Origin: a virus
DNA: 52,766 nt
Virus record (IMG/VR): IMGVR_UViG_3300030110_002022
Location: 1-52,766 of that record
Strand: one strand, 5' to 3'
Made by a program: the position numbers and the translations under genes. Below, piece by piece: positions 1 to 52,766 of the stretch. The first letter of the stretch is position 1. Each line of letters begins with the position of its first letter. The notes beneath the pieces were generated by a model. That model saw nothing but the letters and a program-made list of their open reading frames with translations. It made no database searches and was not told the DNA's origin.

Positions 1-35
1 CGAGCTGGAAACAAGAAGGTGTGTTAAAAAAAGGT

Positions 36-66
36 TTGACTTATCCGATAAATATAGTATTATAAT
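36..66 (+). promoter_or_regulatory. Early promoter P1 with embedded palindrome
   Basis: TTGACT at 36-41 is a good -35. TATTAT at 58-63 (16-bp spacer) or TATAAT at 61-66 (19-bp spacer) can be the -10. The spacer begins with TTATCCGATAAA (41-52), in which TTATC and GATAA are inverted repeats around one C. The same arrangement occurs at 738, 1717 and 52262, always before a short gene. An operator or activator site overlapping the promoter is inferred. Confidence 0.7.
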
Positions 67-72
67 TATGAG

Positions 73-129
73 AGAGTAACTATGAAAACAAATGTAGCTT
101 TAAAACGTAGTGGACTGTTACTCTGGTAA
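73..129 (+). promoter_or_regulatory. 5' leader with hairpin and possible 15-residue leader peptide
   Basis: AGAGTAAC (73-80) can pair with GTTACTCT (117-124). Between and beyond them lies an ATG-started mini-frame at 82-129 (MKTNVALKRSGLLLW) with a purine-rich stretch just upstream. It sits between promoter P1 and the first gene, so it could be an attenuator or leader peptide. Frames this short occur by chance, so only the hairpin is reasonably supported. Confidence 0.25.
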
Positions 130-159
130 CTCTCTTATTTTAACTAACGGAGAATAAAA

Positions 160-357
160 ATGGACGATTTAACAAAACTAATGCTAATGGATCCGCATTT
201 TATACAAGCAATGAAAGACCTAGAAGACAGAGGCTTTATAAAAGTAAAAGGAGAAGAGGGCATTGAAATAGTAGACAAAGAAGGACTCCAAGAATATTAC
301 GACAATTTTGGAATAGCTCCTGATCATTTCCCAAAGGTCGTAAAAAGCGATGTATAA
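160..357 (+). CDS. Small early protein of unknown function (65 aa)
   Basis: First clear gene behind promoter P1. Its Shine-Dalgarno lies in the leader AACGGAG, about 8 nt before the ATG, a leader repeated before the genes at 795, 1785, 43543 and 52470. The protein is acidic, with no membrane segment and no motif I recognise. The next small gene starts inside its last codons, so the two are probably translated together. Position and promoter class suggest an early host-takeover or regulatory role; that is inference. Confidence 0.7.
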   Translation: MDDLTKLMLMDPHFIQAMKDLEDRGFIKVKGEEGIEIVDKEGLQEYYDNFGIAPDHFPKVVKSDV

Positions 358-511
358 ATATTACGTTATACACAATGTTCATGGTAAGAAAACTATTGAA
401 GCTAGTAACACCTATCAAGCATGTAAAAAATTTGCTGAATATTTTGGATTAAGGAGCACGTCAGGTGTCAATGCGTACTTGTTGACAAAGACCCATGTAG
501 CAGATTTTTAA
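350..511 (+). CDS. Small early protein of unknown function (53 aa)
   Basis: ATG at 350 overlaps the end of the preceding gene by 8 nt, typical of translational coupling. The product begins MYKYYVIHNVHGKK and ends in KTHVADF; it is basic, with aromatic residues near the N-terminus and a segment (about residues 19-33) that could form a helix. No family was recognised. The frame closes just before the GC-rich repeat island that starts at 521, which supports it as the last gene of the first early unit. Confidence 0.55.
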   Translation: MYKYYVIHNVHGKKTIEASNTYQACKKFAEYFGLRSTSGVNAYLLTKTHVADF

Positions 512-520
512 ATAATTTAG

Positions 521-689
521 TTCCCGTTCCCGTTCCCGTTTGGGTATGGGTTCGGGGTTTAACTTTTGTAGGAGGCTGCTGGCCCGCCAGGGACGCATGG
601 GAAAACTTCTTCCCGTTCCCGTTTGGAAGCCAAGTTACCTCTACTTTTTTGTAATGATTGTTTTCCAGCCCGGCGGCACGGGAAATGCG
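521..689. repeat. GC-rich island A: TTCCCG tandem repeats and hairpins
   Basis: This gap of about 280 nt carries three tandem TTCCCG hexamers (521-538) and two more (610-621), with a complementary ACGGGAAATG near 678-687. At 576-593 is CTGCTGGCCCGCCAGGGA, whose CTGGC/GCCAG arms (579-583, 586-590) form a hairpin; the same 18-mer with a different 2-nt loop recurs at 1534-1551. It is far more GC-rich than the flanking genes, and no gene is evident. Replication origin, recombination site or structured RNA are all possible. Confidence 0.7.
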
Positions 690-737
690 AAAGTTCATTA
701 ACTTGCGGTTTGGTCATAACACATAGAAAAAAATCAT

Positions 738-765
738 TTGCATTATCCGATAAATATATTATAAT
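738..765 (+). promoter_or_regulatory. Early promoter P2 with embedded palindrome
   Basis: TTGCAT (738-743), a 16-bp spacer and TATAAT (760-765) form a good promoter. The spacer contains TTATCCGATAAA at 743-754, placed exactly as in P1, P3 and P4. The transcript would lead into AACTAACTAACGGAGG and the gene at 795. Confidence 0.75.
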
Positions 766-794
766 AATATTTTAACTAACTAACGGAGGATAAA

Positions 795-1391
795 ATGGGA
801 TTTGATTTATACGGACAAAATCCAAAATTAAAAAGCGAAGAGCCTTATATTGATTGGACTAAAAACCCAACAAAAGAAGAGAAGGAAGAATACTTCAAAG
901 CTAGAGAAAAATTTGAAGAAGAAAATCCAGGTCATTATTTTAGAAATAATGTATGGTGGTGGAGACCATTAGCAAATTATGTTTTGCAGTTAATGGAAAA
1001 TGAGTTTACAGGAAAGGAGCAAGCTAGTTGGCATCATAATGACGGCTATGAAGTAAGCGAAGAACAAGCTAAAAAAATTGCTGATAAACTTGAGAAAGAA
1101 CTAAAAACAAACAGAGTAAAAACTATAGAAGAGTTTTACAAAGTAAAGATGAAGAAAGCAGAAGAAGAAAACAAAATTGTAGGACAAAAACACGAAGAAC
1201 TAAAAAAAATCGTTGCAGAAAAAACTGGAAAAAATAATTTAGTTCCTAGAGAATATCCAGAACCATTTAATAGTCAATGGAATGATATTCAAAAGCAGTT
1301 TAATTACGATTCTTCCTATCCATTTTCAGAAGAAAATGTAATTGACTTTATGAAGTTTTGTCGTTCATCTGGAGGATTTCAGATTTGCTAA
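795..1391 (+). CDS. Conserved early phage protein of unknown function (198 aa)
   Basis: Starts at ATG 795 behind promoter P2, with the strong leader ACGGAGGATAAA. The N-terminus MGFDLYGQNPK and the block RNNVWWWRPL (about residues 51-60) match, from memory, a family of conserved hypothetical proteins found in many phages and some plasmids. Residues 90-145 are highly charged and probably helical, possibly coiled coil. No catalytic motif is visible. The early promoter argues for a role soon after infection. Family membership is fairly secure, function is unknown. Confidence 0.8.
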   Translation: MGFDLYGQNPKLKSEEPYIDWTKNPTKEEKEEYFKAREKFEEENPGHYFRNNVWWWRPLANYVLQLMENEFTGKEQASWHHNDGYEVSEEQAKKIADKLEKELKTNRVKTIEEFYKVKMKKAEEENKIVGQKHEELKKIVAEKTGKNNLVPREYPEPFNSQWNDIQKQFNYDSSYPFSEENVIDFMKFCRSSGGFQIC

Positions 1392-1474
1392 TGTTTGCAA
1401 CAGACATTTTTAGTCTATTTCTAGAGGGAGTGTTTTATTTAGCACTCTCTCTTTGTATTTTATATTGGACATAA
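1391..1474 (+). CDS. Possible 27-residue membrane microprotein
   Basis: ATG 1391 overlaps the TAA of the preceding gene (TAATG). The product, beginning MFATDIFSLFLEGVFYLALS, is almost wholly hydrophobic and could span the membrane once. Against it, the stretch 1423-1461 is a strong hairpin with a T-rich tail that would terminate transcription inside the frame. It may be a chance open frame across a terminator. Confidence 0.3.
   Translation: MFATDIFSLFLEGVFYLALSLCILYWT
1423..1461 (+). terminator. Probable intrinsic terminator after the 795 gene
   Basis: AGAGGGAGTG (1423-1432) pairs with CACTCTCTCT (1443-1452) with one G-U wobble around a 10-nt loop, followed by TTGTATTTT. It lies just after the stop of the 198-residue gene and before the second repeat island. 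Confidence 0.5.
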
Positions 1475-1483
1475 TTAATAACC

Positions 1484-1716
1484 TTTCCCGTTCCCGTTCC
1501 CATTTCATTTGGTAGCAGGTCACATTATTGCTGCTGCTGGCTGGCCAGGGATCGCACGGGACGGGAAATGACTTCCCGTTTGTTCCCGTTCCCGATACAA
1601 CTTTTCGAAGCAATTTAGATTAACTGGCTGTGCGATCCAGCCAGAAAAAAATGGTGATGGAATTTTTTTTGTTTCAAAAAAAAATAAAAAAAAATGCAAT
1701 TAATGTAAAATAAAAC
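1484..1716. repeat. GC-rich island B plus AT-rich stretch (possible origin)
   Basis: The 310-nt gap 1475-1784 has no clear gene. TTCCCG copies lie at 1485, 1491, 1573, 1583 and 1589. TTTCCCG (1484-1490) and TCCCG (1492-1496) can pair with CGGGAAA (1562-1568) and CGGGA (1557-1561), enclosing the hairpin 18-mer at 1534-1551. A second hairpin, CTGGCTG/CAGCCAG, lies at 1624-1644. From about 1660 the sequence becomes runs of T and A. Iteron-like repeats, cruciforms and an AT-rich tract next to early promoters would suit a replication origin, but this is inference. Confidence 0.65.
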
Positions 1717-1744
1717 TTGATTATCCGATAAACTACTATATACT
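1717..1744 (+). promoter_or_regulatory. Early promoter P3 with embedded palindrome
   Basis: TTGATT (1717-1722), a 16-bp spacer and TATACT (1739-1744) form the promoter. TTATCCGATAAA occupies 1721-1732. It precedes the three-gene unit starting at 1785. Confidence 0.75.
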
Positions 1745-1784
1745 TATATATAAGTTTAATCATCAAACACTAACGGAGGTAAAT

Positions 1785-2120
1785 ATGAAAAAACTTAAAT
1801 TAAAAAGTGAGCAACTAACAAAAGAAGAAATTATGTTTAATTTTGTTATTGCTGATTCCAACTATAAGAAGTTTAAAAAAGAAAGAAATAAACTTCTACC
1901 ATTTGTAAAAGAGATATTAGAAGATACAGACAACAACACTTTTACATTTAAACTTCTACCACATATAAAAGGTTTTATTCAAAAGGTTTCAGTATTTGCT
2001 GAAAGATTTGATACAACTACCTTTAGAAAGGAAAAACCTTCTATTGCTGAACAGTATATGATAGAAAGAGAATCAACAACAATCATAACTGATAATGCTA
2101 AAATCGAGGTGCAAAAATGA
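1785..2120 (+). CDS. Early protein of unknown function (111 aa)
   Basis: First gene of a three-gene early unit behind promoter P3, with leader AACGGAGGTAAAT before the ATG. The product is lysine-rich and looks mostly helical. Residues 20-45 hold a basic cluster (KKFKKERNK) followed by hydrophobic residues. No known domain was recognised. Its stop overlaps the start of the next gene by 4 nt (ATGA), so the two are co-translated. Confidence 0.75.
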   Translation: MKKLKLKSEQLTKEEIMFNFVIADSNYKKFKKERNKLLPFVKEILEDTDNNTFTFKLLPHIKGFIQKVSVFAERFDTTTFRKEKPSIAEQYMIERESTTIITDNAKIEVQK

Positions 2121-2362
2121 GTGTACTAGATTTAATAAATAATACTAACCTTGTTACTCCTTCGAGAGTAACAGAGTTAGCTAATTCAATTACAGATGAG
2201 CAAAGAACACAAATCAATTATCAATTAATCTGTAGTGCATTAGAAAAAGCAATTGTTGAGATTTATGCTCAATATCCTAATAATCAAGTTACTAATGATT
2301 TACGAAATAAAGTAAACAACTACCTTGCTGAATTGCAAGTAGTATTAAACGGAGGTAATTAA
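2117..2362 (+). CDS. Early protein of unknown function (81 aa)
   Basis: Begins in an ATGA overlap with the previous gene; GAGGTG upstream acts as ribosome binding site. The protein is helical in appearance, glutamine- and asparagine-rich, with heptad-like spacing of hydrophobic residues between about 20 and 75. No motif points to a function. It is the middle gene of the P3 unit. Confidence 0.7.
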   Translation: MSVLDLINNTNLVTPSRVTELANSITDEQRTQINYQLICSALEKAIVEIYAQYPNNQVTNDLRNKVNNYLAELQVVLNGGN

Positions 2363-2363
2363 T

Positions 2364-2606
2364 ATGTATACAAAAGAGGATTTAAAAAGAGATGTTGAAG
2401 ACCTTAAGAAAGCTAAAGACGAATTAGTTAATAAGATAGACGATTATAAAAAAGAGTTAGACGAATTTTTATTAGCAATAAAAGTTAAAAAGGTTAGACA
2501 ACATTATGATTATTTAATTAAATCTAAAGCTCAGAAATGGGCTTTAGATTACTGGTATGGAGTGTATAAAAAATTACGTAGTAGGCAGGTTATGAACAGG
2601 CTTTAA
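2364..2606 (+). CDS. Coiled-coil early protein (80 aa)
   Basis: Follows the previous gene by one base, with ACGGAGG about 13 nt before the ATG. Residues 4-55 are nearly all Lys, Asp, Glu and Leu/Ile in a heptad-like pattern (DLKRDVEDLKKAKDELV), so a coiled coil is likely. The C-terminal third is basic and aromatic. Its place two steps before the large terminase would fit a small terminase subunit, but no helix-turn-helix is visible and I do not assign that. Confidence 0.7.
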   Translation: MYTKEDLKRDVEDLKKAKDELVNKIDDYKKELDEFLLAIKVKKVRQHYDYLIKSKAQKWALDYWYGVYKKLRSRQVMNRL

Positions 2607-2635
2607 CAAGGCTCAAAAGCCATTTAAACGGCGAT

Positions 2636-2699
2636 TTGCCCCGTTCTCGTTCCCTTTGGGCAAGTCCCTCTGTCGCCCCGACAGAGGGGCAAGGGGCAA
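2636..2699. repeat. Structured GC-rich element C upstream of terminase
   Basis: CCCTCTGTCG (2666-2675), loop CCC, and CGACAGAGGG (2679-2688) form a perfect 10-bp hairpin. TTGCCCC (2636-2642) can also pair with either of two direct GGGGCAA copies (2686-2692, 2693-2699). No T tract follows, so it is not a simple terminator. Lying directly before the terminase gene, it could be a packaging recognition site or a processing structure in the mRNA. Confidence 0.6.
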
Positions 2700-2752
2700 G
2701 GTAAATACATGTAGAACTTTGCAAAACGTCTAGACTGGTGTATAAATACATT

Positions 2753-4228
2753 ATGAAGACAGATTTGCTTACCACAGAAAAACTGAGGCTCGAAGTAGAA
2801 AAGAGATGGATTGAGCACGTTAAATTATGTCAGGATAATTTTTTATATTTTGTTAAAGAGGTATGGCCTGACTTTATATATCGTAAAACAAATGATCCGA
2901 AAAAACTTGGACATCATCAAATTATAGCAAATCAGTTCACTAACATAGCTGCTCAAAGAAAAGGGAGGCTCATTATAAACATGCCCCCAAGACATACTAA
3001 ATCTGAATTTGCATCTGTGTACTTTCCTGCTTGGATTATTGGAAGGTTCCCTAAATTAAAAATTATGCAAGTTTCTCATAACACAGAACTTGCAGTAAGG
3101 TTCGGAAGTAAGGTTCGTAACATTATTGATTCGCCAGAGTATAAACAAATTTTTGGAGACGTTAGACTTCGTGAGGACTCCAAAGCAAAAGGACGATGGG
3201 AAACTAATCAAGGTGGAGAATATTATGCAGCAGGTGTTGGTGCGTCAATCACGGGTCGTGGTGCAGATTTACTGATCATTGATGATCCACACACGGAACA
3301 AGATTCGATGTCTGATGTTGCTATGGAACGTGCATATGAATGGTACACTTCAGGACCACGACAAAGATTACAACCTGGAGGCTCAATATTATTAGTAATG
3401 ACAAGATGGGCAGAAGATGATTTGACTGGCAGATTGTTAAAGGCTCAAACAGAACCAAAAGCTGACAATTGGAAACAAATATCTTTTCCTGCGATCCTCG
3501 ATTCAGGGAACCCAGTATGGCCTGAGTATTGGAACCTAGAAGAATTAGAAAAGATCAAAGCTTCTGTACCGATTCGTAATTGGTCAGCTCAGTATATGCA
3601 AGAACCAACTTCTGATGAAGGAGCTATAATAAAACGTGAATGGTGGCAACCTTGGGATGGGAATGGGGTCCCCAATTTAATACATGTCATACAAAGTTAT
3701 GATACAGCATTTAGTAAAAAAGAAACTGCTGACTATAGTGCGATAACAACATGGGGTATTTTTTATCCTGAAGAAGGAGGACCACCTCAAGTTATATTGT
3801 TAGATGCCATACGAGGTAAATATGATTTTCCAGAACTCAAAGTTGTAGCATTAGATGCGTATAGATACTGGGAACCTGAAACAATAGTTATTGAACAAAA
3901 AGCAAGTGGAGAACCATTGACTCAAGAATTTAGAAGAATGGGTATACCTGTTGTACCCTTTACACCAACTAAAGGTAATGATAAACACACAAGAGTAAAT
4001 GCTGTTGCACCAATATTTGAAAGTGGTTCTGTGTGGTTTCCTTATGGAGAAAAATTTGCAGAAGATGTTATTGATGAATGTGCTGCTTTTCCAAACGGAG
4101 CTAACGATGATTATGTAGATAGCATGTCCCAAGCTATGTTACGATATAGACAAGGGCATTTTGTGGAGTTATACTCAGATTATGTCGATAACGAGGATAG
4201 ACCTCCGAAAGAATATAACTATTATTGA
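2753..4228 (+). CDS. terL: Terminase large subunit (TerL)
   Basis: The motor that cuts and pumps DNA into proheads through the portal. The ATPase half has a Walker-A-like NMPPRHTKSE near residues 76-85 and a Walker B LLIIDDPHTE. The C-terminal half has an RNase H-fold nuclease with acidic positions in SYDTAFSKKETADYS and NDDYVDSM. At 491 residues, the length is normal for the family. ATG 2753 was chosen; GTG 2738, in frame, would add MYKYI, and neither has a clear ribosome binding site. A small basic gene follows after 7 nt, then the long 993-residue gene. The assignment is secure. Confidence 0.95.
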   Translation: MKTDLLTTEKLRLEVEKRWIEHVKLCQDNFLYFVKEVWPDFIYRKTNDPKKLGHHQIIANQFTNIAAQRKGRLIINMPPRHTKSEFASVYFPAWIIGRFPKLKIMQVSHNTELAVRFGSKVRNIIDSPEYKQIFGDVRLREDSKAKGRWETNQGGEYYAAGVGASITGRGADLLIIDDPHTEQDSMSDVAMERAYEWYTSGPRQRLQPGGSILLVMTRWAEDDLTGRLLKAQTEPKADNWKQISFPAILDSGNPVWPEYWNLEELEKIKASVPIRNWSAQYMQEPTSDEGAIIKREWWQPWDGNGVPNLIHVIQSYDTAFSKKETADYSAITTWGIFYPEEGGPPQVILLDAIRGKYDFPELKVVALDAYRYWEPETIVIEQKASGEPLTQEFRRMGIPVVPFTPTKGNDKHTRVNAVAPIFESGSVWFPYGEKFAEDVIDECAAFPNGANDDYVDSMSQAMLRYRQGHFVELYSDYVDNEDRPPKEYNYY

Positions 4229-4235
4229 GGATCGT

Positions 4236-4352
4236 ATGATACAAAAAATTAAAAGAGTTATTTATAAAATTAAACAAAGATTATTTGGGAAATTGTGTGA
4301 GTGCTTACCTAAAAAGAAAAAAGGACCCGGTAGACCACGAAAGAATAGTTAA
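4236..4352 (+). CDS. Short basic protein with AT-hook-like tail (38 aa)
   Basis: ATG 4236 is preceded by TGAGG overlapping the terminase stop. The product is strongly basic. It starts MIQKIKRVIYKIKQRLFGK and ends with KKKKGPGRPRKNS, where GRPRK is the core of an AT-hook, a motif that binds the minor groove of AT-rich DNA. Two cysteines (CEC) sit in the middle. Its stop overlaps the next start as TAATG. DNA binding during packaging or in the virion is a reasonable guess. Confidence 0.6.
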   Translation: MIQKIKRVIYKIKQRLFGKLCECLPKKKKGPGRPRKNS

Positions 4353-7333
4353 TGGCATACGAAGAAGATTCAGGTATAGGCTTAGGAACAGTTGCTACAG
4401 TAGGAGCAGGTATTGCTGGTCTTGTGTTTCGTAAAAACATTGGTAAGTTTGTAAAAGATTATGTTACCGAAGCTAAACGAGTCACGGACCCTGATGCTTT
4501 ACTAAAGAAACAAAAAGCAGTAGTAGAGCAACAACAAAAAGATGCAGAATATGGTGGTAGAACATTTGGTACGGAGATTATAGAGCAAGATAAAGGTATC
4601 GCTTCTGTAAGACCTTCCCAAGAATTAGTTCCTATTGTTGATAAAGTAGAGGAGATAAAAACTCCTAAACCATTAACACCAGGACAGATTGCACAAAAAG
4701 AAGCAAGAGCTGTTTTACAAAAAGAAAATGAATTTTTACAAGAACAAAAGAAAATAACTAGAGAACAACCTTTCACATTAGGAGGTGCTGCATTTAGAGG
4801 AGATATGTATGGAGTAGGTTCTCCTTTATACGATGCGGTTGTTAGAAAATCTCCTTCTGCTAAACCTATGCCTGTAAAATACTGGGAAGATTTTTTTAAG
4901 AAAAAACTTGATGTAGAATTTGTTCCGTTTAGTAGAAAAGTTGAGACAGTTACAAAAGATGAAATAGCTGATGCTAATATTGCTAAGTATAATAAAAAAG
5001 GTCAGTTAGTAGATGGTTATTTAAAATACATAAAAGATATAAATGCAGAAAGTTCTTTTGATAATGAGGTTCGTATATCTCCTATTACTATAATGAGTTT
5101 AATTAAAAACGCACCTGCTAATAATTTAAGAGTAATCGAACATGATTCTTTATTTTATAAAAAAGATACAGATAATTTATTAAGTTTTGGTGAATCTGTT
5201 TATAAATCACTAACTGGTGTGTTACCAAATAATTTTCAAAACAAAAGTATAAAACAAATAGATGCTTTACTTGCTAGAACACCAGAAGGTGGTGACAGAA
5301 ATCTTTTATTAGATTTACGAAATATTAAAGTTAAATTAGAACAAGGTAAAGGATCTGTATCTCATTTAAGAAGTGATGGTTTAAAAAGAGGACAAAACCC
5401 TAACAATGCTCTTTTTGCAAATCCTTTTGAAGGCTCTCATCAAACCTCAGAATCTTTTAAAGATTTAATGTTTAGAATCGGTGCGAGAAGAACAAATAAT
5501 GAGTTAAGTGCAACAGATCAAAAAATAAGTTCTATTCTGGATAAACCTGTAAGTTCATTAAACTATAAAGGTGGTTATAATGTTAAACCTGATATTACAA
5601 TTAGAGAAGCTCTTGATGGTTTAAGAAATACAAGTTTAAGAGCCAGAGATACTATGGAACAAATTTTATCAAGGTCAGGTTCTAGTGCAAATGTAAACGC
5701 AAAAAAAAATGTTTTTGATATGACTAAATCTTACAAAGAGGTAAGTAAGTTAATGAATAAATTACCTCATGTGAAATATCCTCAATACGAAGCTTACAGA
5801 ATATATGGTCCAGAAGATTATTTTGAATCTGTAATTTATGTAGATCCAAAAATTATTGATGGGGTAAGAAAAAATGTTCCTAATTTTAGGATTACACCTT
5901 CTCATTATCATAACGATATATTTGGTAAATCTATTGAAGGACAAGTATTACATCTTAGAGGTGGTGTAAGAGAAGTTGATGGAGGAGGTAAAGCTTTATC
6001 AATTGATGAAATGCAAAATGATATTAACCAAAGAGTACAAAAAGCTATTAAAGATAAAAAAGTAAAAATGGCTAGAGATAAATTAGATGAAGAGTTAGAG
6101 TTTTTAAAAGATACTCCAGAAGTAAGAAGAGCAGTTGCGACATGGAAAAGAACTAAAGCAGCAAAATATTTTTCAGATCGTCAACAAAATATGGATAATG
6201 TAGATGACGCTCAAATGTTTAGATATTATAAAGATGCTATGTATAGAGATTTGACACCAAAAGATATAGGTGAATTAGTTTCAAAAGAATCTCGTATACC
6301 AAGTATAGGTAAAAAATATTTATTTGATGAAGCTGCGGAAAATAAAATTCGTATGAATCAATTTAATCTTGATGCTGTAGGGACAGATTTATACAGAGAT
6401 AGATTACTTACAATATCTGATGAGATGTCTTCGATTACCGATAAAGGTGCTCGTATGACAAGAAAAGATATAGAGAGACTTAAAAATTTACAATTAAAAC
6501 ATGAAGAAATATCTGAATTAATACCAACTGTTTCAAATAGACCTGCAAGTACACATCCTCATATGCCTTTTTACAAAAAAGAACAATGGGGTGCATTGGG
6601 TATGAAATACGCTATTCGTAAAGCTGCAAAAGATGATTTAGACTGGGTAACAATAAACCCTTATGAAGTGGTTCATCATAGAGAAAGTGCAAGACTTGGT
6701 AACTTAGAGTTTTATGGTAACTATAGAGGTGGTGGAGATATTAAAAAAAGAACTGATATTAATATTGCTCAACGTGAAGTTGATTATGTAAAAAAACTTG
6801 CAGAAAAAAAAGGCTTGGCTCCTGGTAGTCCTGAGTATTTAAGAATGTTAGGAGAAATATCAAGAAGAAAAACATTAAGAACTAAACCAGATTTTGTAGA
6901 GTTAAATACTTCTGGCTCAGCTACAGGTAGAAAAAAAGCAGAAGCCAAAGGTGCAACTATACCAAATTTTATGAAAAAGTTTGCTGAGGATTATGGAACA
7001 GAAGTTAAATCAATTAGAGTAGCTAAATCAGATCCAAAGAAAAATATTAAAATAGTAAGAGATATAGATGTAATAGATGCAGACACAGGTAAACCAAAAA
7101 AATTTGTAGAACATATTGCTGCTTTCACAGAAGATGAGTACGATGCTTTAAAATTAAATGGTTCTATCCCTACATTTGCAAGTGGGGGTAGAGTTCTAAA
7201 AAGAAAAGCAGGAGAATATTATAGAGAAGATTATTACGACACATTTGCTTTAAAAATAAAGCCAGAGTTTAAAGATATACCTATTAAAGGATATAGAAAA
7301 GGTGGTCTAGCACAAAACATATTTAAATGGTAA
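4352..7333 (+). CDS. Very large putative virion protein (993 aa)
   Basis: Starts in a TAATG overlap between terminase and portal genes. The N-terminus has a glycine-rich hydrophobic stretch (VATVGAGIAGLVF) that could insert in a membrane. The middle is long, charged and mostly helical with no enzyme motif I can name. The C-terminus carries two short GG motifs, TFASGGRV and YRKGGLAQN, of a kind found in other basic proteins here. The size and the position between packaging genes suggest an internal or ejected virion protein; a polyvalent effector protein is the alternative. Function unassigned. Confidence 0.75.
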   Translation: MAYEEDSGIGLGTVATVGAGIAGLVFRKNIGKFVKDYVTEAKRVTDPDALLKKQKAVVEQQQKDAEYGGRTFGTEIIEQDKGIASVRPSQELVPIVDKVEEIKTPKPLTPGQIAQKEARAVLQKENEFLQEQKKITREQPFTLGGAAFRGDMYGVGSPLYDAVVRKSPSAKPMPVKYWEDFFKKKLDVEFVPFSRKVETVTKDEIADANIAKYNKKGQLVDGYLKYIKDINAESSFDNEVRISPITIMSLIKNAPANNLRVIEHDSLFYKKDTDNLLSFGESVYKSLTGVLPNNFQNKSIKQIDALLARTPEGGDRNLLLDLRNIKVKLEQGKGSVSHLRSDGLKRGQNPNNALFANPFEGSHQTSESFKDLMFRIGARRTNNELSATDQKISSILDKPVSSLNYKGGYNVKPDITIREALDGLRNTSLRARDTMEQILSRSGSSANVNAKKNVFDMTKSYKEVSKLMNKLPHVKYPQYEAYRIYGPEDYFESVIYVDPKIIDGVRKNVPNFRITPSHYHNDIFGKSIEGQVLHLRGGVREVDGGGKALSIDEMQNDINQRVQKAIKDKKVKMARDKLDEELEFLKDTPEVRRAVATWKRTKAAKYFSDRQQNMDNVDDAQMFRYYKDAMYRDLTPKDIGELVSKESRIPSIGKKYLFDEAAENKIRMNQFNLDAVGTDLYRDRLLTISDEMSSITDKGARMTRKDIERLKNLQLKHEEISELIPTVSNRPASTHPHMPFYKKEQWGALGMKYAIRKAAKDDLDWVTINPYEVVHHRESARLGNLEFYGNYRGGGDIKKRTDINIAQREVDYVKKLAEKKGLAPGSPEYLRMLGEISRRKTLRTKPDFVELNTSGSATGRKKAEAKGATIPNFMKKFAEDYGTEVKSIRVAKSDPKKNIKIVRDIDVIDADTGKPKKFVEHIAAFTEDEYDALKLNGSIPTFASGGRVLKRKAGEYYREDYYDTFALKIKPEFKDIPIKGYRKGGLAQNIFKW

Positions 7334-7341
7334 GGTAATTT

Positions 7342-7632
7342 ATGGGAAAAAAAGCTAACAGAAATATTGAACGTCTTAAACTTGCTCAAGAGCTACTTGA
7401 AAGACAAAAACCACCAACTTTTGATGCTCCTGACTTATTATCTATTGTTGAGAGAAAAAATAGAAAACTTCGTTCTGCTGATATATCAAGAGGAGCTATG
7501 TATAATTTACCCATAGATGATATTGCAGTTCAATCTAGAGAAAGTGCAAAAACTATTAGTGCAAAGTCAGGAACTTTTGTACAATGCCCAAGTAAAAAAG
7601 AAATTAAAATAAAAAAAACAAGGCTTACATAA
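7342..7632 (+). CDS. Basic protein of unknown function (96 aa)
   Basis: Lies between the 993-residue gene and the portal with gaps of 8 nt and 1 nt. AAGGTAATTT upstream can serve as ribosome binding site. The product is lysine/arginine-rich and probably helical at the N-terminus (NRNIERLKLAQELLERQ). It has no cysteine pairs beyond a single C and no membrane segment. Context suggests a minor head component. Confidence 0.65.
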   Translation: MGKKANRNIERLKLAQELLERQKPPTFDAPDLLSIVERKNRKLRSADISRGAMYNLPIDDIAVQSRESAKTISAKSGTFVQCPSKKEIKIKKTRLT

Positions 7633-7633
7633 T

Positions 7634-10045
7634 ATGGCACAAGATGATGATATTTTAGAAGAACAAGTTGTTGAAACAGATGAAATTATAGATGAACCTA
7701 TAGATGATGAAGCTGATCAACCTACAATAAATGATCCAGTTGAAGAAGATGTTGAGGTTGAGGTAACAGAAGGTGAAGATGATGGATCTGAAGAAGTTGA
7801 GGTTGAAGAAGATGACTTTTATTCTAATTTAGCTGAAACTTTAGATGAAAGAATATTATCTAAACTTGCAGGCGATTTAATTACAGATTTTAAAAAAGAT
7901 AAAGAGTCTAGAGCAGATTGGGAAAAGTCTTACATATCAGGTTTAGATTTATTAGGTTTTAAAAACAGTTCTGACAACCAACCTTTTGCAGGTGCGAGTT
8001 CTGTTACTCATCCTTTGTTAGCTGAATCTGTTACACAGTTTCAAGCACAAGCTTTTAAAGAATTACTTCCTGCTCAAGGACCTGTAAATACTCAAGTGAT
8101 TGGAGATGATTCTCCAGAAAAAGAGCAACAAGCTAGTCGTGTGAAAGATTTTATGAATTACATGATTACTGAAGTGATGGAAGAATACACAACAGACTTT
8201 GATCAATTACTTTTCTATCTACCCTTAGCAGGTTCTGCTTTTAAAAAAATATATTATGATGACGTAATGGATAGAGCTATAGCAAAGTTTATTCCTGCTG
8301 AAGATTTAGTTGTACCTTATTATGCTACTGATTTAAAAGACTGTGAAAGAATTACTCATGTAATTAAAATGAGTGAGAATGAAATATTAAAAAAACAAAG
8401 AGCTGGTTTTTATAGAGAGGTAGATATATTACCTTCTCGACAAGATGAAAATGAAGTTCAAGATAAATATAATCAAATAGATGGTGTTTCAGGTAATGAT
8501 GATACAGACAATCAATTTAATGTATTAGAGATTCATGTTGATTTAGATATTGAAGAGTATGAAGTTGAAAATTCAGAAAAGAATGTAAAGATACCATATA
8601 TCGTTACTATAGATGAAGGCTCACAAGAAGTTTTATCTATCTACAGAAATTATTCTCCTGAAGACCAGTTATTTAAAAGAAAAGAATATTTTGTTCATTA
8701 CAAGTTTTTACCAGGTCTGGGATTTTATGGGTTTGGTTTAATACATATGATTGGTGGTTTATCAAGAACTGCTACTGCTGCACTAAGGCAATTATTAGAT
8801 GCTGGTACTTTAAGTAATCTTCCAGCTGGCTTCAAATCAAGAGGTTTAAGAATTAGAGATGATGATCAACCTTTTCAACCTGGAGAATTTAGAGATGTAG
8901 ATGCTCCTGGTGGAAATATAAAAGATCAGTTTCAATTATTACCTTTCAAAGAGCCAAGTGGTACACTTTTTCAGCTTTTAGGTTTTGTTGTTCAAGCAGG
9001 ACAAAAGTTTGCTGGTACTTTAGACATGCAAACAGGGGAAGATAAACAAAATAGAGCAGTTGGAACGACTTTAGCTTTACTTGAACGTGGTTCAAGAGTT
9101 ATGTCAGCTATTCATAAGCGTTGTTATTACTCAATGAGGGTAGAATTTAGACTTTTAGCTGATGTTTTTGGCACATATTTACCTCCAAGTTACCCTTATG
9201 CTGTAGCTGGTGGTAATAATATGATAAAACAGGTAGATTTTAGTCCAGAAGTGGATATTATTCCTGTTGCAGACCCAAATATTTTCAGTTTATCGCAAAG
9301 AATTACTCTTGCTAGTCAGCAATTGCAGATTGCACAGTCTAATCCACAAATGCACGATCTAAGAGAGGCTTACAAAAGAGTATATTTGGCTATGGGAACT
9401 AAAGATATAGATAAATTACTAAAACCAACACCCAAACCAACACCAGTTGATCCTGCTGCTGAAAATGGTAAAGCTTTACGTATGGAAATACCCCAAGCTT
9501 TTTATTTTCAAAACCATGATGCTCATATTGCTACTCATGTATCTTTTATGAAAACAAGAATGGTTGAGGTAAACCCTATGGTTAATGCTTTATTGTTAAC
9601 TCATGTTATGGAACACATTTCAATGAAGGCAAGAGCACAAGTTATGATGGAAGTTAAAACAAATAGACCTGATTTAGTTCAATTAGAACAAGTTGACCCT
9701 CAATCTTATCTTGCAGAAACAGAAAGTATGATTGCTGAACAAATAGGTGTCTTAACTGCTATGTATGTTGAAACAGAACAAGGTGGTAAGAAACCAGATC
9801 CATTAGTTATGTTGAAACAAAAAGAATTAGATCTTAGAGCAATGGATATTCAAAGGAGAGCTCAAGAAAATGCTGCTGATATGCAAAGAAAGTCTGGTGA
9901 GTTTGCAGAGAGATTAGATTTAGACAGGATGAAACGTGAAGATGCAGAAGAAGCAGGTAAAGAAAGAATAAGAGTTGCTGATGAAAAATTAGATTTAACA
10001 GAAATGAAAATTATGAATGATATGGAGAAAAAAAATGAAAGGTAA
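7634..10045 (+). CDS. Portal protein (P22-like head-tail connector)
   Basis: The portal is the ring at the capsid vertex through which DNA enters and leaves and to which the tail binds. The protein (803 aa) opens with about 75 highly acidic residues. The conserved core begins near DWEKSYISGLDLLGF, followed by PFAGASSVTHPLLAESV, FLPGLGFYGFGLIHMIGG and GGNIKDQFQLLPFKEPS, blocks typical of P22-type portals in marine podoviruses. The C-terminal 120 residues are charged coiled coil, as expected for a barrel. Its place after TerL and before scaffold and capsid genes agrees. Confidence 0.9.
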   Translation: MAQDDDILEEQVVETDEIIDEPIDDEADQPTINDPVEEDVEVEVTEGEDDGSEEVEVEEDDFYSNLAETLDERILSKLAGDLITDFKKDKESRADWEKSYISGLDLLGFKNSSDNQPFAGASSVTHPLLAESVTQFQAQAFKELLPAQGPVNTQVIGDDSPEKEQQASRVKDFMNYMITEVMEEYTTDFDQLLFYLPLAGSAFKKIYYDDVMDRAIAKFIPAEDLVVPYYATDLKDCERITHVIKMSENEILKKQRAGFYREVDILPSRQDENEVQDKYNQIDGVSGNDDTDNQFNVLEIHVDLDIEEYEVENSEKNVKIPYIVTIDEGSQEVLSIYRNYSPEDQLFKRKEYFVHYKFLPGLGFYGFGLIHMIGGLSRTATAALRQLLDAGTLSNLPAGFKSRGLRIRDDDQPFQPGEFRDVDAPGGNIKDQFQLLPFKEPSGTLFQLLGFVVQAGQKFAGTLDMQTGEDKQNRAVGTTLALLERGSRVMSAIHKRCYYSMRVEFRLLADVFGTYLPPSYPYAVAGGNNMIKQVDFSPEVDIIPVADPNIFSLSQRITLASQQLQIAQSNPQMHDLREAYKRVYLAMGTKDIDKLLKPTPKPTPVDPAAENGKALRMEIPQAFYFQNHDAHIATHVSFMKTRMVEVNPMVNALLLTHVMEHISMKARAQVMMEVKTNRPDLVQLEQVDPQSYLAETESMIAEQIGVLTAMYVETEQGGKKPDPLVMLKQKELDLRAMDIQRRAQENAADMQRKSGEFAERLDLDRMKREDAEEAGKERIRVADEKLDLTEMKIMNDMEKKNER

Positions 10046-10232
10046 AAGATTTGGACCACCTCCTTCGAAAGGACCAAACCCACAAGGTATAAGAATAACT
10101 ATGATACAGATAGGAGGCTTATCGAATATGGGAAGTTTTGGTTGCCCTCATCGTGAAACTGGTGTAAAAAGTGATATACAAGGTATAAGTGATATACAAA
10201 TTAAAGGAAAAAAATTTATTGGTTTGAAATGA
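10035..10232 (+). CDS. Small basic protein with KFxG-type C-terminus (65 aa)
   Basis: ATG 10035 has GGAG 8 nt upstream and overlaps the portal end by 11 nt; an upstream in-frame start at 10017 has no such support. The protein begins MKGKRFGPPPSKGPNP and contains an SDIQ-GI-SDIQ repeat encoded by two AAGTGATATACAA copies. It ends IKGKKFIGLK, which aligns with IQGTKFNGIK at the end of the 272-residue protein at 18644. Function unknown; a capsid-associated small protein is likely. Confidence 0.6.
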   Translation: MKGKRFGPPPSKGPNPQGIRITMIQIGGLSNMGSFGCPHRETGVKSDIQGISDIQIKGKKFIGLK

Positions 10233-10822
10233 TTGCTGGAGATTCTTTAGAATACGAATTTATAACAGAAGAAATACAAAAGCTAAAATTCAACGATGTA
10301 GTTCTTACTTGCGAGATAGGTTTAAGAAGAGGGCTTGGTTCAAAAACAATTATGGATGCTGTTATAGAAAAAAATGTTCCACATTATAGACATGTCGCTA
10401 TTGATCCTTATGGAGATTTAAAATACCAGCACTCTGATGACGGACATGCTTATATAGCTGATTATAGTGATCACATGAAAGTAGAAACTTTATACGATTT
10501 AGTAAAGTACAAAGAATTTGCTTTTTTTGAATTTCCAGACACTTATTATTTTAAAATTATGAAAGATGGGTATCCATTTAGTATTAATGGTAGTACAGAA
10601 TATCATGAAAAATATACAGTTGTTCATTTAGATGGACCACACACAACATTAGCTGTTAGTCAACAAATTACTTTTTTTATGCGATACATGGAAGATGAAA
10701 GTATAATTATTATAGATGATCATAAATTAATAAAAACAAATACAATTGATTGGTCTCTAGAAAAAATAGGTTTTAAAAAAGTAAAAGAAGGCGAGAGGAA
10801 AATAATTTATAAAAGAAAATGA
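10229..10822 (+). CDS. Class I SAM-dependent methyltransferase-like protein
   Basis: Would transfer methyl groups from S-adenosylmethionine; the substrate is not evident. A Rossmann-type layout is visible: CEIGLRRGLGSKTIMDAV (about residues 28-45) as SAM motif I, VAIDPYGDL as the second acidic strand, VVHLDGPHTT, and IIIIDDHK as the strand-4/5 region. This resembles the Methyltransf_24/CmcI-like branch rather than DNA methylases, as no DPPY or PC motif is present. It starts in an overlap with the preceding gene and shares ATGA with the next, within late genes. Modification of sugar, protein or a host metabolite is possible. Confidence 0.7.
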   Translation: MIAGDSLEYEFITEEIQKLKFNDVVLTCEIGLRRGLGSKTIMDAVIEKNVPHYRHVAIDPYGDLKYQHSDDGHAYIADYSDHMKVETLYDLVKYKEFAFFEFPDTYYFKIMKDGYPFSINGSTEYHEKYTVVHLDGPHTTLAVSQQITFFMRYMEDESIIIIDDHKLIKTNTIDWSLEKIGFKKVKEGERKIIYKRK

Positions 10823-11031
10823 GAACTTTTGATAACGCATGGAAAATGGCAATATCGCACAAAAAATGTTCTTTTTGTGATCAGCCAGCAGCAGAGTATG
10901 AAAAGTTTAAATATTATTGTGAACAACATTGGAATAAATTGAAAGGATTACCATATGACTCTTCTAAGTTTGATAGGACCAGCGACAAAATTAATCGGAA
11001 AGTTCGTAGTAGACAAAGACAAAAAAAATGA
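10819..11031 (+). CDS. Small zinc-ribbon-like protein (70 aa)
   Basis: Starts in an ATGA overlap with the methyltransferase gene. C17-x2-C20 and C34-x2-H37 look like a zinc-binding site, followed by a basic C-terminus (RKVRSRQRQKK). This would suit nucleic-acid binding. The holin gene begins inside it in another frame, so both frames overlap for 77 nt. Confidence 0.6.
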   Translation: MRTFDNAWKMAISHKKCSFCDQPAAEYEKFKYYCEQHWNKLKGLPYDSSKFDRTSDKINRKVRSRQRQKK

Positions 11032-11365
11032 ATTAGCACACAAACTTGCTAGTATGGCCGAGAAACATGCGAATGAATTAGCAAAAGGTCAAATAGATAT
11101 TAATAAAGAACAAGCCAAACACCCAAGTATATTTGTTTCCGGAGCACGTCCAGCAATAATGTGGGTCTGTTGTTTAGGGCTCCTGTGGCAGTTTTTCATT
11201 CAGCCGATTGTAACTTATGTAGCTGTTATGTTTAACCCTGATTTCGTTCCTCTAAATTTGGAAATGGAGGGTCTCGTCACGTTAGTTATGAGCCTTCTAG
11301 GACTCGGAGCCATGAGATCCTTTGAAAAGTCAAAGGGTATTGCAAGAGATAACATGAAAAAATAA
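10955..11365 (+). CDS. Holin, GTA-type three-helix family
   Basis: Forms lesions in the inner membrane that let the lytic enzyme reach peptidoglycan. After a basic, charged N-terminal region the motif SGARPAIMWVCCLGLLWQF (from about residue 62) begins a hydrophobic segment. Further hydrophobic segments follow around IVTYVAVMF and LVTLVMSLLGLGAM. This matches the family of 3-TM holins known from gene transfer agents and marine phages. AAAGGA lies 10 nt before the ATG. The M15 peptidase at 16355 is the likely partner. Confidence 0.85.
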   Translation: MTLLSLIGPATKLIGKFVVDKDKKNELAHKLASMAEKHANELAKGQIDINKEQAKHPSIFVSGARPAIMWVCCLGLLWQFFIQPIVTYVAVMFNPDFVPLNLEMEGLVTLVMSLLGLGAMRSFEKSKGIARDNMKK

Positions 11366-11367
11366 TT

Positions 11368-11583
11368 ATGTACGATATTGATACAATACAAACAATAAAA
11401 GCTCAAATAAGAAAAAAAATAAATGAATTAAAAGAATTTATAGCTTACAGTGTAGACACAATAGAAGAATTACACTATGTTAGAGGTAAGATCAATGCTT
11501 TAGAAACATTGCTTCAGGACTTAAATGACCTGCAACGAAAGGAGAACAACATTCATGACTTTGGTGACACCCAAAAAACCTAA
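11368..11583 (+). CDS. Small coiled-coil protein (71 aa)
   Basis: Starts 2 nt after the holin gene. The whole product is a probable amphipathic helix or coiled coil (LKEFIAYSVDTIEELHYVR). Such short helical proteins often accompany head or lysis genes. The C-terminal third overlaps the start of the GroES gene, including its ribosome binding site AAAGGAGA. No function assigned. Confidence 0.6.
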   Translation: MYDIDTIQTIKAQIRKKINELKEFIAYSVDTIEELHYVRGKINALETLLQDLNDLQRKENNIHDFGDTQKT

Positions 11584-11989
11584 ATTAATAATACCTGAAA
11601 CTAAAGAAAATAAACCTTCTGTTCCAAGAGGAACTAAAGAGACAGGTGAGTATATAGATAGTTTACCTGACCCAGTTGGTTATCGTATTTTAGTTAAACC
11701 ACATGTACCAAGTAAAAAAACAAAAGGAGGAGTTATCCTTTCAGATAAGACTGCTGAAACTATGGAGATAACTACTGTAGTTGGTTTAGTAATTAAAATG
11801 GGTAATCTTTGTTACAAAGACAAAGAAAAATTTCCCAATGGACCTTGGTGTAAAGTAGGTCAATTTATAATTTATGGTCGTTATGCAGGAGCTAGGTTCA
11901 AAACTAACTTTGGAGAGCATAGGATTTTAAATGACGATGAGATTATAGCAACAATAAAAAAACCCGAGGATGTCCTCGCACTATTTTAA
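11555..11989 (+). CDS. groES: GroES-like co-chaperonin
   Basis: Caps the host GroEL chamber during folding, probably of capsid protein, as T4 gp31 does. The GroES core spans about residues 40-134 of 144: GYRILVKP, then a mobile loop with KGGVILSDKTAE, where the hydrophobic tripeptide VIL would contact GroEL, then VGQFIIYGRYAG and a final EIIATI strand. An N-terminal extension of about 38 residues is unusual compared with the 95-residue bacterial form. ATG 11555 was chosen because GGAG lies 10 nt upstream. It sits directly before scaffold and capsid genes. Confidence 0.9.
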   Translation: MTLVTPKKPKLIIPETKENKPSVPRGTKETGEYIDSLPDPVGYRILVKPHVPSKKTKGGVILSDKTAETMEITTVVGLVIKMGNLCYKDKEKFPNGPWCKVGQFIIYGRYAGARFKTNFGEHRILNDDEIIATIKKPEDVLALF

Positions 11990-11998
11990 GGAGTAGTT

Positions 11999-12901
11999 AT
12001 GGCTGAAAATGCAGTTGAATTAGATACTGACGGAATTGAAGAAAAACAAATATCTGTAGATGAATCACAATCAGATGTTAATGATAAACCTGAAATAGGA
12101 GAAGTAGATTTAGGTTATACTGATCCTATAAAAGAAGATACAAAAGCAAAAGTTATTACTACTGAATCTGATGATGTAGATGACTTATCAAAACATTCTG
12201 AAAATGTACAAAAAAGAATTAACAGTTTAACCAGACGAATGAGAGAAGCAGAAAGAAAAGAAAAAGCTGCTTTAGATTTTGCAAAAGGTTTACAACAAAA
12301 GTTTTCAAAAACAGAAGCTGATTTATATAAAACAGATAAAGAATATGTAAGTGAATATGAAAATAGAGTGGATGTTGAAACTGATAAAGTTAAAACTCAA
12401 TTGAAAGCTGCTATGCAAGATCAAGATTATGATAAGATGATGGAGGCAAATCAAAATCTTACAAGACTGGCTGTTGAAAAAGAAAAAGCTAAAATGAGAA
12501 AAACAGAACTTGATCAACAAGCTGAAAACGTCAAATTAACACAAGAACAAGAACAACAAGTAGTTCCTCAAGAACCAAGTCCAAGAGCAAAAGATTGGGC
12601 AGATAATAATACATGGTTTGGTCAAGACAAAGTAATGACTAATGCCGCATATACCATTCATTCAGATTTAGTTCAAAAGGGGTTTGACCCAGAGTCGGAA
12701 GACTACTATACTGAAATTGACAAACAACTACAGGAAAATTTTCCTAGTAAGTTTGCAAAAGAAAGACCGATCCAAACTGTTGCCTCAGCGGGGCGTAAAC
12801 AGCAAGGACGCAGAAAAGTGACGCTCACTCGGTCACAAGTAGCAATAGCTAGAAAACTCGGAGTGCCATTAGAAGAATACGCTAAATACGTGAAGGAGTA
12901 A
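11999..12901 (+). CDS. Putative scaffolding protein (300 aa)
   Basis: Has AAGGAG before the ATG. The protein is very acidic at the N-terminus, then highly charged and helical with a long coiled coil (about residues 70-190), and ends with a basic segment (RKQQGRRKVTLTRSQ). Composition, length and position between portal and capsid are those of podovirus scaffolding proteins, which fill the prohead and then leave. No sequence signature proves it; the assignment rests on context. Confidence 0.7.
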   Translation: MAENAVELDTDGIEEKQISVDESQSDVNDKPEIGEVDLGYTDPIKEDTKAKVITTESDDVDDLSKHSENVQKRINSLTRRMREAERKEKAALDFAKGLQQKFSKTEADLYKTDKEYVSEYENRVDVETDKVKTQLKAAMQDQDYDKMMEANQNLTRLAVEKEKAKMRKTELDQQAENVKLTQEQEQQVVPQEPSPRAKDWADNNTWFGQDKVMTNAAYTIHSDLVQKGFDPESEDYYTEIDKQLQENFPSKFAKERPIQTVASAGRKQQGRRKVTLTRSQVAIARKLGVPLEEYAKYVKE

Positions 12902-12904
12902 TAT

Positions 12905-13372
12905 ATGGAAAATAAAATAAACAAAACCTCACGCAGTTCAAGTGAAAGAAAAGAGAAAGTCAAAGCTTGGACTCCACCATCAAGTCTAGATGCACCCCCT
13001 GCACCAAATGGGTTCAAGCATCGTTGGATAAGAACTGAAAGCATTGGTTTTATGGATACAGGTAATGTATCTAAAAAACTTAGAGAAGGTTGGGAGTTCG
13101 TAAGAGCTGAAGAAGTAAAAAACCAACTTGGCGATCATGACTTTCCAGTGGTTCGAGAAGGCCAGTATCAGGGGTTAATCGGGGTTGGTGGCCTTGTGTT
13201 GGCAAGGATACCTGAAGAAATAGTCGAGCAACGCAGGAAATATTTTGAAAATATTACCTCTGACCAAGTAAAATCCGTTGATCAAGACATTCTAAGGGAG
13301 CAACGTCCTGAGATGCCTGTCAATATTGACAGACAATCACGGGTAAGTTTTGGTGGCTCTCGTAAGAAATGA
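12905..13372 (+). CDS. Conserved capsid-module protein (155 aa)
   Basis: Starts 3 nt after the scaffold candidate. N-terminal residues 1-35 are basic and proline-rich (KAWTPPSSLDAPPAPNG). The rest has a compact block GFKHRWIRTESIGF and VVREGQYQGLIGVGGLVLARIP. I remember similar proteins next to capsid genes in marine phage contigs, but not a function. The terminator hairpin at 13357 overlaps its last codons. Confidence 0.7.
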   Translation: MENKINKTSRSSSERKEKVKAWTPPSSLDAPPAPNGFKHRWIRTESIGFMDTGNVSKKLREGWEFVRAEEVKNQLGDHDFPVVREGQYQGLIGVGGLVLARIPEEIVEQRRKYFENITSDQVKSVDQDILREQRPEMPVNIDRQSRVSFGGSRKK

Positions 13373-13382
13373 GAGTTTTTTT
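13357..13382 (+). terminator. Intrinsic terminator before the capsid pair
   Basis: CTCTC (13357-13361) and GAGAG (13371-13375) form a short stem with a 9-nt loop, followed by seven T (13376-13382). It overlaps the stop codon of the preceding gene. The short stem suggests partial termination. Confidence 0.6.
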
Positions 13383-13409
13383 GTTAATTATTTTATAAGG
13401 AAATAAAAT

Positions 13410-14051
13410 ATGGCTAATACTAACGTATCGTTTGGCTTGAGACCTTTATCAAGATTAGGTTCAAGTTACAACACTACTGGTACTACTGAATACAGAATAG
13501 CCGCAGGAAACGCCAATAGAATTTACCAAGGGATGCCTGTAATACCTACAGCCGCAGGGGTCATTGATGATCTTCAAGCAGCAGCAGGTGGAACAGTTTC
13601 TATTTTAGGTGTATTCTATGGTTGCGAGTATGTTTCAAGTACTACAGGAGAAGTAATTTTCTCAAATAACTGGCCTGGATCTGGGGCTGATACAAATCAC
13701 CCAGTTAAGGCTTTCGTATATGACGATCCAATGCAATTATTTGTAATAGCAGTTGGTGATAATACAGGTGCAGCAACAGAATCTCTAGTGAGAGCTGACA
13801 TTTTTATGAACTGTCCATTAATAAATGGTAACAGTGGTAATAACACAACCGGTATTTCTACTGCTACAGCAGATTTACAAAATGCAGCAGATACCGCATC
13901 ACTTGCTTTGCGTATCATGGGTGTTCAAGAAGATCCTGAAAACTCAGATTTTACTGCTTTAGGTATTCCGTTGATCGTACGTATTAATAATCATTTCAAC
14001 GCACCGAACGGCTCCATAGCCCAAGGTACAGTTTCAACAACAGGAGTATAA
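13410..14051 (+). CDS. Putative capsid decoration or head protein (213 aa)
   Basis: Lies between terminator and major capsid gene with AAGGAAA upstream. The protein is rich in Gly, Thr, Asn and Ala with beta-type segments (GVFYGCEYVSS, KAFVYDDPMQLFVIAVGDN). It lacks membrane or enzyme motifs. Proteins of this look precede capsid genes in marine podovirus-like genomes and are usually structural. A decoration or cement role is inferred from position only. Confidence 0.65.
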   Translation: MANTNVSFGLRPLSRLGSSYNTTGTTEYRIAAGNANRIYQGMPVIPTAAGVIDDLQAAAGGTVSILGVFYGCEYVSSTTGEVIFSNNWPGSGADTNHPVKAFVYDDPMQLFVIAVGDNTGAATESLVRADIFMNCPLINGNSGNNTTGISTATADLQNAADTASLALRIMGVQEDPENSDFTALGIPLIVRINNHFNAPNGSIAQGTVSTTGV

Positions 14052-14054
14052 AGC

Positions 14055-14966
14055 ATGGCTATATCTAGAACACAATTAGTTAAAGAGTTAGAACCAGGCT
14101 TGAACGCACTCTTCGGTTTGGAATATAACAGATATCAAAATGAACATGCAGAAGTGTTTGTAACTGAATCCTCTGACAGAGCTTTTGAAGAAGAAGTAAT
14201 GTTAAGTGGTTTTGGTTCTGCCCCTGTGAAAGCAGAAGGTGGAGCAGTACAATTTGATGATGCAAATGAATCTTTCACTGCAAGGTATACACACGAAACC
14301 ATTGCTATGGCTTTCGCAATTACCGAAGAAGCAATTGAAGATAATTTGTATGACAGATTAGCTGGTAGATACACAAGAGCTTTAGCAAGAAGTATGGCAA
14401 ATACTAAACAAGTTAAAGCTGCAAATGTTCTTAACAACGCTTTTAACGCATCCTTTACTGGTGGCGATGGTGTTTCTTTATGTAACGCTTCACACCCATT
14501 ATTAAGTGGTGGTACAATGGCAAATACTTTAGGGACAGCTTCTGATTTATCAGAAACTTCTCTTGAGCAATCTTTAATTGACATTGCTGCTTTCACTGAT
14601 GAAAGAGGTTTAAAAATATCTCTACAAGGTGTTAAGTTGATAATTCCAAAAGAATTACAATTTACAGCTGAGAGAATTTTACAATCTCCTCAAAGAGTTG
14701 GGACAGCTGATAATGACATTAATGCTATGGCTTCAATGGGAATGATTCCACAGGGTTATAGAGTTAATCATTATTTAACTGATACTGATGCTTTCTTCAT
14801 TATGACTGATGCTCCAAACGGATTAAAGCAATTCGTAAGAAGCCCAGTCAAAACTGCTATCGAAGGTGACTTTGATACTGGTAACGTGAGGTTTAAGGCT
14901 AGAGAAAGATATTCTTTTGGTTTTTCTGATCCAAGAGGAATATTCGGATCACCTGGAGCAGCTTAA
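14055..14966 (+). CDS. Major capsid protein (303 aa)
   Basis: AGGAG lies 9 nt before the ATG. The protein resembles the Mu gpT-like or HK97-fold major head proteins. It has a helical N-terminus (LVKELEPGLNALFGLEY), a central block RYTHETIAMAFAITEEAI with YDRLAGRYTRALARSMA, SHPLLSGG, a strand GVKLIIPKELQFTAERIL, and ends KARERYSFGFSDPRGI. Length, position after scaffold and decoration candidates, and isolation between two terminators fit the most abundant virion protein. Confidence 0.85.
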   Translation: MAISRTQLVKELEPGLNALFGLEYNRYQNEHAEVFVTESSDRAFEEEVMLSGFGSAPVKAEGGAVQFDDANESFTARYTHETIAMAFAITEEAIEDNLYDRLAGRYTRALARSMANTKQVKAANVLNNAFNASFTGGDGVSLCNASHPLLSGGTMANTLGTASDLSETSLEQSLIDIAAFTDERGLKISLQGVKLIIPKELQFTAERILQSPQRVGTADNDINAMASMGMIPQGYRVNHYLTDTDAFFIMTDAPNGLKQFVRSPVKTAIEGDFDTGNVRFKARERYSFGFSDPRGIFGSPGAA

Positions 14967-14989
14967 CACCCAATCCCTATAAGGTGTAC

Positions 14990-15018
14990 AAGGGGGGCTT
15001 ACATAGTCCCCCTTTTTT
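14990..15018 (+). terminator. Strong intrinsic terminator after the capsid gene
   Basis: AAGGGGG (14990-14996) pairs with CCCCCTT (15008-15014), and the inner CT/AG can extend the stem across a G-U pair. It is followed by further T residues to 15018. It closes the capsid transcription unit. Confidence 0.85.
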
Positions 15019-15027
15019 ATGTATAAT
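14998..15027 (+). promoter_or_regulatory. Possible promoter for the 15112 gene
   Basis: A perfect -10 TATAAT lies at 15022-15027, with CTTACA (14998-15003) as a weak -35 at 18 bp. It overlaps the terminator hairpin and would restart transcription into the tail and lysis genes. Confidence 0.3.
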
Positions 15028-15111
15028 AAAATTACCAAGAAATATATAACTGATATAGACAGGCTTGGCTGACATCCCTAGTGGACTATATCTTTAAACT
15101 AGGAGCTAATA

Positions 15112-15732
15112 ATGGCGAATACAACTTTTTCAGGACCAGTCCGTTCCGAAAACGGATTTGAGACTGTATCCAAAAATGCAACTACTGGCGCAATAACAAT
15201 TACCAGTGGCGATAAGATGAAAAACGAAGCAGTAGGTGGTGCTGGTATTGAAGGCACAGCAGCAGTTTATATTACACAAGTAGAAAGATTAAAAAGTGAT
15301 ACAACTACTGGTGTCAATATAGTAAAAACAACTATTATGATTGACCTTACTGGATTAAATTCTGGTGGTGCAATAAACGACATTATCGGTAAAGATGGTT
15401 CGGGTGTAGCATACATTGGAAGAGTAACTACAGCAGATAATGGTGTAGTTTTTGGTGTGACTATGGAATCTTTTGAAACCCCAACTACTGGCGATCCAGA
15501 TATTAATTTATATTCAGCAACTGAAGGAACTGGTGTTGAAGATACTTTAATTACTGATTTAACATCCACTTTAATAATTAATGGTGGTGATCAAACTGTT
15601 GGCACAAGAACAGCTGGTGGTACAATTGCTGCTGATCAATATTTGTATTTAGCAAGTGGGACTGCGACAGCAGGAACTTTTGATGCAGGTAGATTAGTTA
15701 TCACAATACTTGGTTACGATGTAGCTAGTTAA
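15112..15732 (+). CDS. Putative structural protein (206 aa)
   Basis: First gene after the capsid terminator, with TAGGAG before the ATG. Part of that site can pair with an upstream CCTAGT (near 15077), which might limit initiation. The product is Gly/Thr-rich with beta-strand character and begins MANTTFSGPVRSENGFE, a start I associate with head or fibre proteins of marine phages. No catalytic motif. Probably a minor head or decoration protein. Confidence 0.65.
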   Translation: MANTTFSGPVRSENGFETVSKNATTGAITITSGDKMKNEAVGGAGIEGTAAVYITQVERLKSDTTTGVNIVKTTIMIDLTGLNSGGAINDIIGKDGSGVAYIGRVTTADNGVVFGVTMESFETPTTGDPDINLYSATEGTGVEDTLITDLTSTLIINGGDQTVGTRTAGGTIAADQYLYLASGTATAGTFDAGRLVITILGYDVAS

Positions 15733-15744
15733 TAGGAGATTATT

Positions 15745-16053
15745 ATGAACTCAGATATAGGAGCAAAAACTGTAACTAGCACTGGTACTATACAGTCTGG
15801 TCGAACACGTTTGCTGTCTATTTATTATGTAGGTCATGCTTCAGCTGGAAGTTTAACTTTTAAAGATGGTGGTGGAAGTGGTACACAGAAACTTGTGATC
15901 GCAACACCTGCTGGAAGTGCAGCTGACCAATACCAAGTGGATATGCCTTTAGATGGTGTTTTATTTAAAACAGATATACACTTGACTGTTAGCAACGTAA
16001 CCTCTGTTACAGTTTTTGTAACACCGATTACGCCTGATACTGATAATGGATAA
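15745..16053 (+). CDS. Small beta-rich structural protein (102 aa)
   Basis: AGGAG is placed well before ATG 15745. The product is Gly/Thr/Val-rich with alternating hydrophobic residues (TRLLSIYYVGHASAGSLTF). It resembles the 113-residue protein at 28155 in style, both having an opening strand and a repeated T/S pattern. Likely a small virion protein; no family recognised. Confidence 0.6.
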   Translation: MNSDIGAKTVTSTGTIQSGRTRLLSIYYVGHASAGSLTFKDGGGSGTQKLVIATPAGSAADQYQVDMPLDGVLFKTDIHLTVSNVTSVTVFVTPITPDTDNG

Positions 16054-16354
16054 TTACACAGCAGATTTGATTGGATTAAAAAGGGGAGGCATGCCTCCCC
16101 GAAACAAAAAGAACTTTCGTTCTACAAAGTCTGGTGCAGGAATGACACAAGCTGGTGTTATGGCTTACAGAAGAAAAAACCCAGGATCAAAATTAAAAAC
16201 TGCTGTAACAGGAGATGTTAAGCCAGGAAGTAAATCTGCAAAAAGAAGAAAATCATTTTGTGCTAGAAGTGCAGGTCAAATGAAAAAATTTCCCAAAGCA
16301 GCAAAAAATCCTAATTCTAGATTAAGACAAGCTAGACGTAGATGGAAGTGTTAA
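16046..16354 (+). CDS. Basic DUF6321-like protein (102 aa)
   Basis: Overlaps the previous gene by 8 nt. The block GAGMTQAGVMAYRRKNPGSK followed by LKTAVTG, KPGSKSAKRRKSFCARS and the ending RRRWKC match, from memory, a domain of unknown function common in marine phages (DUF6321). A LKRGGMPPR motif precedes it. About a third of the residues are Lys or Arg, so nucleic-acid binding is likely. It heads a run of basic proteins extending to 19462. Confidence 0.75.
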   Translation: MDNYTADLIGLKRGGMPPRNKKNFRSTKSGAGMTQAGVMAYRRKNPGSKLKTAVTGDVKPGSKSAKRRKSFCARSAGQMKKFPKAAKNPNSRLRQARRRWKC

Positions 16355-16816
16355 ATGAAATTATCAGAAAACTTTAATCTTAATGAATTTACAAAGTCTC
16401 AAACAGCAACAAGACATAATATAGATAATACACCTAGTATGACTGAAATTTTAAATTTAACAAGTTTATGTGAAAGAGTTTTACAACCTGTAAGAAATAA
16501 TTTTCAAAAACCTATGATTATAAGTTCTGGTTTTAGATGTAAAGAATTAAATACTAAAATAGGTGGTAGTGCAACATCTCAACATGTAGTAGGTCAAGCA
16601 GCAGATATAGAAGTATTAGGTACAAGCAATTTAGAGTTAAGTGATTGGATTCACAATAATTTAAATTACGATCAACTTATTTTAGAATTTTATAATGAAA
16701 AAGAAGGACCAAATTCAGGTTGGGTTCATGTATCTTTTAATAATGAATCTAACAGACATGAATACAAAGAAGCTTATAAAAATGAACAAGGTCAAACAAG
16801 GTATAGGTTAAGATAA
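16355..16816 (+). CDS. M15-family peptidase, probable endolysin
   Basis: Cleaves peptide bonds in peptidoglycan to release progeny. The zinc-peptidase motif SQHVVGQAADIEV supplies His and Asp ligands, and GWVHVSF supplies the C-terminal His. ISSGFRCKELNTKIGG upstream is typical of the peptidase M15_3 family. The protein is 153 aa with no signal peptide, so release needs the holin at 10955 or the small membrane protein that overlaps its stop codon. Confidence 0.9.
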   Translation: MKLSENFNLNEFTKSQTATRHNIDNTPSMTEILNLTSLCERVLQPVRNNFQKPMIISSGFRCKELNTKIGGSATSQHVVGQAADIEVLGTSNLELSDWIHNNLNYDQLILEFYNEKEGPNSGWVHVSFNNESNRHEYKEAYKNEQGQTRYRLR

Positions 16817-16944
16817 TGGATAATATTACACCAGAGTTAGTTGAAACAGTTCATAACATATCATGGTTTGATGGTATATGTTATATCGTATTAGGGTTGA
16901 CAACTTACGCTGCATATAAATGGATAAAAAACAAATGGCGATGA
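16816..16944 (+). CDS. Small single-span membrane protein (42 aa)
   Basis: ATG 16816 overlaps the TAA of the endolysin gene. The product is MDNITPELVETVHNISWF followed by a hydrophobic segment GICYIVLGLTTYAAY and a basic end KWIKNKWR, one predicted membrane span with the C-terminus inside. Coupling to the endolysin suggests a lysis accessory (small holin, antiholin or pinholin). Clear frame, inferred role. Confidence 0.6.
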   Translation: MDNITPELVETVHNISWFDGICYIVLGLTTYAAYKWIKNKWR

Positions 16945-17066
16945 ATAGAGGAAGTATGAGGCAACAAGTAACTAAAGGACCTCAAAAGAAAAAATTTTTA
17001 AAGAAAAGAAAAGTAAGAGTGGTGTCAGGCAACAAAAGAAGATCAAAAAGCAGGTTGTTTACATGA
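16941..17066 (+). CDS. Very basic small protein (41 aa)
   Basis: Starts in an ATGA overlap with the membrane protein gene; an internal ATG at 16956 is an alternative start. The product MNRGSMRQQVTKGPQKKK continues with FLKKRKVRVVSGNKRRSK, about 40% Lys/Arg. It belongs to the run of basic proteins and may coat DNA in the virion. Confidence 0.5.
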   Translation: MNRGSMRQQVTKGPQKKKFLKKRKVRVVSGNKRRSKSRLFT

Positions 17067-17102
17067 TAGTTTTATTAATATATTATTATATCAGGAGTTT
17101 CT

Positions 17103-17780
17103 ATGACAAAATTATGTCCAAGAGGTAAAGCAGCCGCAAAAAGAAAATTTAAAGTTTATCCCAGTGCGTATGCAAATGCTTATGCTTCAAAAATATGTGC
17201 AGGTAAAGCTAAAGACCCAAGTGGTGTAAGAAGAAAAGATTTTAAAGGACCAAAACCATCTAGCTCTAAAGTAGCAAGTGCTGCAAAAAGAGTTAGAACA
17301 GCTAATAAAGGAGCTATGATGAAAAAAAACAAACCAATTAAAGCAGGTAAAGGAATGTTAATGCCGTTGTTTGGATTAGCAGGTATGGCAAAATATATGC
17401 AAATGAATAAAAAGAAAAGAGGCACAGTTACAGCAGATCCTAATGCAGTTGATCCTATTACAGGTAGTCCTCCAAATCAAAATTCAGGAATGCAGCAACC
17501 TCAAGGTATGAAAAGAGGAGGTATAAAGCCAAAAAAAGCAGGATTAGGTTTAATGATGTTAATGAACCATATGAAAAAAATGGGTAAGAAACAAGGTAGA
17601 GCACAAGCCGCACAAGGTGAAGCTGAAGTTCTTGCGGCACAAAATGCTGCAAAACAAAACAGTGGTATGGGAATGTCAAAGATGAATGAAGGCGGTTATG
17701 TTTCTGGCTCTTACATTCAAGATGAATATAGTGAAACAAACTCATCTACAAAAAATTATTATAAAGATATGCTTGACTAA
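17103..17780 (+). CDS. Basic virion-associated protein with conserved N-terminal module (225 aa)
   Basis: CAGGAG precedes the ATG. The N-terminal block LCPRGKAAAKRKFKVYPSAY followed by ANAYASKICAGK is a module I remember from many marine phages and cyanophages. The middle is Met/Lys-rich with a hydrophobic patch (GMLMPLFGLAGMAKYM) that could touch a membrane. Two GG motifs occur, GMKRGGIKP and KMNEGGYVSGSY. Function unknown; core or ejection protein suspected. Confidence 0.7.
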   Translation: MTKLCPRGKAAAKRKFKVYPSAYANAYASKICAGKAKDPSGVRRKDFKGPKPSSSKVASAAKRVRTANKGAMMKKNKPIKAGKGMLMPLFGLAGMAKYMQMNKKKRGTVTADPNAVDPITGSPPNQNSGMQQPQGMKRGGIKPKKAGLGLMMLMNHMKKMGKKQGRAQAAQGEAEVLAAQNAAKQNSGMGMSKMNEGGYVSGSYIQDEYSETNSSTKNYYKDMLD

Positions 17781-18058
17781 TGAGTTTAGATAAATGGTTT
17801 AAAGAAAAATGGGTAGACATCGGAAGTAAAAAAAAAGATGGTAGTTTTTCTAAATGTGGCAGAAGTAAACAAAAAGCAGATTCTAAAAGAAAATACCCTA
17901 AGTGTGTTCCTTTAGCTAAAGCAAGAAGAATGTCAGAGGGTCAAAGAAAAAGTGCAGTTAAAAGAAAAAGATCAAGAGCTCAAGGTGTTGGCGGTAAACC
18001 AACAAACGTGAGTACATTTACAAAGAAATACTATGGTGGTATGATTAACATAAACTAG
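17780..18058 (+). CDS. Basic DUF5872-like protein (92 aa)
   Basis: Begins in a TAATG overlap. The sequence DKWFKEKWVDIGSKKKDG, then KCGRSK, KRKYPKCVPLAKARRMS and KRKRSRAQGVGGKP matches my memory of a short basic domain of unknown function (DUF5872) found in marine phages. Two cysteines may bind metal. The C-terminus TKKYYGGMININ carries the short GG motif shared with neighbours. Confidence 0.75.
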   Translation: MSLDKWFKEKWVDIGSKKKDGSFSKCGRSKQKADSKRKYPKCVPLAKARRMSEGQRKSAVKRKRSRAQGVGGKPTNVSTFTKKYYGGMININ

Positions 18059-18067
18059 GAGAATAAA

Positions 18068-18634
18068 ATGGCAGAAAGTTTATATGAAAGATTTAAAAAA
18101 TTTGCAGCAAGTGGCACACCTCCAAAAGATCAAAGAGGTAAAGGTAGTTCAGGCTCAATAACTGGTAAAATTATGCCTCCAAGAAAATCTGTAAAAGAAA
18201 AAAAGGCAGCTAAAAGAAAAGATATGTTTGACAGAAACACTAGACCAGCAGGTATGGACACATCTGGAAATCCTTACAAATCAAAAAAGAAAAGTACATC
18301 AAAAGTAGGTGATAAATTTGGAGCAACAAAAGCATTGAGTTTCGGACAAGCTTTTAAAGCTGCAAGAAAAGAACAAGGTGCTGGAGGTGTTTTTACATAT
18401 AAAGGTAAAAAATATACTACTGATTATGCAGAAGAAGCCAAAAAAGCTAAAACAAAAAAGAAAGTTACAGCTAAGAAAAAAAGTATAAAAGAGTCTATGG
18501 GTATTACGGATGATTTATCTCAATTTGGGGGCTCTTCAATATATCGAGGTCTTAACAAAGGTGGTATGGCACAAGGTTATGGTAGAGCTGCAATGAGACC
18601 TGGTAAAGATCCAAGAACTATCTCTAAAACATAG
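18068..18634 (+). CDS. Basic protein with FTYKGKKYTT module (188 aa)
   Basis: AGGAG is well placed before the ATG. About 30% of residues are Lys/Arg. Residues around 95-120 hold FGQAFKAARKEQGAGG followed by VFTYKGKKYTT, and a near copy ends the 207-residue protein at 40023 (FGTAFSNARKSGKKT, FTYKGKKYTT). The end is NKGGMAQGYGRAAMRPG. No function known. The module may be a virion-targeting or DNA-binding element. Confidence 0.7.
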   Translation: MAESLYERFKKFAASGTPPKDQRGKGSSGSITGKIMPPRKSVKEKKAAKRKDMFDRNTRPAGMDTSGNPYKSKKKSTSKVGDKFGATKALSFGQAFKAARKEQGAGGVFTYKGKKYTTDYAEEAKKAKTKKKVTAKKKSIKESMGITDDLSQFGGSSIYRGLNKGGMAQGYGRAAMRPGKDPRTISKT

Positions 18635-18643
18635 GAGAGAAAA

Positions 18644-19462
18644 ATGCCAGTATTAGGCGATGCTAAAACTTTTAAAAGATTAGGTTACAAAAAAGTTAGA
18701 AGTAAAGGTAAAAATACCTATACAAAAGATGTTAGAGTTAAGAAAATTAAACTTGACGAGATGCAAAGTGATGTGCAGAAAAAAGCATCGGGTGGTTCTG
18801 CTGAATTAATAAAAGATATTAAACCACCAAGTCAGGGCAGCGGAAAAGCCAAAATAAAAAAACCTACTAAACCTCTAAATAAGGAAAAGAGAAAAGCTAA
18901 AGTAAAAAAACCTATAGCTAAACCTTCACCAGGACAGTTTAAATATTCCAATGGGGGTAAAGTTAAAACAAAAAAACCAAAAAGTAGATTACTTAACCCT
19001 TATATTGATTTTGGAAAAACTAAAGAGTTTGCAAAAAACGAAAAAGCAGGTTCAGTTGTGAAAACAAGTAGAGCAAAAGTTGGAACCACATTTGGTAGAA
19101 ATTTAGACGTAGGTGTGACTTATGATAAAAATACATACTCTAAAAGAAACTTTAAACAAAAAACTAAAAAAACAGGTGTGGAAGCTACTTTAGCAGGTCA
19201 AAGAGGTAGAATAACTTTTTCAGCAGGAAAACAATCTCAGAGTAATCCTTATGAAGGAAGATCAGCAGGAAAATATTTTAATGTGCAAGGTAGAATTAAT
19301 TTAAGAAAAGCTGAAGGTGGCTTAACTCCAAAACAATCTTCTCAAATGGATGTTGATAAAGATGGTAAAATTAGTTCCAACGATCTTAAATTAAAAAGAG
19401 AAGGTTTTGCAAGAGGTGGTGGCATAGCTATACAAGGCACAAAGTTTAATGGGATAAAATAA
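18644..19462 (+). CDS. Basic protein with EF-hand-like loop (272 aa)
   Basis: GGAGAG precedes the ATG. The N-terminal half is Lys/Pro-rich and low in complexity; residues about 130-225 look like beta strands (VGTTFGRNLDVGVTYDKN). Near the C-terminus DVDKDGKISSND fits the DxDxDG calcium loop of an EF-hand or dockerin. The ending is GGGIAIQGTKFNGIK. Calcium may stabilise the virion part to which it belongs. The final 11 residues resemble the end of the protein encoded at 10035. Confidence 0.65.
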   Translation: MPVLGDAKTFKRLGYKKVRSKGKNTYTKDVRVKKIKLDEMQSDVQKKASGGSAELIKDIKPPSQGSGKAKIKKPTKPLNKEKRKAKVKKPIAKPSPGQFKYSNGGKVKTKKPKSRLLNPYIDFGKTKEFAKNEKAGSVVKTSRAKVGTTFGRNLDVGVTYDKNTYSKRNFKQKTKKTGVEATLAGQRGRITFSAGKQSQSNPYEGRSAGKYFNVQGRINLRKAEGGLTPKQSSQMDVDKDGKISSNDLKLKREGFARGGGIAIQGTKFNGIK

Positions 19463-20151
19463 TGGCGACTTCAGGAACTACTTCTTTTGATTTAAATATA
19501 GATGAGATTGTTGAAGAAGCATATGAGCGATGTGGTGTAAGAACAAACTCTGGCTACGATTTAAAATCAGCAAGACGAAGTTTAAATATTTTATTTTCTG
19601 AGTGGGGTAATAGAGGTGTACATCTTTGGAAAGTAGAACTAAAAGAACAATTACTTACAGCAGGAACTTCTACTTATGATTCTCCTTCAAATGCAAATGA
19701 TATTTTAGAAGCTTATGTTAGCACTACGACTGGTACAACTTCATCTACAAATGATGTATCTTTAACAAAAATAAGCAGAAGTGAGTATGCTGCTTTACCT
19801 AATAAAGGTGCAACAGGGCAACCTAGTCAATATTATATTGATAGACAAACTACTCCTAAAATAACATTGTATCAAACACCAGATGCAACTACATACAAAT
19901 ATGTTAAATATTATTATTTAGAAAGAATTGAAGATGCAGGGAACTATACTAATCAAGCTGACGTGGTCTTTAGATTCATTCCATGTATGGTGGCTGGTCT
20001 TGCCTATTACTTGAGTTTAAAAAGAGCTCCTCAATTGGTACAACAAAATAAATTAATATATGAAGATGAACTTAATAGAGCTTTAGCTGAAGATGGACAA
20101 AGAGCCTCTACTTATATTTCGCCACAAACTTACTTTCCACAAGGTGCGTAA
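19462..20151 (+). CDS. P22 gp4-like head-tail connector
   Basis: In P22 this type of protein attaches under the portal and begins tail assembly. The N-terminal IDEIVEEAYERCGVRTN and the repeat-like KSARRSLNILFSEWGNRGV with LWKVE are typical of the family, as is the C-terminal helix MVAGLAYYLSLKRAP. Length, 229 aa, is a little above P22 gp4. It starts by TAATG overlap and is followed by two further connector-type genes. Good assignment. Confidence 0.8.
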   Translation: MATSGTTSFDLNIDEIVEEAYERCGVRTNSGYDLKSARRSLNILFSEWGNRGVHLWKVELKEQLLTAGTSTYDSPSNANDILEAYVSTTTGTTSSTNDVSLTKISRSEYAALPNKGATGQPSQYYIDRQTTPKITLYQTPDATTYKYVKYYYLERIEDAGNYTNQADVVFRFIPCMVAGLAYYLSLKRAPQLVQQNKLIYEDELNRALAEDGQRASTYISPQTYFPQGA

Positions 20152-20531
20152 TGGGTTATGCAAGAGGTAAATATGCAAAAGCAATATCTGATAGATCAGG
20201 TATGGCTTTTCCTTATAGAGAAATGGTTAAAGAATGGAATGGTTCTTTTGTTCATAAATCTGAGTTCGAACCAAAACATCCTCAAATAAAAAGAAAACAC
20301 ATTAAATCAGATCGTGTTGCTTTAGCAAACGCTAGACCTCAACATAAAAATCCTAATCAAGAATTTCTCCTATATATAAGCAGTGGGTTTTTTGCTGAGG
20401 TCGGCGATAGTGGTATAAATAGTGGGGCTAATATGTCAGTAAATCACAGTAATGATATATTAGGACATAAATTAACTGCTTTAGAAGTTACATCTTCAGT
20501 TGGAACAAATTTTACAGTAGTGATATCATGA
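20151..20531 (+). CDS. Conserved tail/connector protein (126 aa)
   Basis: Starts by TAATG overlap with the gp4-like gene. The N-terminus MGYARGKYAKAISDRSGMAF followed by PYREMVKEWNGSFVH is a block I remember from many marine phage structural loci; it may contact a connector ring. The C-terminal part is short beta strands. Function not established. Confidence 0.65.
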   Translation: MGYARGKYAKAISDRSGMAFPYREMVKEWNGSFVHKSEFEPKHPQIKRKHIKSDRVALANARPQHKNPNQEFLLYISSGFFAEVGDSGINSGANMSVNHSNDILGHKLTALEVTSSVGTNFTVVIS

Positions 20532-21181
20532 GTATAACACATGCTAATTTTTTAACACAAGTTCGTAATTATACAGAAGTCGATTCTAATGTTTTATCAG
20601 ATACTCTACTAGATCAGTTTATAAGAAACACAGAATTAGATATTGCTGGTAAAGTGGATTATGATGATATTAGAAAATATGTTACAGGTTCAACTGGTAC
20701 ACAAAAATATTTAAATATGCCAGATGATTGTATTATTATACGTTCTGTGCAAGTTATAAGTAGCAGCACCAGAGATTTTTTAGAAAAAAGAGATACTTCT
20801 TTTATTGCTGAATATAACCCTACTGATGCTACTGGTCAGCCTAAATATTTTGCAAACTGGGATGACAAAAATATATTATTTGCTCCAGTACCAGACCAAA
20901 ATTATGATGTTCAATTAAATTACATAAAAGATCCTGATCATTTTACTAGCTCTACAACAACTTTTTTATCACAACATCAAGAAAATTTATTACTGTATGG
21001 TGTTTTAACTGAATGTTTTAGTTATTTAAAAGGACCTATGGATATGTACAAACTGTATGTAGACAAGTATAATGAAGAGACGCAGGCGTTTATGTTAGCA
21101 CAAACTGGAAGACGTAGACGATCTGAGTATGATAACGGAGTGATGAGGGTTCCTGTGCAATCACCATCGCCAACAAATTAG
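20528..21181 (+). CDS. Tail adaptor protein (tail tubular A-like)
   Basis: Probably forms the ring joining the portal assembly to the tail tube. It begins ITHANFLTQVRNYTEVDSNV, contains DQFIRNTELDIAGKVDYDDI, LNMPDDCIIIRSVQ, and the helix QHQENLLLYGVLTECFSYLK, all typical of the phage adaptor family including T7 gp11-like proteins. The gene begins in an ATGA overlap. A downstream stabilisation protein at 25820 completes the podovirus-like tail. Confidence 0.8.
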   Translation: MSITHANFLTQVRNYTEVDSNVLSDTLLDQFIRNTELDIAGKVDYDDIRKYVTGSTGTQKYLNMPDDCIIIRSVQVISSSTRDFLEKRDTSFIAEYNPTDATGQPKYFANWDDKNILFAPVPDQNYDVQLNYIKDPDHFTSSTTTFLSQHQENLLLYGVLTECFSYLKGPMDMYKLYVDKYNEETQAFMLAQTGRRRRSEYDNGVMRVPVQSPSPTN

Positions 21182-21191
21182 GAGAAAAAAA

Positions 21192-21629
21192 ATGGCAATA
21201 ACAACAAGTGCAGTATGTAATGTATTTAAAACAGATGTCTTAAAAGGAATACATAATTTTAGTAGTCCTGGAGGTAATAGTTTTAAATTAAGTATGTATA
21301 CATCAAGTGCAACTCTTGGTAAATCAACTACTTCTTTCACAACAGACAATCAGGTGTCTTCACCTTCTGGTTATAGTTCAGGTGGTAAAGCTTTAGTATC
21401 TACAACTCCAACTTTGAGTACAGATACTGCTGTTTGTGATTTTGCTGATTTATCTTTTGTAGGTGTTACGCTTACAGCAAGAGGTGCTTTAATTTATAAC
21501 GACACAGCTTCTGGTGATCCAGCAGTTGCAGTATTAGATTTTGGTGGAGATAAAACAGCTACTTCAGGTACATTTACAATACAATTTCCTACTGCTAATG
21601 CTTCAGATGCGATTATAAGAATAGCATAA
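21192..21629 (+). CDS. Putative tail structural protein (145 aa)
   Basis: GGAG precedes the ATG. The protein is beta-rich with Ser/Thr/Gly stretches. FKTDVLKGIHNFS and FKLSMYTSSATLG near the start and DLSFVGVTLTARGALIYND in the middle match a small virion protein type I remember from marine podovirus and siphovirus contigs. It leads the fibre gene cluster. Exact place in the tail is unknown. Confidence 0.6.
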   Translation: MAITTSAVCNVFKTDVLKGIHNFSSPGGNSFKLSMYTSSATLGKSTTSFTTDNQVSSPSGYSSGGKALVSTTPTLSTDTAVCDFADLSFVGVTLTARGALIYNDTASGDPAVAVLDFGGDKTATSGTFTIQFPTANASDAIIRIA

Positions 21630-21645
21630 ATAGGAGTAAGTAGTC

Positions 21646-23055
21646 GTGACTACAAGAACATTTACTGTCACAGTACAAAATGTCGGTGGTTACAATAAGT
21701 ATTTTATTGATGGAGTACAACAAGATACAGTTGTACTTGCTGAAAATGGTACTTATGTATTCAACTGGTCTGCTGCTACAGGACATCCATTAAGGTTTTC
21801 TACAACCTCTGATGGAACTCATAATAGTGGTAGCGAATATACTACTGGTGTAGTTAAAGATGATGGTAATTATTTAACAACAATTACTGTTGCTGCATCA
21901 GCACCAACCTTATATTATTATTGTCAATATCACTCAGGTATGGGTGGACAAGCAAACACAGTATCTGCGACATCGTGGGGTATGTTGACTTGGAATACTG
22001 GTGTTTGGGGTAATCAAGCAGACCAAACAGTTACTGTAACCGGTGTTGCTGGAACTTCAGCAATTGGTTCTGTTACTATTGAGTCAGTAATTAATACTGG
22101 TTGGGGTAGAGTTGGCTGGGGTAAATTTGGTTGGGGTATTGGAGGACAAGTAGTTGCATCTGGAGTTTCTTCAACTTCAGCAGTCGGAAGTGTTACACAA
22201 ACTATTACCGCAGATATAGATGTAACAGGAGTAGCTGCAACTAGCTCAGTAGGTACTACTACTCAATCTATAATACAAGAAGTTACTGCAACAGGTGTAA
22301 GTGCTACAAGTTCAATTGGAAGTGTAGTTGTTACTCATACTGGTTTAGTAGCACCATCTGGTGTTTCGGCTACGTCAAGTGTAGGATCTGCTTCTGTTGA
22401 TGAAAGATTTTTAATTGGTTCTGGTTGGGGTAGATTAAGTTGGGGTAACCAAGTTTGGGGTGGAGTATATGCTGTTATTCCAAGTGGAGTAAGTGCTACC
22501 TCTGCTATCGGATCTCCTACTATTGTTGTTAACTGTGATGTTTCTGTTACTGGTGTAGCAGCAACAAGTGCAATGGGTTCTGTTGCAGGTATATCCACAG
22601 ATATTTTAATTACACAAACTGGTTTAGGATTAACAAGTTCTGTAGGCAGTTCAACTATTGAAATTACTTTTGGTGCAGTAGTAACAGGTGTTTCTGCAAC
22701 ATCAACATTAGGATCTGTAATAGTAGCACCTAAAATAGAAGTGCCAGTTATAAATTCAACTCTAACATCTTCTGTCGGTTCTGTTACATTTACTATAACT
22801 GGTTCAGTAGAAGTAACTGGTGTATCTTCAACAAGTGCAGTTGGTTCAATAACACCTATATCAGGATACGATGTAACCGGTGTTGCTCTTACTTCGGCAG
22901 TTGGTAGTCCAACAGAAGTTACAGGTACTGGTTTAATAGATGATGTAACTGGAGTGGTATTGACGAGCTCAACTGGAAATGTAATAATAATTGCATGGTC
23001 AGAGATAGACACTGGAACACCAATAACATGGTCAGAGATAACAACAGCGGCATAA
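21646..23055 (+). CDS. Tail fibre-like protein with cupredoxin-like domain and TGV repeats
   Basis: GTG start with AGGAG about 10 nt upstream (469 aa). Residues 1-105 look like a cupredoxin: GHPLRF with His47 and LYYYCQYHSGMGG with Cys93, His96 and Met99, the four ligands of a type 1 copper site. After that come about a dozen copies of a motif close to TGVSATSAVGSV, interrupted by Trp-Gly segments (GWGRVGWGKFGWG, GWGRLSWGNQVWGG). The repeats should form a beta-rich shaft. A fibre or appendage protein is likely; copper binding is predicted only from residues. Confidence 0.7.
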   Translation: MTTRTFTVTVQNVGGYNKYFIDGVQQDTVVLAENGTYVFNWSAATGHPLRFSTTSDGTHNSGSEYTTGVVKDDGNYLTTITVAASAPTLYYYCQYHSGMGGQANTVSATSWGMLTWNTGVWGNQADQTVTVTGVAGTSAIGSVTIESVINTGWGRVGWGKFGWGIGGQVVASGVSSTSAVGSVTQTITADIDVTGVAATSSVGTTTQSIIQEVTATGVSATSSIGSVVVTHTGLVAPSGVSATSSVGSASVDERFLIGSGWGRLSWGNQVWGGVYAVIPSGVSATSAIGSPTIVVNCDVSVTGVAATSAMGSVAGISTDILITQTGLGLTSSVGSSTIEITFGAVVTGVSATSTLGSVIVAPKIEVPVINSTLTSSVGSVTFTITGSVEVTGVSSTSAVGSITPISGYDVTGVALTSAVGSPTEVTGTGLIDDVTGVVLTSSTGNVIIIAWSEIDTGTPITWSEITTAA

Positions 23056-23069
23056 AAAAGGAATAAAAT

Positions 23070-24065
23070 ATGGCATCTTCATACTCATCAGATCTTAAAC
23101 TAGAACTCATGGCGACTGGCGAGAACGCAGGTACATGGGGCGATAAGACTAATACAAATTTAAATTTAGTACAACAAGCAATAGGTGGTTTTGAACAAGT
23201 CACAGTCGGAGACGGAGCAACAGTTGCTTTAGCTATGTCCGATGGAGCAATATCTAATGCTAGAAATATGGTTATAAAAGTAGCAACAGTAACTTTATCT
23301 GGAGCAACAGTATTAACTGTACCTAATAGTATAGAAAAAATGTATATTTTCGATGTAACAGGAGTTACAAACCCAACAAATTTAACAATTAAAACAGCAA
23401 GTGGATCTGGTTTTTCTCCAGACCAACAAAAAATATATTTTGCATATGCAGATGGAACTAATATTGTAGAAATATCTTTAGATAGTTTAGGTGGAGCAGT
23501 TGGTTCTGCAAGTCTACCTACAGTACCAGTGACAAAAGGTGGTACAGGTTTAACATCAGCAGGTTCTGCAAACCAAGCACTTAAAATGAATAGTGGTGGA
23601 AGTGCAGTTGAGTTTGGCACATTAGCAATTGCTGGTGGAGGAACTGGTGCAACAACATTAGCTGGTGCAAACATAGCTGTATTAAATGCAACAAATAATT
23701 TTGGAGATAATATCTTACAAAGAAGTTTACTTAAAGATACTGGTGAAGTTAGAGTAGCACTAGGAGATTTAGGTGGTGGCACAGACGATATTGATTTATC
23801 TCTTGGTAATGTTTTTACTGCAACAGTATCAACAGGTACACAAACTTTAACTTTTTCAAACCCAAGTCCAAGTGGTAATGCTTGTACTTTTATGTTAATA
23901 CTTACCAATGGTGGATCACAAACAGTTAACTTTCCAGCTTCTGTAGATTTTCCTGGTGGTACTGCACCAACTTTAACAACTTCAGGTGTTGATATATTGA
24001 TGTTTACCACTATAGATGGAGGTACAATATATCATGGACTTGCAGCTTCAACGGATAGTAAATAA
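23070..24065 (+). CDS. Tail fibre protein (331 aa)
   Basis: AAGGAATAAAAT precedes the ATG. The start SSYSSDLKLELMATGENAGT and WGDKTNTNLNLVQQAIGGF is a hallmark of phage fibre N-terminal regions. KGGTGLTSAG and GGGTGATTLAGA are the glycine turn repeats common in phage tail fibres. The C-terminal part (TFMLILTNGGSQTVNFPA, FTTIDGGTIYHG) is a distal knob type. Most likely part of receptor recognition. Confidence 0.8.
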   Translation: MASSYSSDLKLELMATGENAGTWGDKTNTNLNLVQQAIGGFEQVTVGDGATVALAMSDGAISNARNMVIKVATVTLSGATVLTVPNSIEKMYIFDVTGVTNPTNLTIKTASGSGFSPDQQKIYFAYADGTNIVEISLDSLGGAVGSASLPTVPVTKGGTGLTSAGSANQALKMNSGGSAVEFGTLAIAGGGTGATTLAGANIAVLNATNNFGDNILQRSLLKDTGEVRVALGDLGGGTDDIDLSLGNVFTATVSTGTQTLTFSNPSPSGNACTFMLILTNGGSQTVNFPASVDFPGGTAPTLTTSGVDILMFTTIDGGTIYHGLAASTDSK

Positions 24066-25348
24066 TGCCAATAGGTAAAGATCATTTTTTTGTAAAAGGA
24101 GGTCCTGCATTAAACTTTCTTCCTACGTACTTTGGAAATGAGTCTGATGGTGCTCCTAATTTTGATGGTAGTGCTACAGTAGCTGGAATATCTCTTGGAA
24201 CTTCTTCTTACGGAAGATATTTTGCTGATGGTAACCCTAGCTCAGTGGTTTACCCTACTCCTTTAAAAACTGGTTCATATTTTTACGAAGCTACAGTACA
24301 AAATAAAAGTGGTTCTTATGATGGAGACGCTGTCCTTTTACAATATAGTTCATTAACTATTGCTGCAAATTATGTATTAACTACAGATCAACCTTGTAGA
24401 GGGATGATGGTATTGGTAAACGGAGATTGCACAATCAATGGTTCGTTATCTATGACAGCAAGAGGTGCTAACAAAGATCCAACCGCAGGTGGAGGGGCTA
24501 GTTCTGGTGGAATAATATTACCTGTATTGCCTAGTGGCAGTAGTGGACTTAGTCAAAGTTTATCACCTGGTGCTGATTTTACTGGTTTAGGTACAGCAGT
24601 AGAAGCTATTGAAAGTGAATTTCCAAGTAGTGGTACTGGAGCTTTATTAAATATACCTAGAATAGGTATGCCAGAAGCTACTGAAAACGATAGTGGTGAT
24701 GCTAATTTTCCTCATCACAATGGTAATGATGCTGATGATTACACAGTAACTTCTAGTTGGGGTTCAAGAGCTACTGATGTTGGAAAAACTGGAGAAGGAG
24801 CTGCAGCCATGACTAAAGGTGCTAGTGTACGAGGTGGTGCTGGTGGATGTTTTTCTGGAGGTTCAGGTTCAGGTGGTCGTTACGGACCTTCATCTGGTGG
24901 TAACTCTTATGCACCTCCTTATGGAGCTGCTGGAGGTAATGGATACAATGGTGGAGATTGGTCTTGTAGTGGTGGGGCTGGTAATCCTGGTGGTAATGAA
25001 ACAGGTGGAAGTTATGTAGCAGTCGATGGTGGTGACGGAGTTGGTGGTCAATTAATTTTATTAGTTCAAGGAAACCTTACTATTGGTTCTGGTGGTGGTA
25101 TATATGCTAGAGGGGTTGCTGGAGGATCAGGTCAAGGTGGTAATTCAAATAGAGGAGGTTCTTCTGGTGGTGGAACTATGATAATAGGGTATGGTGGAAC
25201 TTTATCAAATAGTGGAACTGTAGATGCAGAAGGAGGCACATGTTCTACAGCAGATAATGGAGGCACTGCTAGCGGCAAAGACCCTGGTTATGGAGGTGTT
25301 CCTAGTGGTGGTGATGGTTCTGTGCAGTTTATAAATTTAAATGCTTAA
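24065..25348 (+). CDS. Glycine-rich adhesin-like tail protein (427 aa)
   Basis: Starts by TAATG overlap with the fibre gene. Residues about 250-420 consist of glycine-rich stretches (GGAGGCFSGGSGSGG, GAAGGNGYNGGDW, GGGTMIIGYGGTLSNSG) separated by short variable segments. This is the plan of polyglycine-II adhesins such as T-even gp38, where variable loops at the tip bind the receptor. Good candidate for the host-range determinant; similarity is by composition only. Confidence 0.65.
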   Translation: MPIGKDHFFVKGGPALNFLPTYFGNESDGAPNFDGSATVAGISLGTSSYGRYFADGNPSSVVYPTPLKTGSYFYEATVQNKSGSYDGDAVLLQYSSLTIAANYVLTTDQPCRGMMVLVNGDCTINGSLSMTARGANKDPTAGGGASSGGIILPVLPSGSSGLSQSLSPGADFTGLGTAVEAIESEFPSSGTGALLNIPRIGMPEATENDSGDANFPHHNGNDADDYTVTSSWGSRATDVGKTGEGAAAMTKGASVRGGAGGCFSGGSGSGGRYGPSSGGNSYAPPYGAAGGNGYNGGDWSCSGGAGNPGGNETGGSYVAVDGGDGVGGQLILLVQGNLTIGSGGGIYARGVAGGSGQGGNSNRGGSSGGGTMIIGYGGTLSNSGTVDAEGGTCSTADNGGTASGKDPGYGGVPSGGDGSVQFINLNA

Positions 25349-25360
25349 GAAGGAGATATA

Positions 25361-25807
25361 ATGCAATACTTAAAAATAGAAGGTGGTAAGGTTACCAAAA
25401 CCATTAATAATATAAGAAGAGAATATTCAACAACTTCTTTTCCTAATGGTGTTCCAGAAACAAAATGGCTAGAAGAACAAAAATTAGTTGCAGTTACTGA
25501 TCCACAATTAGCTAGTCACAGAGATAAAGTAGAAGACGTTGATGCTTATGAAAAAGATGGTAAATGGTATACAAAAAAAGTAACTCCATATGTAGATGAT
25601 ACACCAGCACCTACAACAGAAGAAAAATGGGCAAATATAAGACAACAAAGATTTGAAAAGTTAAGAATGACAGACTGGACAAGATTTGATGACGTAACTA
25701 TTACTAATTCAAAAAAAACAGAGTATGAAACTTATAGACAAGCTTTAAGGGATATAACAAAACAATCTGATCCAGATAACATTACATGGCCTACTGAACC
25801 AAGTTGA
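25361..25807 (+). CDS. Tail fibre assembly chaperone-like protein (148 aa)
   Basis: An ideal AAGGAGATATA leads to the ATG. The C-terminal block EEKWANIRQQRFEKLRMTDW, then TRFDD, YRQALRDIT and ITWPTEP matches the phage tail assembly chaperone type (R-x-R-x-x-x-L-x-x-x-D-W-T...WP). Such proteins help fold or join fibre proteins, in agreement with the three fibre genes just upstream. Confidence 0.75.
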   Translation: MQYLKIEGGKVTKTINNIRREYSTTSFPNGVPETKWLEEQKLVAVTDPQLASHRDKVEDVDAYEKDGKWYTKKVTPYVDDTPAPTTEEKWANIRQQRFEKLRMTDWTRFDDVTITNSKKTEYETYRQALRDITKQSDPDNITWPTEPS

Positions 25808-25819
25808 TAGGAAATAATT

Positions 25820-27994
25820 ATGCCATTAAGCGAAGTAAAAATAGCACCTGGCATAAACAAGCAGGTCACACCAACTGGAGCAGAAGGTAAATGGATTGAT
25901 TGTGACAATGTTCGTTTTCGTTATGGTTATCCAGAAAAAATAGGTGGTTGGGAACAAACTACAACAAATACTTTAGTAGGTGTAACAAGAGCTACACATA
26001 TTTGGGCTGATACCACAGGTAGAAGATTTATTGCTATTGGTACAAATAAAGCTTTATTTATTTACTACGATGGAGCTTTTTATGATATTTCTCCTTTAGG
26101 TACTGCACTAACCTCTTGCACGTTTACGTCTACAAATAGTTCTGCAACAGTAACTGTAAACAAAGCAGGACATGGTTTAGTAGAAGGTGATTTATTTTTA
26201 TTTAGCAGTGTCACATTACCTGGTGGTGGGGCTACTTCTTTTACAACAGCTAATTTTACAACAAACACTTATCAAGTTATTTCAGCAGAATCAGATACTT
26301 TTACAATTACCATGCCAGCTACTGAAACAGGAACTGCTATGACTGGCGCAGGTAGTAGCACAGTTACTCCTTACTTTTCAATAGGTGATGCTTTTCAAAC
26401 TGCTGGTTATGGTTTTGGCACTGGAAGATATGGAGGAGAAACTTTTCCTATAGCTTCAAACACATTAGATGGAGCTTTATTAAATGACTCTGCCGGAACA
26501 GGTGGTTCTGGTACAAGTATTACTTTAGATTCCACTACTAATTTTTCCTCTGGAGGAGGTACTATTTTAATTGATTCTGAATTAATAACATACACAGGTA
26601 AAGCTGGAGCCAATCTTACAGGTATATCAAGAGGAGCTTCTGGAACTGCAACCGCAGCTCATAGTGACGGAGCAACAGTAATTGAAGCATCATCTTATTT
26701 TGGTTGGGGAAGTGCTACAGATCAAGCTGCAACTATTCTTGAACCAGGTAATTGGTCTTTAGATAATTTTGGTGAAATATTAGTTGGTACAATAAGAAAT
26801 AATAAATCGTTTCAATGGAACCCTTCAATATCAAATTCTTTAGGAACTAGAGCCACAGTAATATCAGGAGCACCAGAAAAAAGTGTTATGAGTTTAGTTT
26901 CAGATAGAGATAGGCATCTTATTATTTTAGGAACAGAACCTACTATAGCTAGTGGCACTCAAGATAAAATGTTTATACGTTTTTCAGATCAAGAAAGCTT
27001 AACAGATTACACTCCTACTTCTGTAAATACAGCAGGTACTTTTAGAATAGATGCAGGAACAAAAATAGTAGGTGGAGTAAATGCAGGTTCTTATAATTTA
27101 ATTATTACTGACACAGCAGCTTATACAATGAGATTTATAGGTCCACCATTTACATTTGGTATTGAACAAGCTGGAGCAAATTGTGGTCTTATATCACAAC
27201 ATGGTGTTGTGGCTGTAAATGGTGTTGTTTATTGGATGGGTCAAGCTGGTGGTTTTTATTTATTTGATGGTACAGTTAAAAAAATACCTTGTTCGGTTGA
27301 AGATTTTGTTTTTACCACTATTGATGAAGGTGATCTTGGTTTAAATTTTGATGCTTCAGATGTTATATTTGCTGGATATAATTCTTTGTTTGGTGAAGTA
27401 AATTGGTTTTACCCATCAGCATCTACAAACCAAATAGATAGAGTTGTTACTTTTAATTATTTAGAAAATGTTTGGACAATAGGTTCTCTTGCAAGAACTA
27501 CATATTATGATAAAACAGTTTTTGATAATCCTTATGCAACTGATTTTTCTAGTACAACAGTACCTACATTTCCTACAATACAAGGTGCAACCAATGTAAA
27601 TGGTGCATCTACTTTATATGCTCATGAAAAAGGTAATAATCAAGTAAACACTTCTGCTACAACACCTGTTGTAGCTAGTATTCAAAGTGGAGATTTTGAA
27701 GTAAATAACCCACAATTAGGAACTGGTGAGTTTTTTATTAAAGTAAGAAGATTCATACCTGATTTTAGAGCACTTGTAGGTAATGCACGAGTTACAATAA
27801 ATTTAAAAGATTTTCCTAGCGACACAGATGCCAGTAGTAGTTTAGGTCCTTTTACTATAACACCTACAACACAAAAAGTAGATACAAGAGCTAGAGCAAG
27901 AGCAGCAAATTTAAAAATAGAAAATACAACTACAGATGAAACTTGGCGTTATGGAACTTTTAAAGCAGACACACAAGTTGATGGAAGAAGATAA
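25820..27994 (+). CDS. Tail stabilisation protein, P22 gp10-like (724 aa)
   Basis: AGGAAATAATT leads to the ATG. The N-terminus VKIAPGINKQVTPTGAEGKW with DCDNVRFRYGYPEKIGGWEQ is characteristic of large beta-propeller-like tail proteins that extend the connector. DTAAYTMRFIGPPFTFGIEQ, VVYWMGQAGGFYLFDG and FNYLENVWTIG are further conserved blocks. P22 gp10 is somewhat shorter (about 470). It closes the tail module; the next gene starts in its stop. Confidence 0.8.
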   Translation: MPLSEVKIAPGINKQVTPTGAEGKWIDCDNVRFRYGYPEKIGGWEQTTTNTLVGVTRATHIWADTTGRRFIAIGTNKALFIYYDGAFYDISPLGTALTSCTFTSTNSSATVTVNKAGHGLVEGDLFLFSSVTLPGGGATSFTTANFTTNTYQVISAESDTFTITMPATETGTAMTGAGSSTVTPYFSIGDAFQTAGYGFGTGRYGGETFPIASNTLDGALLNDSAGTGGSGTSITLDSTTNFSSGGGTILIDSELITYTGKAGANLTGISRGASGTATAAHSDGATVIEASSYFGWGSATDQAATILEPGNWSLDNFGEILVGTIRNNKSFQWNPSISNSLGTRATVISGAPEKSVMSLVSDRDRHLIILGTEPTIASGTQDKMFIRFSDQESLTDYTPTSVNTAGTFRIDAGTKIVGGVNAGSYNLIITDTAAYTMRFIGPPFTFGIEQAGANCGLISQHGVVAVNGVVYWMGQAGGFYLFDGTVKKIPCSVEDFVFTTIDEGDLGLNFDASDVIFAGYNSLFGEVNWFYPSASTNQIDRVVTFNYLENVWTIGSLARTTYYDKTVFDNPYATDFSSTTVPTFPTIQGATNVNGASTLYAHEKGNNQVNTSATTPVVASIQSGDFEVNNPQLGTGEFFIKVRRFIPDFRALVGNARVTINLKDFPSDTDASSSLGPFTITPTTQKVDTRARARAANLKIENTTTDETWRYGTFKADTQVDGRR

Positions 27995-28158
27995 TGGCTA
28001 AAATAGTTACAAATATACCAGACCCTAAAGTAGAATATAGTGTTGAGAACCAAAGATTAATTAACTTAGCTTTAAATCAAATAGTTCAAAAATTAAATAC
28101 TTCTTATCAAGATGATATAAGTAAAGATACACAAACTTTTAATTGGTTTATATCATGA
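27994..28158 (+). CDS. Small helical protein (54 aa)
   Basis: ATG 27994 overlaps the stop of the stabilisation gene (TAATG) and the stop overlaps the next ATG (ATGA), so it is embedded in a coupled string. The product MAKIVTNIPDPKVEYSVENQ continues with a probable helix RLINLALNQIVQKLN. Likely a small tail component; no family recognised. Confidence 0.6.
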   Translation: MAKIVTNIPDPKVEYSVENQRLINLALNQIVQKLNTSYQDDISKDTQTFNWFIS

Positions 28159-28496
28159 GTATACAATATAAAAACGCAGGTTTTAATTTAAGTACTACAG
28201 ACACTACTTCTATACTTACAGCACCTACAAGTGGTCGATGTTTAGTAAAACAAATACAAGCTCACAATGGATCAACTGGTGCAGTAAATTTAGTTACACA
28301 AGTAACAGACACAAGTGCTACAGCAACTTTTAGAATTGATAACGCATCTATTGCAGCAAACACAACTAGACAAATAATATCAGAAACTTTAGTTTTAGAA
28401 GAAGGTGACGTATTAAAAATGACAGCAGGTACAGCTAATGAGATACAGGGTATTGTGTCTTATGCTCTCATTGATCGTTCTTTACAAAATGGTTAG
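28155..28496 (+). CDS. Small beta-rich virion protein (113 aa)
   Basis: ATG 28155 in an ATGA overlap is preferred over TTG 28143. The product has a strand-rich pattern (LVKQIQAHNGSTGAVNLVTQ, FRIDNASIAANTTRQIISET) resembling small decoration or fibre proteins and similar in style to the protein at 15745. It ends right at a perfect 8-bp palindrome (28497-28515). Confidence 0.6.
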   Translation: MSIQYKNAGFNLSTTDTTSILTAPTSGRCLVKQIQAHNGSTGAVNLVTQVTDTSATATFRIDNASIAANTTRQIISETLVLEEGDVLKMTAGTANEIQGIVSYALIDRSLQNG

Positions 28497-28515
28497 TTGC
28501 AGTACAATACTGCAA
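28497..28515. promoter_or_regulatory. Perfect hairpin over the start of the oxygenase gene
   Basis: TTGCAGTA (28497-28504), loop CAA, TACTGCAA (28508-28515): the last A is the first base of the ATG at 28515. There is no clear Shine-Dalgarno. It begins directly after the TAG of the preceding gene. The hairpin could control translation or mark an RNA processing site, or be a protein-binding operator. Confidence 0.55.
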
Positions 28516-29075
28516 TGCAGTTTGAAAAAGCTATACATAAAATAGACAGTGCTGTTCCAAAAGAAACTTGTTCATTTATAATTAAATATATAAATAAAGT
28601 TTGTAAAACAAAAGCAAAGCTTTTAGTCGGTAATAAAAACATAGAAATTAAAAGTCAAAGGGATGTATACGATTATGGATTACACCCAAACAACAATGAC
28701 GATAAACCTTACATCAAAGTAATTCTTGATATAATGAATAAAGAATTAATTAAATACATGAATACTTTTACTTATTTACAACAGTTAAAAGTACAAGACA
28801 TAAACTTATTAAAGTATGAAGTTGGTAATTTTTATGGAGAACACATTGACGCTTATCATACAGTCAATAGACAAATATCATTTATAATAAATTTAAACAA
28901 TGAATATGAAGGAGGGAGCATAGATTTTTTTCATCCGACCGAAAGAAAAGCTTATAAAAAAATAAATTTTAAAACAGGAGATTTAATTTTATTTCCAAGT
29001 AATTTTATGTACCCTCATAGAGTAAACCCAATTACAAAAGGTACTCGATATAGTATAGTTAGTTGGTATGGATAA
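28515..29075 (+). CDS. 2-Oxoglutarate/Fe(II) oxygenase, P4H-like (186 aa)
   Basis: Would hydroxylate a substrate using 2-oxoglutarate, Fe(II) and O2. Ligands are visible: His110-x-Asp112 in YGEHIDAYH, His168 in MYPHRVN, and Arg178 in KGTRYSIVSW to hold 2-oxoglutarate. INLNNEYEGGSIDFF is the typical strand between. An in-frame TTG at 28497 lies in the hairpin, so ATG 28515 is chosen. Placed between tail and glycosyltransferase genes, it may modify a virion protein or glycan. Confidence 0.8.
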   Translation: MQFEKAIHKIDSAVPKETCSFIIKYINKVCKTKAKLLVGNKNIEIKSQRDVYDYGLHPNNNDDKPYIKVILDIMNKELIKYMNTFTYLQQLKVQDINLLKYEVGNFYGEHIDAYHTVNRQISFIINLNNEYEGGSIDFFHPTERKAYKKINFKTGDLILFPSNFMYPHRVNPITKGTRYSIVSWYG

Positions 29076-29117
29076 TTTTTTTGTTGAAGTTGTCTTTGTT
29101 TTATAGGATAATTTGAT

Positions 29118-29312
29118 ATGAAAAAAATACAATGTGAAACAAAAGAAGTATACAGAAACAAAAAAAATAATATAAAATATGCTTCGCAAAAAGACGCTCA
29201 ACATGATGTTGATAACCCTAACACTAATACTACACAAGAAGATATTGTAACAGATGTTACTGTTATAGTTCCTCCAGAAGCATTAAAATTAGTAAGTGGT
29301 ACAAAGAAATAA
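29118..29312 (+). CDS. Small protein of unknown function (64 aa)
   Basis: Begins after a 42-nt gap with TAGGATAATTTG upstream as weak ribosome binding site. Basic N-terminus (MKKIQCETKEVYRNKKNN), Asn/Asp/Thr-rich middle and a short C-terminal hydrophobic part. The stop overlaps the glycosyltransferase start (TAATG). No motif recognised. Confidence 0.55.
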   Translation: MKKIQCETKEVYRNKKNNIKYASQKDAQHDVDNPNTNTTQEDIVTDVTVIVPPEALKLVSGTKK

Positions 29313-30244
29313 TGTTTCCTCAAGGAGGCACAGAATTACAGCATCGTTTACTTGATCATTATGTTGATGAAAAACTTTTATCTAATTTCCAAATCTGTAC
29401 ATCTATACCAAATAAAGTACCTTTATCCAATGATAAAATAAATATTTTATGGCAAAAAAATAGTCATGATCAACCTAATATATATCCTTGGTTTGAGGAT
29501 AAAAACAATCATAATAAATATGATTGGTATGTTTTTAACAGCCATTGGAATTATGAAAAGTTTCGTTATCGTTTTGATATACCTACTGATAAATGTCATG
29601 TAATTAAAAATGGTGTTAATAACTTTCCAGTAAGAACTCAGTTTAGAGAAGGAGATATGGTTCGCATGTTGTTTCATGTAACACCTTGGAGAGGTTTAAA
29701 TGTGTTACTTGGTGCTATGCAACAATTAAAAGATTGTAATGTTCATGTAGATATATTTAGTAGTTGTAAAATATATGGTGAAGATTTTGCTAAAGAAAAT
29801 GAAGCGACTTATGAACCTTTGTACGAACAAGCAAGGAATTTAGAAAATGTAAATTATATAGGATATGCAGAACATTCTTTTATTAAAAAATATATGTATC
29901 GTTATCATATGTTTGCTTATCCTAGTATTTGGGAAGAAACAAGTTGTAATGCAGCTATCGAAGCAATGGCTGCTGGATTATATTGTATTGTAACAAACTA
30001 CGGAGCTTTGTATGAAACCTGTTCCGAGTTTCCTGCATATGTAACTTACAATAAAGATTATCGTAAACTTTCTACATTATTTGCTGATGCTATTCGAAAT
30101 GCAGTAAGCACGATTCACGAGCCAGAGGTATTTGAACATTTACAATTACAACAAGATTTTGTTAAAAGATTTTATAGTTGGGAAAAGAAAAAAATAGAAT
30201 GGACTAATTTTTTACAAGGTATTGTAAATGAAAGAAAAGGTTAA
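29312..30244 (+). CDS. Glycosyltransferase, GT4-like (310 aa)
   Basis: Transfers sugars from activated donors. The GT-B C-terminal domain is visible: HVTPWRGLNVLLGAMQQLKD, VNYIGYAEHS, then FAYPSIWEETSCNAAIEAMA AG with the E-x7-E donor-binding motif. The N-terminal domain begins MFPQGGTELQHRLLDHYVDE with the glycine loop. It lies next to a GT-A glycosyltransferase gene, whose start lies inside its end. Virion or host surface glycosylation is plausible; substrate unknown. Confidence 0.8.
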   Translation: MFPQGGTELQHRLLDHYVDEKLLSNFQICTSIPNKVPLSNDKINILWQKNSHDQPNIYPWFEDKNNHNKYDWYVFNSHWNYEKFRYRFDIPTDKCHVIKNGVNNFPVRTQFREGDMVRMLFHVTPWRGLNVLLGAMQQLKDCNVHVDIFSSCKIYGEDFAKENEATYEPLYEQARNLENVNYIGYAEHSFIKKYMYRYHMFAYPSIWEETSCNAAIEAMAAGLYCIVTNYGALYETCSEFPAYVTYNKDYRKLSTLFADAIRNAVSTIHEPEVFEHLQLQQDFVKRFYSWEKKKIEWTNFLQGIVNERKG

Positions 30245-31013
30245 AATATATTTAGCCACTCCAGTACATAGTGATGTATCTATACATTACATGCAGTCTG
30301 TAGTTAGATTTCAAGCAGAGTGTTATAAACAAAATATTGAATTTACACTTGATATGATGAAAAGTTCTTTAGTAACACAAGGTAGAAATACCTGTGTATC
30401 TCATTTTTTAAATACTGATTGTACTCATTTATTATTTATTGATAGTGATATATTGTTTTATCCTAAGTCTATTATTAAAATGATAACTAAAAATGTAGAA
30501 GTTTGTAGCATACCTTATCCTATGAAAATAATAAACTGGGATAAGGTATTCGATAAAATTGGAGATATACCAAGTATGAACAAGTTACAAAAAAACACAA
30601 GTGGTAATAAATTTCCTGTAAAAATAAAAGAAAATGAAAATGATGTTACTATGGTAAATGAAATGATAGAGCTCAACTATGCCCCTACTGGCTGTATGCT
30701 ATTAAAGAGACAAGTGTTTGATAAATTAATAAAAGCTTACCCTAATAAAACTATACATCAAGAAAGTATGGTTGATGGTAAAATGGTTACTAAACCAAAT
30801 TTATATAACTTTTTTGACACTTACTATGATGAAGAAGAGAAAAGATACTACGGAGAAGACTTTGCTTTTTCAAGATTATGGAGAAAAACTGGTGGTAAAT
30901 GTATGGCTTTAATAACAGAATATATTACACATGTAGGTGAATATCAGTATACCGGAAGACTAATAGATGAAATGATGCCTGTGGGTCTTGATAAGCAAGA
31001 AAAAAACAGTTAA
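30228..31013 (+). CDS. Glycosyltransferase, GT-A fold (261 aa)
   Basis: Starts 17 nt before the end of the GT4-like gene. IYLATPVHSDVSIHYMQSV at the N-terminus and HLLFIDSDILFYP with the DxD metal motif (about residue 85) show a GT-A enzyme. LNYAPTGCMLLKRQVFDKL and YGEDFAFSRLWRKTGGKC fit the acceptor and catalytic regions. Works with its neighbour on an unknown glycan; late-region position favours modification of virion proteins. Confidence 0.75.
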   Translation: MKEKVKIYLATPVHSDVSIHYMQSVVRFQAECYKQNIEFTLDMMKSSLVTQGRNTCVSHFLNTDCTHLLFIDSDILFYPKSIIKMITKNVEVCSIPYPMKIINWDKVFDKIGDIPSMNKLQKNTSGNKFPVKIKENENDVTMVNEMIELNYAPTGCMLLKRQVFDKLIKAYPNKTIHQESMVDGKMVTKPNLYNFFDTYYDEEEKRYYGEDFAFSRLWRKTGGKCMALITEYITHVGEYQYTGRLIDEMMPVGLDKQEKNS

Positions 31014-31042
31014 ACTAAAGAATAAACACTTAGGAGACATAA

Positions 31043-31894
31043 ATGGCTTTTCCAGTTTTAGCAATGGCAATCGGAGCAGGTATCGGAGCACTGTATACTA
31101 AATCTTCAGGGGGATCAAATCGGGACATGATGAAAAACATGTTGTTAGGTGCAGCACTTGGAACAGGTGCAGGATACGCAGCACCAGGAATGTTTGGAGC
31201 AACAACTGGTGGTTTAACAGCAGCTCAAACAACAGCACAAGCAGGAAGTTTAGCTTCATATAATGCAGCAGCAGCAGCTCAAGCTGGACAAGCAGGATTA
31301 GCAAGTAAGTTAGGTTTAACAGCAGCTCAAGCTAAGATGGCAGGTGGAGCAGCATTGGCAGCACCTATGATGATGGGTGGTGGGGGTAAACCAATGGACC
31401 CACAAGGATTCGATGAGGCAGAATATGGTGCTGAATATGCTAAGTCTAGAGAAAACTTACAAGGTTTAGGTGAAAGATTTAATTATGGTAACCAAAACCA
31501 ACAACAAGCTAACCTTTATAATTATCAACAACCAAATCAAAATTATGCTTTTTCAACAGGTGGTATTGTAAATGTAGATACTATTCCTAAATTTAGAGAA
31601 GGTGGTGTTAATTACTTACCAAGTAAATCAGAACATAGTGAAAAAGATCAAACAAATTATGTAAGAGCTTCAGGTTACGTAGAAGATGGATCTGGGACTG
31701 GGAACAAAGATGAAGATACAATGTTAGCTCAATTAGCGGATGGTGAATTTGTAAGTAGAGCAGATGCTATTTTAGGTGCTGGAATTATGAGCGGAGCTAA
31801 TCCAAAAGATTTTAAAGATATGAGAAGCAAAGGAGCTAAATTTTTTTATACACAACAAGACCAACTAAAAAGAATATATGACATGGTGAGCTAG
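31043..31894 (+). CDS. Putative internal virion protein with hydrophobic N-terminus (283 aa)
   Basis: AGGAG before the ATG. The N-terminal 100 residues are Ala/Gly-rich and hydrophobic (VLAMAIGAGIGALYT, MLLGAALGTGAGYAAPGMFG), compatible with insertion into the host membrane on ejection. Then FSTGGIVNVDTIPKFREGGV has two of the short GG motifs found in other late proteins. The C-terminus is DGEFVSRADAILGAG and QLKRIYDMVS. It leads the ejection-protein module to 39147. Confidence 0.65.
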   Translation: MAFPVLAMAIGAGIGALYTKSSGGSNRDMMKNMLLGAALGTGAGYAAPGMFGATTGGLTAAQTTAQAGSLASYNAAAAAQAGQAGLASKLGLTAAQAKMAGGAALAAPMMMGGGGKPMDPQGFDEAEYGAEYAKSRENLQGLGERFNYGNQNQQQANLYNYQQPNQNYAFSTGGIVNVDTIPKFREGGVNYLPSKSEHSEKDQTNYVRASGYVEDGSGTGNKDEDTMLAQLADGEFVSRADAILGAGIMSGANPKDFKDMRSKGAKFFYTQQDQLKRIYDMVS

Positions 31895-32232
31895 TGAAGC
31901 TTACTGATGAAATTTGGAAAGTATTAGAACCTGCCGCTAAGATTGGCGACAAGGCTTCTAGAGAGGACATAGAAAAAGGTTTGCAAAAAGGAGAGTTTCA
32001 ATTATTTCAAAAAAACAATAGTGCTGCTGTTACTGCTACAATTAAAAATTCATTAAGAATAGGTTTAGCAGGTGGTGATTTAAAAGATTTAATTGATATA
32101 GAAAAGAATATAGAAAAATATGCAAGAGATAGGTATTTTAATTGTATTGATATATTAGGTAGAGAGGGATGGGAAAAAACTTTACCAGGTTATAAAAAGA
32201 AAGCAGTTTTATTAAGAAAGGAAATTAAATGA
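31894..32232 (+). CDS. Small helical virion-module protein (112 aa)
   Basis: GTG start in a TAGTG overlap with the previous gene. Mostly helical, charged, with KDLIDIEKNIEKYARDRYFN and GREGWEKTLPGYKKKA. Stop overlaps the next ATG (ATGA). Conserved position between internal virion genes suggests a core or ejection component. Confidence 0.6.
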   Translation: MKLTDEIWKVLEPAAKIGDKASREDIEKGLQKGEFQLFQKNNSAAVTATIKNSLRIGLAGGDLKDLIDIEKNIEKYARDRYFNCIDILGREGWEKTLPGYKKKAVLLRKEIK

Positions 32233-33131
32233 GTTTTATCTTCGGAGGCGGCGGCGGAGGCGGCGGTGGTGGAGGTGGTGAATCCACAACCGGAACACAA
32301 ACTAACATAACAAGAGAAGCTCCTGCTATTGAAGGTAGAAAACTAGCTTTATACGATGAAGCTATTAATTTAGCAAAAAAACCTATAGAAGTTCCTGAGT
32401 ATCAAGTAGCTGGCCCATCTCCTTTAGAACAACAAGCTTTTACACAAGCTGGACAAATAGGTGCAGGTCAAGGAGCTCAACAAGCAGGTATAGCTTCTAT
32501 TCTATCAGGTAATCTCATGGCAACAAAACAACCTGACATTGATGCTTTTATGAACCCTTATCAAAGATATGTTGTAGATGAGGTTAATAGACAAGCTGAA
32601 ATGAAACAAAATCAACTAGCTGCTCAAGCTGTTGAAGCAGGTGCTTTTGGTGGTGGAAGAGAAGGTGTTCAAAGAGCCGAACAAGAAAAAAGAAGATTAG
32701 AAACTATAGGTCAAGTACAACAACAAGGTTTTGGTACAGCTCTACAATCTGCACAAGCACAACAAAAGTTTCAAACAGATGCTGCAATGAGTGGTGGTCA
32801 AGCTTTATTAGGAGCAGGTAGACAACAACAACAAATGCAACAAGCTGATATTGCACAATTAGGTCAAGCGGGTGCTTTACAAAGAACTATAGCTGATAGA
32901 TCACTTGCAGCACAAAGAGCGACAGACGTAGCACGAGCCTACGAACCTTATCAAAGAATGGAATTTGCTAAAGGTATAATGACAACATTGCCAACAGCAG
33001 CTTCACAAGTAACCCAGTCTACAGGTCCCGGAGCTAATCCTTTTGCTCAAGCAATTGGTGCTGGTGTAGGTGCTTATAGTGCGTATCAAATGGTAGGACC
33101 CGGAGGCAAAGGGTCTAATATAGTAGCTTAA
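32229..33131 (+). CDS. Poly-glycine and Gln/Ala-rich internal virion protein (300 aa)
   Basis: Begins MSFIF then twelve consecutive Gly (residues 6-17), encoded by GGC/GGA/GGT codons. The remainder is Gln/Ala-rich and helical (AGAFGGGREGVQRAEQEKRR, RQQQQMQQADIAQLGQ), with MNPYQRYVVDEVNRQAEMKQ in the middle. I remember this protein type from marine podovirus contigs, next to ejection proteins. A core or ejection role is likely. Confidence 0.65.
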   Translation: MSFIFGGGGGGGGGGGGESTTGTQTNITREAPAIEGRKLALYDEAINLAKKPIEVPEYQVAGPSPLEQQAFTQAGQIGAGQGAQQAGIASILSGNLMATKQPDIDAFMNPYQRYVVDEVNRQAEMKQNQLAAQAVEAGAFGGGREGVQRAEQEKRRLETIGQVQQQGFGTALQSAQAQQKFQTDAAMSGGQALLGAGRQQQQMQQADIAQLGQAGALQRTIADRSLAAQRATDVARAYEPYQRMEFAKGIMTTLPTAASQVTQSTGPGANPFAQAIGAGVGAYSAYQMVGPGGKGSNIVA

Positions 33132-35845
33132 TGGTAGCCTTTGTTCCATATTTATTAGGGGTAGGAGGAACTCTCTTAACTAGACAAGGTATAAAAAAAG
33201 GTATAGGTGCAGCTGGAAGGTATGTCGGTAAAAAGAAAGCACAATCTAAACTTAAAGCTGAGGCATTAAAAAAAACAAGAATTGGTGAAAAGGGATTAGG
33301 TTCTTTTCAAAAAGTAAAAAATTATACTTCAGGAGCAGGTCTATCTAGTAAAGGTAAATTTGTACCAGTACAACCAGGTGGACTTGCTGCACTTGGTAGA
33401 GGCACCAGAGATGTGGCTCAAATGAGTTTTGGTGTAGCTCCGGCAGTTGAAGGTGTAAGAGGTGCAGCTCCGTTGTTTACAGATGAAGACATGACTGCTC
33501 AAAACTATGCGGCTATTTTAGCTGCTGCTTTAGGTGGGGTACCAGGTTTAAGAATGGGCAGAGCTGCTTTACAAAGACAAGCCCCAGGTCTTGGTAAATT
33601 GTTAGGTGGTCAAAGAGGAGAAAAATTTAAAACAAGGTATAAAACAGATAAGTTTGGAAAAGTTGTAACAGATAAAAAAGGTAAAAAAATACCTATGAAG
33701 GATGAGTTTGATAGAGTAATTAAAGATAAAGTCCAATTGGATATGGACCCTAAAACAGCAAGACAAGATATGGTTAGAGGTTTTGGTGCTGCTGGTATTT
33801 ATGGAGCTACACCTTTTGTTTTTGGTGGGGACAATACAAAAGCAACAGAATACCCTGATACAAAACCAGGTGAAGCTGAACTAAAAGCACAAGAAGAATT
33901 TACAAAACAAACTGAACCTTTACGTGGTCCAGAGGTTAAGAAAACTCTTGAATTAATAGAAAAAAGAAAAGGTTTTTACACCGAAGATCAACAAAGAGAC
34001 ATGTTACGAGAAGCTATTGAAAAAGATAAAGTTCAAGAATCTAAAGAAGATAAGGGTACAGATGAGACAATACAAACTGATCAAGGAGGCCAACCTCCTA
34101 AAGATGGAGAAGAACAGACTCCTGTAGTTGAAGGCGGAAAACCACCAGAAGCTCCAGGAACAGGTGCTGCTAATGAAACAGATATAGATGTTAATGCAGA
34201 ACAAGCTATAGAAAGTGCAGACAGTACTGCTAAAACAATTACTAATCCAGAAATAGTTCCACCAAATATTGTTGATTCTAAATCTCCTTCAGATGTATTT
34301 TTAGCAGCAGATGTTACTGAAAGAGATTATAGTGCTATGCAAGATGCTATGACTAAATACAGTGAATTTATTGAAAGCGAACAAGGTAAGGTTCTCAACT
34401 ATAAAGAATACATAAAAAGATTTAAAGACATGACAGGAGAAGATGATCAAGCTGGTAACATTGCTTTATTTAAATGGGGTATGGCAATGATGACTGGCAG
34501 AAGTAATCAACATGGTTTAGCTGGTTTTATGGATATTGCAGGTACAGCTGGTTTGAGTTTAGGTGAAGATTTAATGGCTATAAATGAAAGACAAAGGGAA
34601 GAAAATAGAGCATTAGCTGGTTCTTTCTTAGCTTACGAACAAGATGCTCAAAAATATTTATCTGGATTACAACAACAAGAATTACAACAGTTACTATCTT
34701 TTGAAGAAAAAGTGCTTAACGATAAAGTTGCTGACGAAGACAGAGTTTTTAGTAGACAACTTCAAAGACAACAAATTTACCTACAAAAAATGCAAATCAT
34801 GCAAGAAATTGCAGATAAAAAACAAGAAATGATGAAAGCAGGTAAATTACAAACTGTTATAATAACAGATCCAAATTCAAGATTTGGAGTTAGAAAAGTA
34901 GAAATGGGTAGAAATGATCAAGGTAATTTACTTGTTATTGATGAGTTTGTAGATGGTGTGCCTACTAATAGATTAATAACTGAAGAGGAACAAGCTAATA
35001 TTGAAGCTCAAATAAAAACCGATCCAACAAGAGCAGGTAAATTATATAATAGATTAGAGGCTATTAATACTGGATTAAAATTTACCAAAACAGTTAAAGA
35101 TATATCAGAATCTACGGATGGAGTTGATCTTGGTTCAAGAGGATATTTTGACAATGTATTTACTAATATAGGTGGTTTATATAGGGAATGGACAAACAAC
35201 AGTGATGTAGGGTTAGGTGGTAGACTTAATAATGTGTCCGATGACCAACAAGTAAGAGCCATGATAAATGAAACTTACTTAGATCAAGATAATTTAACTA
35301 AAAAAGAAAGAGCTGAGTATCAAGACTTAGTAAAAGGATGGAATAAAGATAAAGACAGAGCTTCAAAAGAAGCGTCTGATATTATGAAAAAAGGTTTAGA
35401 CAGTAGTTTTGTGCCTAAAGCAATAAGAAGAAAATTTAAAAGTAAAAGTGTAGCTGAAAGACAAAAAATAGTAAGACAATTAGCTCAACTTAGATTAATT
35501 GAAAATAGAATGAAATATATTGTGGCTAATGCAAACAAAGGAGAAGACAGACTTACAGTTGCTGACGTTAAAGATGCTGCAACAAATACAAATATATTCG
35601 GTTTGTTTGACTCTGGTGAAAAAGTTGCTGCAAACTATGCAGAACTTGATGATCAATTAAACAGTTCTTATGATTCTTTATCAAAGGCTTTTATTATGGT
35701 CGGAGGTAATGCCACTCAATTAGATTCTCATAAAAATACAAGAAATTTCCTAGATTGGCAAGCTGGTATATCAGGTACACAGAATCAAGAAACTAAAGAA
35801 GCAGATGTAAATACTTTAATTGATAAACTAATGAAGAAAAAATAA
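33131..35845 (+). CDS. Large internal virion/ejection protein (904 aa)
   Basis: Starts in a TAATG overlap. The first 200 residues have hydrophobic Gly/Ala stretches (PYLLGVGGTLLTRQG, AAILAAALGGVPG). Residues 240-390 are acidic, Pro/Gln-rich and probably disordered; the C-terminal half is helical and charged. No lysozyme or protease motif was found. Size, order and membrane-active N-terminus fit proteins that leave the capsid with the DNA, as in T7 gp15/gp16 or P22 ejection proteins. Confidence 0.65.
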   Translation: MVAFVPYLLGVGGTLLTRQGIKKGIGAAGRYVGKKKAQSKLKAEALKKTRIGEKGLGSFQKVKNYTSGAGLSSKGKFVPVQPGGLAALGRGTRDVAQMSFGVAPAVEGVRGAAPLFTDEDMTAQNYAAILAAALGGVPGLRMGRAALQRQAPGLGKLLGGQRGEKFKTRYKTDKFGKVVTDKKGKKIPMKDEFDRVIKDKVQLDMDPKTARQDMVRGFGAAGIYGATPFVFGGDNTKATEYPDTKPGEAELKAQEEFTKQTEPLRGPEVKKTLELIEKRKGFYTEDQQRDMLREAIEKDKVQESKEDKGTDETIQTDQGGQPPKDGEEQTPVVEGGKPPEAPGTGAANETDIDVNAEQAIESADSTAKTITNPEIVPPNIVDSKSPSDVFLAADVTERDYSAMQDAMTKYSEFIESEQGKVLNYKEYIKRFKDMTGEDDQAGNIALFKWGMAMMTGRSNQHGLAGFMDIAGTAGLSLGEDLMAINERQREENRALAGSFLAYEQDAQKYLSGLQQQELQQLLSFEEKVLNDKVADEDRVFSRQLQRQQIYLQKMQIMQEIADKKQEMMKAGKLQTVIITDPNSRFGVRKVEMGRNDQGNLLVIDEFVDGVPTNRLITEEEQANIEAQIKTDPTRAGKLYNRLEAINTGLKFTKTVKDISESTDGVDLGSRGYFDNVFTNIGGLYREWTNNSDVGLGGRLNNVSDDQQVRAMINETYLDQDNLTKKERAEYQDLVKGWNKDKDRASKEASDIMKKGLDSSFVPKAIRRKFKSKSVAERQKIVRQLAQLRLIENRMKYIVANANKGEDRLTVADVKDAATNTNIFGLFDSGEKVAANYAELDDQLNSSYDSLSKAFIMVGGNATQLDSHKNTRNFLDWQAGISGTQNQETKEADVNTLIDKLMKKK

Positions 35846-38800
35846 TGGCTAGTGCACAACAAATAGAAGAACTGCAATCTCAAATTGATTCAGGACAAAT
35901 AGATCCAAGACAACTAGATCAAGAGCAACAAGATAGTTTAAAAGAATTAATTAATAGAGGTGTACTAAAAGCACCCACTGGTGGACTATCTCGTATGTCC
36001 GCTGATCGAGAACAAGGTGAATCTGGTATAATACAACAAGCTAAAGATGCTAATCAATTTGGAGGATTAAGTACGCCTGTTGGTAAAGTAATGACAGAAA
36101 GATCATCTTATGAAATGGTTGGAGATGTTATAGGTTCTTTTATACCTTATTTAAATAACAGAAGAGCTATTGTTAAAGATGTAATAAAAGGTATTGAAAC
36201 CACAGATTCAAAAGGTAATGTAATTAAACAACCTTATTCAAAACCAACAGGTAAAGATGCTTTACGTCTAGAAAAATTTGATAAAGTAAATACAAGATTT
36301 GCTGATGCTTTAAGTGGAGTAATAGGCAAAAGAGCAGGTCTTGTGGGTAAAGCTTTTGTTAGAACAGCTTCTTTTTTAGAAAGAACAGCACTAAGAGGTG
36401 GTCAATTATTAAGAGCCGAAAGAGATGTTTTTAAAACAGGTGATGTTGGTAGAAGTATGTTGAGAGCCGGAGCCAGAACAGAAACACAATCTTTAATTGG
36501 AGGAGCAGGAGGTGCAGCAGCAGGTTCTGCTTTGTACGACATGTCAAATTATATTGAAGATTTATCTGCTAATTTAACTATGGATGTAGGTGATTTAACA
36601 GAAGAGGGTATAAACTCAAATCCTTTTCCTATGCGTTTACTGCAACACTCTGCTATAGCTGCTGGAGCTTCTTTAAAATATGGAGTTTTAGGAACGGGTA
36701 TTGGATATGCAGCAGGTAAAACTTTTGGTAAAGGCAAAAACGTATTATTAGGTTTAAACTCAAAAGATTCTGTAGCAATAGCAAAAATGTCAGCAGAACA
36801 AGGTGTGCCTTTATCTCCAACTGCTTTAGCAAGTGAAGGTTTTGGTGGTTTTTTATCTAGAAACTTTTTTAGAATATTTGGTGTTACTCCTTATGTTGGA
36901 GGAGCAGGAACAAAAAAATTAAGAAAAACTGTAGCTGAAGTTGTTTTTCCTAAATATTTAAATGTGGCTGGATCATTAAGTCCTAATACAACTATTGCTT
37001 CAATAGTATCTGAGTCTGGATTAGGAGCAGAGGGTATTTCTTTAATGACTAAAAACTATCATATGAATAGTAATATTATAAATGCTACTTATGATACCTT
37101 ACTTAAAAGTTCAAAAGGTATGGATAACCCTCCTATTGTAGGCACTTCTAATTTAAAAAAAGCTATTAACAATATGACTGAAGAAGTAAAAGGTTTAACT
37201 GGCTCTCAGTTTAGAGCTTTTGCTGAACAAACATTAGAAACTAAACCTCCTAAATTAATTAAAGAAAGACTTGAAAAATTAAAAATGGTTAATAGTTTAG
37301 AGGAGCTTACACAACAAGGTAATATGTCTGTTTATGATGCAGCGTTATATAGAAGATTTATTTATGATACATTAGGAGACCCTAAAAATATTAAGAATAA
37401 AGAAATACAAGAAGAGGGTAGAAAATTATTATCAGCTTTTGATGCTGATTTAGCAGATGCTGAAACGATAATGAAATTAGATTTAACAGACTCAGGTGTA
37501 GCTAGGTTTGTTGAAAGTATGAAAAAAGGATCTCCTGAAGAAAATCTTAAAGCAGCAACAGAAGCATCAAGGAAAATGGCAAAAGAATTAAGAAAGACTA
37601 ACCAAATATATGTACAATTAGTTAATAGTGGTATGTATGGTATGGGTAAAAATCAAAAAGAAGCTTTATTAGCTAACGCTTTAAATAATCCAGAGTTAGT
37701 TAATAGCCAAGAAATATTTAATTCTATTTTTAAAAGTGCTATTACTGAACAAAACCCTCAAGCACTAAAAGAAATGAAAACATTATTAGGTGTTGGTAGT
37801 GGTGAGTATAATGAATATGCTACTGCTTTTATGGGTAAATTAGGCACAAGATTTGTTTTTGATGCTTTTACTTCTTCATTTAATCAAGCAGCAAAAAAAG
37901 GATCAGAAGCTTTTGATCCAGCTGTAGTTTTTAGAGAGGATTTAACTAAAGCTGATGAGATCATACCAGATATAATTAATAGTAAACCTGAATACAAAGC
38001 CTTGTTTCCAAATAAAAAATTTGATGCTACTACAAATTATGTAGACTCAGATTTATTTAATAAATTAGATAAATTTGCTCCAGAGGATGCAAAAAGAATT
38101 GAAGAGGCACTAGCATCAAGTGTATCCGATATTAAAATTGATCCAAAGAACATTGATAGTTTTGATATTACAAGGTTTAGAAAAAATTTAGGTATAGACA
38201 CAGCTAACGGAAGAGCAACTTTAGTTGAATTATTTGGATCAGAACATACAAAAAATATTGTTGATTTAACAGAAGTTTTAACTAGATCTGTGGACATTGG
38301 TATTACAGACCCTTCTACATTTTTATTAAGAAGATTAACTTTATCTGGATCAGCAGTAGGAGCTAGTGTATTAGCTGGTGTAGGTATGTTTGGTTTAGGT
38401 GGTGGTATAATAGGTTCTATATTACCAGCAGTTGCAGCTCGTTATTATGGTAAGTGGATTGCTGATCCAGCTACTACTAAAAAAGCTTTAGATCTATATA
38501 CTAAAGAAGAAAGAAGAGCTTTGCTTCAAAGTGATATGGTTGGTCCAATTAAAAACTTTCCGTTCACTGGCGGTAAAGAAGCTGGTGATTTAGGAGGTTT
38601 TTTTGATCCTACACAACCTCTTGGTAAATTTTTAGGTCCATCAAGAACAAGAAATATAGCTATTTTTTTAAATGCAGCAGCTGGTACACCTAACAGTGAT
38701 CCAATATTTAATGCTGAAAATATTACGTATCAAGATATACAAAACTTTATTGAATCTGAAACGGAAGGTGTACAAATACCTAATCCATCAGCTTCTCCTT

Positions 38801-39147
38801 TTCAATTACCCCCTTCTGTTATGCAACAAATGTTTCCAGAAGCATATGCCTTTAAACAATTATCTGTTGAAGATAAACAAACTTATCTTGAAACTTTAAA
38901 AGCTGCAACACAAGGTGAGACACAAGATGAAGAGTTTAATAGACAAGTAAGTCAAATGCCTGATGAACAGCCTCAACAACAAGCTCCACAACAAAATCAA
39001 CAACAAACAGAGGCACCTGTACAACCTACAGAGGTCGCTCAAACTCCTAATCAAAAAATAAATTTATCTTCAAAATATTCATTTTTATTTCCACAAGATG
39101 CTGCTGGACAAGCTATAGCACAACAACAGGAGACAAAACGTGGATGA
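35845..39147 (+). CDS. Largest internal virion/ejection protein (1100 aa)
   Basis: Starts in a TAATG overlap. Largely helical with a glycine-rich hydrophobic section near residues 830-870 (AVGASVLAGVGMFGLGGGII) that could cross a membrane. The C-terminus is a Gln/Pro linker (PQQQAPQQNQQQ) followed by a short conserved-looking end LSSKYSFLFPQD. No catalytic motif. Likely the main ejection conduit protein; by size and place similar to T7 gp16, without visible similarity. Confidence 0.65.
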   Translation: MASAQQIEELQSQIDSGQIDPRQLDQEQQDSLKELINRGVLKAPTGGLSRMSADREQGESGIIQQAKDANQFGGLSTPVGKVMTERSSYEMVGDVIGSFIPYLNNRRAIVKDVIKGIETTDSKGNVIKQPYSKPTGKDALRLEKFDKVNTRFADALSGVIGKRAGLVGKAFVRTASFLERTALRGGQLLRAERDVFKTGDVGRSMLRAGARTETQSLIGGAGGAAAGSALYDMSNYIEDLSANLTMDVGDLTEEGINSNPFPMRLLQHSAIAAGASLKYGVLGTGIGYAAGKTFGKGKNVLLGLNSKDSVAIAKMSAEQGVPLSPTALASEGFGGFLSRNFFRIFGVTPYVGGAGTKKLRKTVAEVVFPKYLNVAGSLSPNTTIASIVSESGLGAEGISLMTKNYHMNSNIINATYDTLLKSSKGMDNPPIVGTSNLKKAINNMTEEVKGLTGSQFRAFAEQTLETKPPKLIKERLEKLKMVNSLEELTQQGNMSVYDAALYRRFIYDTLGDPKNIKNKEIQEEGRKLLSAFDADLADAETIMKLDLTDSGVARFVESMKKGSPEENLKAATEASRKMAKELRKTNQIYVQLVNSGMYGMGKNQKEALLANALNNPELVNSQEIFNSIFKSAITEQNPQALKEMKTLLGVGSGEYNEYATAFMGKLGTRFVFDAFTSSFNQAAKKGSEAFDPAVVFREDLTKADEIIPDIINSKPEYKALFPNKKFDATTNYVDSDLFNKLDKFAPEDAKRIEEALASSVSDIKIDPKNIDSFDITRFRKNLGIDTANGRATLVELFGSEHTKNIVDLTEVLTRSVDIGITDPSTFLLRRLTLSGSAVGASVLAGVGMFGLGGGIIGSILPAVAARYYGKWIADPATTKKALDLYTKEERRALLQSDMVGPIKNFPFTGGKEAGDLGGFFDPTQPLGKFLGPSRTRNIAIFLNAAAGTPNSDPIFNAENITYQDIQNFIESETEGVQIPNPSASPFQLPPSVMQQMFPEAYAFKQLSVEDKQTYLETLKAATQGETQDEEFNRQVSQMPDEQPQQQAPQQNQQQTEAPVQPTEVAQTPNQKINLSSKYSFLFPQDAAGQAIAQQQETKRG

Positions 39148-39370
39148 GATGATGTTTTGGAATATTATCCTTACGATAATAGCGTCAGCTTTTGGCTGGG
39201 CGTTTAGTAAAATTTTTTCAGAAGTAAAGAGATTACAAATACTACTCAATAAAACCAGGGAAGAGTACCTGCCTCGTGACGATGCACAGTCACAGACAAA
39301 TCAAATACTCGAACATCTTCGTAGATTAGAAGACAAACTTGATCGTTTTATTGAGAAGTCAAATGGTTGA
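39140..39370 (+). CDS. Small membrane protein with coiled coil (76 aa)
   Basis: Overlaps the previous gene by 8 nt. A single N-terminal membrane span (FWNIILTIIASAFGWAFSKI) is followed by a charged coiled coil (LRRLEDKLDRFIEKSNG). This matches the plan of small phage holin or i-spanin proteins, but no signature settles it. Next gene begins inside its end. Confidence 0.6.
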   Translation: MDEMMFWNIILTIIASAFGWAFSKIFSEVKRLQILLNKTREEYLPRDDAQSQTNQILEHLRRLEDKLDRFIEKSNG

Positions 39371-39989
39371 ACCAGTCACGATTCTGACGGGAATTGCATT
39401 AGTTAAAAAAAGTGTAGATTTCATAAAAACTAACATAGGCACAGTACAAGATATTGGTGACATTATAGGTCATGTTGATAAAGCTCTTAATGGTCAACAA
39501 CAAGTAATAAAAGAAAGAGATTCAAAAAATGTCGACCATTTTGCAGTGGAGAACGTGGCTAAGGAAGTGATTGATGCAAAACTTGCTCAAGAACAATTAT
39601 ATGAAATGAAACAATTAATTGACCATAGATTTGGTCACGGAACCTGGTCGTTTATTTTAGAAGAACGTAAAAAAAGATTAGATAAAAGAAAACAAGCAAT
39701 TAAAGAAGCCAAAGCTGCAAAGATGAAAAAACAAAAAGAAATGTATGATATGGTGAGAATGGTTTTGATAGGAATAGCAGTAATATTATTTGTTGTAGTA
39801 GCTATAGGTATAACTGTAAAATTTGTGTTAGCACATCCAATAGAAGGAGATGACCAATCTTGTAAATTATATGAACCTCGTTATTTTTTAATGTGTTTAT
39901 CAGAAGGTCGTGGTTACGCTGACACACAATTATATTTAGACTATAAATTAATGCAAGAAAACTGGATTGTCGATGACGACAAAAAATAG
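39363..39989 (+). CDS. Membrane-anchored protein of unknown function (208 aa)
   Basis: ATG 39363 overlaps the end of the preceding gene; TTG 39339 is a poorer start. Residues 60-140 are a charged helix (EERKKRLDKRKQAIKEAKAA). A membrane span lies near residues 131-152 (RMVLIGIAVILFVVVAIGIT). The outer part contains two Cys (C-K-L-Y-E-P-R-Y-F-L-M-C). Paired with the 76-residue membrane protein, it could form a spanin-like or envelope complex; inferred. Confidence 0.6.
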   Translation: MVEPVTILTGIALVKKSVDFIKTNIGTVQDIGDIIGHVDKALNGQQQVIKERDSKNVDHFAVENVAKEVIDAKLAQEQLYEMKQLIDHRFGHGTWSFILEERKKRLDKRKQAIKEAKAAKMKKQKEMYDMVRMVLIGIAVILFVVVAIGITVKFVLAHPIEGDDQSCKLYEPRYFLMCLSEGRGYADTQLYLDYKLMQENWIVDDDKK

Positions 39990-39995
39990 TATAAT
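39967..39995 (+). promoter_or_regulatory. Promoter before the 40023 gene
   Basis: TTGTCG (39967-39972), spacer of 17 bp and a perfect TATAAT (39990-39995). The spacer start has GTCG-ATGA-CGAC as a small inverted repeat. Transcription would start about 20 nt before the gene. Confidence 0.55.
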
Positions 39996-40022
39996 AAAAC
40001 TGTTATAACAAAGGAGATTACT

Positions 40023-40646
40023 ATGCAAAGTAGAAGTGGTAGAACAAAATATAAAGTAAAAACTATTGGTAGACTTAAAGATAGAAAATCAGGAAAAGTT
40101 ATTAAGTCTTTTAAAGAAAGCGGTGGTGGTAGAAAACCTTTAATTGGTAAAAAAACTGGTGGAGTAATGAAAGCTATGGGTGGTAAAATGGCTAAAGGAT
40201 ATTCCAAAGGTGGTGCTAGAATGATGAAAGCTATGGGTGGCAAAATGGCTAAAGGTTATTCTAAAGGTGGAGCACGAATGATGAGAGCCAGTGGTGGTAA
40301 AATGGCTAAAGGGTATGCAGTAGGAGGTATACTTGCTGGTGGTAGAGCTGCTGTAAAAGGTGTAACAGCATTAAGAGCTGCGGCTAAAAAACTTGGTTAT
40401 GGACTCACTAAAGTAAAAACACCAAAACCAACTACTATGAAGAAATCAAATTTTTTAAATAAAAGAATTGATAAAACAGTTAAATATGGTGGAGCAGCAG
40501 GTGCAGGAATGATAGCACAAGAGCAAATGAGTAAGAAAAATAAAAAAACATCAGCATTTGGTACAGCATTTAGTAATGCTAGAAAATCTGGTAAAAAGAC
40601 TTTTACTTATAAAGGAAAAAAATACACAACGAAGGTAAAGAAATAA
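40023..40646 (+). CDS. Basic repeat protein with FTYKGKKYTT C-terminus (207 aa)
   Basis: AAGGAG before the ATG and a promoter upstream. Residues 49-103 hold three tandem copies of MKAMGGKMAKGYSKGGARM (57-nt units at 40167, 40224 and a partial unit at 40281). The C-terminus FGTAFSNARKSGKKT followed by FTYKGKKYTTKVKK repeats a module of the 188-residue protein at 18068. Very Lys/Gly-rich; likely DNA-binding or virion-interior. Own promoter suggests high expression. Confidence 0.65.
   Translation: MQSRSGRTKYKVKTIGRLKDRKSGKVIKSFKESGGGRKPLIGKKTGGVMKAMGGKMAKGYSKGGARMMKAMGGKMAKGYSKGGARMMRASGGKMAKGYAVGGILAGGRAAVKGVTALRAAAKKLGYGLTKVKTPKPTTMKKSNFLNKRIDKTVKYGGAAGAGMIAQEQMSKKNKKTSAFGTAFSNARKSGKKTFTYKGKKYTTKVKK
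40167..40330 (+). repeat. 57-nt coding tandem repeat (two full, one partial)
   Basis: Units start at 40167, 40224 and 40281, each encoding MKAMGGKMAKGYSKGGARM or a variant. Synonymous changes between units (GGTGGT/GGTGGA, TCC/TCT) show that the protein sequence is what is kept. Confidence 0.75.
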
Positions 40647-40647
40647 C

Positions 40648-40676
40648 TTGATAAATATGTTTCCTGTACTTATAGT
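40648..40676 (+). promoter_or_regulatory. Promoter giving a probably leaderless mRNA
   Basis: TTGATA (40648-40653), 17-bp spacer, TATAGT (40671-40676). The expected start of transcription, about 40683, coincides with the ATG at 40682, and no Shine-Dalgarno is seen. Either the mRNA is leaderless or the gene starts further in. Confidence 0.5.
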
Positions 40677-40681
40677 AAAGT

Positions 40682-41362
40682 ATGGGAAATTTAGTATCAA
40701 ACATTCCATACTTTAAAGTATGGGTACGTAGAGAGTTTACAGTAAACCATCGAAGGCATCATGGAGATTACCTTCATGCTTTAGTAATAGCTGTTACAAC
40801 CATTCCAGACCGATGTCTTTCTTTTCAAGTTATCTTTACTGGTTGTGAAGACGAAGATAATCGTTTGGAGAATCCTCATGGTGGGGCAATGTGGGCTCGA
40901 CTCCCGATTACGTCTCTAATCTTTGACGACCCGCTTGATGATTGGCCTAACACAATGCCTACACATCTAGCTCAACCATGGGATTGTTCAAGTAGACAAC
41001 ATTCAATAATACAGTTTGATAGAACAAGTTCTAGTCCTTGGCTTTGTAAAATAGATGGAGAGTTTTATACAGGTAAATATCATTTTACTGTAGACTACAC
41101 AGGAAACGAAATAGCTGATGATCCAGCTCAACACAAACAAAGTCACGTATTACATTTAACTAACGGACCTTATAAAGGTTGTATGGTTGCTTTACCTAAT
41201 AATAGAGTACGAGTTACATCACCTGCAATGTGGGTTACCGGAGATGGTCCTCCTGATTTTATACCTAGTCAATACACTCATAGTGCCGAGGAGCATGACA
41301 GTTATATGGATTGGGAAGAAACATTTGATAACTTATATGCAAATAAAGAGAAAAAAAAATAG
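40682..41362 (+). CDS. Conserved phage protein of unknown function (226 aa)
   Basis: First gene of the replication module, directly at a promoter. The start NIPYFKVWVRREFTVNHRRH and the blocks LPITSLIFDDP, LAQPWDCSSRQHSIIQ and HVLHLTNGPYKGCMVALPNN resemble, from memory, a conserved phage protein found in cyanophages and other marine phages. It is rich in Trp, His and Cys. No active site recognised. The nuclease gene overlaps its end. Confidence 0.7.
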   Translation: MGNLVSNIPYFKVWVRREFTVNHRRHHGDYLHALVIAVTTIPDRCLSFQVIFTGCEDEDNRLENPHGGAMWARLPITSLIFDDPLDDWPNTMPTHLAQPWDCSSRQHSIIQFDRTSSSPWLCKIDGEFYTGKYHFTVDYTGNEIADDPAQHKQSHVLHLTNGPYKGCMVALPNNRVRVTSPAMWVTGDGPPDFIPSQYTHSAEEHDSYMDWEETFDNLYANKEKKK

Positions 41363-42101
41363 TTTTATAATTTCTGATTTTAGCATTGTACCTAAATATA
41401 AATACAAAGCTTATTCTAGAAATGATGAAAAAATTAGAACCTATAATGTAAATGGTAAAAAACACCCATCAGTCACTACAATATTGTCAGCAACACAAAG
41501 TGAAGAAAAAAAGAAGTCGTTAGAGTCTTGGAGAAAACGTGTTGGAATAGAACAAGCTACACGTATCACGATTGACGCAGCCAGACGTGGAACTGAAATG
41601 CACTTGGTTTTAGAAAAGTATTGTCAAGCTATACCTTACCTTAACCTTACACCACAAGGTAATCAATCACGATTAATGGCTCATAGAGTTGTAGATAATT
41701 TAAGTAAATTAAAAGAGGTTTGGGGTAGTGAAGTTCATTTGATGTATGAAGATTATTGCCCATCATTATATCCTGATCCAAAAAAAATGGCTTGGGCGGG
41801 TATGACAGATTTAGTAGGTTTGTATGATGAAAAACCTACTATCATAGATTTTAAACAATCAAATAGAATTAAAAGGGAAGAGTGGATAGAAGATTACTAT
41901 TATCAAATAGCAGCATATTCTATTGCTCATAAAGCTTACTATGGAGAAATCACACAAGGTTTAATTTGTATTTGTACGAGAAATTATGAGTATCAAGAAT
42001 TTAAAATGGATGAAAAGAAATTACTTGAGTATGAAAATAAATGGTTTGATAGAGCATATGATTATTATAAAAAATTAAGTACCTCTTCTCCTAAAGTTTG
42101 A
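41337..42101 (+). CDS. PD-(D/E)XK exonuclease, RecB/Cas4-like (254 aa)
   Basis: Degrades or processes DNA ends during replication or recombination. Motifs in order: RRGTEMHLVLEKY (His89), WAGMTDLVG (Asp158), PTIIDFKQS (Asp171, Lys173), and DYYYQIAAYSIAH (Gln190-x2-Ala-Tyr), the set of RecB-type nucleases. ATG 41337, inside the end of the previous gene, gives a compact protein; longer frames upstream encode sequence antisense in character. The 3' end converges with the minus-strand helicase, overlapping by 37 nt. Confidence 0.85.
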   Translation: MQIKRKKNSFIISDFSIVPKYKYKAYSRNDEKIRTYNVNGKKHPSVTTILSATQSEEKKKSLESWRKRVGIEQATRITIDAARRGTEMHLVLEKYCQAIPYLNLTPQGNQSRLMAHRVVDNLSKLKEVWGSEVHLMYEDYCPSLYPDPKKMAWAGMTDLVGLYDEKPTIIDFKQSNRIKREEWIEDYYYQIAAYSIAHKAYYGEITQGLICICTRNYEYQEFKMDEKKLLEYENKWFDRAYDYYKKLSTSSPKV

Positions 42102-43474
42102 GCTGACATTTTTTTCTTTTCATTCAAAGCCTTTATAATAAATTCATCAATAGTTCCTTTTGTAACTAAATCAATGTAAGTTACACTTTTCTTTTGACCA
42201 TGTCTGTGAGCTCTATCTTCTGATTGTTCTCTAAGTGTAAGATCATAACTATTTGAAAAATATATTACAGTAGTAGCAGCAGTAAGATTTAAACCATAAC
42301 CACCAGTAGATGGATTACCTACAAAAAATCTTGTTTTACTATCTTCTTGAAAAGATTCCACAGCTTGGTCTCTATCTTTTACATTTACAGCACCATAAAT
42401 AGCTACAGTATTATCGAAAGGATATTTCTTTTTTAAAACTTGTATTATCTGTTCTATGTTATGGATATAGTTTGCCCATATAATTACCTTACCCTCTGTC
42501 TCATCTATGATATTACAAAGTTCTGTCATTTTAGGAGTATCAAATGATTCTCTTTGACCTTTATCGGAAACGAAGAAGCCACATGTAACTTGATGTAACC
42601 TTAAAAGTTCAGTAAGTTTATTTGTATAACTTGATTCTTTATCTTGAAAAATAGCTCTGGCATATTTTTTTAAACTTGTGTAACACTCCAACTGTTCCTT
42701 AGACATTCCTAAAAATCTTTTTGTAAATACTTTTGGTGGTAAGTCAAAACAATCTTCTTTTTTTACTCTAAATGAAAACCCTTTTATCTTACCTTCTAAT
42801 TCAGCAAGATTAGTAAAGTACATTGGTATCATAATTTGTCTATTACCTTCATTACTTAAAGGTCTCATAGCACAATACCTAGCACGAAAAGCATAATAAC
42901 TTTTAAATCCTAATAGACCTGGTTTTAAAAACTCACATTGACTGTATAAATCTAATGGACTTTTTGTTGTAGGAGATCCTGTCATACCTCTTTTATATTT
43001 TACATCTGAACTTAACTTAACAATGTTTCTAGTTCTTTTAGCTTTATGATTTTTAATTGTTGTACATTCGTCAACGACCATAAACATTTTATCTTTACAT
43101 TTATCAATTAATTTTTTGGCAACTTTAACACCACTTGCATGAGATAAAGCCTCTACATTCATAACATACCAATTAATAGCATTTTCAAATTTATGATCAA
43201 AAGAATCTCTTTTAAATAAATATTTAATATTTTTAGAAGAACTGTGTATATCAATTTCTTTTAGCCAATTATGTGTAATACTATTTGGTACTATAACAAA
43301 AACTGTATCTATTTTTTTCTGGTTATATAAATAAACAGCATTATCAATAGCAACTTTTGTTTTACCAGTGCCCATACCCATAAGGTATAAAAAATACTCT
43401 TTTTCTGCACCTTTGATGAGTGCTTGTCTTTGATGTTCAAATGGTTTGGTTTTATATATATGTGACATATCCAT
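42065..43474 (-). CDS. SNF2/DEAD-type superfamily 2 helicase (469 aa)
   Basis: The only large gene on the minus strand. It couples ATP hydrolysis to movement on DNA. FEHQRQALIKGAEKEYF, GMGTGKTKVA (Walker A), MVVDECTTIKNH (motif II, DECT instead of DEAH), RGMTGSPTTKSPLDLYSQ (motif III), GGYGLNLTAATTVIYFSNSY and EQSEDRAHRHGQKKSVTYID (motifs V and VI) are all intact. ATG 43474 (or 43468) lies just after a -10-like TAGAAT, so the mRNA may be leaderless; an in-frame start at 43528 is possible. It may remodel forks or work with the nearby nuclease. Confidence 0.9.
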   Translation of the reverse strand: MDMSHIYKTKPFEHQRQALIKGAEKEYFLYLMGMGTGKTKVAIDNAVYLYNQKKIDTVFVIVPNSITHNWLKEIDIHSSSKNIKYLFKRDSFDHKFENAINWYVMNVEALSHASGVKVAKKLIDKCKDKMFMVVDECTTIKNHKAKRTRNIVKLSSDVKYKRGMTGSPTTKSPLDLYSQCEFLKPGLLGFKSYYAFRARYCAMRPLSNEGNRQIMIPMYFTNLAELEGKIKGFSFRVKKEDCFDLPPKVFTKRFLGMSKEQLECYTSLKKYARAIFQDKESSYTNKLTELLRLHQVTCGFFVSDKGQRESFDTPKMTELCNIIDETEGKVIIWANYIHNIEQIIQVLKKKYPFDNTVAIYGAVNVKDRDQAVESFQEDSKTRFFVGNPSTGGYGLNLTAATTVIYFSNSYDLTLREQSEDRAHRHGQKKSVTYIDLVTKGTIDEFIIKALNEKKKMSAQTLGEEVLNFL

Positions 43475-43475
43475 A

Positions 43476-43504
43476 ATTCTAGGATTTTTTTGTTGACATT
43501 GCAA
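43476..43504 (-). promoter_or_regulatory. Minus-strand promoter of the SNF2 gene, overlapping a plus -35
   Basis: On the minus strand TTGCAA (43504-43499), a 17-bp spacer and TAGAAT (43481-43476). On the plus strand TTGACA (43493-43498) lies in the same region and could serve the gene at 43543 with a poor -10 further down. Divergent, overlapping promoters would compete. Confidence 0.5.
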
Positions 43505-43542
43505 GAAATAAAAATTAATGTATACCATTAACGGAGGAAAAC

Positions 43543-44124
43543 ATGAAACAAGAAGAAGTCAAACTAGAAGTTAATGTAGCGGATGATCAATTAAAGGAGC
43601 TAAGTTCTTTAGCTGCTGACTTACTTAAAAATGAGAAAGCAATAGAAGATCTTGAATCTGCTCTGTCTACATTAAAACAACAACAGAGACAAATTTCTGA
43701 AGTAGATATACCCACAAAGATGAGAGACATGGGTATGCAAGAGTTTGTTACTACAGAGGGAGTGAAGCTTAAAGTAAAAAGTTACTACACTGGTTACATA
43801 CCTACTTTAAAAGCTTCTATGAGGAAACCAGAATTAGCTGAGAGAAGACAACAATGTCTTGAGTACTTATCTAATAATGGTCACGACTCTCTTATAAAGA
43901 ACGAGTTGTCTATAATATTTTCTAAAGGGCAAGACAATGAAGCAAAAGATTTGAAAGCTGATTTAGAAAACAAAGGGCACCCCGTAACATTAGATCCATC
44001 AGTAAATGCTGCATCTTTAAAGGCACATATAAATGTGTTGAAAAAAGATAATCAAGAATTTAATGATGAGTTATTTAATGTTTTTTTGAAAACCGAAACT
44101 AAAATTGAAAGGAAAGAATCATGA
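43543..44124 (+). CDS. Replication-module protein with N-terminal coiled coil (193 aa)
   Basis: Leader ATTAACGGAGGAAAAC matches that of the early genes at 160, 795, 1785 and 52470. Residues 15-60 form a coiled coil (LKNEKAIEDLESALSTLKQQ), followed by IPTKMRDMGMQEFVTTEGVK and a C-terminal part. I recall such proteins beside replication genes of other phages with no assigned role. Stop overlaps the SSB-like gene (ATGA), so the two are likely partners. Confidence 0.7.
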   Translation: MKQEEVKLEVNVADDQLKELSSLAADLLKNEKAIEDLESALSTLKQQQRQISEVDIPTKMRDMGMQEFVTTEGVKLKVKSYYTGYIPTLKASMRKPELAERRQQCLEYLSNNGHDSLIKNELSIIFSKGQDNEAKDLKADLENKGHPVTLDPSVNAASLKAHINVLKKDNQEFNDELFNVFLKTETKIERKES

Positions 44125-44906
44125 ACAAAGTAGCGGTAAAAGATAAGAACGAGATTACTATTGCAAGTAGTAGTTGGATTGAAGATGCAGGACTAGGTAT
44201 GGAACAAGCATCAGAGGATGAATTTAAGTTACCTTTGATTAAAATTTTATATTCTAGTAATATGCCTGATATTGAAACGACAGTAACAGGAACACCAGTA
44301 AGTGAAGGTTGTATATTCAACCAAACAAGTGAAAAAGCTTATGATGGTAAAGAAGGTTTTAGAGTAGTTCCTGTTTATTACAAAAGAAGTTTTAATGAAT
44401 GGAAAGAAATGCAAGAAGGTAATAATAGACCTGTTGCAGTTCATCAAGAAAAACCTCTTGGTCTTACCAGACAAGGCAATAAAGATATGTTACCTAATGG
44501 TAATTATGTAGAGGACACAGGTAACTGGTTTGTAATGGTCATTGATAAAGATGAAAATATTATTGATCAAGGTATGATAACTATGAAGTCTACTCAAAAG
44601 AAAAAGAGTAACGAGTGGTTGCAAAAACTAAAATCAAAAACAGTTATGGTTGAAGGAAAAGCTGCGATACCACCATTTTATTTAAATATTTACAGATTAA
44701 ATACACACAGACAAGAGTCTGGTAAATATAAATTTTTTGGTTGGCAGATTAAGTTTGAAGGTTATTTAGGTAAACAATCAACTGTAGATCAAACAAAAGC
44801 TTTTGCTCATCTTGCTAAAGATTTTAATTTATATTATCAACCAAATTTAGATGAAGGTGGTGAGGTCAATACTGCTGAAAAAAGTAGCGACAAAGTACCA
44901 TTCTAA
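44121..44906 (+). CDS. Putative ssDNA-binding protein with SSB-like C-terminal tip (261 aa)
   Basis: The protein has a beta-rich core (FRVVPVYYKRSFNEW, WFVMVIDKDENIIDQGMITM, KFFGWQIKFEGYLGK) and a C-terminal tail that becomes flexible and ends SSDKVPF. Bacterial and phage SSBs end in an acidic tail with a final Pro-Phe that binds other replication proteins, so the role is plausible. No OB-fold can be proven by eye. It lies between the coiled-coil protein and the primase with 1-nt and 4-nt overlaps. Confidence 0.5.
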   Translation: MNKVAVKDKNEITIASSSWIEDAGLGMEQASEDEFKLPLIKILYSSNMPDIETTVTGTPVSEGCIFNQTSEKAYDGKEGFRVVPVYYKRSFNEWKEMQEGNNRPVAVHQEKPLGLTRQGNKDMLPNGNYVEDTGNWFVMVIDKDENIIDQGMITMKSTQKKKSNEWLQKLKSKTVMVEGKAAIPPFYLNIYRLNTHRQESGKYKFFGWQIKFEGYLGKQSTVDQTKAFAHLAKDFNLYYQPNLDEGGEVNTAEKSSDKVPF

Positions 44907-46489
44907 TGCAAGAACGATTATATAAACTTTTTGCTACAAGCGAGAAGTCATTTGTAAAGCTCTCTCTTACGGGGGAGAGCGATACAAGTGGTAAGAAGGA
45001 AGCAAAATATATCACGAAACACGAGCCAGTCACTTCTAAGATATGGAAAGATCATTTAGATGGTAAGTATGGTATCGGATTAAAACCAGAGTTTGGGGAT
45101 GAATGTCTTTGGAGTTGTATAGATTTAGACCCTGTTGATTATAAAAATTATTCTGCTCAAAAGTATATAGATATTATAAAAAAATATAATTTACCTTTTG
45201 TGCCTGTGTTATCTAAATCGGGAGGTCTACACTTTTTTGTGTTTTTTACCGACTCGATTAAAATAGATAAAGTAAGAGAAAAACTACAAGAATTTAATGA
45301 ACAATATTTTATGGCAAATGAAATATACCCTTGTAATAAAACAATTAATATGCCTTATTTTAATATGAATGCAACGATGGAGTTTGCTTATAATGACAAC
45401 GGCACTCCAGTATTAGTTGGTCAATTTATTGATTTAGTGAAAAGTAAAGCTATATCGCCAAAAGATTTTTTAAATTATAAAGTTGAAGATCACGAAGTAG
45501 AAAGAGATTGGAAACATTATCCACCCTGTGTACAAAAGTTAGTGCAAGATAGATGGGCTGGTAAAAACAGACATCAGTATTTATACAATGTTACAGTTTT
45601 AGAAATGAAAAAACGTCCTGGAATTAATTATGTAGATTTAGAACAAGTAATGCAAGATAGAAATAGATCTATATTTCATTCTCCATTACCAGCTTCGGAA
45701 GTTCAGCAGATTACAAAAAGCATACATAAAGAAGGTTATGGTTATCAATGTCCTCCAAAGCACACAGAGTATCAAGCCATATGTAATTATGAATTATGTA
45801 AAAGTAGAAAGCTTGGTAGGGGTGATGAAACACCTAGCATTATAGATAAGTTTACAAATATAACTTATGTGCAAGATACAAAAAACGTATGGTTTGAATT
45901 TGATTATGAAGGTCATCACATAACTGTAACACCTGATGATATGAAAGATGAAAAAAGTTGGAGAGTAAAACTATTAAGATATAGAGTGTTCTGGTTGACA
46001 TTACCAAAAACAAGAAAAGGACCACCTATGTTTGAATTGTTAATGAAAGCTATTGTAGAAAAATCTGTAGAAAGCACAGATCATAAGTATGAAGATAGTT
46101 TAGAAGAAGAGAGATATGAAGTGTTAAAGAAGTTTTTTGAAAGCCACATAGAACAAGATAGGTTTGAAAAACTTAAAGATGGTTATGTGGTTCTAGATAG
46201 TAATACTAATATATGTTATTTTAAAAAGATTACACTAGCTAGTTTTTTACAAAAGAGCGGAACTAAAAGTTTTAGTAATCCTATGGCAGCTTTAAATTTA
46301 CTTAATTGTAAAAGAATAGATTACCATGAAGGGGAAAAAAATGTATGGACTGTTGAGATGCCAGAGTTTGTAAAACATAAGACAGTAAAGAAAAAAGAAA
46401 ACAATAAAGAAATGAGTGAAATGGATGACGAATACCACACAAAATTCAGAGCTGCAAAGACACAAAGCTCTGTTCAAGAAAACAATTAA
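44906..46489 (+). CDS. Archaeo-eukaryotic-type primase (527 aa)
   Basis: Makes primers for phage replication. The AEP catalytic core is at the N-terminus: WSCIDLDPVDY with Asp73-x-Asp75, and LSKSGGLHFFVFF with Ser105 and His109. EIYPCNKTINMPYFN follows, as in primases of TOTE-type and phage AEPs. Around residue 275 YQCPPKHTEYQAICNYELCK has three Cys and a His, possibly a metal or Fe-S site, then KSRKLGRG. The C-terminal part has no visible helicase motifs. The overlapping UvrD-like gene may supply helicase activity. Confidence 0.8.
   Translation: MQERLYKLFATSEKSFVKLSLTGESDTSGKKEAKYITKHEPVTSKIWKDHLDGKYGIGLKPEFGDECLWSCIDLDPVDYKNYSAQKYIDIIKKYNLPFVPVLSKSGGLHFFVFFTDSIKIDKVREKLQEFNEQYFMANEIYPCNKTINMPYFNMNATMEFAYNDNGTPVLVGQFIDLVKSKAISPKDFLNYKVEDHEVERDWKHYPPCVQKLVQDRWAGKNRHQYLYNVTVLEMKKRPGINYVDLEQVMQDRNRSIFHSPLPASEVQQITKSIHKEGYGYQCPPKHTEYQAICNYELCKSRKLGRGDETPSIIDKFTNITYVQDTKNVWFEFDYEGHHITVTPDDMKDEKSWRVKLLRYRVFWLTLPKTRKGPPMFELLMKAIVEKSVESTDHKYEDSLEEERYEVLKKFFESHIEQDRFEKLKDGYVVLDSNTNICYFKKITLASFLQKSGTKSFSNPMAALNLLNCKRIDYHEGEKNVWTVEMPEFVKHKTVKKKENNKEMSEMDDEYHTKFRAAKTQSSVQENN
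44959..44980 (+). other. Hairpin inside the primase coding start
   Basis: GCTCTCTC (44959-44966) and GGGAGAGC (44973-44980) pair with one G-U around TTACGG, about 50 nt after the primase ATG. It may slow ribosomes or be a processing site; it could also be chance. Confidence 0.25.
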
Positions 46490-48050
46490 GATATTTGGTC
46501 CTCCTGGAACTGGGAAGACACATACCTTGGTTGAAAGAGTTTTGAAGAATCATATAGCTAGAGGTGTTAAACCTATTGACATAGCATTTATATCTTTTAC
46601 TAACAAAGCAGTTAACACTGCTGTAGACAGAACAATGAAAGCTTTTCCTCAATACGATAGTGATGATTTTGCAAGATTTAAAACACTGCATAAGTTTTGT
46701 AGAAGATATTTTGAAGAGGAAGTTTTTGATCCTAAAGCATGTATGTTGGATTATGCACTACAAGCTAAAATAATTAAAACATCTGATCATAGATTATCTG
46801 ATGATAACTTTACATATAAAGACTGGTCTCTTGGTGTATATGATAAATCAAGAAACATGATGCAAGATCCTACACTTACTTACAAAAGAGAACAATATAA
46901 ATTAGATAGTCTTGATGTATTTCTTAGAAAGATAGATACCTATAATCATTATAAAAAAGATAGCTTTATAGATTTTACAGACATGATTGAACGCACTATT
47001 GATGAAGTAGATTTTCCTAAGCTAGAGGTTTTGATTTTAGATGAGGCACAAGATTTTACACCATTACAATGGAGTGTATTATATAAGTTAGCTCAAAGAG
47101 CAAAAAGAGTTTATCTTGCTGGAGATGATGATCAAGGTATCTATAAATTTAATGGTAGCGATCCTAAATATTTCACAAAGTATTTTCCTGGTCGTAAAGT
47201 TATTCTGAGAAAAACAAGAAGATTTGGTGAGGCTATACATCATTTTAGCCAGATAATAAGAAGAGGTATATTAGATAGTATAGAAAAAGATTATCATCAC
47301 ACAGAAAAAGATGGTTATGTAAAAAGGTATTTAAATTTTGCTGAAATACCAATAGCTGAACTACCAGGGACTTGGTACATTTTAGGTAGAGTAAACACAA
47401 CAGTTAATGAATTAAGAGCTTGTGCAAAAGATGCTGGTTTATATTTTGCTGACAACAGAGGCAACAAATCATTTGATAATAAACAATGGAGAGCTATAAA
47501 AGCGTGGACAAGGATTGCAAAGGGTGGAGAAATATCTAAACAAGAAGCTGAAAATGTTATGAGTTATATTAGAGAAGTAAAGGATCATAGTTATAGACGT
47601 ACAGGTTTTTGGATTGATCTTCCTGATACACAAAAATATGATTTTGATGGTCTTTGTGATTGGTGTGGTTTAAATCTATCAGATGAGGCAGCAACCAAAA
47701 ACTGGTGGGAAATTTTACAAAGAAACTTTACACCTAGCCAAACAGAATATTTTTTAAGATTGCTGCAAAGATATGGTCAAAAGACATTAAATGAAGAACC
47801 GCAAATTATCATTGATACTATACATAGTGTCAAGGGTGGAGAGGCTAATAATGTTTTATTATATTCTAAGACAAATTGGCCTGCATCTTATGTGAACAAA
47901 AAAGATGCGAGTGACAAGAGTGATGAAAAGAGAGTTTATTATACAGGAGCCACGAGAGCCAGAGATACTTTACATATATTATCTAGTGACTATAGATACA
48001 ATTATCCAATAGGTAAAGATTATTTTATATATTTACAGGAGAGAAAATGA
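46425..48050 (+). CDS. UvrD/Rep-like superfamily 1 helicase (541 aa)
   Basis: Unwinds DNA at the fork. GPPGTGKTHT at residues 25-34 (Walker A), LILDEAQDFTPLQW (motif II), AGDDDQGIYKFNGS (motif III), a LRKTRRFGEAIHHFS region (motif IV), DTIHSVKGGEANNVLL (motif V) and YYTGATRARDTLHIL (motif VI) are all present in order. ATG 46425 is preferred to GTG 46416. The first 65 nt overlap the primase gene in another frame. At 541 aa it is shorter than UvrD (about 720), mostly through smaller insert domains. Confidence 0.9.
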   Translation: MTNTTQNSELQRHKALFKKTIKIFGPPGTGKTHTLVERVLKNHIARGVKPIDIAFISFTNKAVNTAVDRTMKAFPQYDSDDFARFKTLHKFCRRYFEEEVFDPKACMLDYALQAKIIKTSDHRLSDDNFTYKDWSLGVYDKSRNMMQDPTLTYKREQYKLDSLDVFLRKIDTYNHYKKDSFIDFTDMIERTIDEVDFPKLEVLILDEAQDFTPLQWSVLYKLAQRAKRVYLAGDDDQGIYKFNGSDPKYFTKYFPGRKVILRKTRRFGEAIHHFSQIIRRGILDSIEKDYHHTEKDGYVKRYLNFAEIPIAELPGTWYILGRVNTTVNELRACAKDAGLYFADNRGNKSFDNKQWRAIKAWTRIAKGGEISKQEAENVMSYIREVKDHSYRRTGFWIDLPDTQKYDFDGLCDWCGLNLSDEAATKNWWEILQRNFTPSQTEYFLRLLQRYGQKTLNEEPQIIIDTIHSVKGGEANNVLLYSKTNWPASYVNKKDASDKSDEKRVYYTGATRARDTLHILSSDYRYNYPIGKDYFIYLQERK

Positions 48051-48667
48051 GTGCTTATGATAAAAATAATTTTGTTGTAATAAGAGGTGCTGTAGATAAA
48101 AAAGTTGTAGATGTTACTTATAAATATTTTATTAATAAGAGAAGAGTAGCTGACTATTTTTTTAAAAACAATATTAAAATATACTCTACTGTTTGGGGAT
48201 CGTATGATGATGATCAGGCACCAAACACTTACTGTGTGTATGGGGATTTAATTATGGAGACACATTTAGTGATGTGTTTACCAATTATTGAACAATACAC
48301 TAATAAAAAAGTAGTGCCTACATATTCATATGCTAGGTTGTATAAGAAAGGTGATGTTTTAATTAAACATAAGGATAGGTTTAGTTGTGAAATATCTACT
48401 ACCTTAAATTTAGGGGGTGATGGATGGGCTATATACATTGAACCAGATGAAAACAAAAAAGCTGTCGAAGTAATTTTACAGCCTGGCGATATGATGATTT
48501 ATAAAGGTAGCCTTTGTAACCATTGGAGAGATTCTTTTCAAGGTGAAATATGTGGTCAAGTATTTTTACATTACAACAATAAAGAAACTAAAGATGCAGA
48601 AAAAAATATATTTGATGGTAGATCTGTGTTAGGTCTACCCATAAATTTTAAAGGAGAAAGGAGTTAA
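48047..48667 (+). CDS. 2OG/Fe(II) oxygenase-like protein (206 aa)
   Basis: Starts in an ATGA overlap with the helicase gene. The double-stranded beta helix is suggested by ARLYKKGDVLIKHKDRFSCE with His108-x-Asp110, QPGDMMIYKGS, and LCNHWRDSF with His159. The position where an Arg usually holds 2-oxoglutarate appears as Gln171 in CGQVFLHY. Similar sequences with that Gln exist in marine bacteria as far as I remember, so the protein may still be active. First of three oxygenase genes within 2 kb. Confidence 0.7.
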   Translation: MSAYDKNNFVVIRGAVDKKVVDVTYKYFINKRRVADYFFKNNIKIYSTVWGSYDDDQAPNTYCVYGDLIMETHLVMCLPIIEQYTNKKVVPTYSYARLYKKGDVLIKHKDRFSCEISTTLNLGGDGWAIYIEPDENKKAVEVILQPGDMMIYKGSLCNHWRDSFQGEICGQVFLHYNNKETKDAEKNIFDGRSVLGLPINFKGERS

Positions 48668-48669
48668 TT

Positions 48670-48738
48670 ATGGAATATTTATTAATTTATACGATAGTAT
48701 ATACTTTTATAGGTTTACAAAACGCAGGAATATTATAA
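48670..48738 (+). CDS. Hydrophobic microprotein (22 aa)
   Basis: AAGGAG (48658-48663) is spaced 6 nt from ATG 48670. The product MEYLLIYTIVYTFIGLQNAG plus IL is one membrane-spanning helix. Its stop overlaps the next start (TAATG). The ribosome site and coupling argue for a real gene despite the size. Confidence 0.4.
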   Translation: MEYLLIYTIVYTFIGLQNAGIL

Positions 48739-48911
48739 TGACTTACAAAATTAACATAACATTAGAGTTTAAAACAAGACCAACAAAAGCTGAAGTAGAG
48801 GACAAACTATTTTGTTTAATAAGAGATGGTTTTACATTAAAAACAAAGGAAGAACATGAAAGAGAAAAACAACTTGTGGGCAAAGGGCAGTCCGCATTAC
48901 CAAAATCTTAA
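48738..48911 (+). CDS. Small charged protein (57 aa)
   Basis: ATG 48738 in a TAATG overlap with the microprotein gene. Product begins MTYKINITLEFKTRPTKAEV and ends KGQSALPKS; a ferredoxin-like start is possible but unproven. The last 56 nt overlap the DUF3310 gene in another frame. Confidence 0.5.
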   Translation: MTYKINITLEFKTRPTKAEVEDKLFCLIRDGFTLKTKEEHEREKQLVGKGQSALPKS

Positions 48912-49077
48912 AATACAACCTTCACAATTTATAAACAAAAATAAATTATTGTTTGCAGAGGGTAATGTAATTAAATATGTATGTCGTCATCAAGATAAAG
49001 GTAAAGCTGATGATATTAAAAAAGCTATACACTATTTAGAAATGATATTAGAAAGAGATTATGGTAATTCAAGATAA
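48856..49077 (+). CDS. DUF3310-like protein (73 aa)
   Basis: The pattern SPHYQNLKIQPSQFI, EGNVIKYVCRHQDKGKADDI and KKAIHYLEMIL is that of DUF3310, a small helical domain widespread in phages near nucleotide and replication genes; some are annotated as nucleotide kinase-like. AAGGAAGAAC is a suitable ribosome site. The next gene starts within its end. Confidence 0.85.
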   Translation: MKEKNNLWAKGSPHYQNLKIQPSQFINKNKLLFAEGNVIKYVCRHQDKGKADDIKKAIHYLEMILERDYGNSR

Positions 49078-49582
49078 TAGTTTTTTAACAAGAGAACATA
49101 AATATCATATAGATAATGTGATATTAGGTAAATATTTTCCTTGGTACTTTCAACCTGATAGTCAAGAACCTAATGGTGAAAAACCATATTTTGGTCATGC
49201 AGTTTTACAGAGACCAGATTTAAGAGAACCTGGAGAGCATTTTAAATCATCTCATGGGGAATTTTGTGTTGATGTTTTAAATAATTTTTGCAAAAACAAT
49301 AATATAAAATATAAAGAAATTTATAGAATTAATTTTAATTTAGATATAAATAATGGTTATGACATATGTAATATACATGAAGATCATACATTTGCACATA
49401 ATCAGTTATTAGTGTATTTAAATAATTGTGATAGTAGTTTATGTACTGTAATTAAAAATAAAGATAAGGAGATAAAAATTAAGCCAGAGAAATTTAAAGG
49501 TATTAGTTTTCCAAAAAATTTACACTATCACTATTTTCCAAAACAGGGTAGAAGAGTTGTCCTGGTAATGACGTATAAATAA
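49061..49582 (+). CDS. 2OG/Fe(II) oxygenase-like protein (173 aa)
   Basis: Begins 17 nt before the end of the DUF3310 gene. ICNIHEDHTFAHNQLLVYLN gives His106-x-Asp108; FPKNLHYHYFPKQGRRVVLV gives the second His (155 or 157) and Arg164/165. The arrangement fits a compact 2OG oxygenase. No DNA-repair (AlkB) signature is visible. The gene is very AT-rich compared with its neighbours. Confidence 0.65.
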   Translation: MVIQDNSFLTREHKYHIDNVILGKYFPWYFQPDSQEPNGEKPYFGHAVLQRPDLREPGEHFKSSHGEFCVDVLNNFCKNNNIKYKEIYRINFNLDINNGYDICNIHEDHTFAHNQLLVYLNNCDSSLCTVIKNKDKEIKIKPEKFKGISFPKNLHYHYFPKQGRRVVLVMTYK

Positions 49583-49583
49583 T

Positions 49584-50066
49584 ATGTTTATAATAATACA
49601 AGATAATTGGTTAGATAAAGAAGAATGTAAATATCTTATTCATTACTACGAAATAAATTACCTTAAAGCTCGTAAATATAAATGTTATTTTCCATTGGTG
49701 CTGCAATCAAATGAAATACCTTTTTTACAAAAAAAGTTTAATGAAACTGTTTCTAAAATAAACGGATCAGAGTATTCCTATTGTGGAATTGTAAAATGGA
49801 AACCAAATACAGAATTATATCCACATCGAGATTTTGAACATTCAGAAAAAAAAATTACTAATGGTCACGTTATGGCATCTGTAGTTTATCTAAACGATGA
49901 TTATAAGGGAGGTCAAACTTATATAGATGATGGAACTGTAATTGAACCAGCACAAGGTCGTGCTATATTTTTTGATGGTATATGGTACAAGCATGGAGTG
50001 AGAACAGTTAAGAAGAATTTTAGATATACACTTGCAGCTTGGTTTAAGGCAAAAAAAGATGGATAA
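49584..50066 (+). CDS. 2OG/Fe(II) oxygenase, P4H-like (160 aa)
   Basis: All expected residues are visible: His81-x-Asp83 in LYPHRDFEH, VVYLNDDYKGGQTYIDDG, GRAIFFDG, His137 in WYKHGVRTV and Arg147 in NFRYTLAAWF. Prolyl-4-hydroxylase type with minimal length. Starts 1 nt after the previous oxygenase gene; its last 8 nt overlap a small gene leading to the DNA polymerase. Substrate unknown; location among replication genes allows modification of DNA, nucleotides or a host protein. Confidence 0.8.
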   Translation: MFIIIQDNWLDKEECKYLIHYYEINYLKARKYKCYFPLVLQSNEIPFLQKKFNETVSKINGSEYSYCGIVKWKPNTELYPHRDFEHSEKKITNGHVMASVVYLNDDYKGGQTYIDDGTVIEPAQGRAIFFDGIWYKHGVRTVKKNFRYTLAAWFKAKKDG

Positions 50067-50166
50067 ACAAGGTACAATCATAAGCAAAACATTTTTAAAG
50101 GCACTCAGTGGTCATTTAAACAGGTTTTTATTTGAAACACAAGCTCATAGGGGGTTTCATGAGTAA
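50059..50166 (+). CDS. Small protein before DNA polymerase (35 aa)
   Basis: ATG 50059 overlaps the end of the oxygenase gene and its stop overlaps the polymerase start. Product MDKQGTIISKTFLKALSGHL continues NRFLFETQAHRGFHE. Chains of overlaps on both sides support translation; function unknown. Confidence 0.4.
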   Translation: MDKQGTIISKTFLKALSGHLNRFLFETQAHRGFHE

Positions 50167-52033
50167 TTTGCAGTTAGTTTTTAATTTAAAGAAGAATATA
50201 TGGTCTGCGCCAGTAGAATATAAAGATTTAAGTGGTGCAAAAGAGATAGCTATAGATTTAGAAACTAGAGATGATGGGATAAACGAAGGTCTGGGAGCTG
50301 GTTGGGCTATGGGTAAAGGAAAGATAGTTGGTTTTGCAGTTGCTACTGAGGGTTGGGAAGGTTATTACCCTATGGAACATTTTGGTGGGGGTAATTTAAT
50401 TAAAGAACAAGTATTAAAATACATGCAAGATGTGTGTGCACTACCTTGTCGTAAGATATTTCATAATGCACAATATGATGTTGGTTGGTTAAGAGCATAT
50501 GGTATTGAAGTTAAAGGAGAGATCGTTGATACAATGATTGCAGGTGCTTTAATTGATGAGAATAGATACACTTATAGATTAAATGCTTTAGCTAAAGATT
50601 ATCTTGGTGAGATGAAATCAGAAACAGATCTAAATGAAGCTGCAAAAATGTTTGGTGTAGATCCTAAAGCTGAGATGTGGAAGTTGCCAGCTGAACATGT
50701 TGGACATTACGCTGAACAAGACGCACGACTCACGTATCTTTTATGGCAACAATTTAAACACATTTTGAACAAAGAGAGTTTAGAAACAGTTTGGGAGTTG
50801 GAAAGAGATTTATTGCCTATACTTATTGACATGAGATTCAGAGGTGTAAGAGTTGATTCTGAAAAAGCTCACGGCTTACAAAAAGACTTTGTTGATAGAG
50901 AAAAAAATTTATTGCACAAAATAAAAAATTTAGTTGGAAAAGATATTGACATATGGGCAGCACGTCAGATTGCTTGGGCTTTTGATAAATTAAAGATAGA
51001 ATATCCAAGAACAGAAAAATCAGGTGAACCAAGTTTTACTCAAAATTGGTTATCTAATAATGAACACGAGTTTAGTAAATATATAGTTCAAGCAAGAGAG
51101 ATTAATAAATTTCACAACACATTTATATCAAGTATATTAAAGTACGAACACAATGGTCGTATTCACGGAGAGATTAATCAATTAAGATCAGATAATGGTG
51201 GGACTGTATCTGGCAGATTGTCTATGTCGAATCCAAACTTACAACAATTACCAGCAAGGAGTAAAGAGTTTGGACCATTGATAAGAGGTTTGTTTTTACC
51301 TGAACAAGGTTGCAAGTGGGGAAGTTTTGATTACTCTCAGCAAGAGCCTAGACTGGTGGTACATTATGCAAGTAGTATCGGTGAAGGGTACGAAGGTAGC
51401 CAGGAACTTGTTGAAGCTTATGCAAATGCAGATGCTGACTTTCATCAGACTGTAGCTGACATATGTGGTATTGGTCGTAAACAAGCTAAGACCATCGGGC
51501 TTGGTTTAATGTATGGTATGGGTAAACATAAATTATCTACTATGCTTGGTTTAGAATATGAAGATGCTGTTGCTTTAATTAATAAATACAATAATAAAGT
51601 TCCTTTTGTAAAACAGTTGTCTGATAGATGTATGCGTAAAGCAAATGAGTCTGGTGCCATTAGAACTAAGAAAGGTCGTAAGTGTCGTTTTAATATGTGG
51701 GAGCCAAAAGATTTTGGAGTATATACACCTGAAAAATTTGATAATGCAGTAGCTAAATATGGCAGAAATAATATCAAGCGTTGTTATACTTATAAAGCGT
51801 TGAACAGGTTAATACAGGGAAGTGCAGCCGATCAAACGAAAGCAGCAATTGTCGCTTGTAAAGAAAAGTTAGGTGAGGTTCCAATTTTACAAATACATGA
51901 TGAACTATGTTTTAATGTAAAAGAAGATAAGCAGATTAAAGAAATAAGTTCTGTCATGGAAAACTGTATGGATCTTAATGTTCCAAGTGTTGTCGATGTA
52001 GCTCTTGGTAAAAACTTTGGTGAAGCTACTTAA
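50159..52033 (+). CDS. polA: DNA polymerase I family (PolA) with 3'-5' exonuclease
   Basis: Replicates phage DNA. ATG 50159 follows AGGGGG; an in-frame TTG at 50132 is less likely. Exonuclease: AIDLETRDDG (Asp33, Glu35), FHNAQYDVGWL, and HYAEQDARLT (Tyr184, Asp188). Polymerase: SFDYSQQEPRL (motif A, Asp391), RKQAKTIGLGLMYG (motif B), and LQIHDELCF (motif C, Asp581, Glu582). The residue matching E. coli Phe762 is Leu448. No 5' nuclease domain. 624 aa is typical of phage family A enzymes. Confidence 0.95.
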   Translation: MSNLQLVFNLKKNIWSAPVEYKDLSGAKEIAIDLETRDDGINEGLGAGWAMGKGKIVGFAVATEGWEGYYPMEHFGGGNLIKEQVLKYMQDVCALPCRKIFHNAQYDVGWLRAYGIEVKGEIVDTMIAGALIDENRYTYRLNALAKDYLGEMKSETDLNEAAKMFGVDPKAEMWKLPAEHVGHYAEQDARLTYLLWQQFKHILNKESLETVWELERDLLPILIDMRFRGVRVDSEKAHGLQKDFVDREKNLLHKIKNLVGKDIDIWAARQIAWAFDKLKIEYPRTEKSGEPSFTQNWLSNNEHEFSKYIVQAREINKFHNTFISSILKYEHNGRIHGEINQLRSDNGGTVSGRLSMSNPNLQQLPARSKEFGPLIRGLFLPEQGCKWGSFDYSQQEPRLVVHYASSIGEGYEGSQELVEAYANADADFHQTVADICGIGRKQAKTIGLGLMYGMGKHKLSTMLGLEYEDAVALINKYNNKVPFVKQLSDRCMRKANESGAIRTKKGRKCRFNMWEPKDFGVYTPEKFDNAVAKYGRNNIKRCYTYKALNRLIQGSAADQTKAAIVACKEKLGEVPILQIHDELCFNVKEDKQIKEISSVMENCMDLNVPSVVDVALGKNFGEAT

Positions 52034-52208
52034 TATAATTATGGTAGCGTTTTTTCATTTCTTCTTGGTCATGTACTATAATTTTTTTCTTTAAATTATT
52101 TATAGCTCGATCTATATACACCATCTCATTAGTATATACACCATGTTGTTTGTACATGTTAGCCCACAAATGTTCTAACTCTACCTTTGCATTTAATAAT
52201 TCAGTCAT
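52026..52208 (-). CDS. Small minus-strand protein (60 aa)
   Basis: On the minus strand AAGAGG lies 6 nt before the ATG, so the gene is likely real. The product MTELLNAKVELEHLWANMYK continues as a charged helix with KKKIIVHDQEEMKKRYHNYI. It converges with the polymerase gene, overlapping its stop by 8 nt. Together with the SNF2 gene it is one of only two genes on this strand. Confidence 0.6.
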   Translation of the reverse strand: MTELLNAKVELEHLWANMYKQHGVYTNEMVYIDRAINNLKKKIIVHDQEEMKKRYHNYIK

Positions 52209-52261
52209 AACAACCTCTTACCTATAAATTAGGTTAATTACCCTTATATGTCAATAACCCC

Positions 52262-52290
52262 TTGTATTATCCGATAAAATACCCTATATT
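52262..52290 (+). promoter_or_regulatory. Early promoter P4 with embedded palindrome
   Basis: TTGTAT (52262-52267), 17-bp spacer, TATATT (52285-52290). TTATCCGATAAA is at 52267-52278. Same design as P1-P3 at the left end of the window. Confidence 0.75.
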
Positions 52291-52296
52291 ATAAGT

Positions 52297-52383
52297 ATGT
52301 ATATTTTTAGGTGGGATAGACTTACTGTTTATAAAAAAAACAATGCGAATCCTATTAACCAAAGCTCTAGTGTAGGTCAGTAA
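52297..52383 (+). CDS. Possible leaderless short peptide (28 aa)
   Basis: ATG 52297 lies 7 nt after the P4 -10, where transcription should begin, and no ribosome site is possible. The frame MYIFRWDRLTVYKKNNANPI continues NQSSSVGQ. It could be a leader peptide, or just a chance frame. Confidence 0.2.
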   Translation: MYIFRWDRLTVYKKNNANPINQSSSVGQ

Positions 52384-52469
52384 CTTTGGGAATACATGCT
52401 CAGTGGGCAGGACTTTTTTTTAACATACTAAAGGCACAACTGCCCACATAACATAACGGAGAAAGAAAC

Positions 52470-52733
52470 ATGAAACAGAAAAGAAAAATAAGATCATTTA
52501 AAAACTCAGACTGGCTGATGATAACACCACAACATGTAAAGTTACACATCATGAGAATAACAACTTCTTACTGGTATAATCCTAAAAACAAGATTACAAT
52601 CAGAATACCATTGGAGGAAACACATCACATCATGATTGGTAAACATGGTTACAAAGCAGCTGATGAATTATTAATGACAGAAGAGTCTAAGAAAAAGAAC
52701 TGGTCTCTACTAAAACCATTAAAGGTGGCGTAA
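52470..52733 (+). CDS. Early protein of unknown function (87 aa)
   Basis: Leader AACGGAGAAAGAAAC precedes the ATG, as in the left-end early genes. Basic protein with WLMITPQHVKLHIMRITTSY and IRIPLEETHHIMIGKHGYKA; several His residues but no clear zinc site. No family recognised. The next frame starts in its stop (TAATG). Confidence 0.65.
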   Translation: MKQKRKIRSFKNSDWLMITPQHVKLHIMRITTSYWYNPKNKITIRIPLEETHHIMIGKHGYKAADELLMTEESKKKNWSLLKPLKVA

Positions 52734-52766
52734 TGAGTAAAGTATTTGAACATTATTTAGAAGAAG
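52733..52766 (+). CDS. Partial gene at the right edge
   Basis: ATG 52733 overlaps the previous stop. Eleven codons are visible (MSKVFEHYLEE) before the window ends. If the ends join, the frame would continue through the left edge and stop at 63-65, giving a 32-residue protein that runs across promoter P1. This is one of the hints that the sequence may be circular, but a short frame like this is weak proof. Confidence 0.4.
   Translation, partial: MSKVFEHYLEE

Follow-up and report, generated by a model that had tools for sequence, protein, structure and literature searches.

Four small early genes in a marine phage genome are preceded by promoters that hold the same short palindrome between their −35 and −10 hexamers, which raises the question of whether a regulator reads this site and, if so, whether that regulator belongs to the host or to the phage. 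The stretch analyzed here (the window) comprises 52,766 nucleotides, positions 1 to 52,766 of IMG/VR record IMGVR_UViG_3300030110_002022. Megablast and gene content place it near the Pelagibacter phages HTVC023P and 023Pt_psg01, and its genes mark the phage as related to the lytic HTVC023P-type pelagiphages. Because of this relationship to HTVC023P, the host is presumably a SAR11 bacterium. The HTVC023P phage type has been described as lytic (PMC12753301). Neither integrase (PF00589) nor HTH_3 (PF01381) was matched in five records that carry the palindrome (G000, G001, G003, G004, G184), and T7-type RNA polymerase (PF00940) had no match over the cut-off in nine genomes; these absences agree with the lytic description (PMC12753301). 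One sub-threshold PF00940 match falls in a frame with six stops, and the idea that the four promoters serve a phage single-subunit RNA polymerase was rejected on the result from the nine genomes. For HTVC027P, all early-expressed genes have been reported to be of unknown function (PMC12753301).

Four early promoters with a shared dyad

Exactly four copies of TTATCCGATAA are present in the window, all on the plus strand (41–51, 743–753, 1721–1731 and 52267–52277), at the positions given in an earlier note on this DNA. The note had seen no further copy in the window; an exact scan for TTATCSGATAA agrees and extends this to the whole 53,758-base record. The mean chance expectation is 0.05 copies, and none of 100 dinucleotide shuffles reached four. 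The geometry that the note described also holds for every copy: each dyad sits in the spacer of a sigma70-like promoter whose hexamers are 16 or 17 bp apart, with a small gene behind (65, 198, 111 and 87 aa). Random copies inside genes, which the note had named as evidence against a regulatory site, are absent among the exact copies. Promoter-like hexamers alone are not enriched in positions 1–3000 (10 found, 11 expected); the nonchance element is the dyad plus its fixed place, not the promoter hexamers of an AT-rich stretch. A looser search with the 12-mer at up to two mismatches gave 20 matches against 7.0 expected, although eight of the 20 are the four palindromes counted on both strands. 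One single-mismatch copy, TTATCCTATAA, lies on the minus strand at 29100–29111, in a 42-base gap that separates two late genes and precedes the gene at 29118; this variant recurs at the promoters of a 94-aa gene (g94) in three relatives (L393, L399 and L403).

Promoter 1 (36–63, plus strand; TTGACT-16-TATTAT, dyad at 41–51) was located by motif and promoter scan, and the same promoter and dyad recur in L012/L388, L182, L401 and L402. Behind it lie a 65-aa gene, g65 (160–357, plus strand), considered below as a candidate repressor on the strength of a weak CRP-type half winged helix and its co-occurrence with the dyad, and a second open reading frame of 53 aa (350–511, plus strand). Promoter 2 (737–765, plus strand; TTTGCA-17-TATAAT, dyad at 743–753), found by the same scans, precedes a 198-aa open reading frame (795–1391, plus strand) that relatives without the dyad possess too. 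Promoter 3 (1717–1744, plus strand; TTGATT-16-TATACT, dyad at 1721–1731) has counterparts with the dyad at the equivalent promoter of L182, L177 and L009. It leads into a cassette (1785–2606, plus strand) of three open reading frames, of 111 aa (1785–2120), 81 aa (2117–2362) and 80 aa (2364–2606). Promoter 4 (52262–52290, plus strand; TTGTAT-17-TATATT, dyad at 52267–52277), its hexamers read by eye, has the same site in L028/L392 and stands before an 87-aa open reading frame for a basic protein (52470–52733, plus strand).

Other features surround these cassettes. Long stem-loops are predicted in the leaders behind promoter 1 (68–138), where the structure overlaps a possible 15-codon mini-ORF (MKTNVALKRSGLLLW), and behind promoter 4 (52400–52457), with z-scores of −1.8 and −1.6, respectively. 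Stems with other letters are kept in relatives (L182, 1586–1652; L017, 1560–1640; z-score of −3.4 for each). Between the early cassettes lie GC-rich blocks (516–690, 1484–1600 and 2636–2700) that contain GTTCCC repeats as well as inverted repeats, two of them directly upstream of promoters 2 and 3. Relatives also have such blocks, which in places extend a small nuclease-like ORF into a PVPVPV tail. In relatives, the nuclease-like gene and g94 stand between a PAPS reductase-like gene and g65; because both are absent from the record that contains the window, its ends (1 and 53758) may lack about 3 kb.

Conservation and the operator reading

The scan of related phages that the earlier note had called for shows that the dyad stays at early promoters in about two dozen relatives. 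Terminase and DNA polymerase searches gave 160 loci from IMG/VR. Among 37 records scanned whole, seven had exact copies, whereas a reversed-pattern control was near zero. Six of these seven are HTVC023P-type relatives, each with g65; G031, the remaining one, came to light through its motif and has one copy and no g65. There are 1 to 5 copies per phage, at promoters only. On a terminase tree the dyad-bearing phages group into a single clade (98% support). Only outside this clade is the motif missing, and the promoters there differ as well, so the loss of the motif from otherwise preserved promoters, a further outcome that the note had listed against its proposal, was not seen. A blind dyad search, run on promoter regions from 16 genomes, yielded this dyad alone, in G003 and G004, under a strict filter that missed the window's own promoters.

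The placement of the dyad is informative. In 44 of 54 distinct contexts it lies in the spacer and follows the −35 immediately; in the other 10 it overlaps the −10 end or the predicted start point, just before the ribosome-binding site. Invariance at C5, C/G6 and G7 in these contexts proves nothing, because the collecting script itself fixed those letters. In a gene-anchored comparison, the dyad upstream of the 198-aa gene holds its place in the promoter across the clade with 0 to 3 mismatches (most commonly as TTATCCGATAT) while neighboring letters drift; in L010 the dyad is split there by an insertion. At g65's own promoter both positions, spacer and start point, occur in different relatives. 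These patterns strongly support a putative regulator-binding site. Since occupation of either position would block RNA polymerase, the best reading is a repressor operator: we consider it probable, from sequence and its conservation, that a trans-acting repressor, most likely encoded by the phage, uses TTATCSGATAA as its operator and shuts off a small set of host-sigma70 early promoters in one HTVC023P-type clade.

Could the dyad instead recruit an activator? MerR-type activators bind the −35/−10 spacer, and a phage protein that recruits or remodels RNA polymerase from the spacer or start in a MerR-like manner would account for the fixed register of the spacer dyad in 44 of the 54 contexts. 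The spacers here are 16 to 17 bp, however, rather than the 19 to 20 bp of MerR promoters, and because the hexamers are near consensus at this spacing, no activator should be needed. In the 10 contexts at the −10 end or start point an activator would stand in the way of transcription, and the proteins scanned included none of MerR type. Use of both positions suits a steric repressor and is hard to square with activation, which we regard as very improbable. Alternatively, there may be no dedicated regulator: a single promoter cassette, duplicated inside the genome and passed down one clade, could carry the dyad as a frozen component. Copies 1 and 2 are indeed 83% alike over 41 nt, the cassettes have the ribosome-binding string CTAACGGAG in common, and all copies fall in one clade. 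Yet promoters that are otherwise dissimilar hold the dyad in two different places with respect to the −10, the 198-aa gene has retained it in its promoter despite the drift of adjacent letters, and some g65 and g94 promoters have it exclusively at the start point, which random copying leaves unexplained; we think this account improbable.

The earlier note had offered a repressor site and a host-factor site as alternatives and suggested that the phage may read a host signal. The first part has held up, in that the dyad behaves as a regulator-type site; the second has not. Control of phage early promoters by host factors is well known, and no phage regulator is proven here, both of which favor a SAR11 transcription factor through which the phage would sense host physiology. 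The promoter-plus-dyad pattern, however, was found in none of 397 SAR11 genomes in scans for the exact motif. The bare motif occurs 0 to 5 times per genome in 147 SAR11 genomes (91 of the 147 have at least one copy), against a reversed control of usually 0 to 3, roughly the number to be expected in DNA so rich in AT, and long open frames contain 32 of the 34 copies inspected. Given the absence of the promoter pattern and bare copies close to chance in number and placed in open frames, a host regulon is unlikely, and we give the host-signal explanation little credence. What still fits best is the note's other suggestion, a regulator encoded by one of the phage's own small early genes, with g65 behind promoter 1 as the candidate rather than a proven repressor.

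For the phage-encoded repressor we infer protein binding, repression and timing as follows. The early cassettes, each with its own promoter, operator and ribosome-binding string, would be fired by host RNA polymerase soon after entry. As the repressor, probably dimeric, accumulates, it would sit on the dyad over the spacer or over the −10 and start point and exclude RNA polymerase. Once the dyads of all cassettes are covered, early expression would end and middle and late genes would take over. If the repressor is g65, its own promoter would be repressed too.

Two observations lie outside the clade. An unrelated phage contig (L176), which of the window proteins tested matches only the helicase (42065–43528), has a single promoter-like copy at 6755–6765, TTGCA-TTATCCGATAA-GTATAT-TATAAT, and no g65. 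Four operator-free relatives (L145, L087, L144 and L005) share a different string, (T)ATGGGATA, upstream of their homologue of the 198-aa gene and near the early-promoter start point. In two of the four it takes the form TTATC-N7-GATAA, and it is possibly another clade's control site.

The candidate regulator g65

No PHROG is assigned to g65, and 50,697 annotated phage records contain no match to it. Against Pfam HTH_Crp_2 it scores an E value of 1.4e-4 and 22.2 bits, below the curated cut-off of 27, over positions 38–70 of 70; a complete domain over the cut-off was thus not found, only half of the profile being covered. The same weak half-domain match is seen in 14 of 14 aligned homologues. 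An AlphaFold model (pLDDT 74) predicts a helix-helix-hairpin-helix arrangement whose core fits the Cmr protein of Mycobacterium tuberculosis at the recognition helix and wing to 1.0 Å over 34 residues, but with an E value of 0.56.

A profile scan of viral contigs recovered 30 g65 loci, some of which belong to near-identical phages. Those at 67% identity or more number 23, and every one of them has the operator, with 0 to 1 mismatches, 27 to 310 bp upstream; many also have extra operators at the genes of 198 and 111 aa and at promoters far upstream. No operator lies near g65 in the seven diverged loci (47% to 61% identity). No replacement operator was found by eye in four genomes with diverged g65 (L404, L411, L057 and L058), and the dyad search among such genomes covered only G022, the record behind L058. 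At the level of genomes, g65 is present in seven of seven that bear the operator and in two of 17 others, where it takes the diverged form.

This association has a limit: because the operator-bearing phages form a single clade, any clade-specific gene co-occurs with the operator, and a tree test of whether g65 and operator change together rests on one change only. Indeed g94, the 94-aa gene upstream of g65 in relatives, which matches phrog_9974 and before which the record of the window ends, co-occurs with the operator as well as g65 does. A fold search with the g94 model gave no useful match. Both proteins are acidic, g65 with a pI of 4.5. The in-clade fragment L009 has three degenerate operators and g94, with another gene at the usual place of g65, although g65 may lie outside this contig of only 9.3 kb. 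Two other early products were dropped as regulators: the 87-aa product behind operator 4, since G004 has the operator and not the gene, and the 53-aa product behind operator 1, since several operator-bearing genomes lack its gene, including the near-complete G001.

We therefore hold g65 to be the best single candidate for the repressor, but a tentative one with the odds somewhat against it, because of the single clade, the equal co-occurrence of g94, the L009 fragment and its acidity. The partial Pfam match below the cut-off, the E value of the fold match and the copy in L176 without g65 also count against it. The further proposal that g65 represents a winged-helix repressor of minimal, half size with no relatives described so far, which regulates its own synthesis and shuts the early promoters of a lytic clade, is more speculative still and rather doubtful. 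If true, it would make g65 the first transcription switch to be recognized in phages of the HTVC023P type.

Significance and comparison with known systems

No description of this operator sequence and its host group was found in the literature searched; the string TTATCCGATAA appeared in one paper, on C. difficile SigD. The operator would offer a first way into transcription control in a lytic group of marine phages that is very abundant and whose hosts are the ocean's most abundant bacteria. As a shared site it names the early promoters of the clade, predicts which genes of unknown function are co-regulated and offers a bait for the regulator. By its genes, the phage belongs to the same group as the cultured pelagiphages HTVC023P and HTVC027P; unlike it, HTVC023P and 023Pt_psg01 have neither operator nor g65.

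Phage proteins that repress early promoters are already known. In cluster A mycobacteriophages, which are temperate, the phage-encoded immunity repressor binds stoperators that are asymmetric, numerous and genome-wide and that also stop elongation (PMC9283540, PMC6550527). Stoperators resemble the present operator in being one short site repeated in a phage genome, including at early promoters, and are likewise served, as proposed here, by a phage-encoded protein. The dyad does not share their asymmetry or their many copies across the genome: it is a palindrome with 1 to 5 copies, at promoters only, in phages free of integrase. The recognition helix and wing of CRP/FNR winged-helix regulators have a possible, weak counterpart in g65; in contrast to these regulators, g65 has no nucleotide-binding domain and covers half of the profile, and we take the operator not to be a CRP/FNR-type site. 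A lambda-type CI/Cro switch was rejected, as the five operator-bearing records have no HTH_3 repressor or integrase. The operators of CI and Cro are nonetheless similar to the present ones in being short dyads that overlap early promoters, consistent with steric repression; whereas the lambda sites are clustered between divergent promoters, those of the window's phage are single sites spread over several cassettes.
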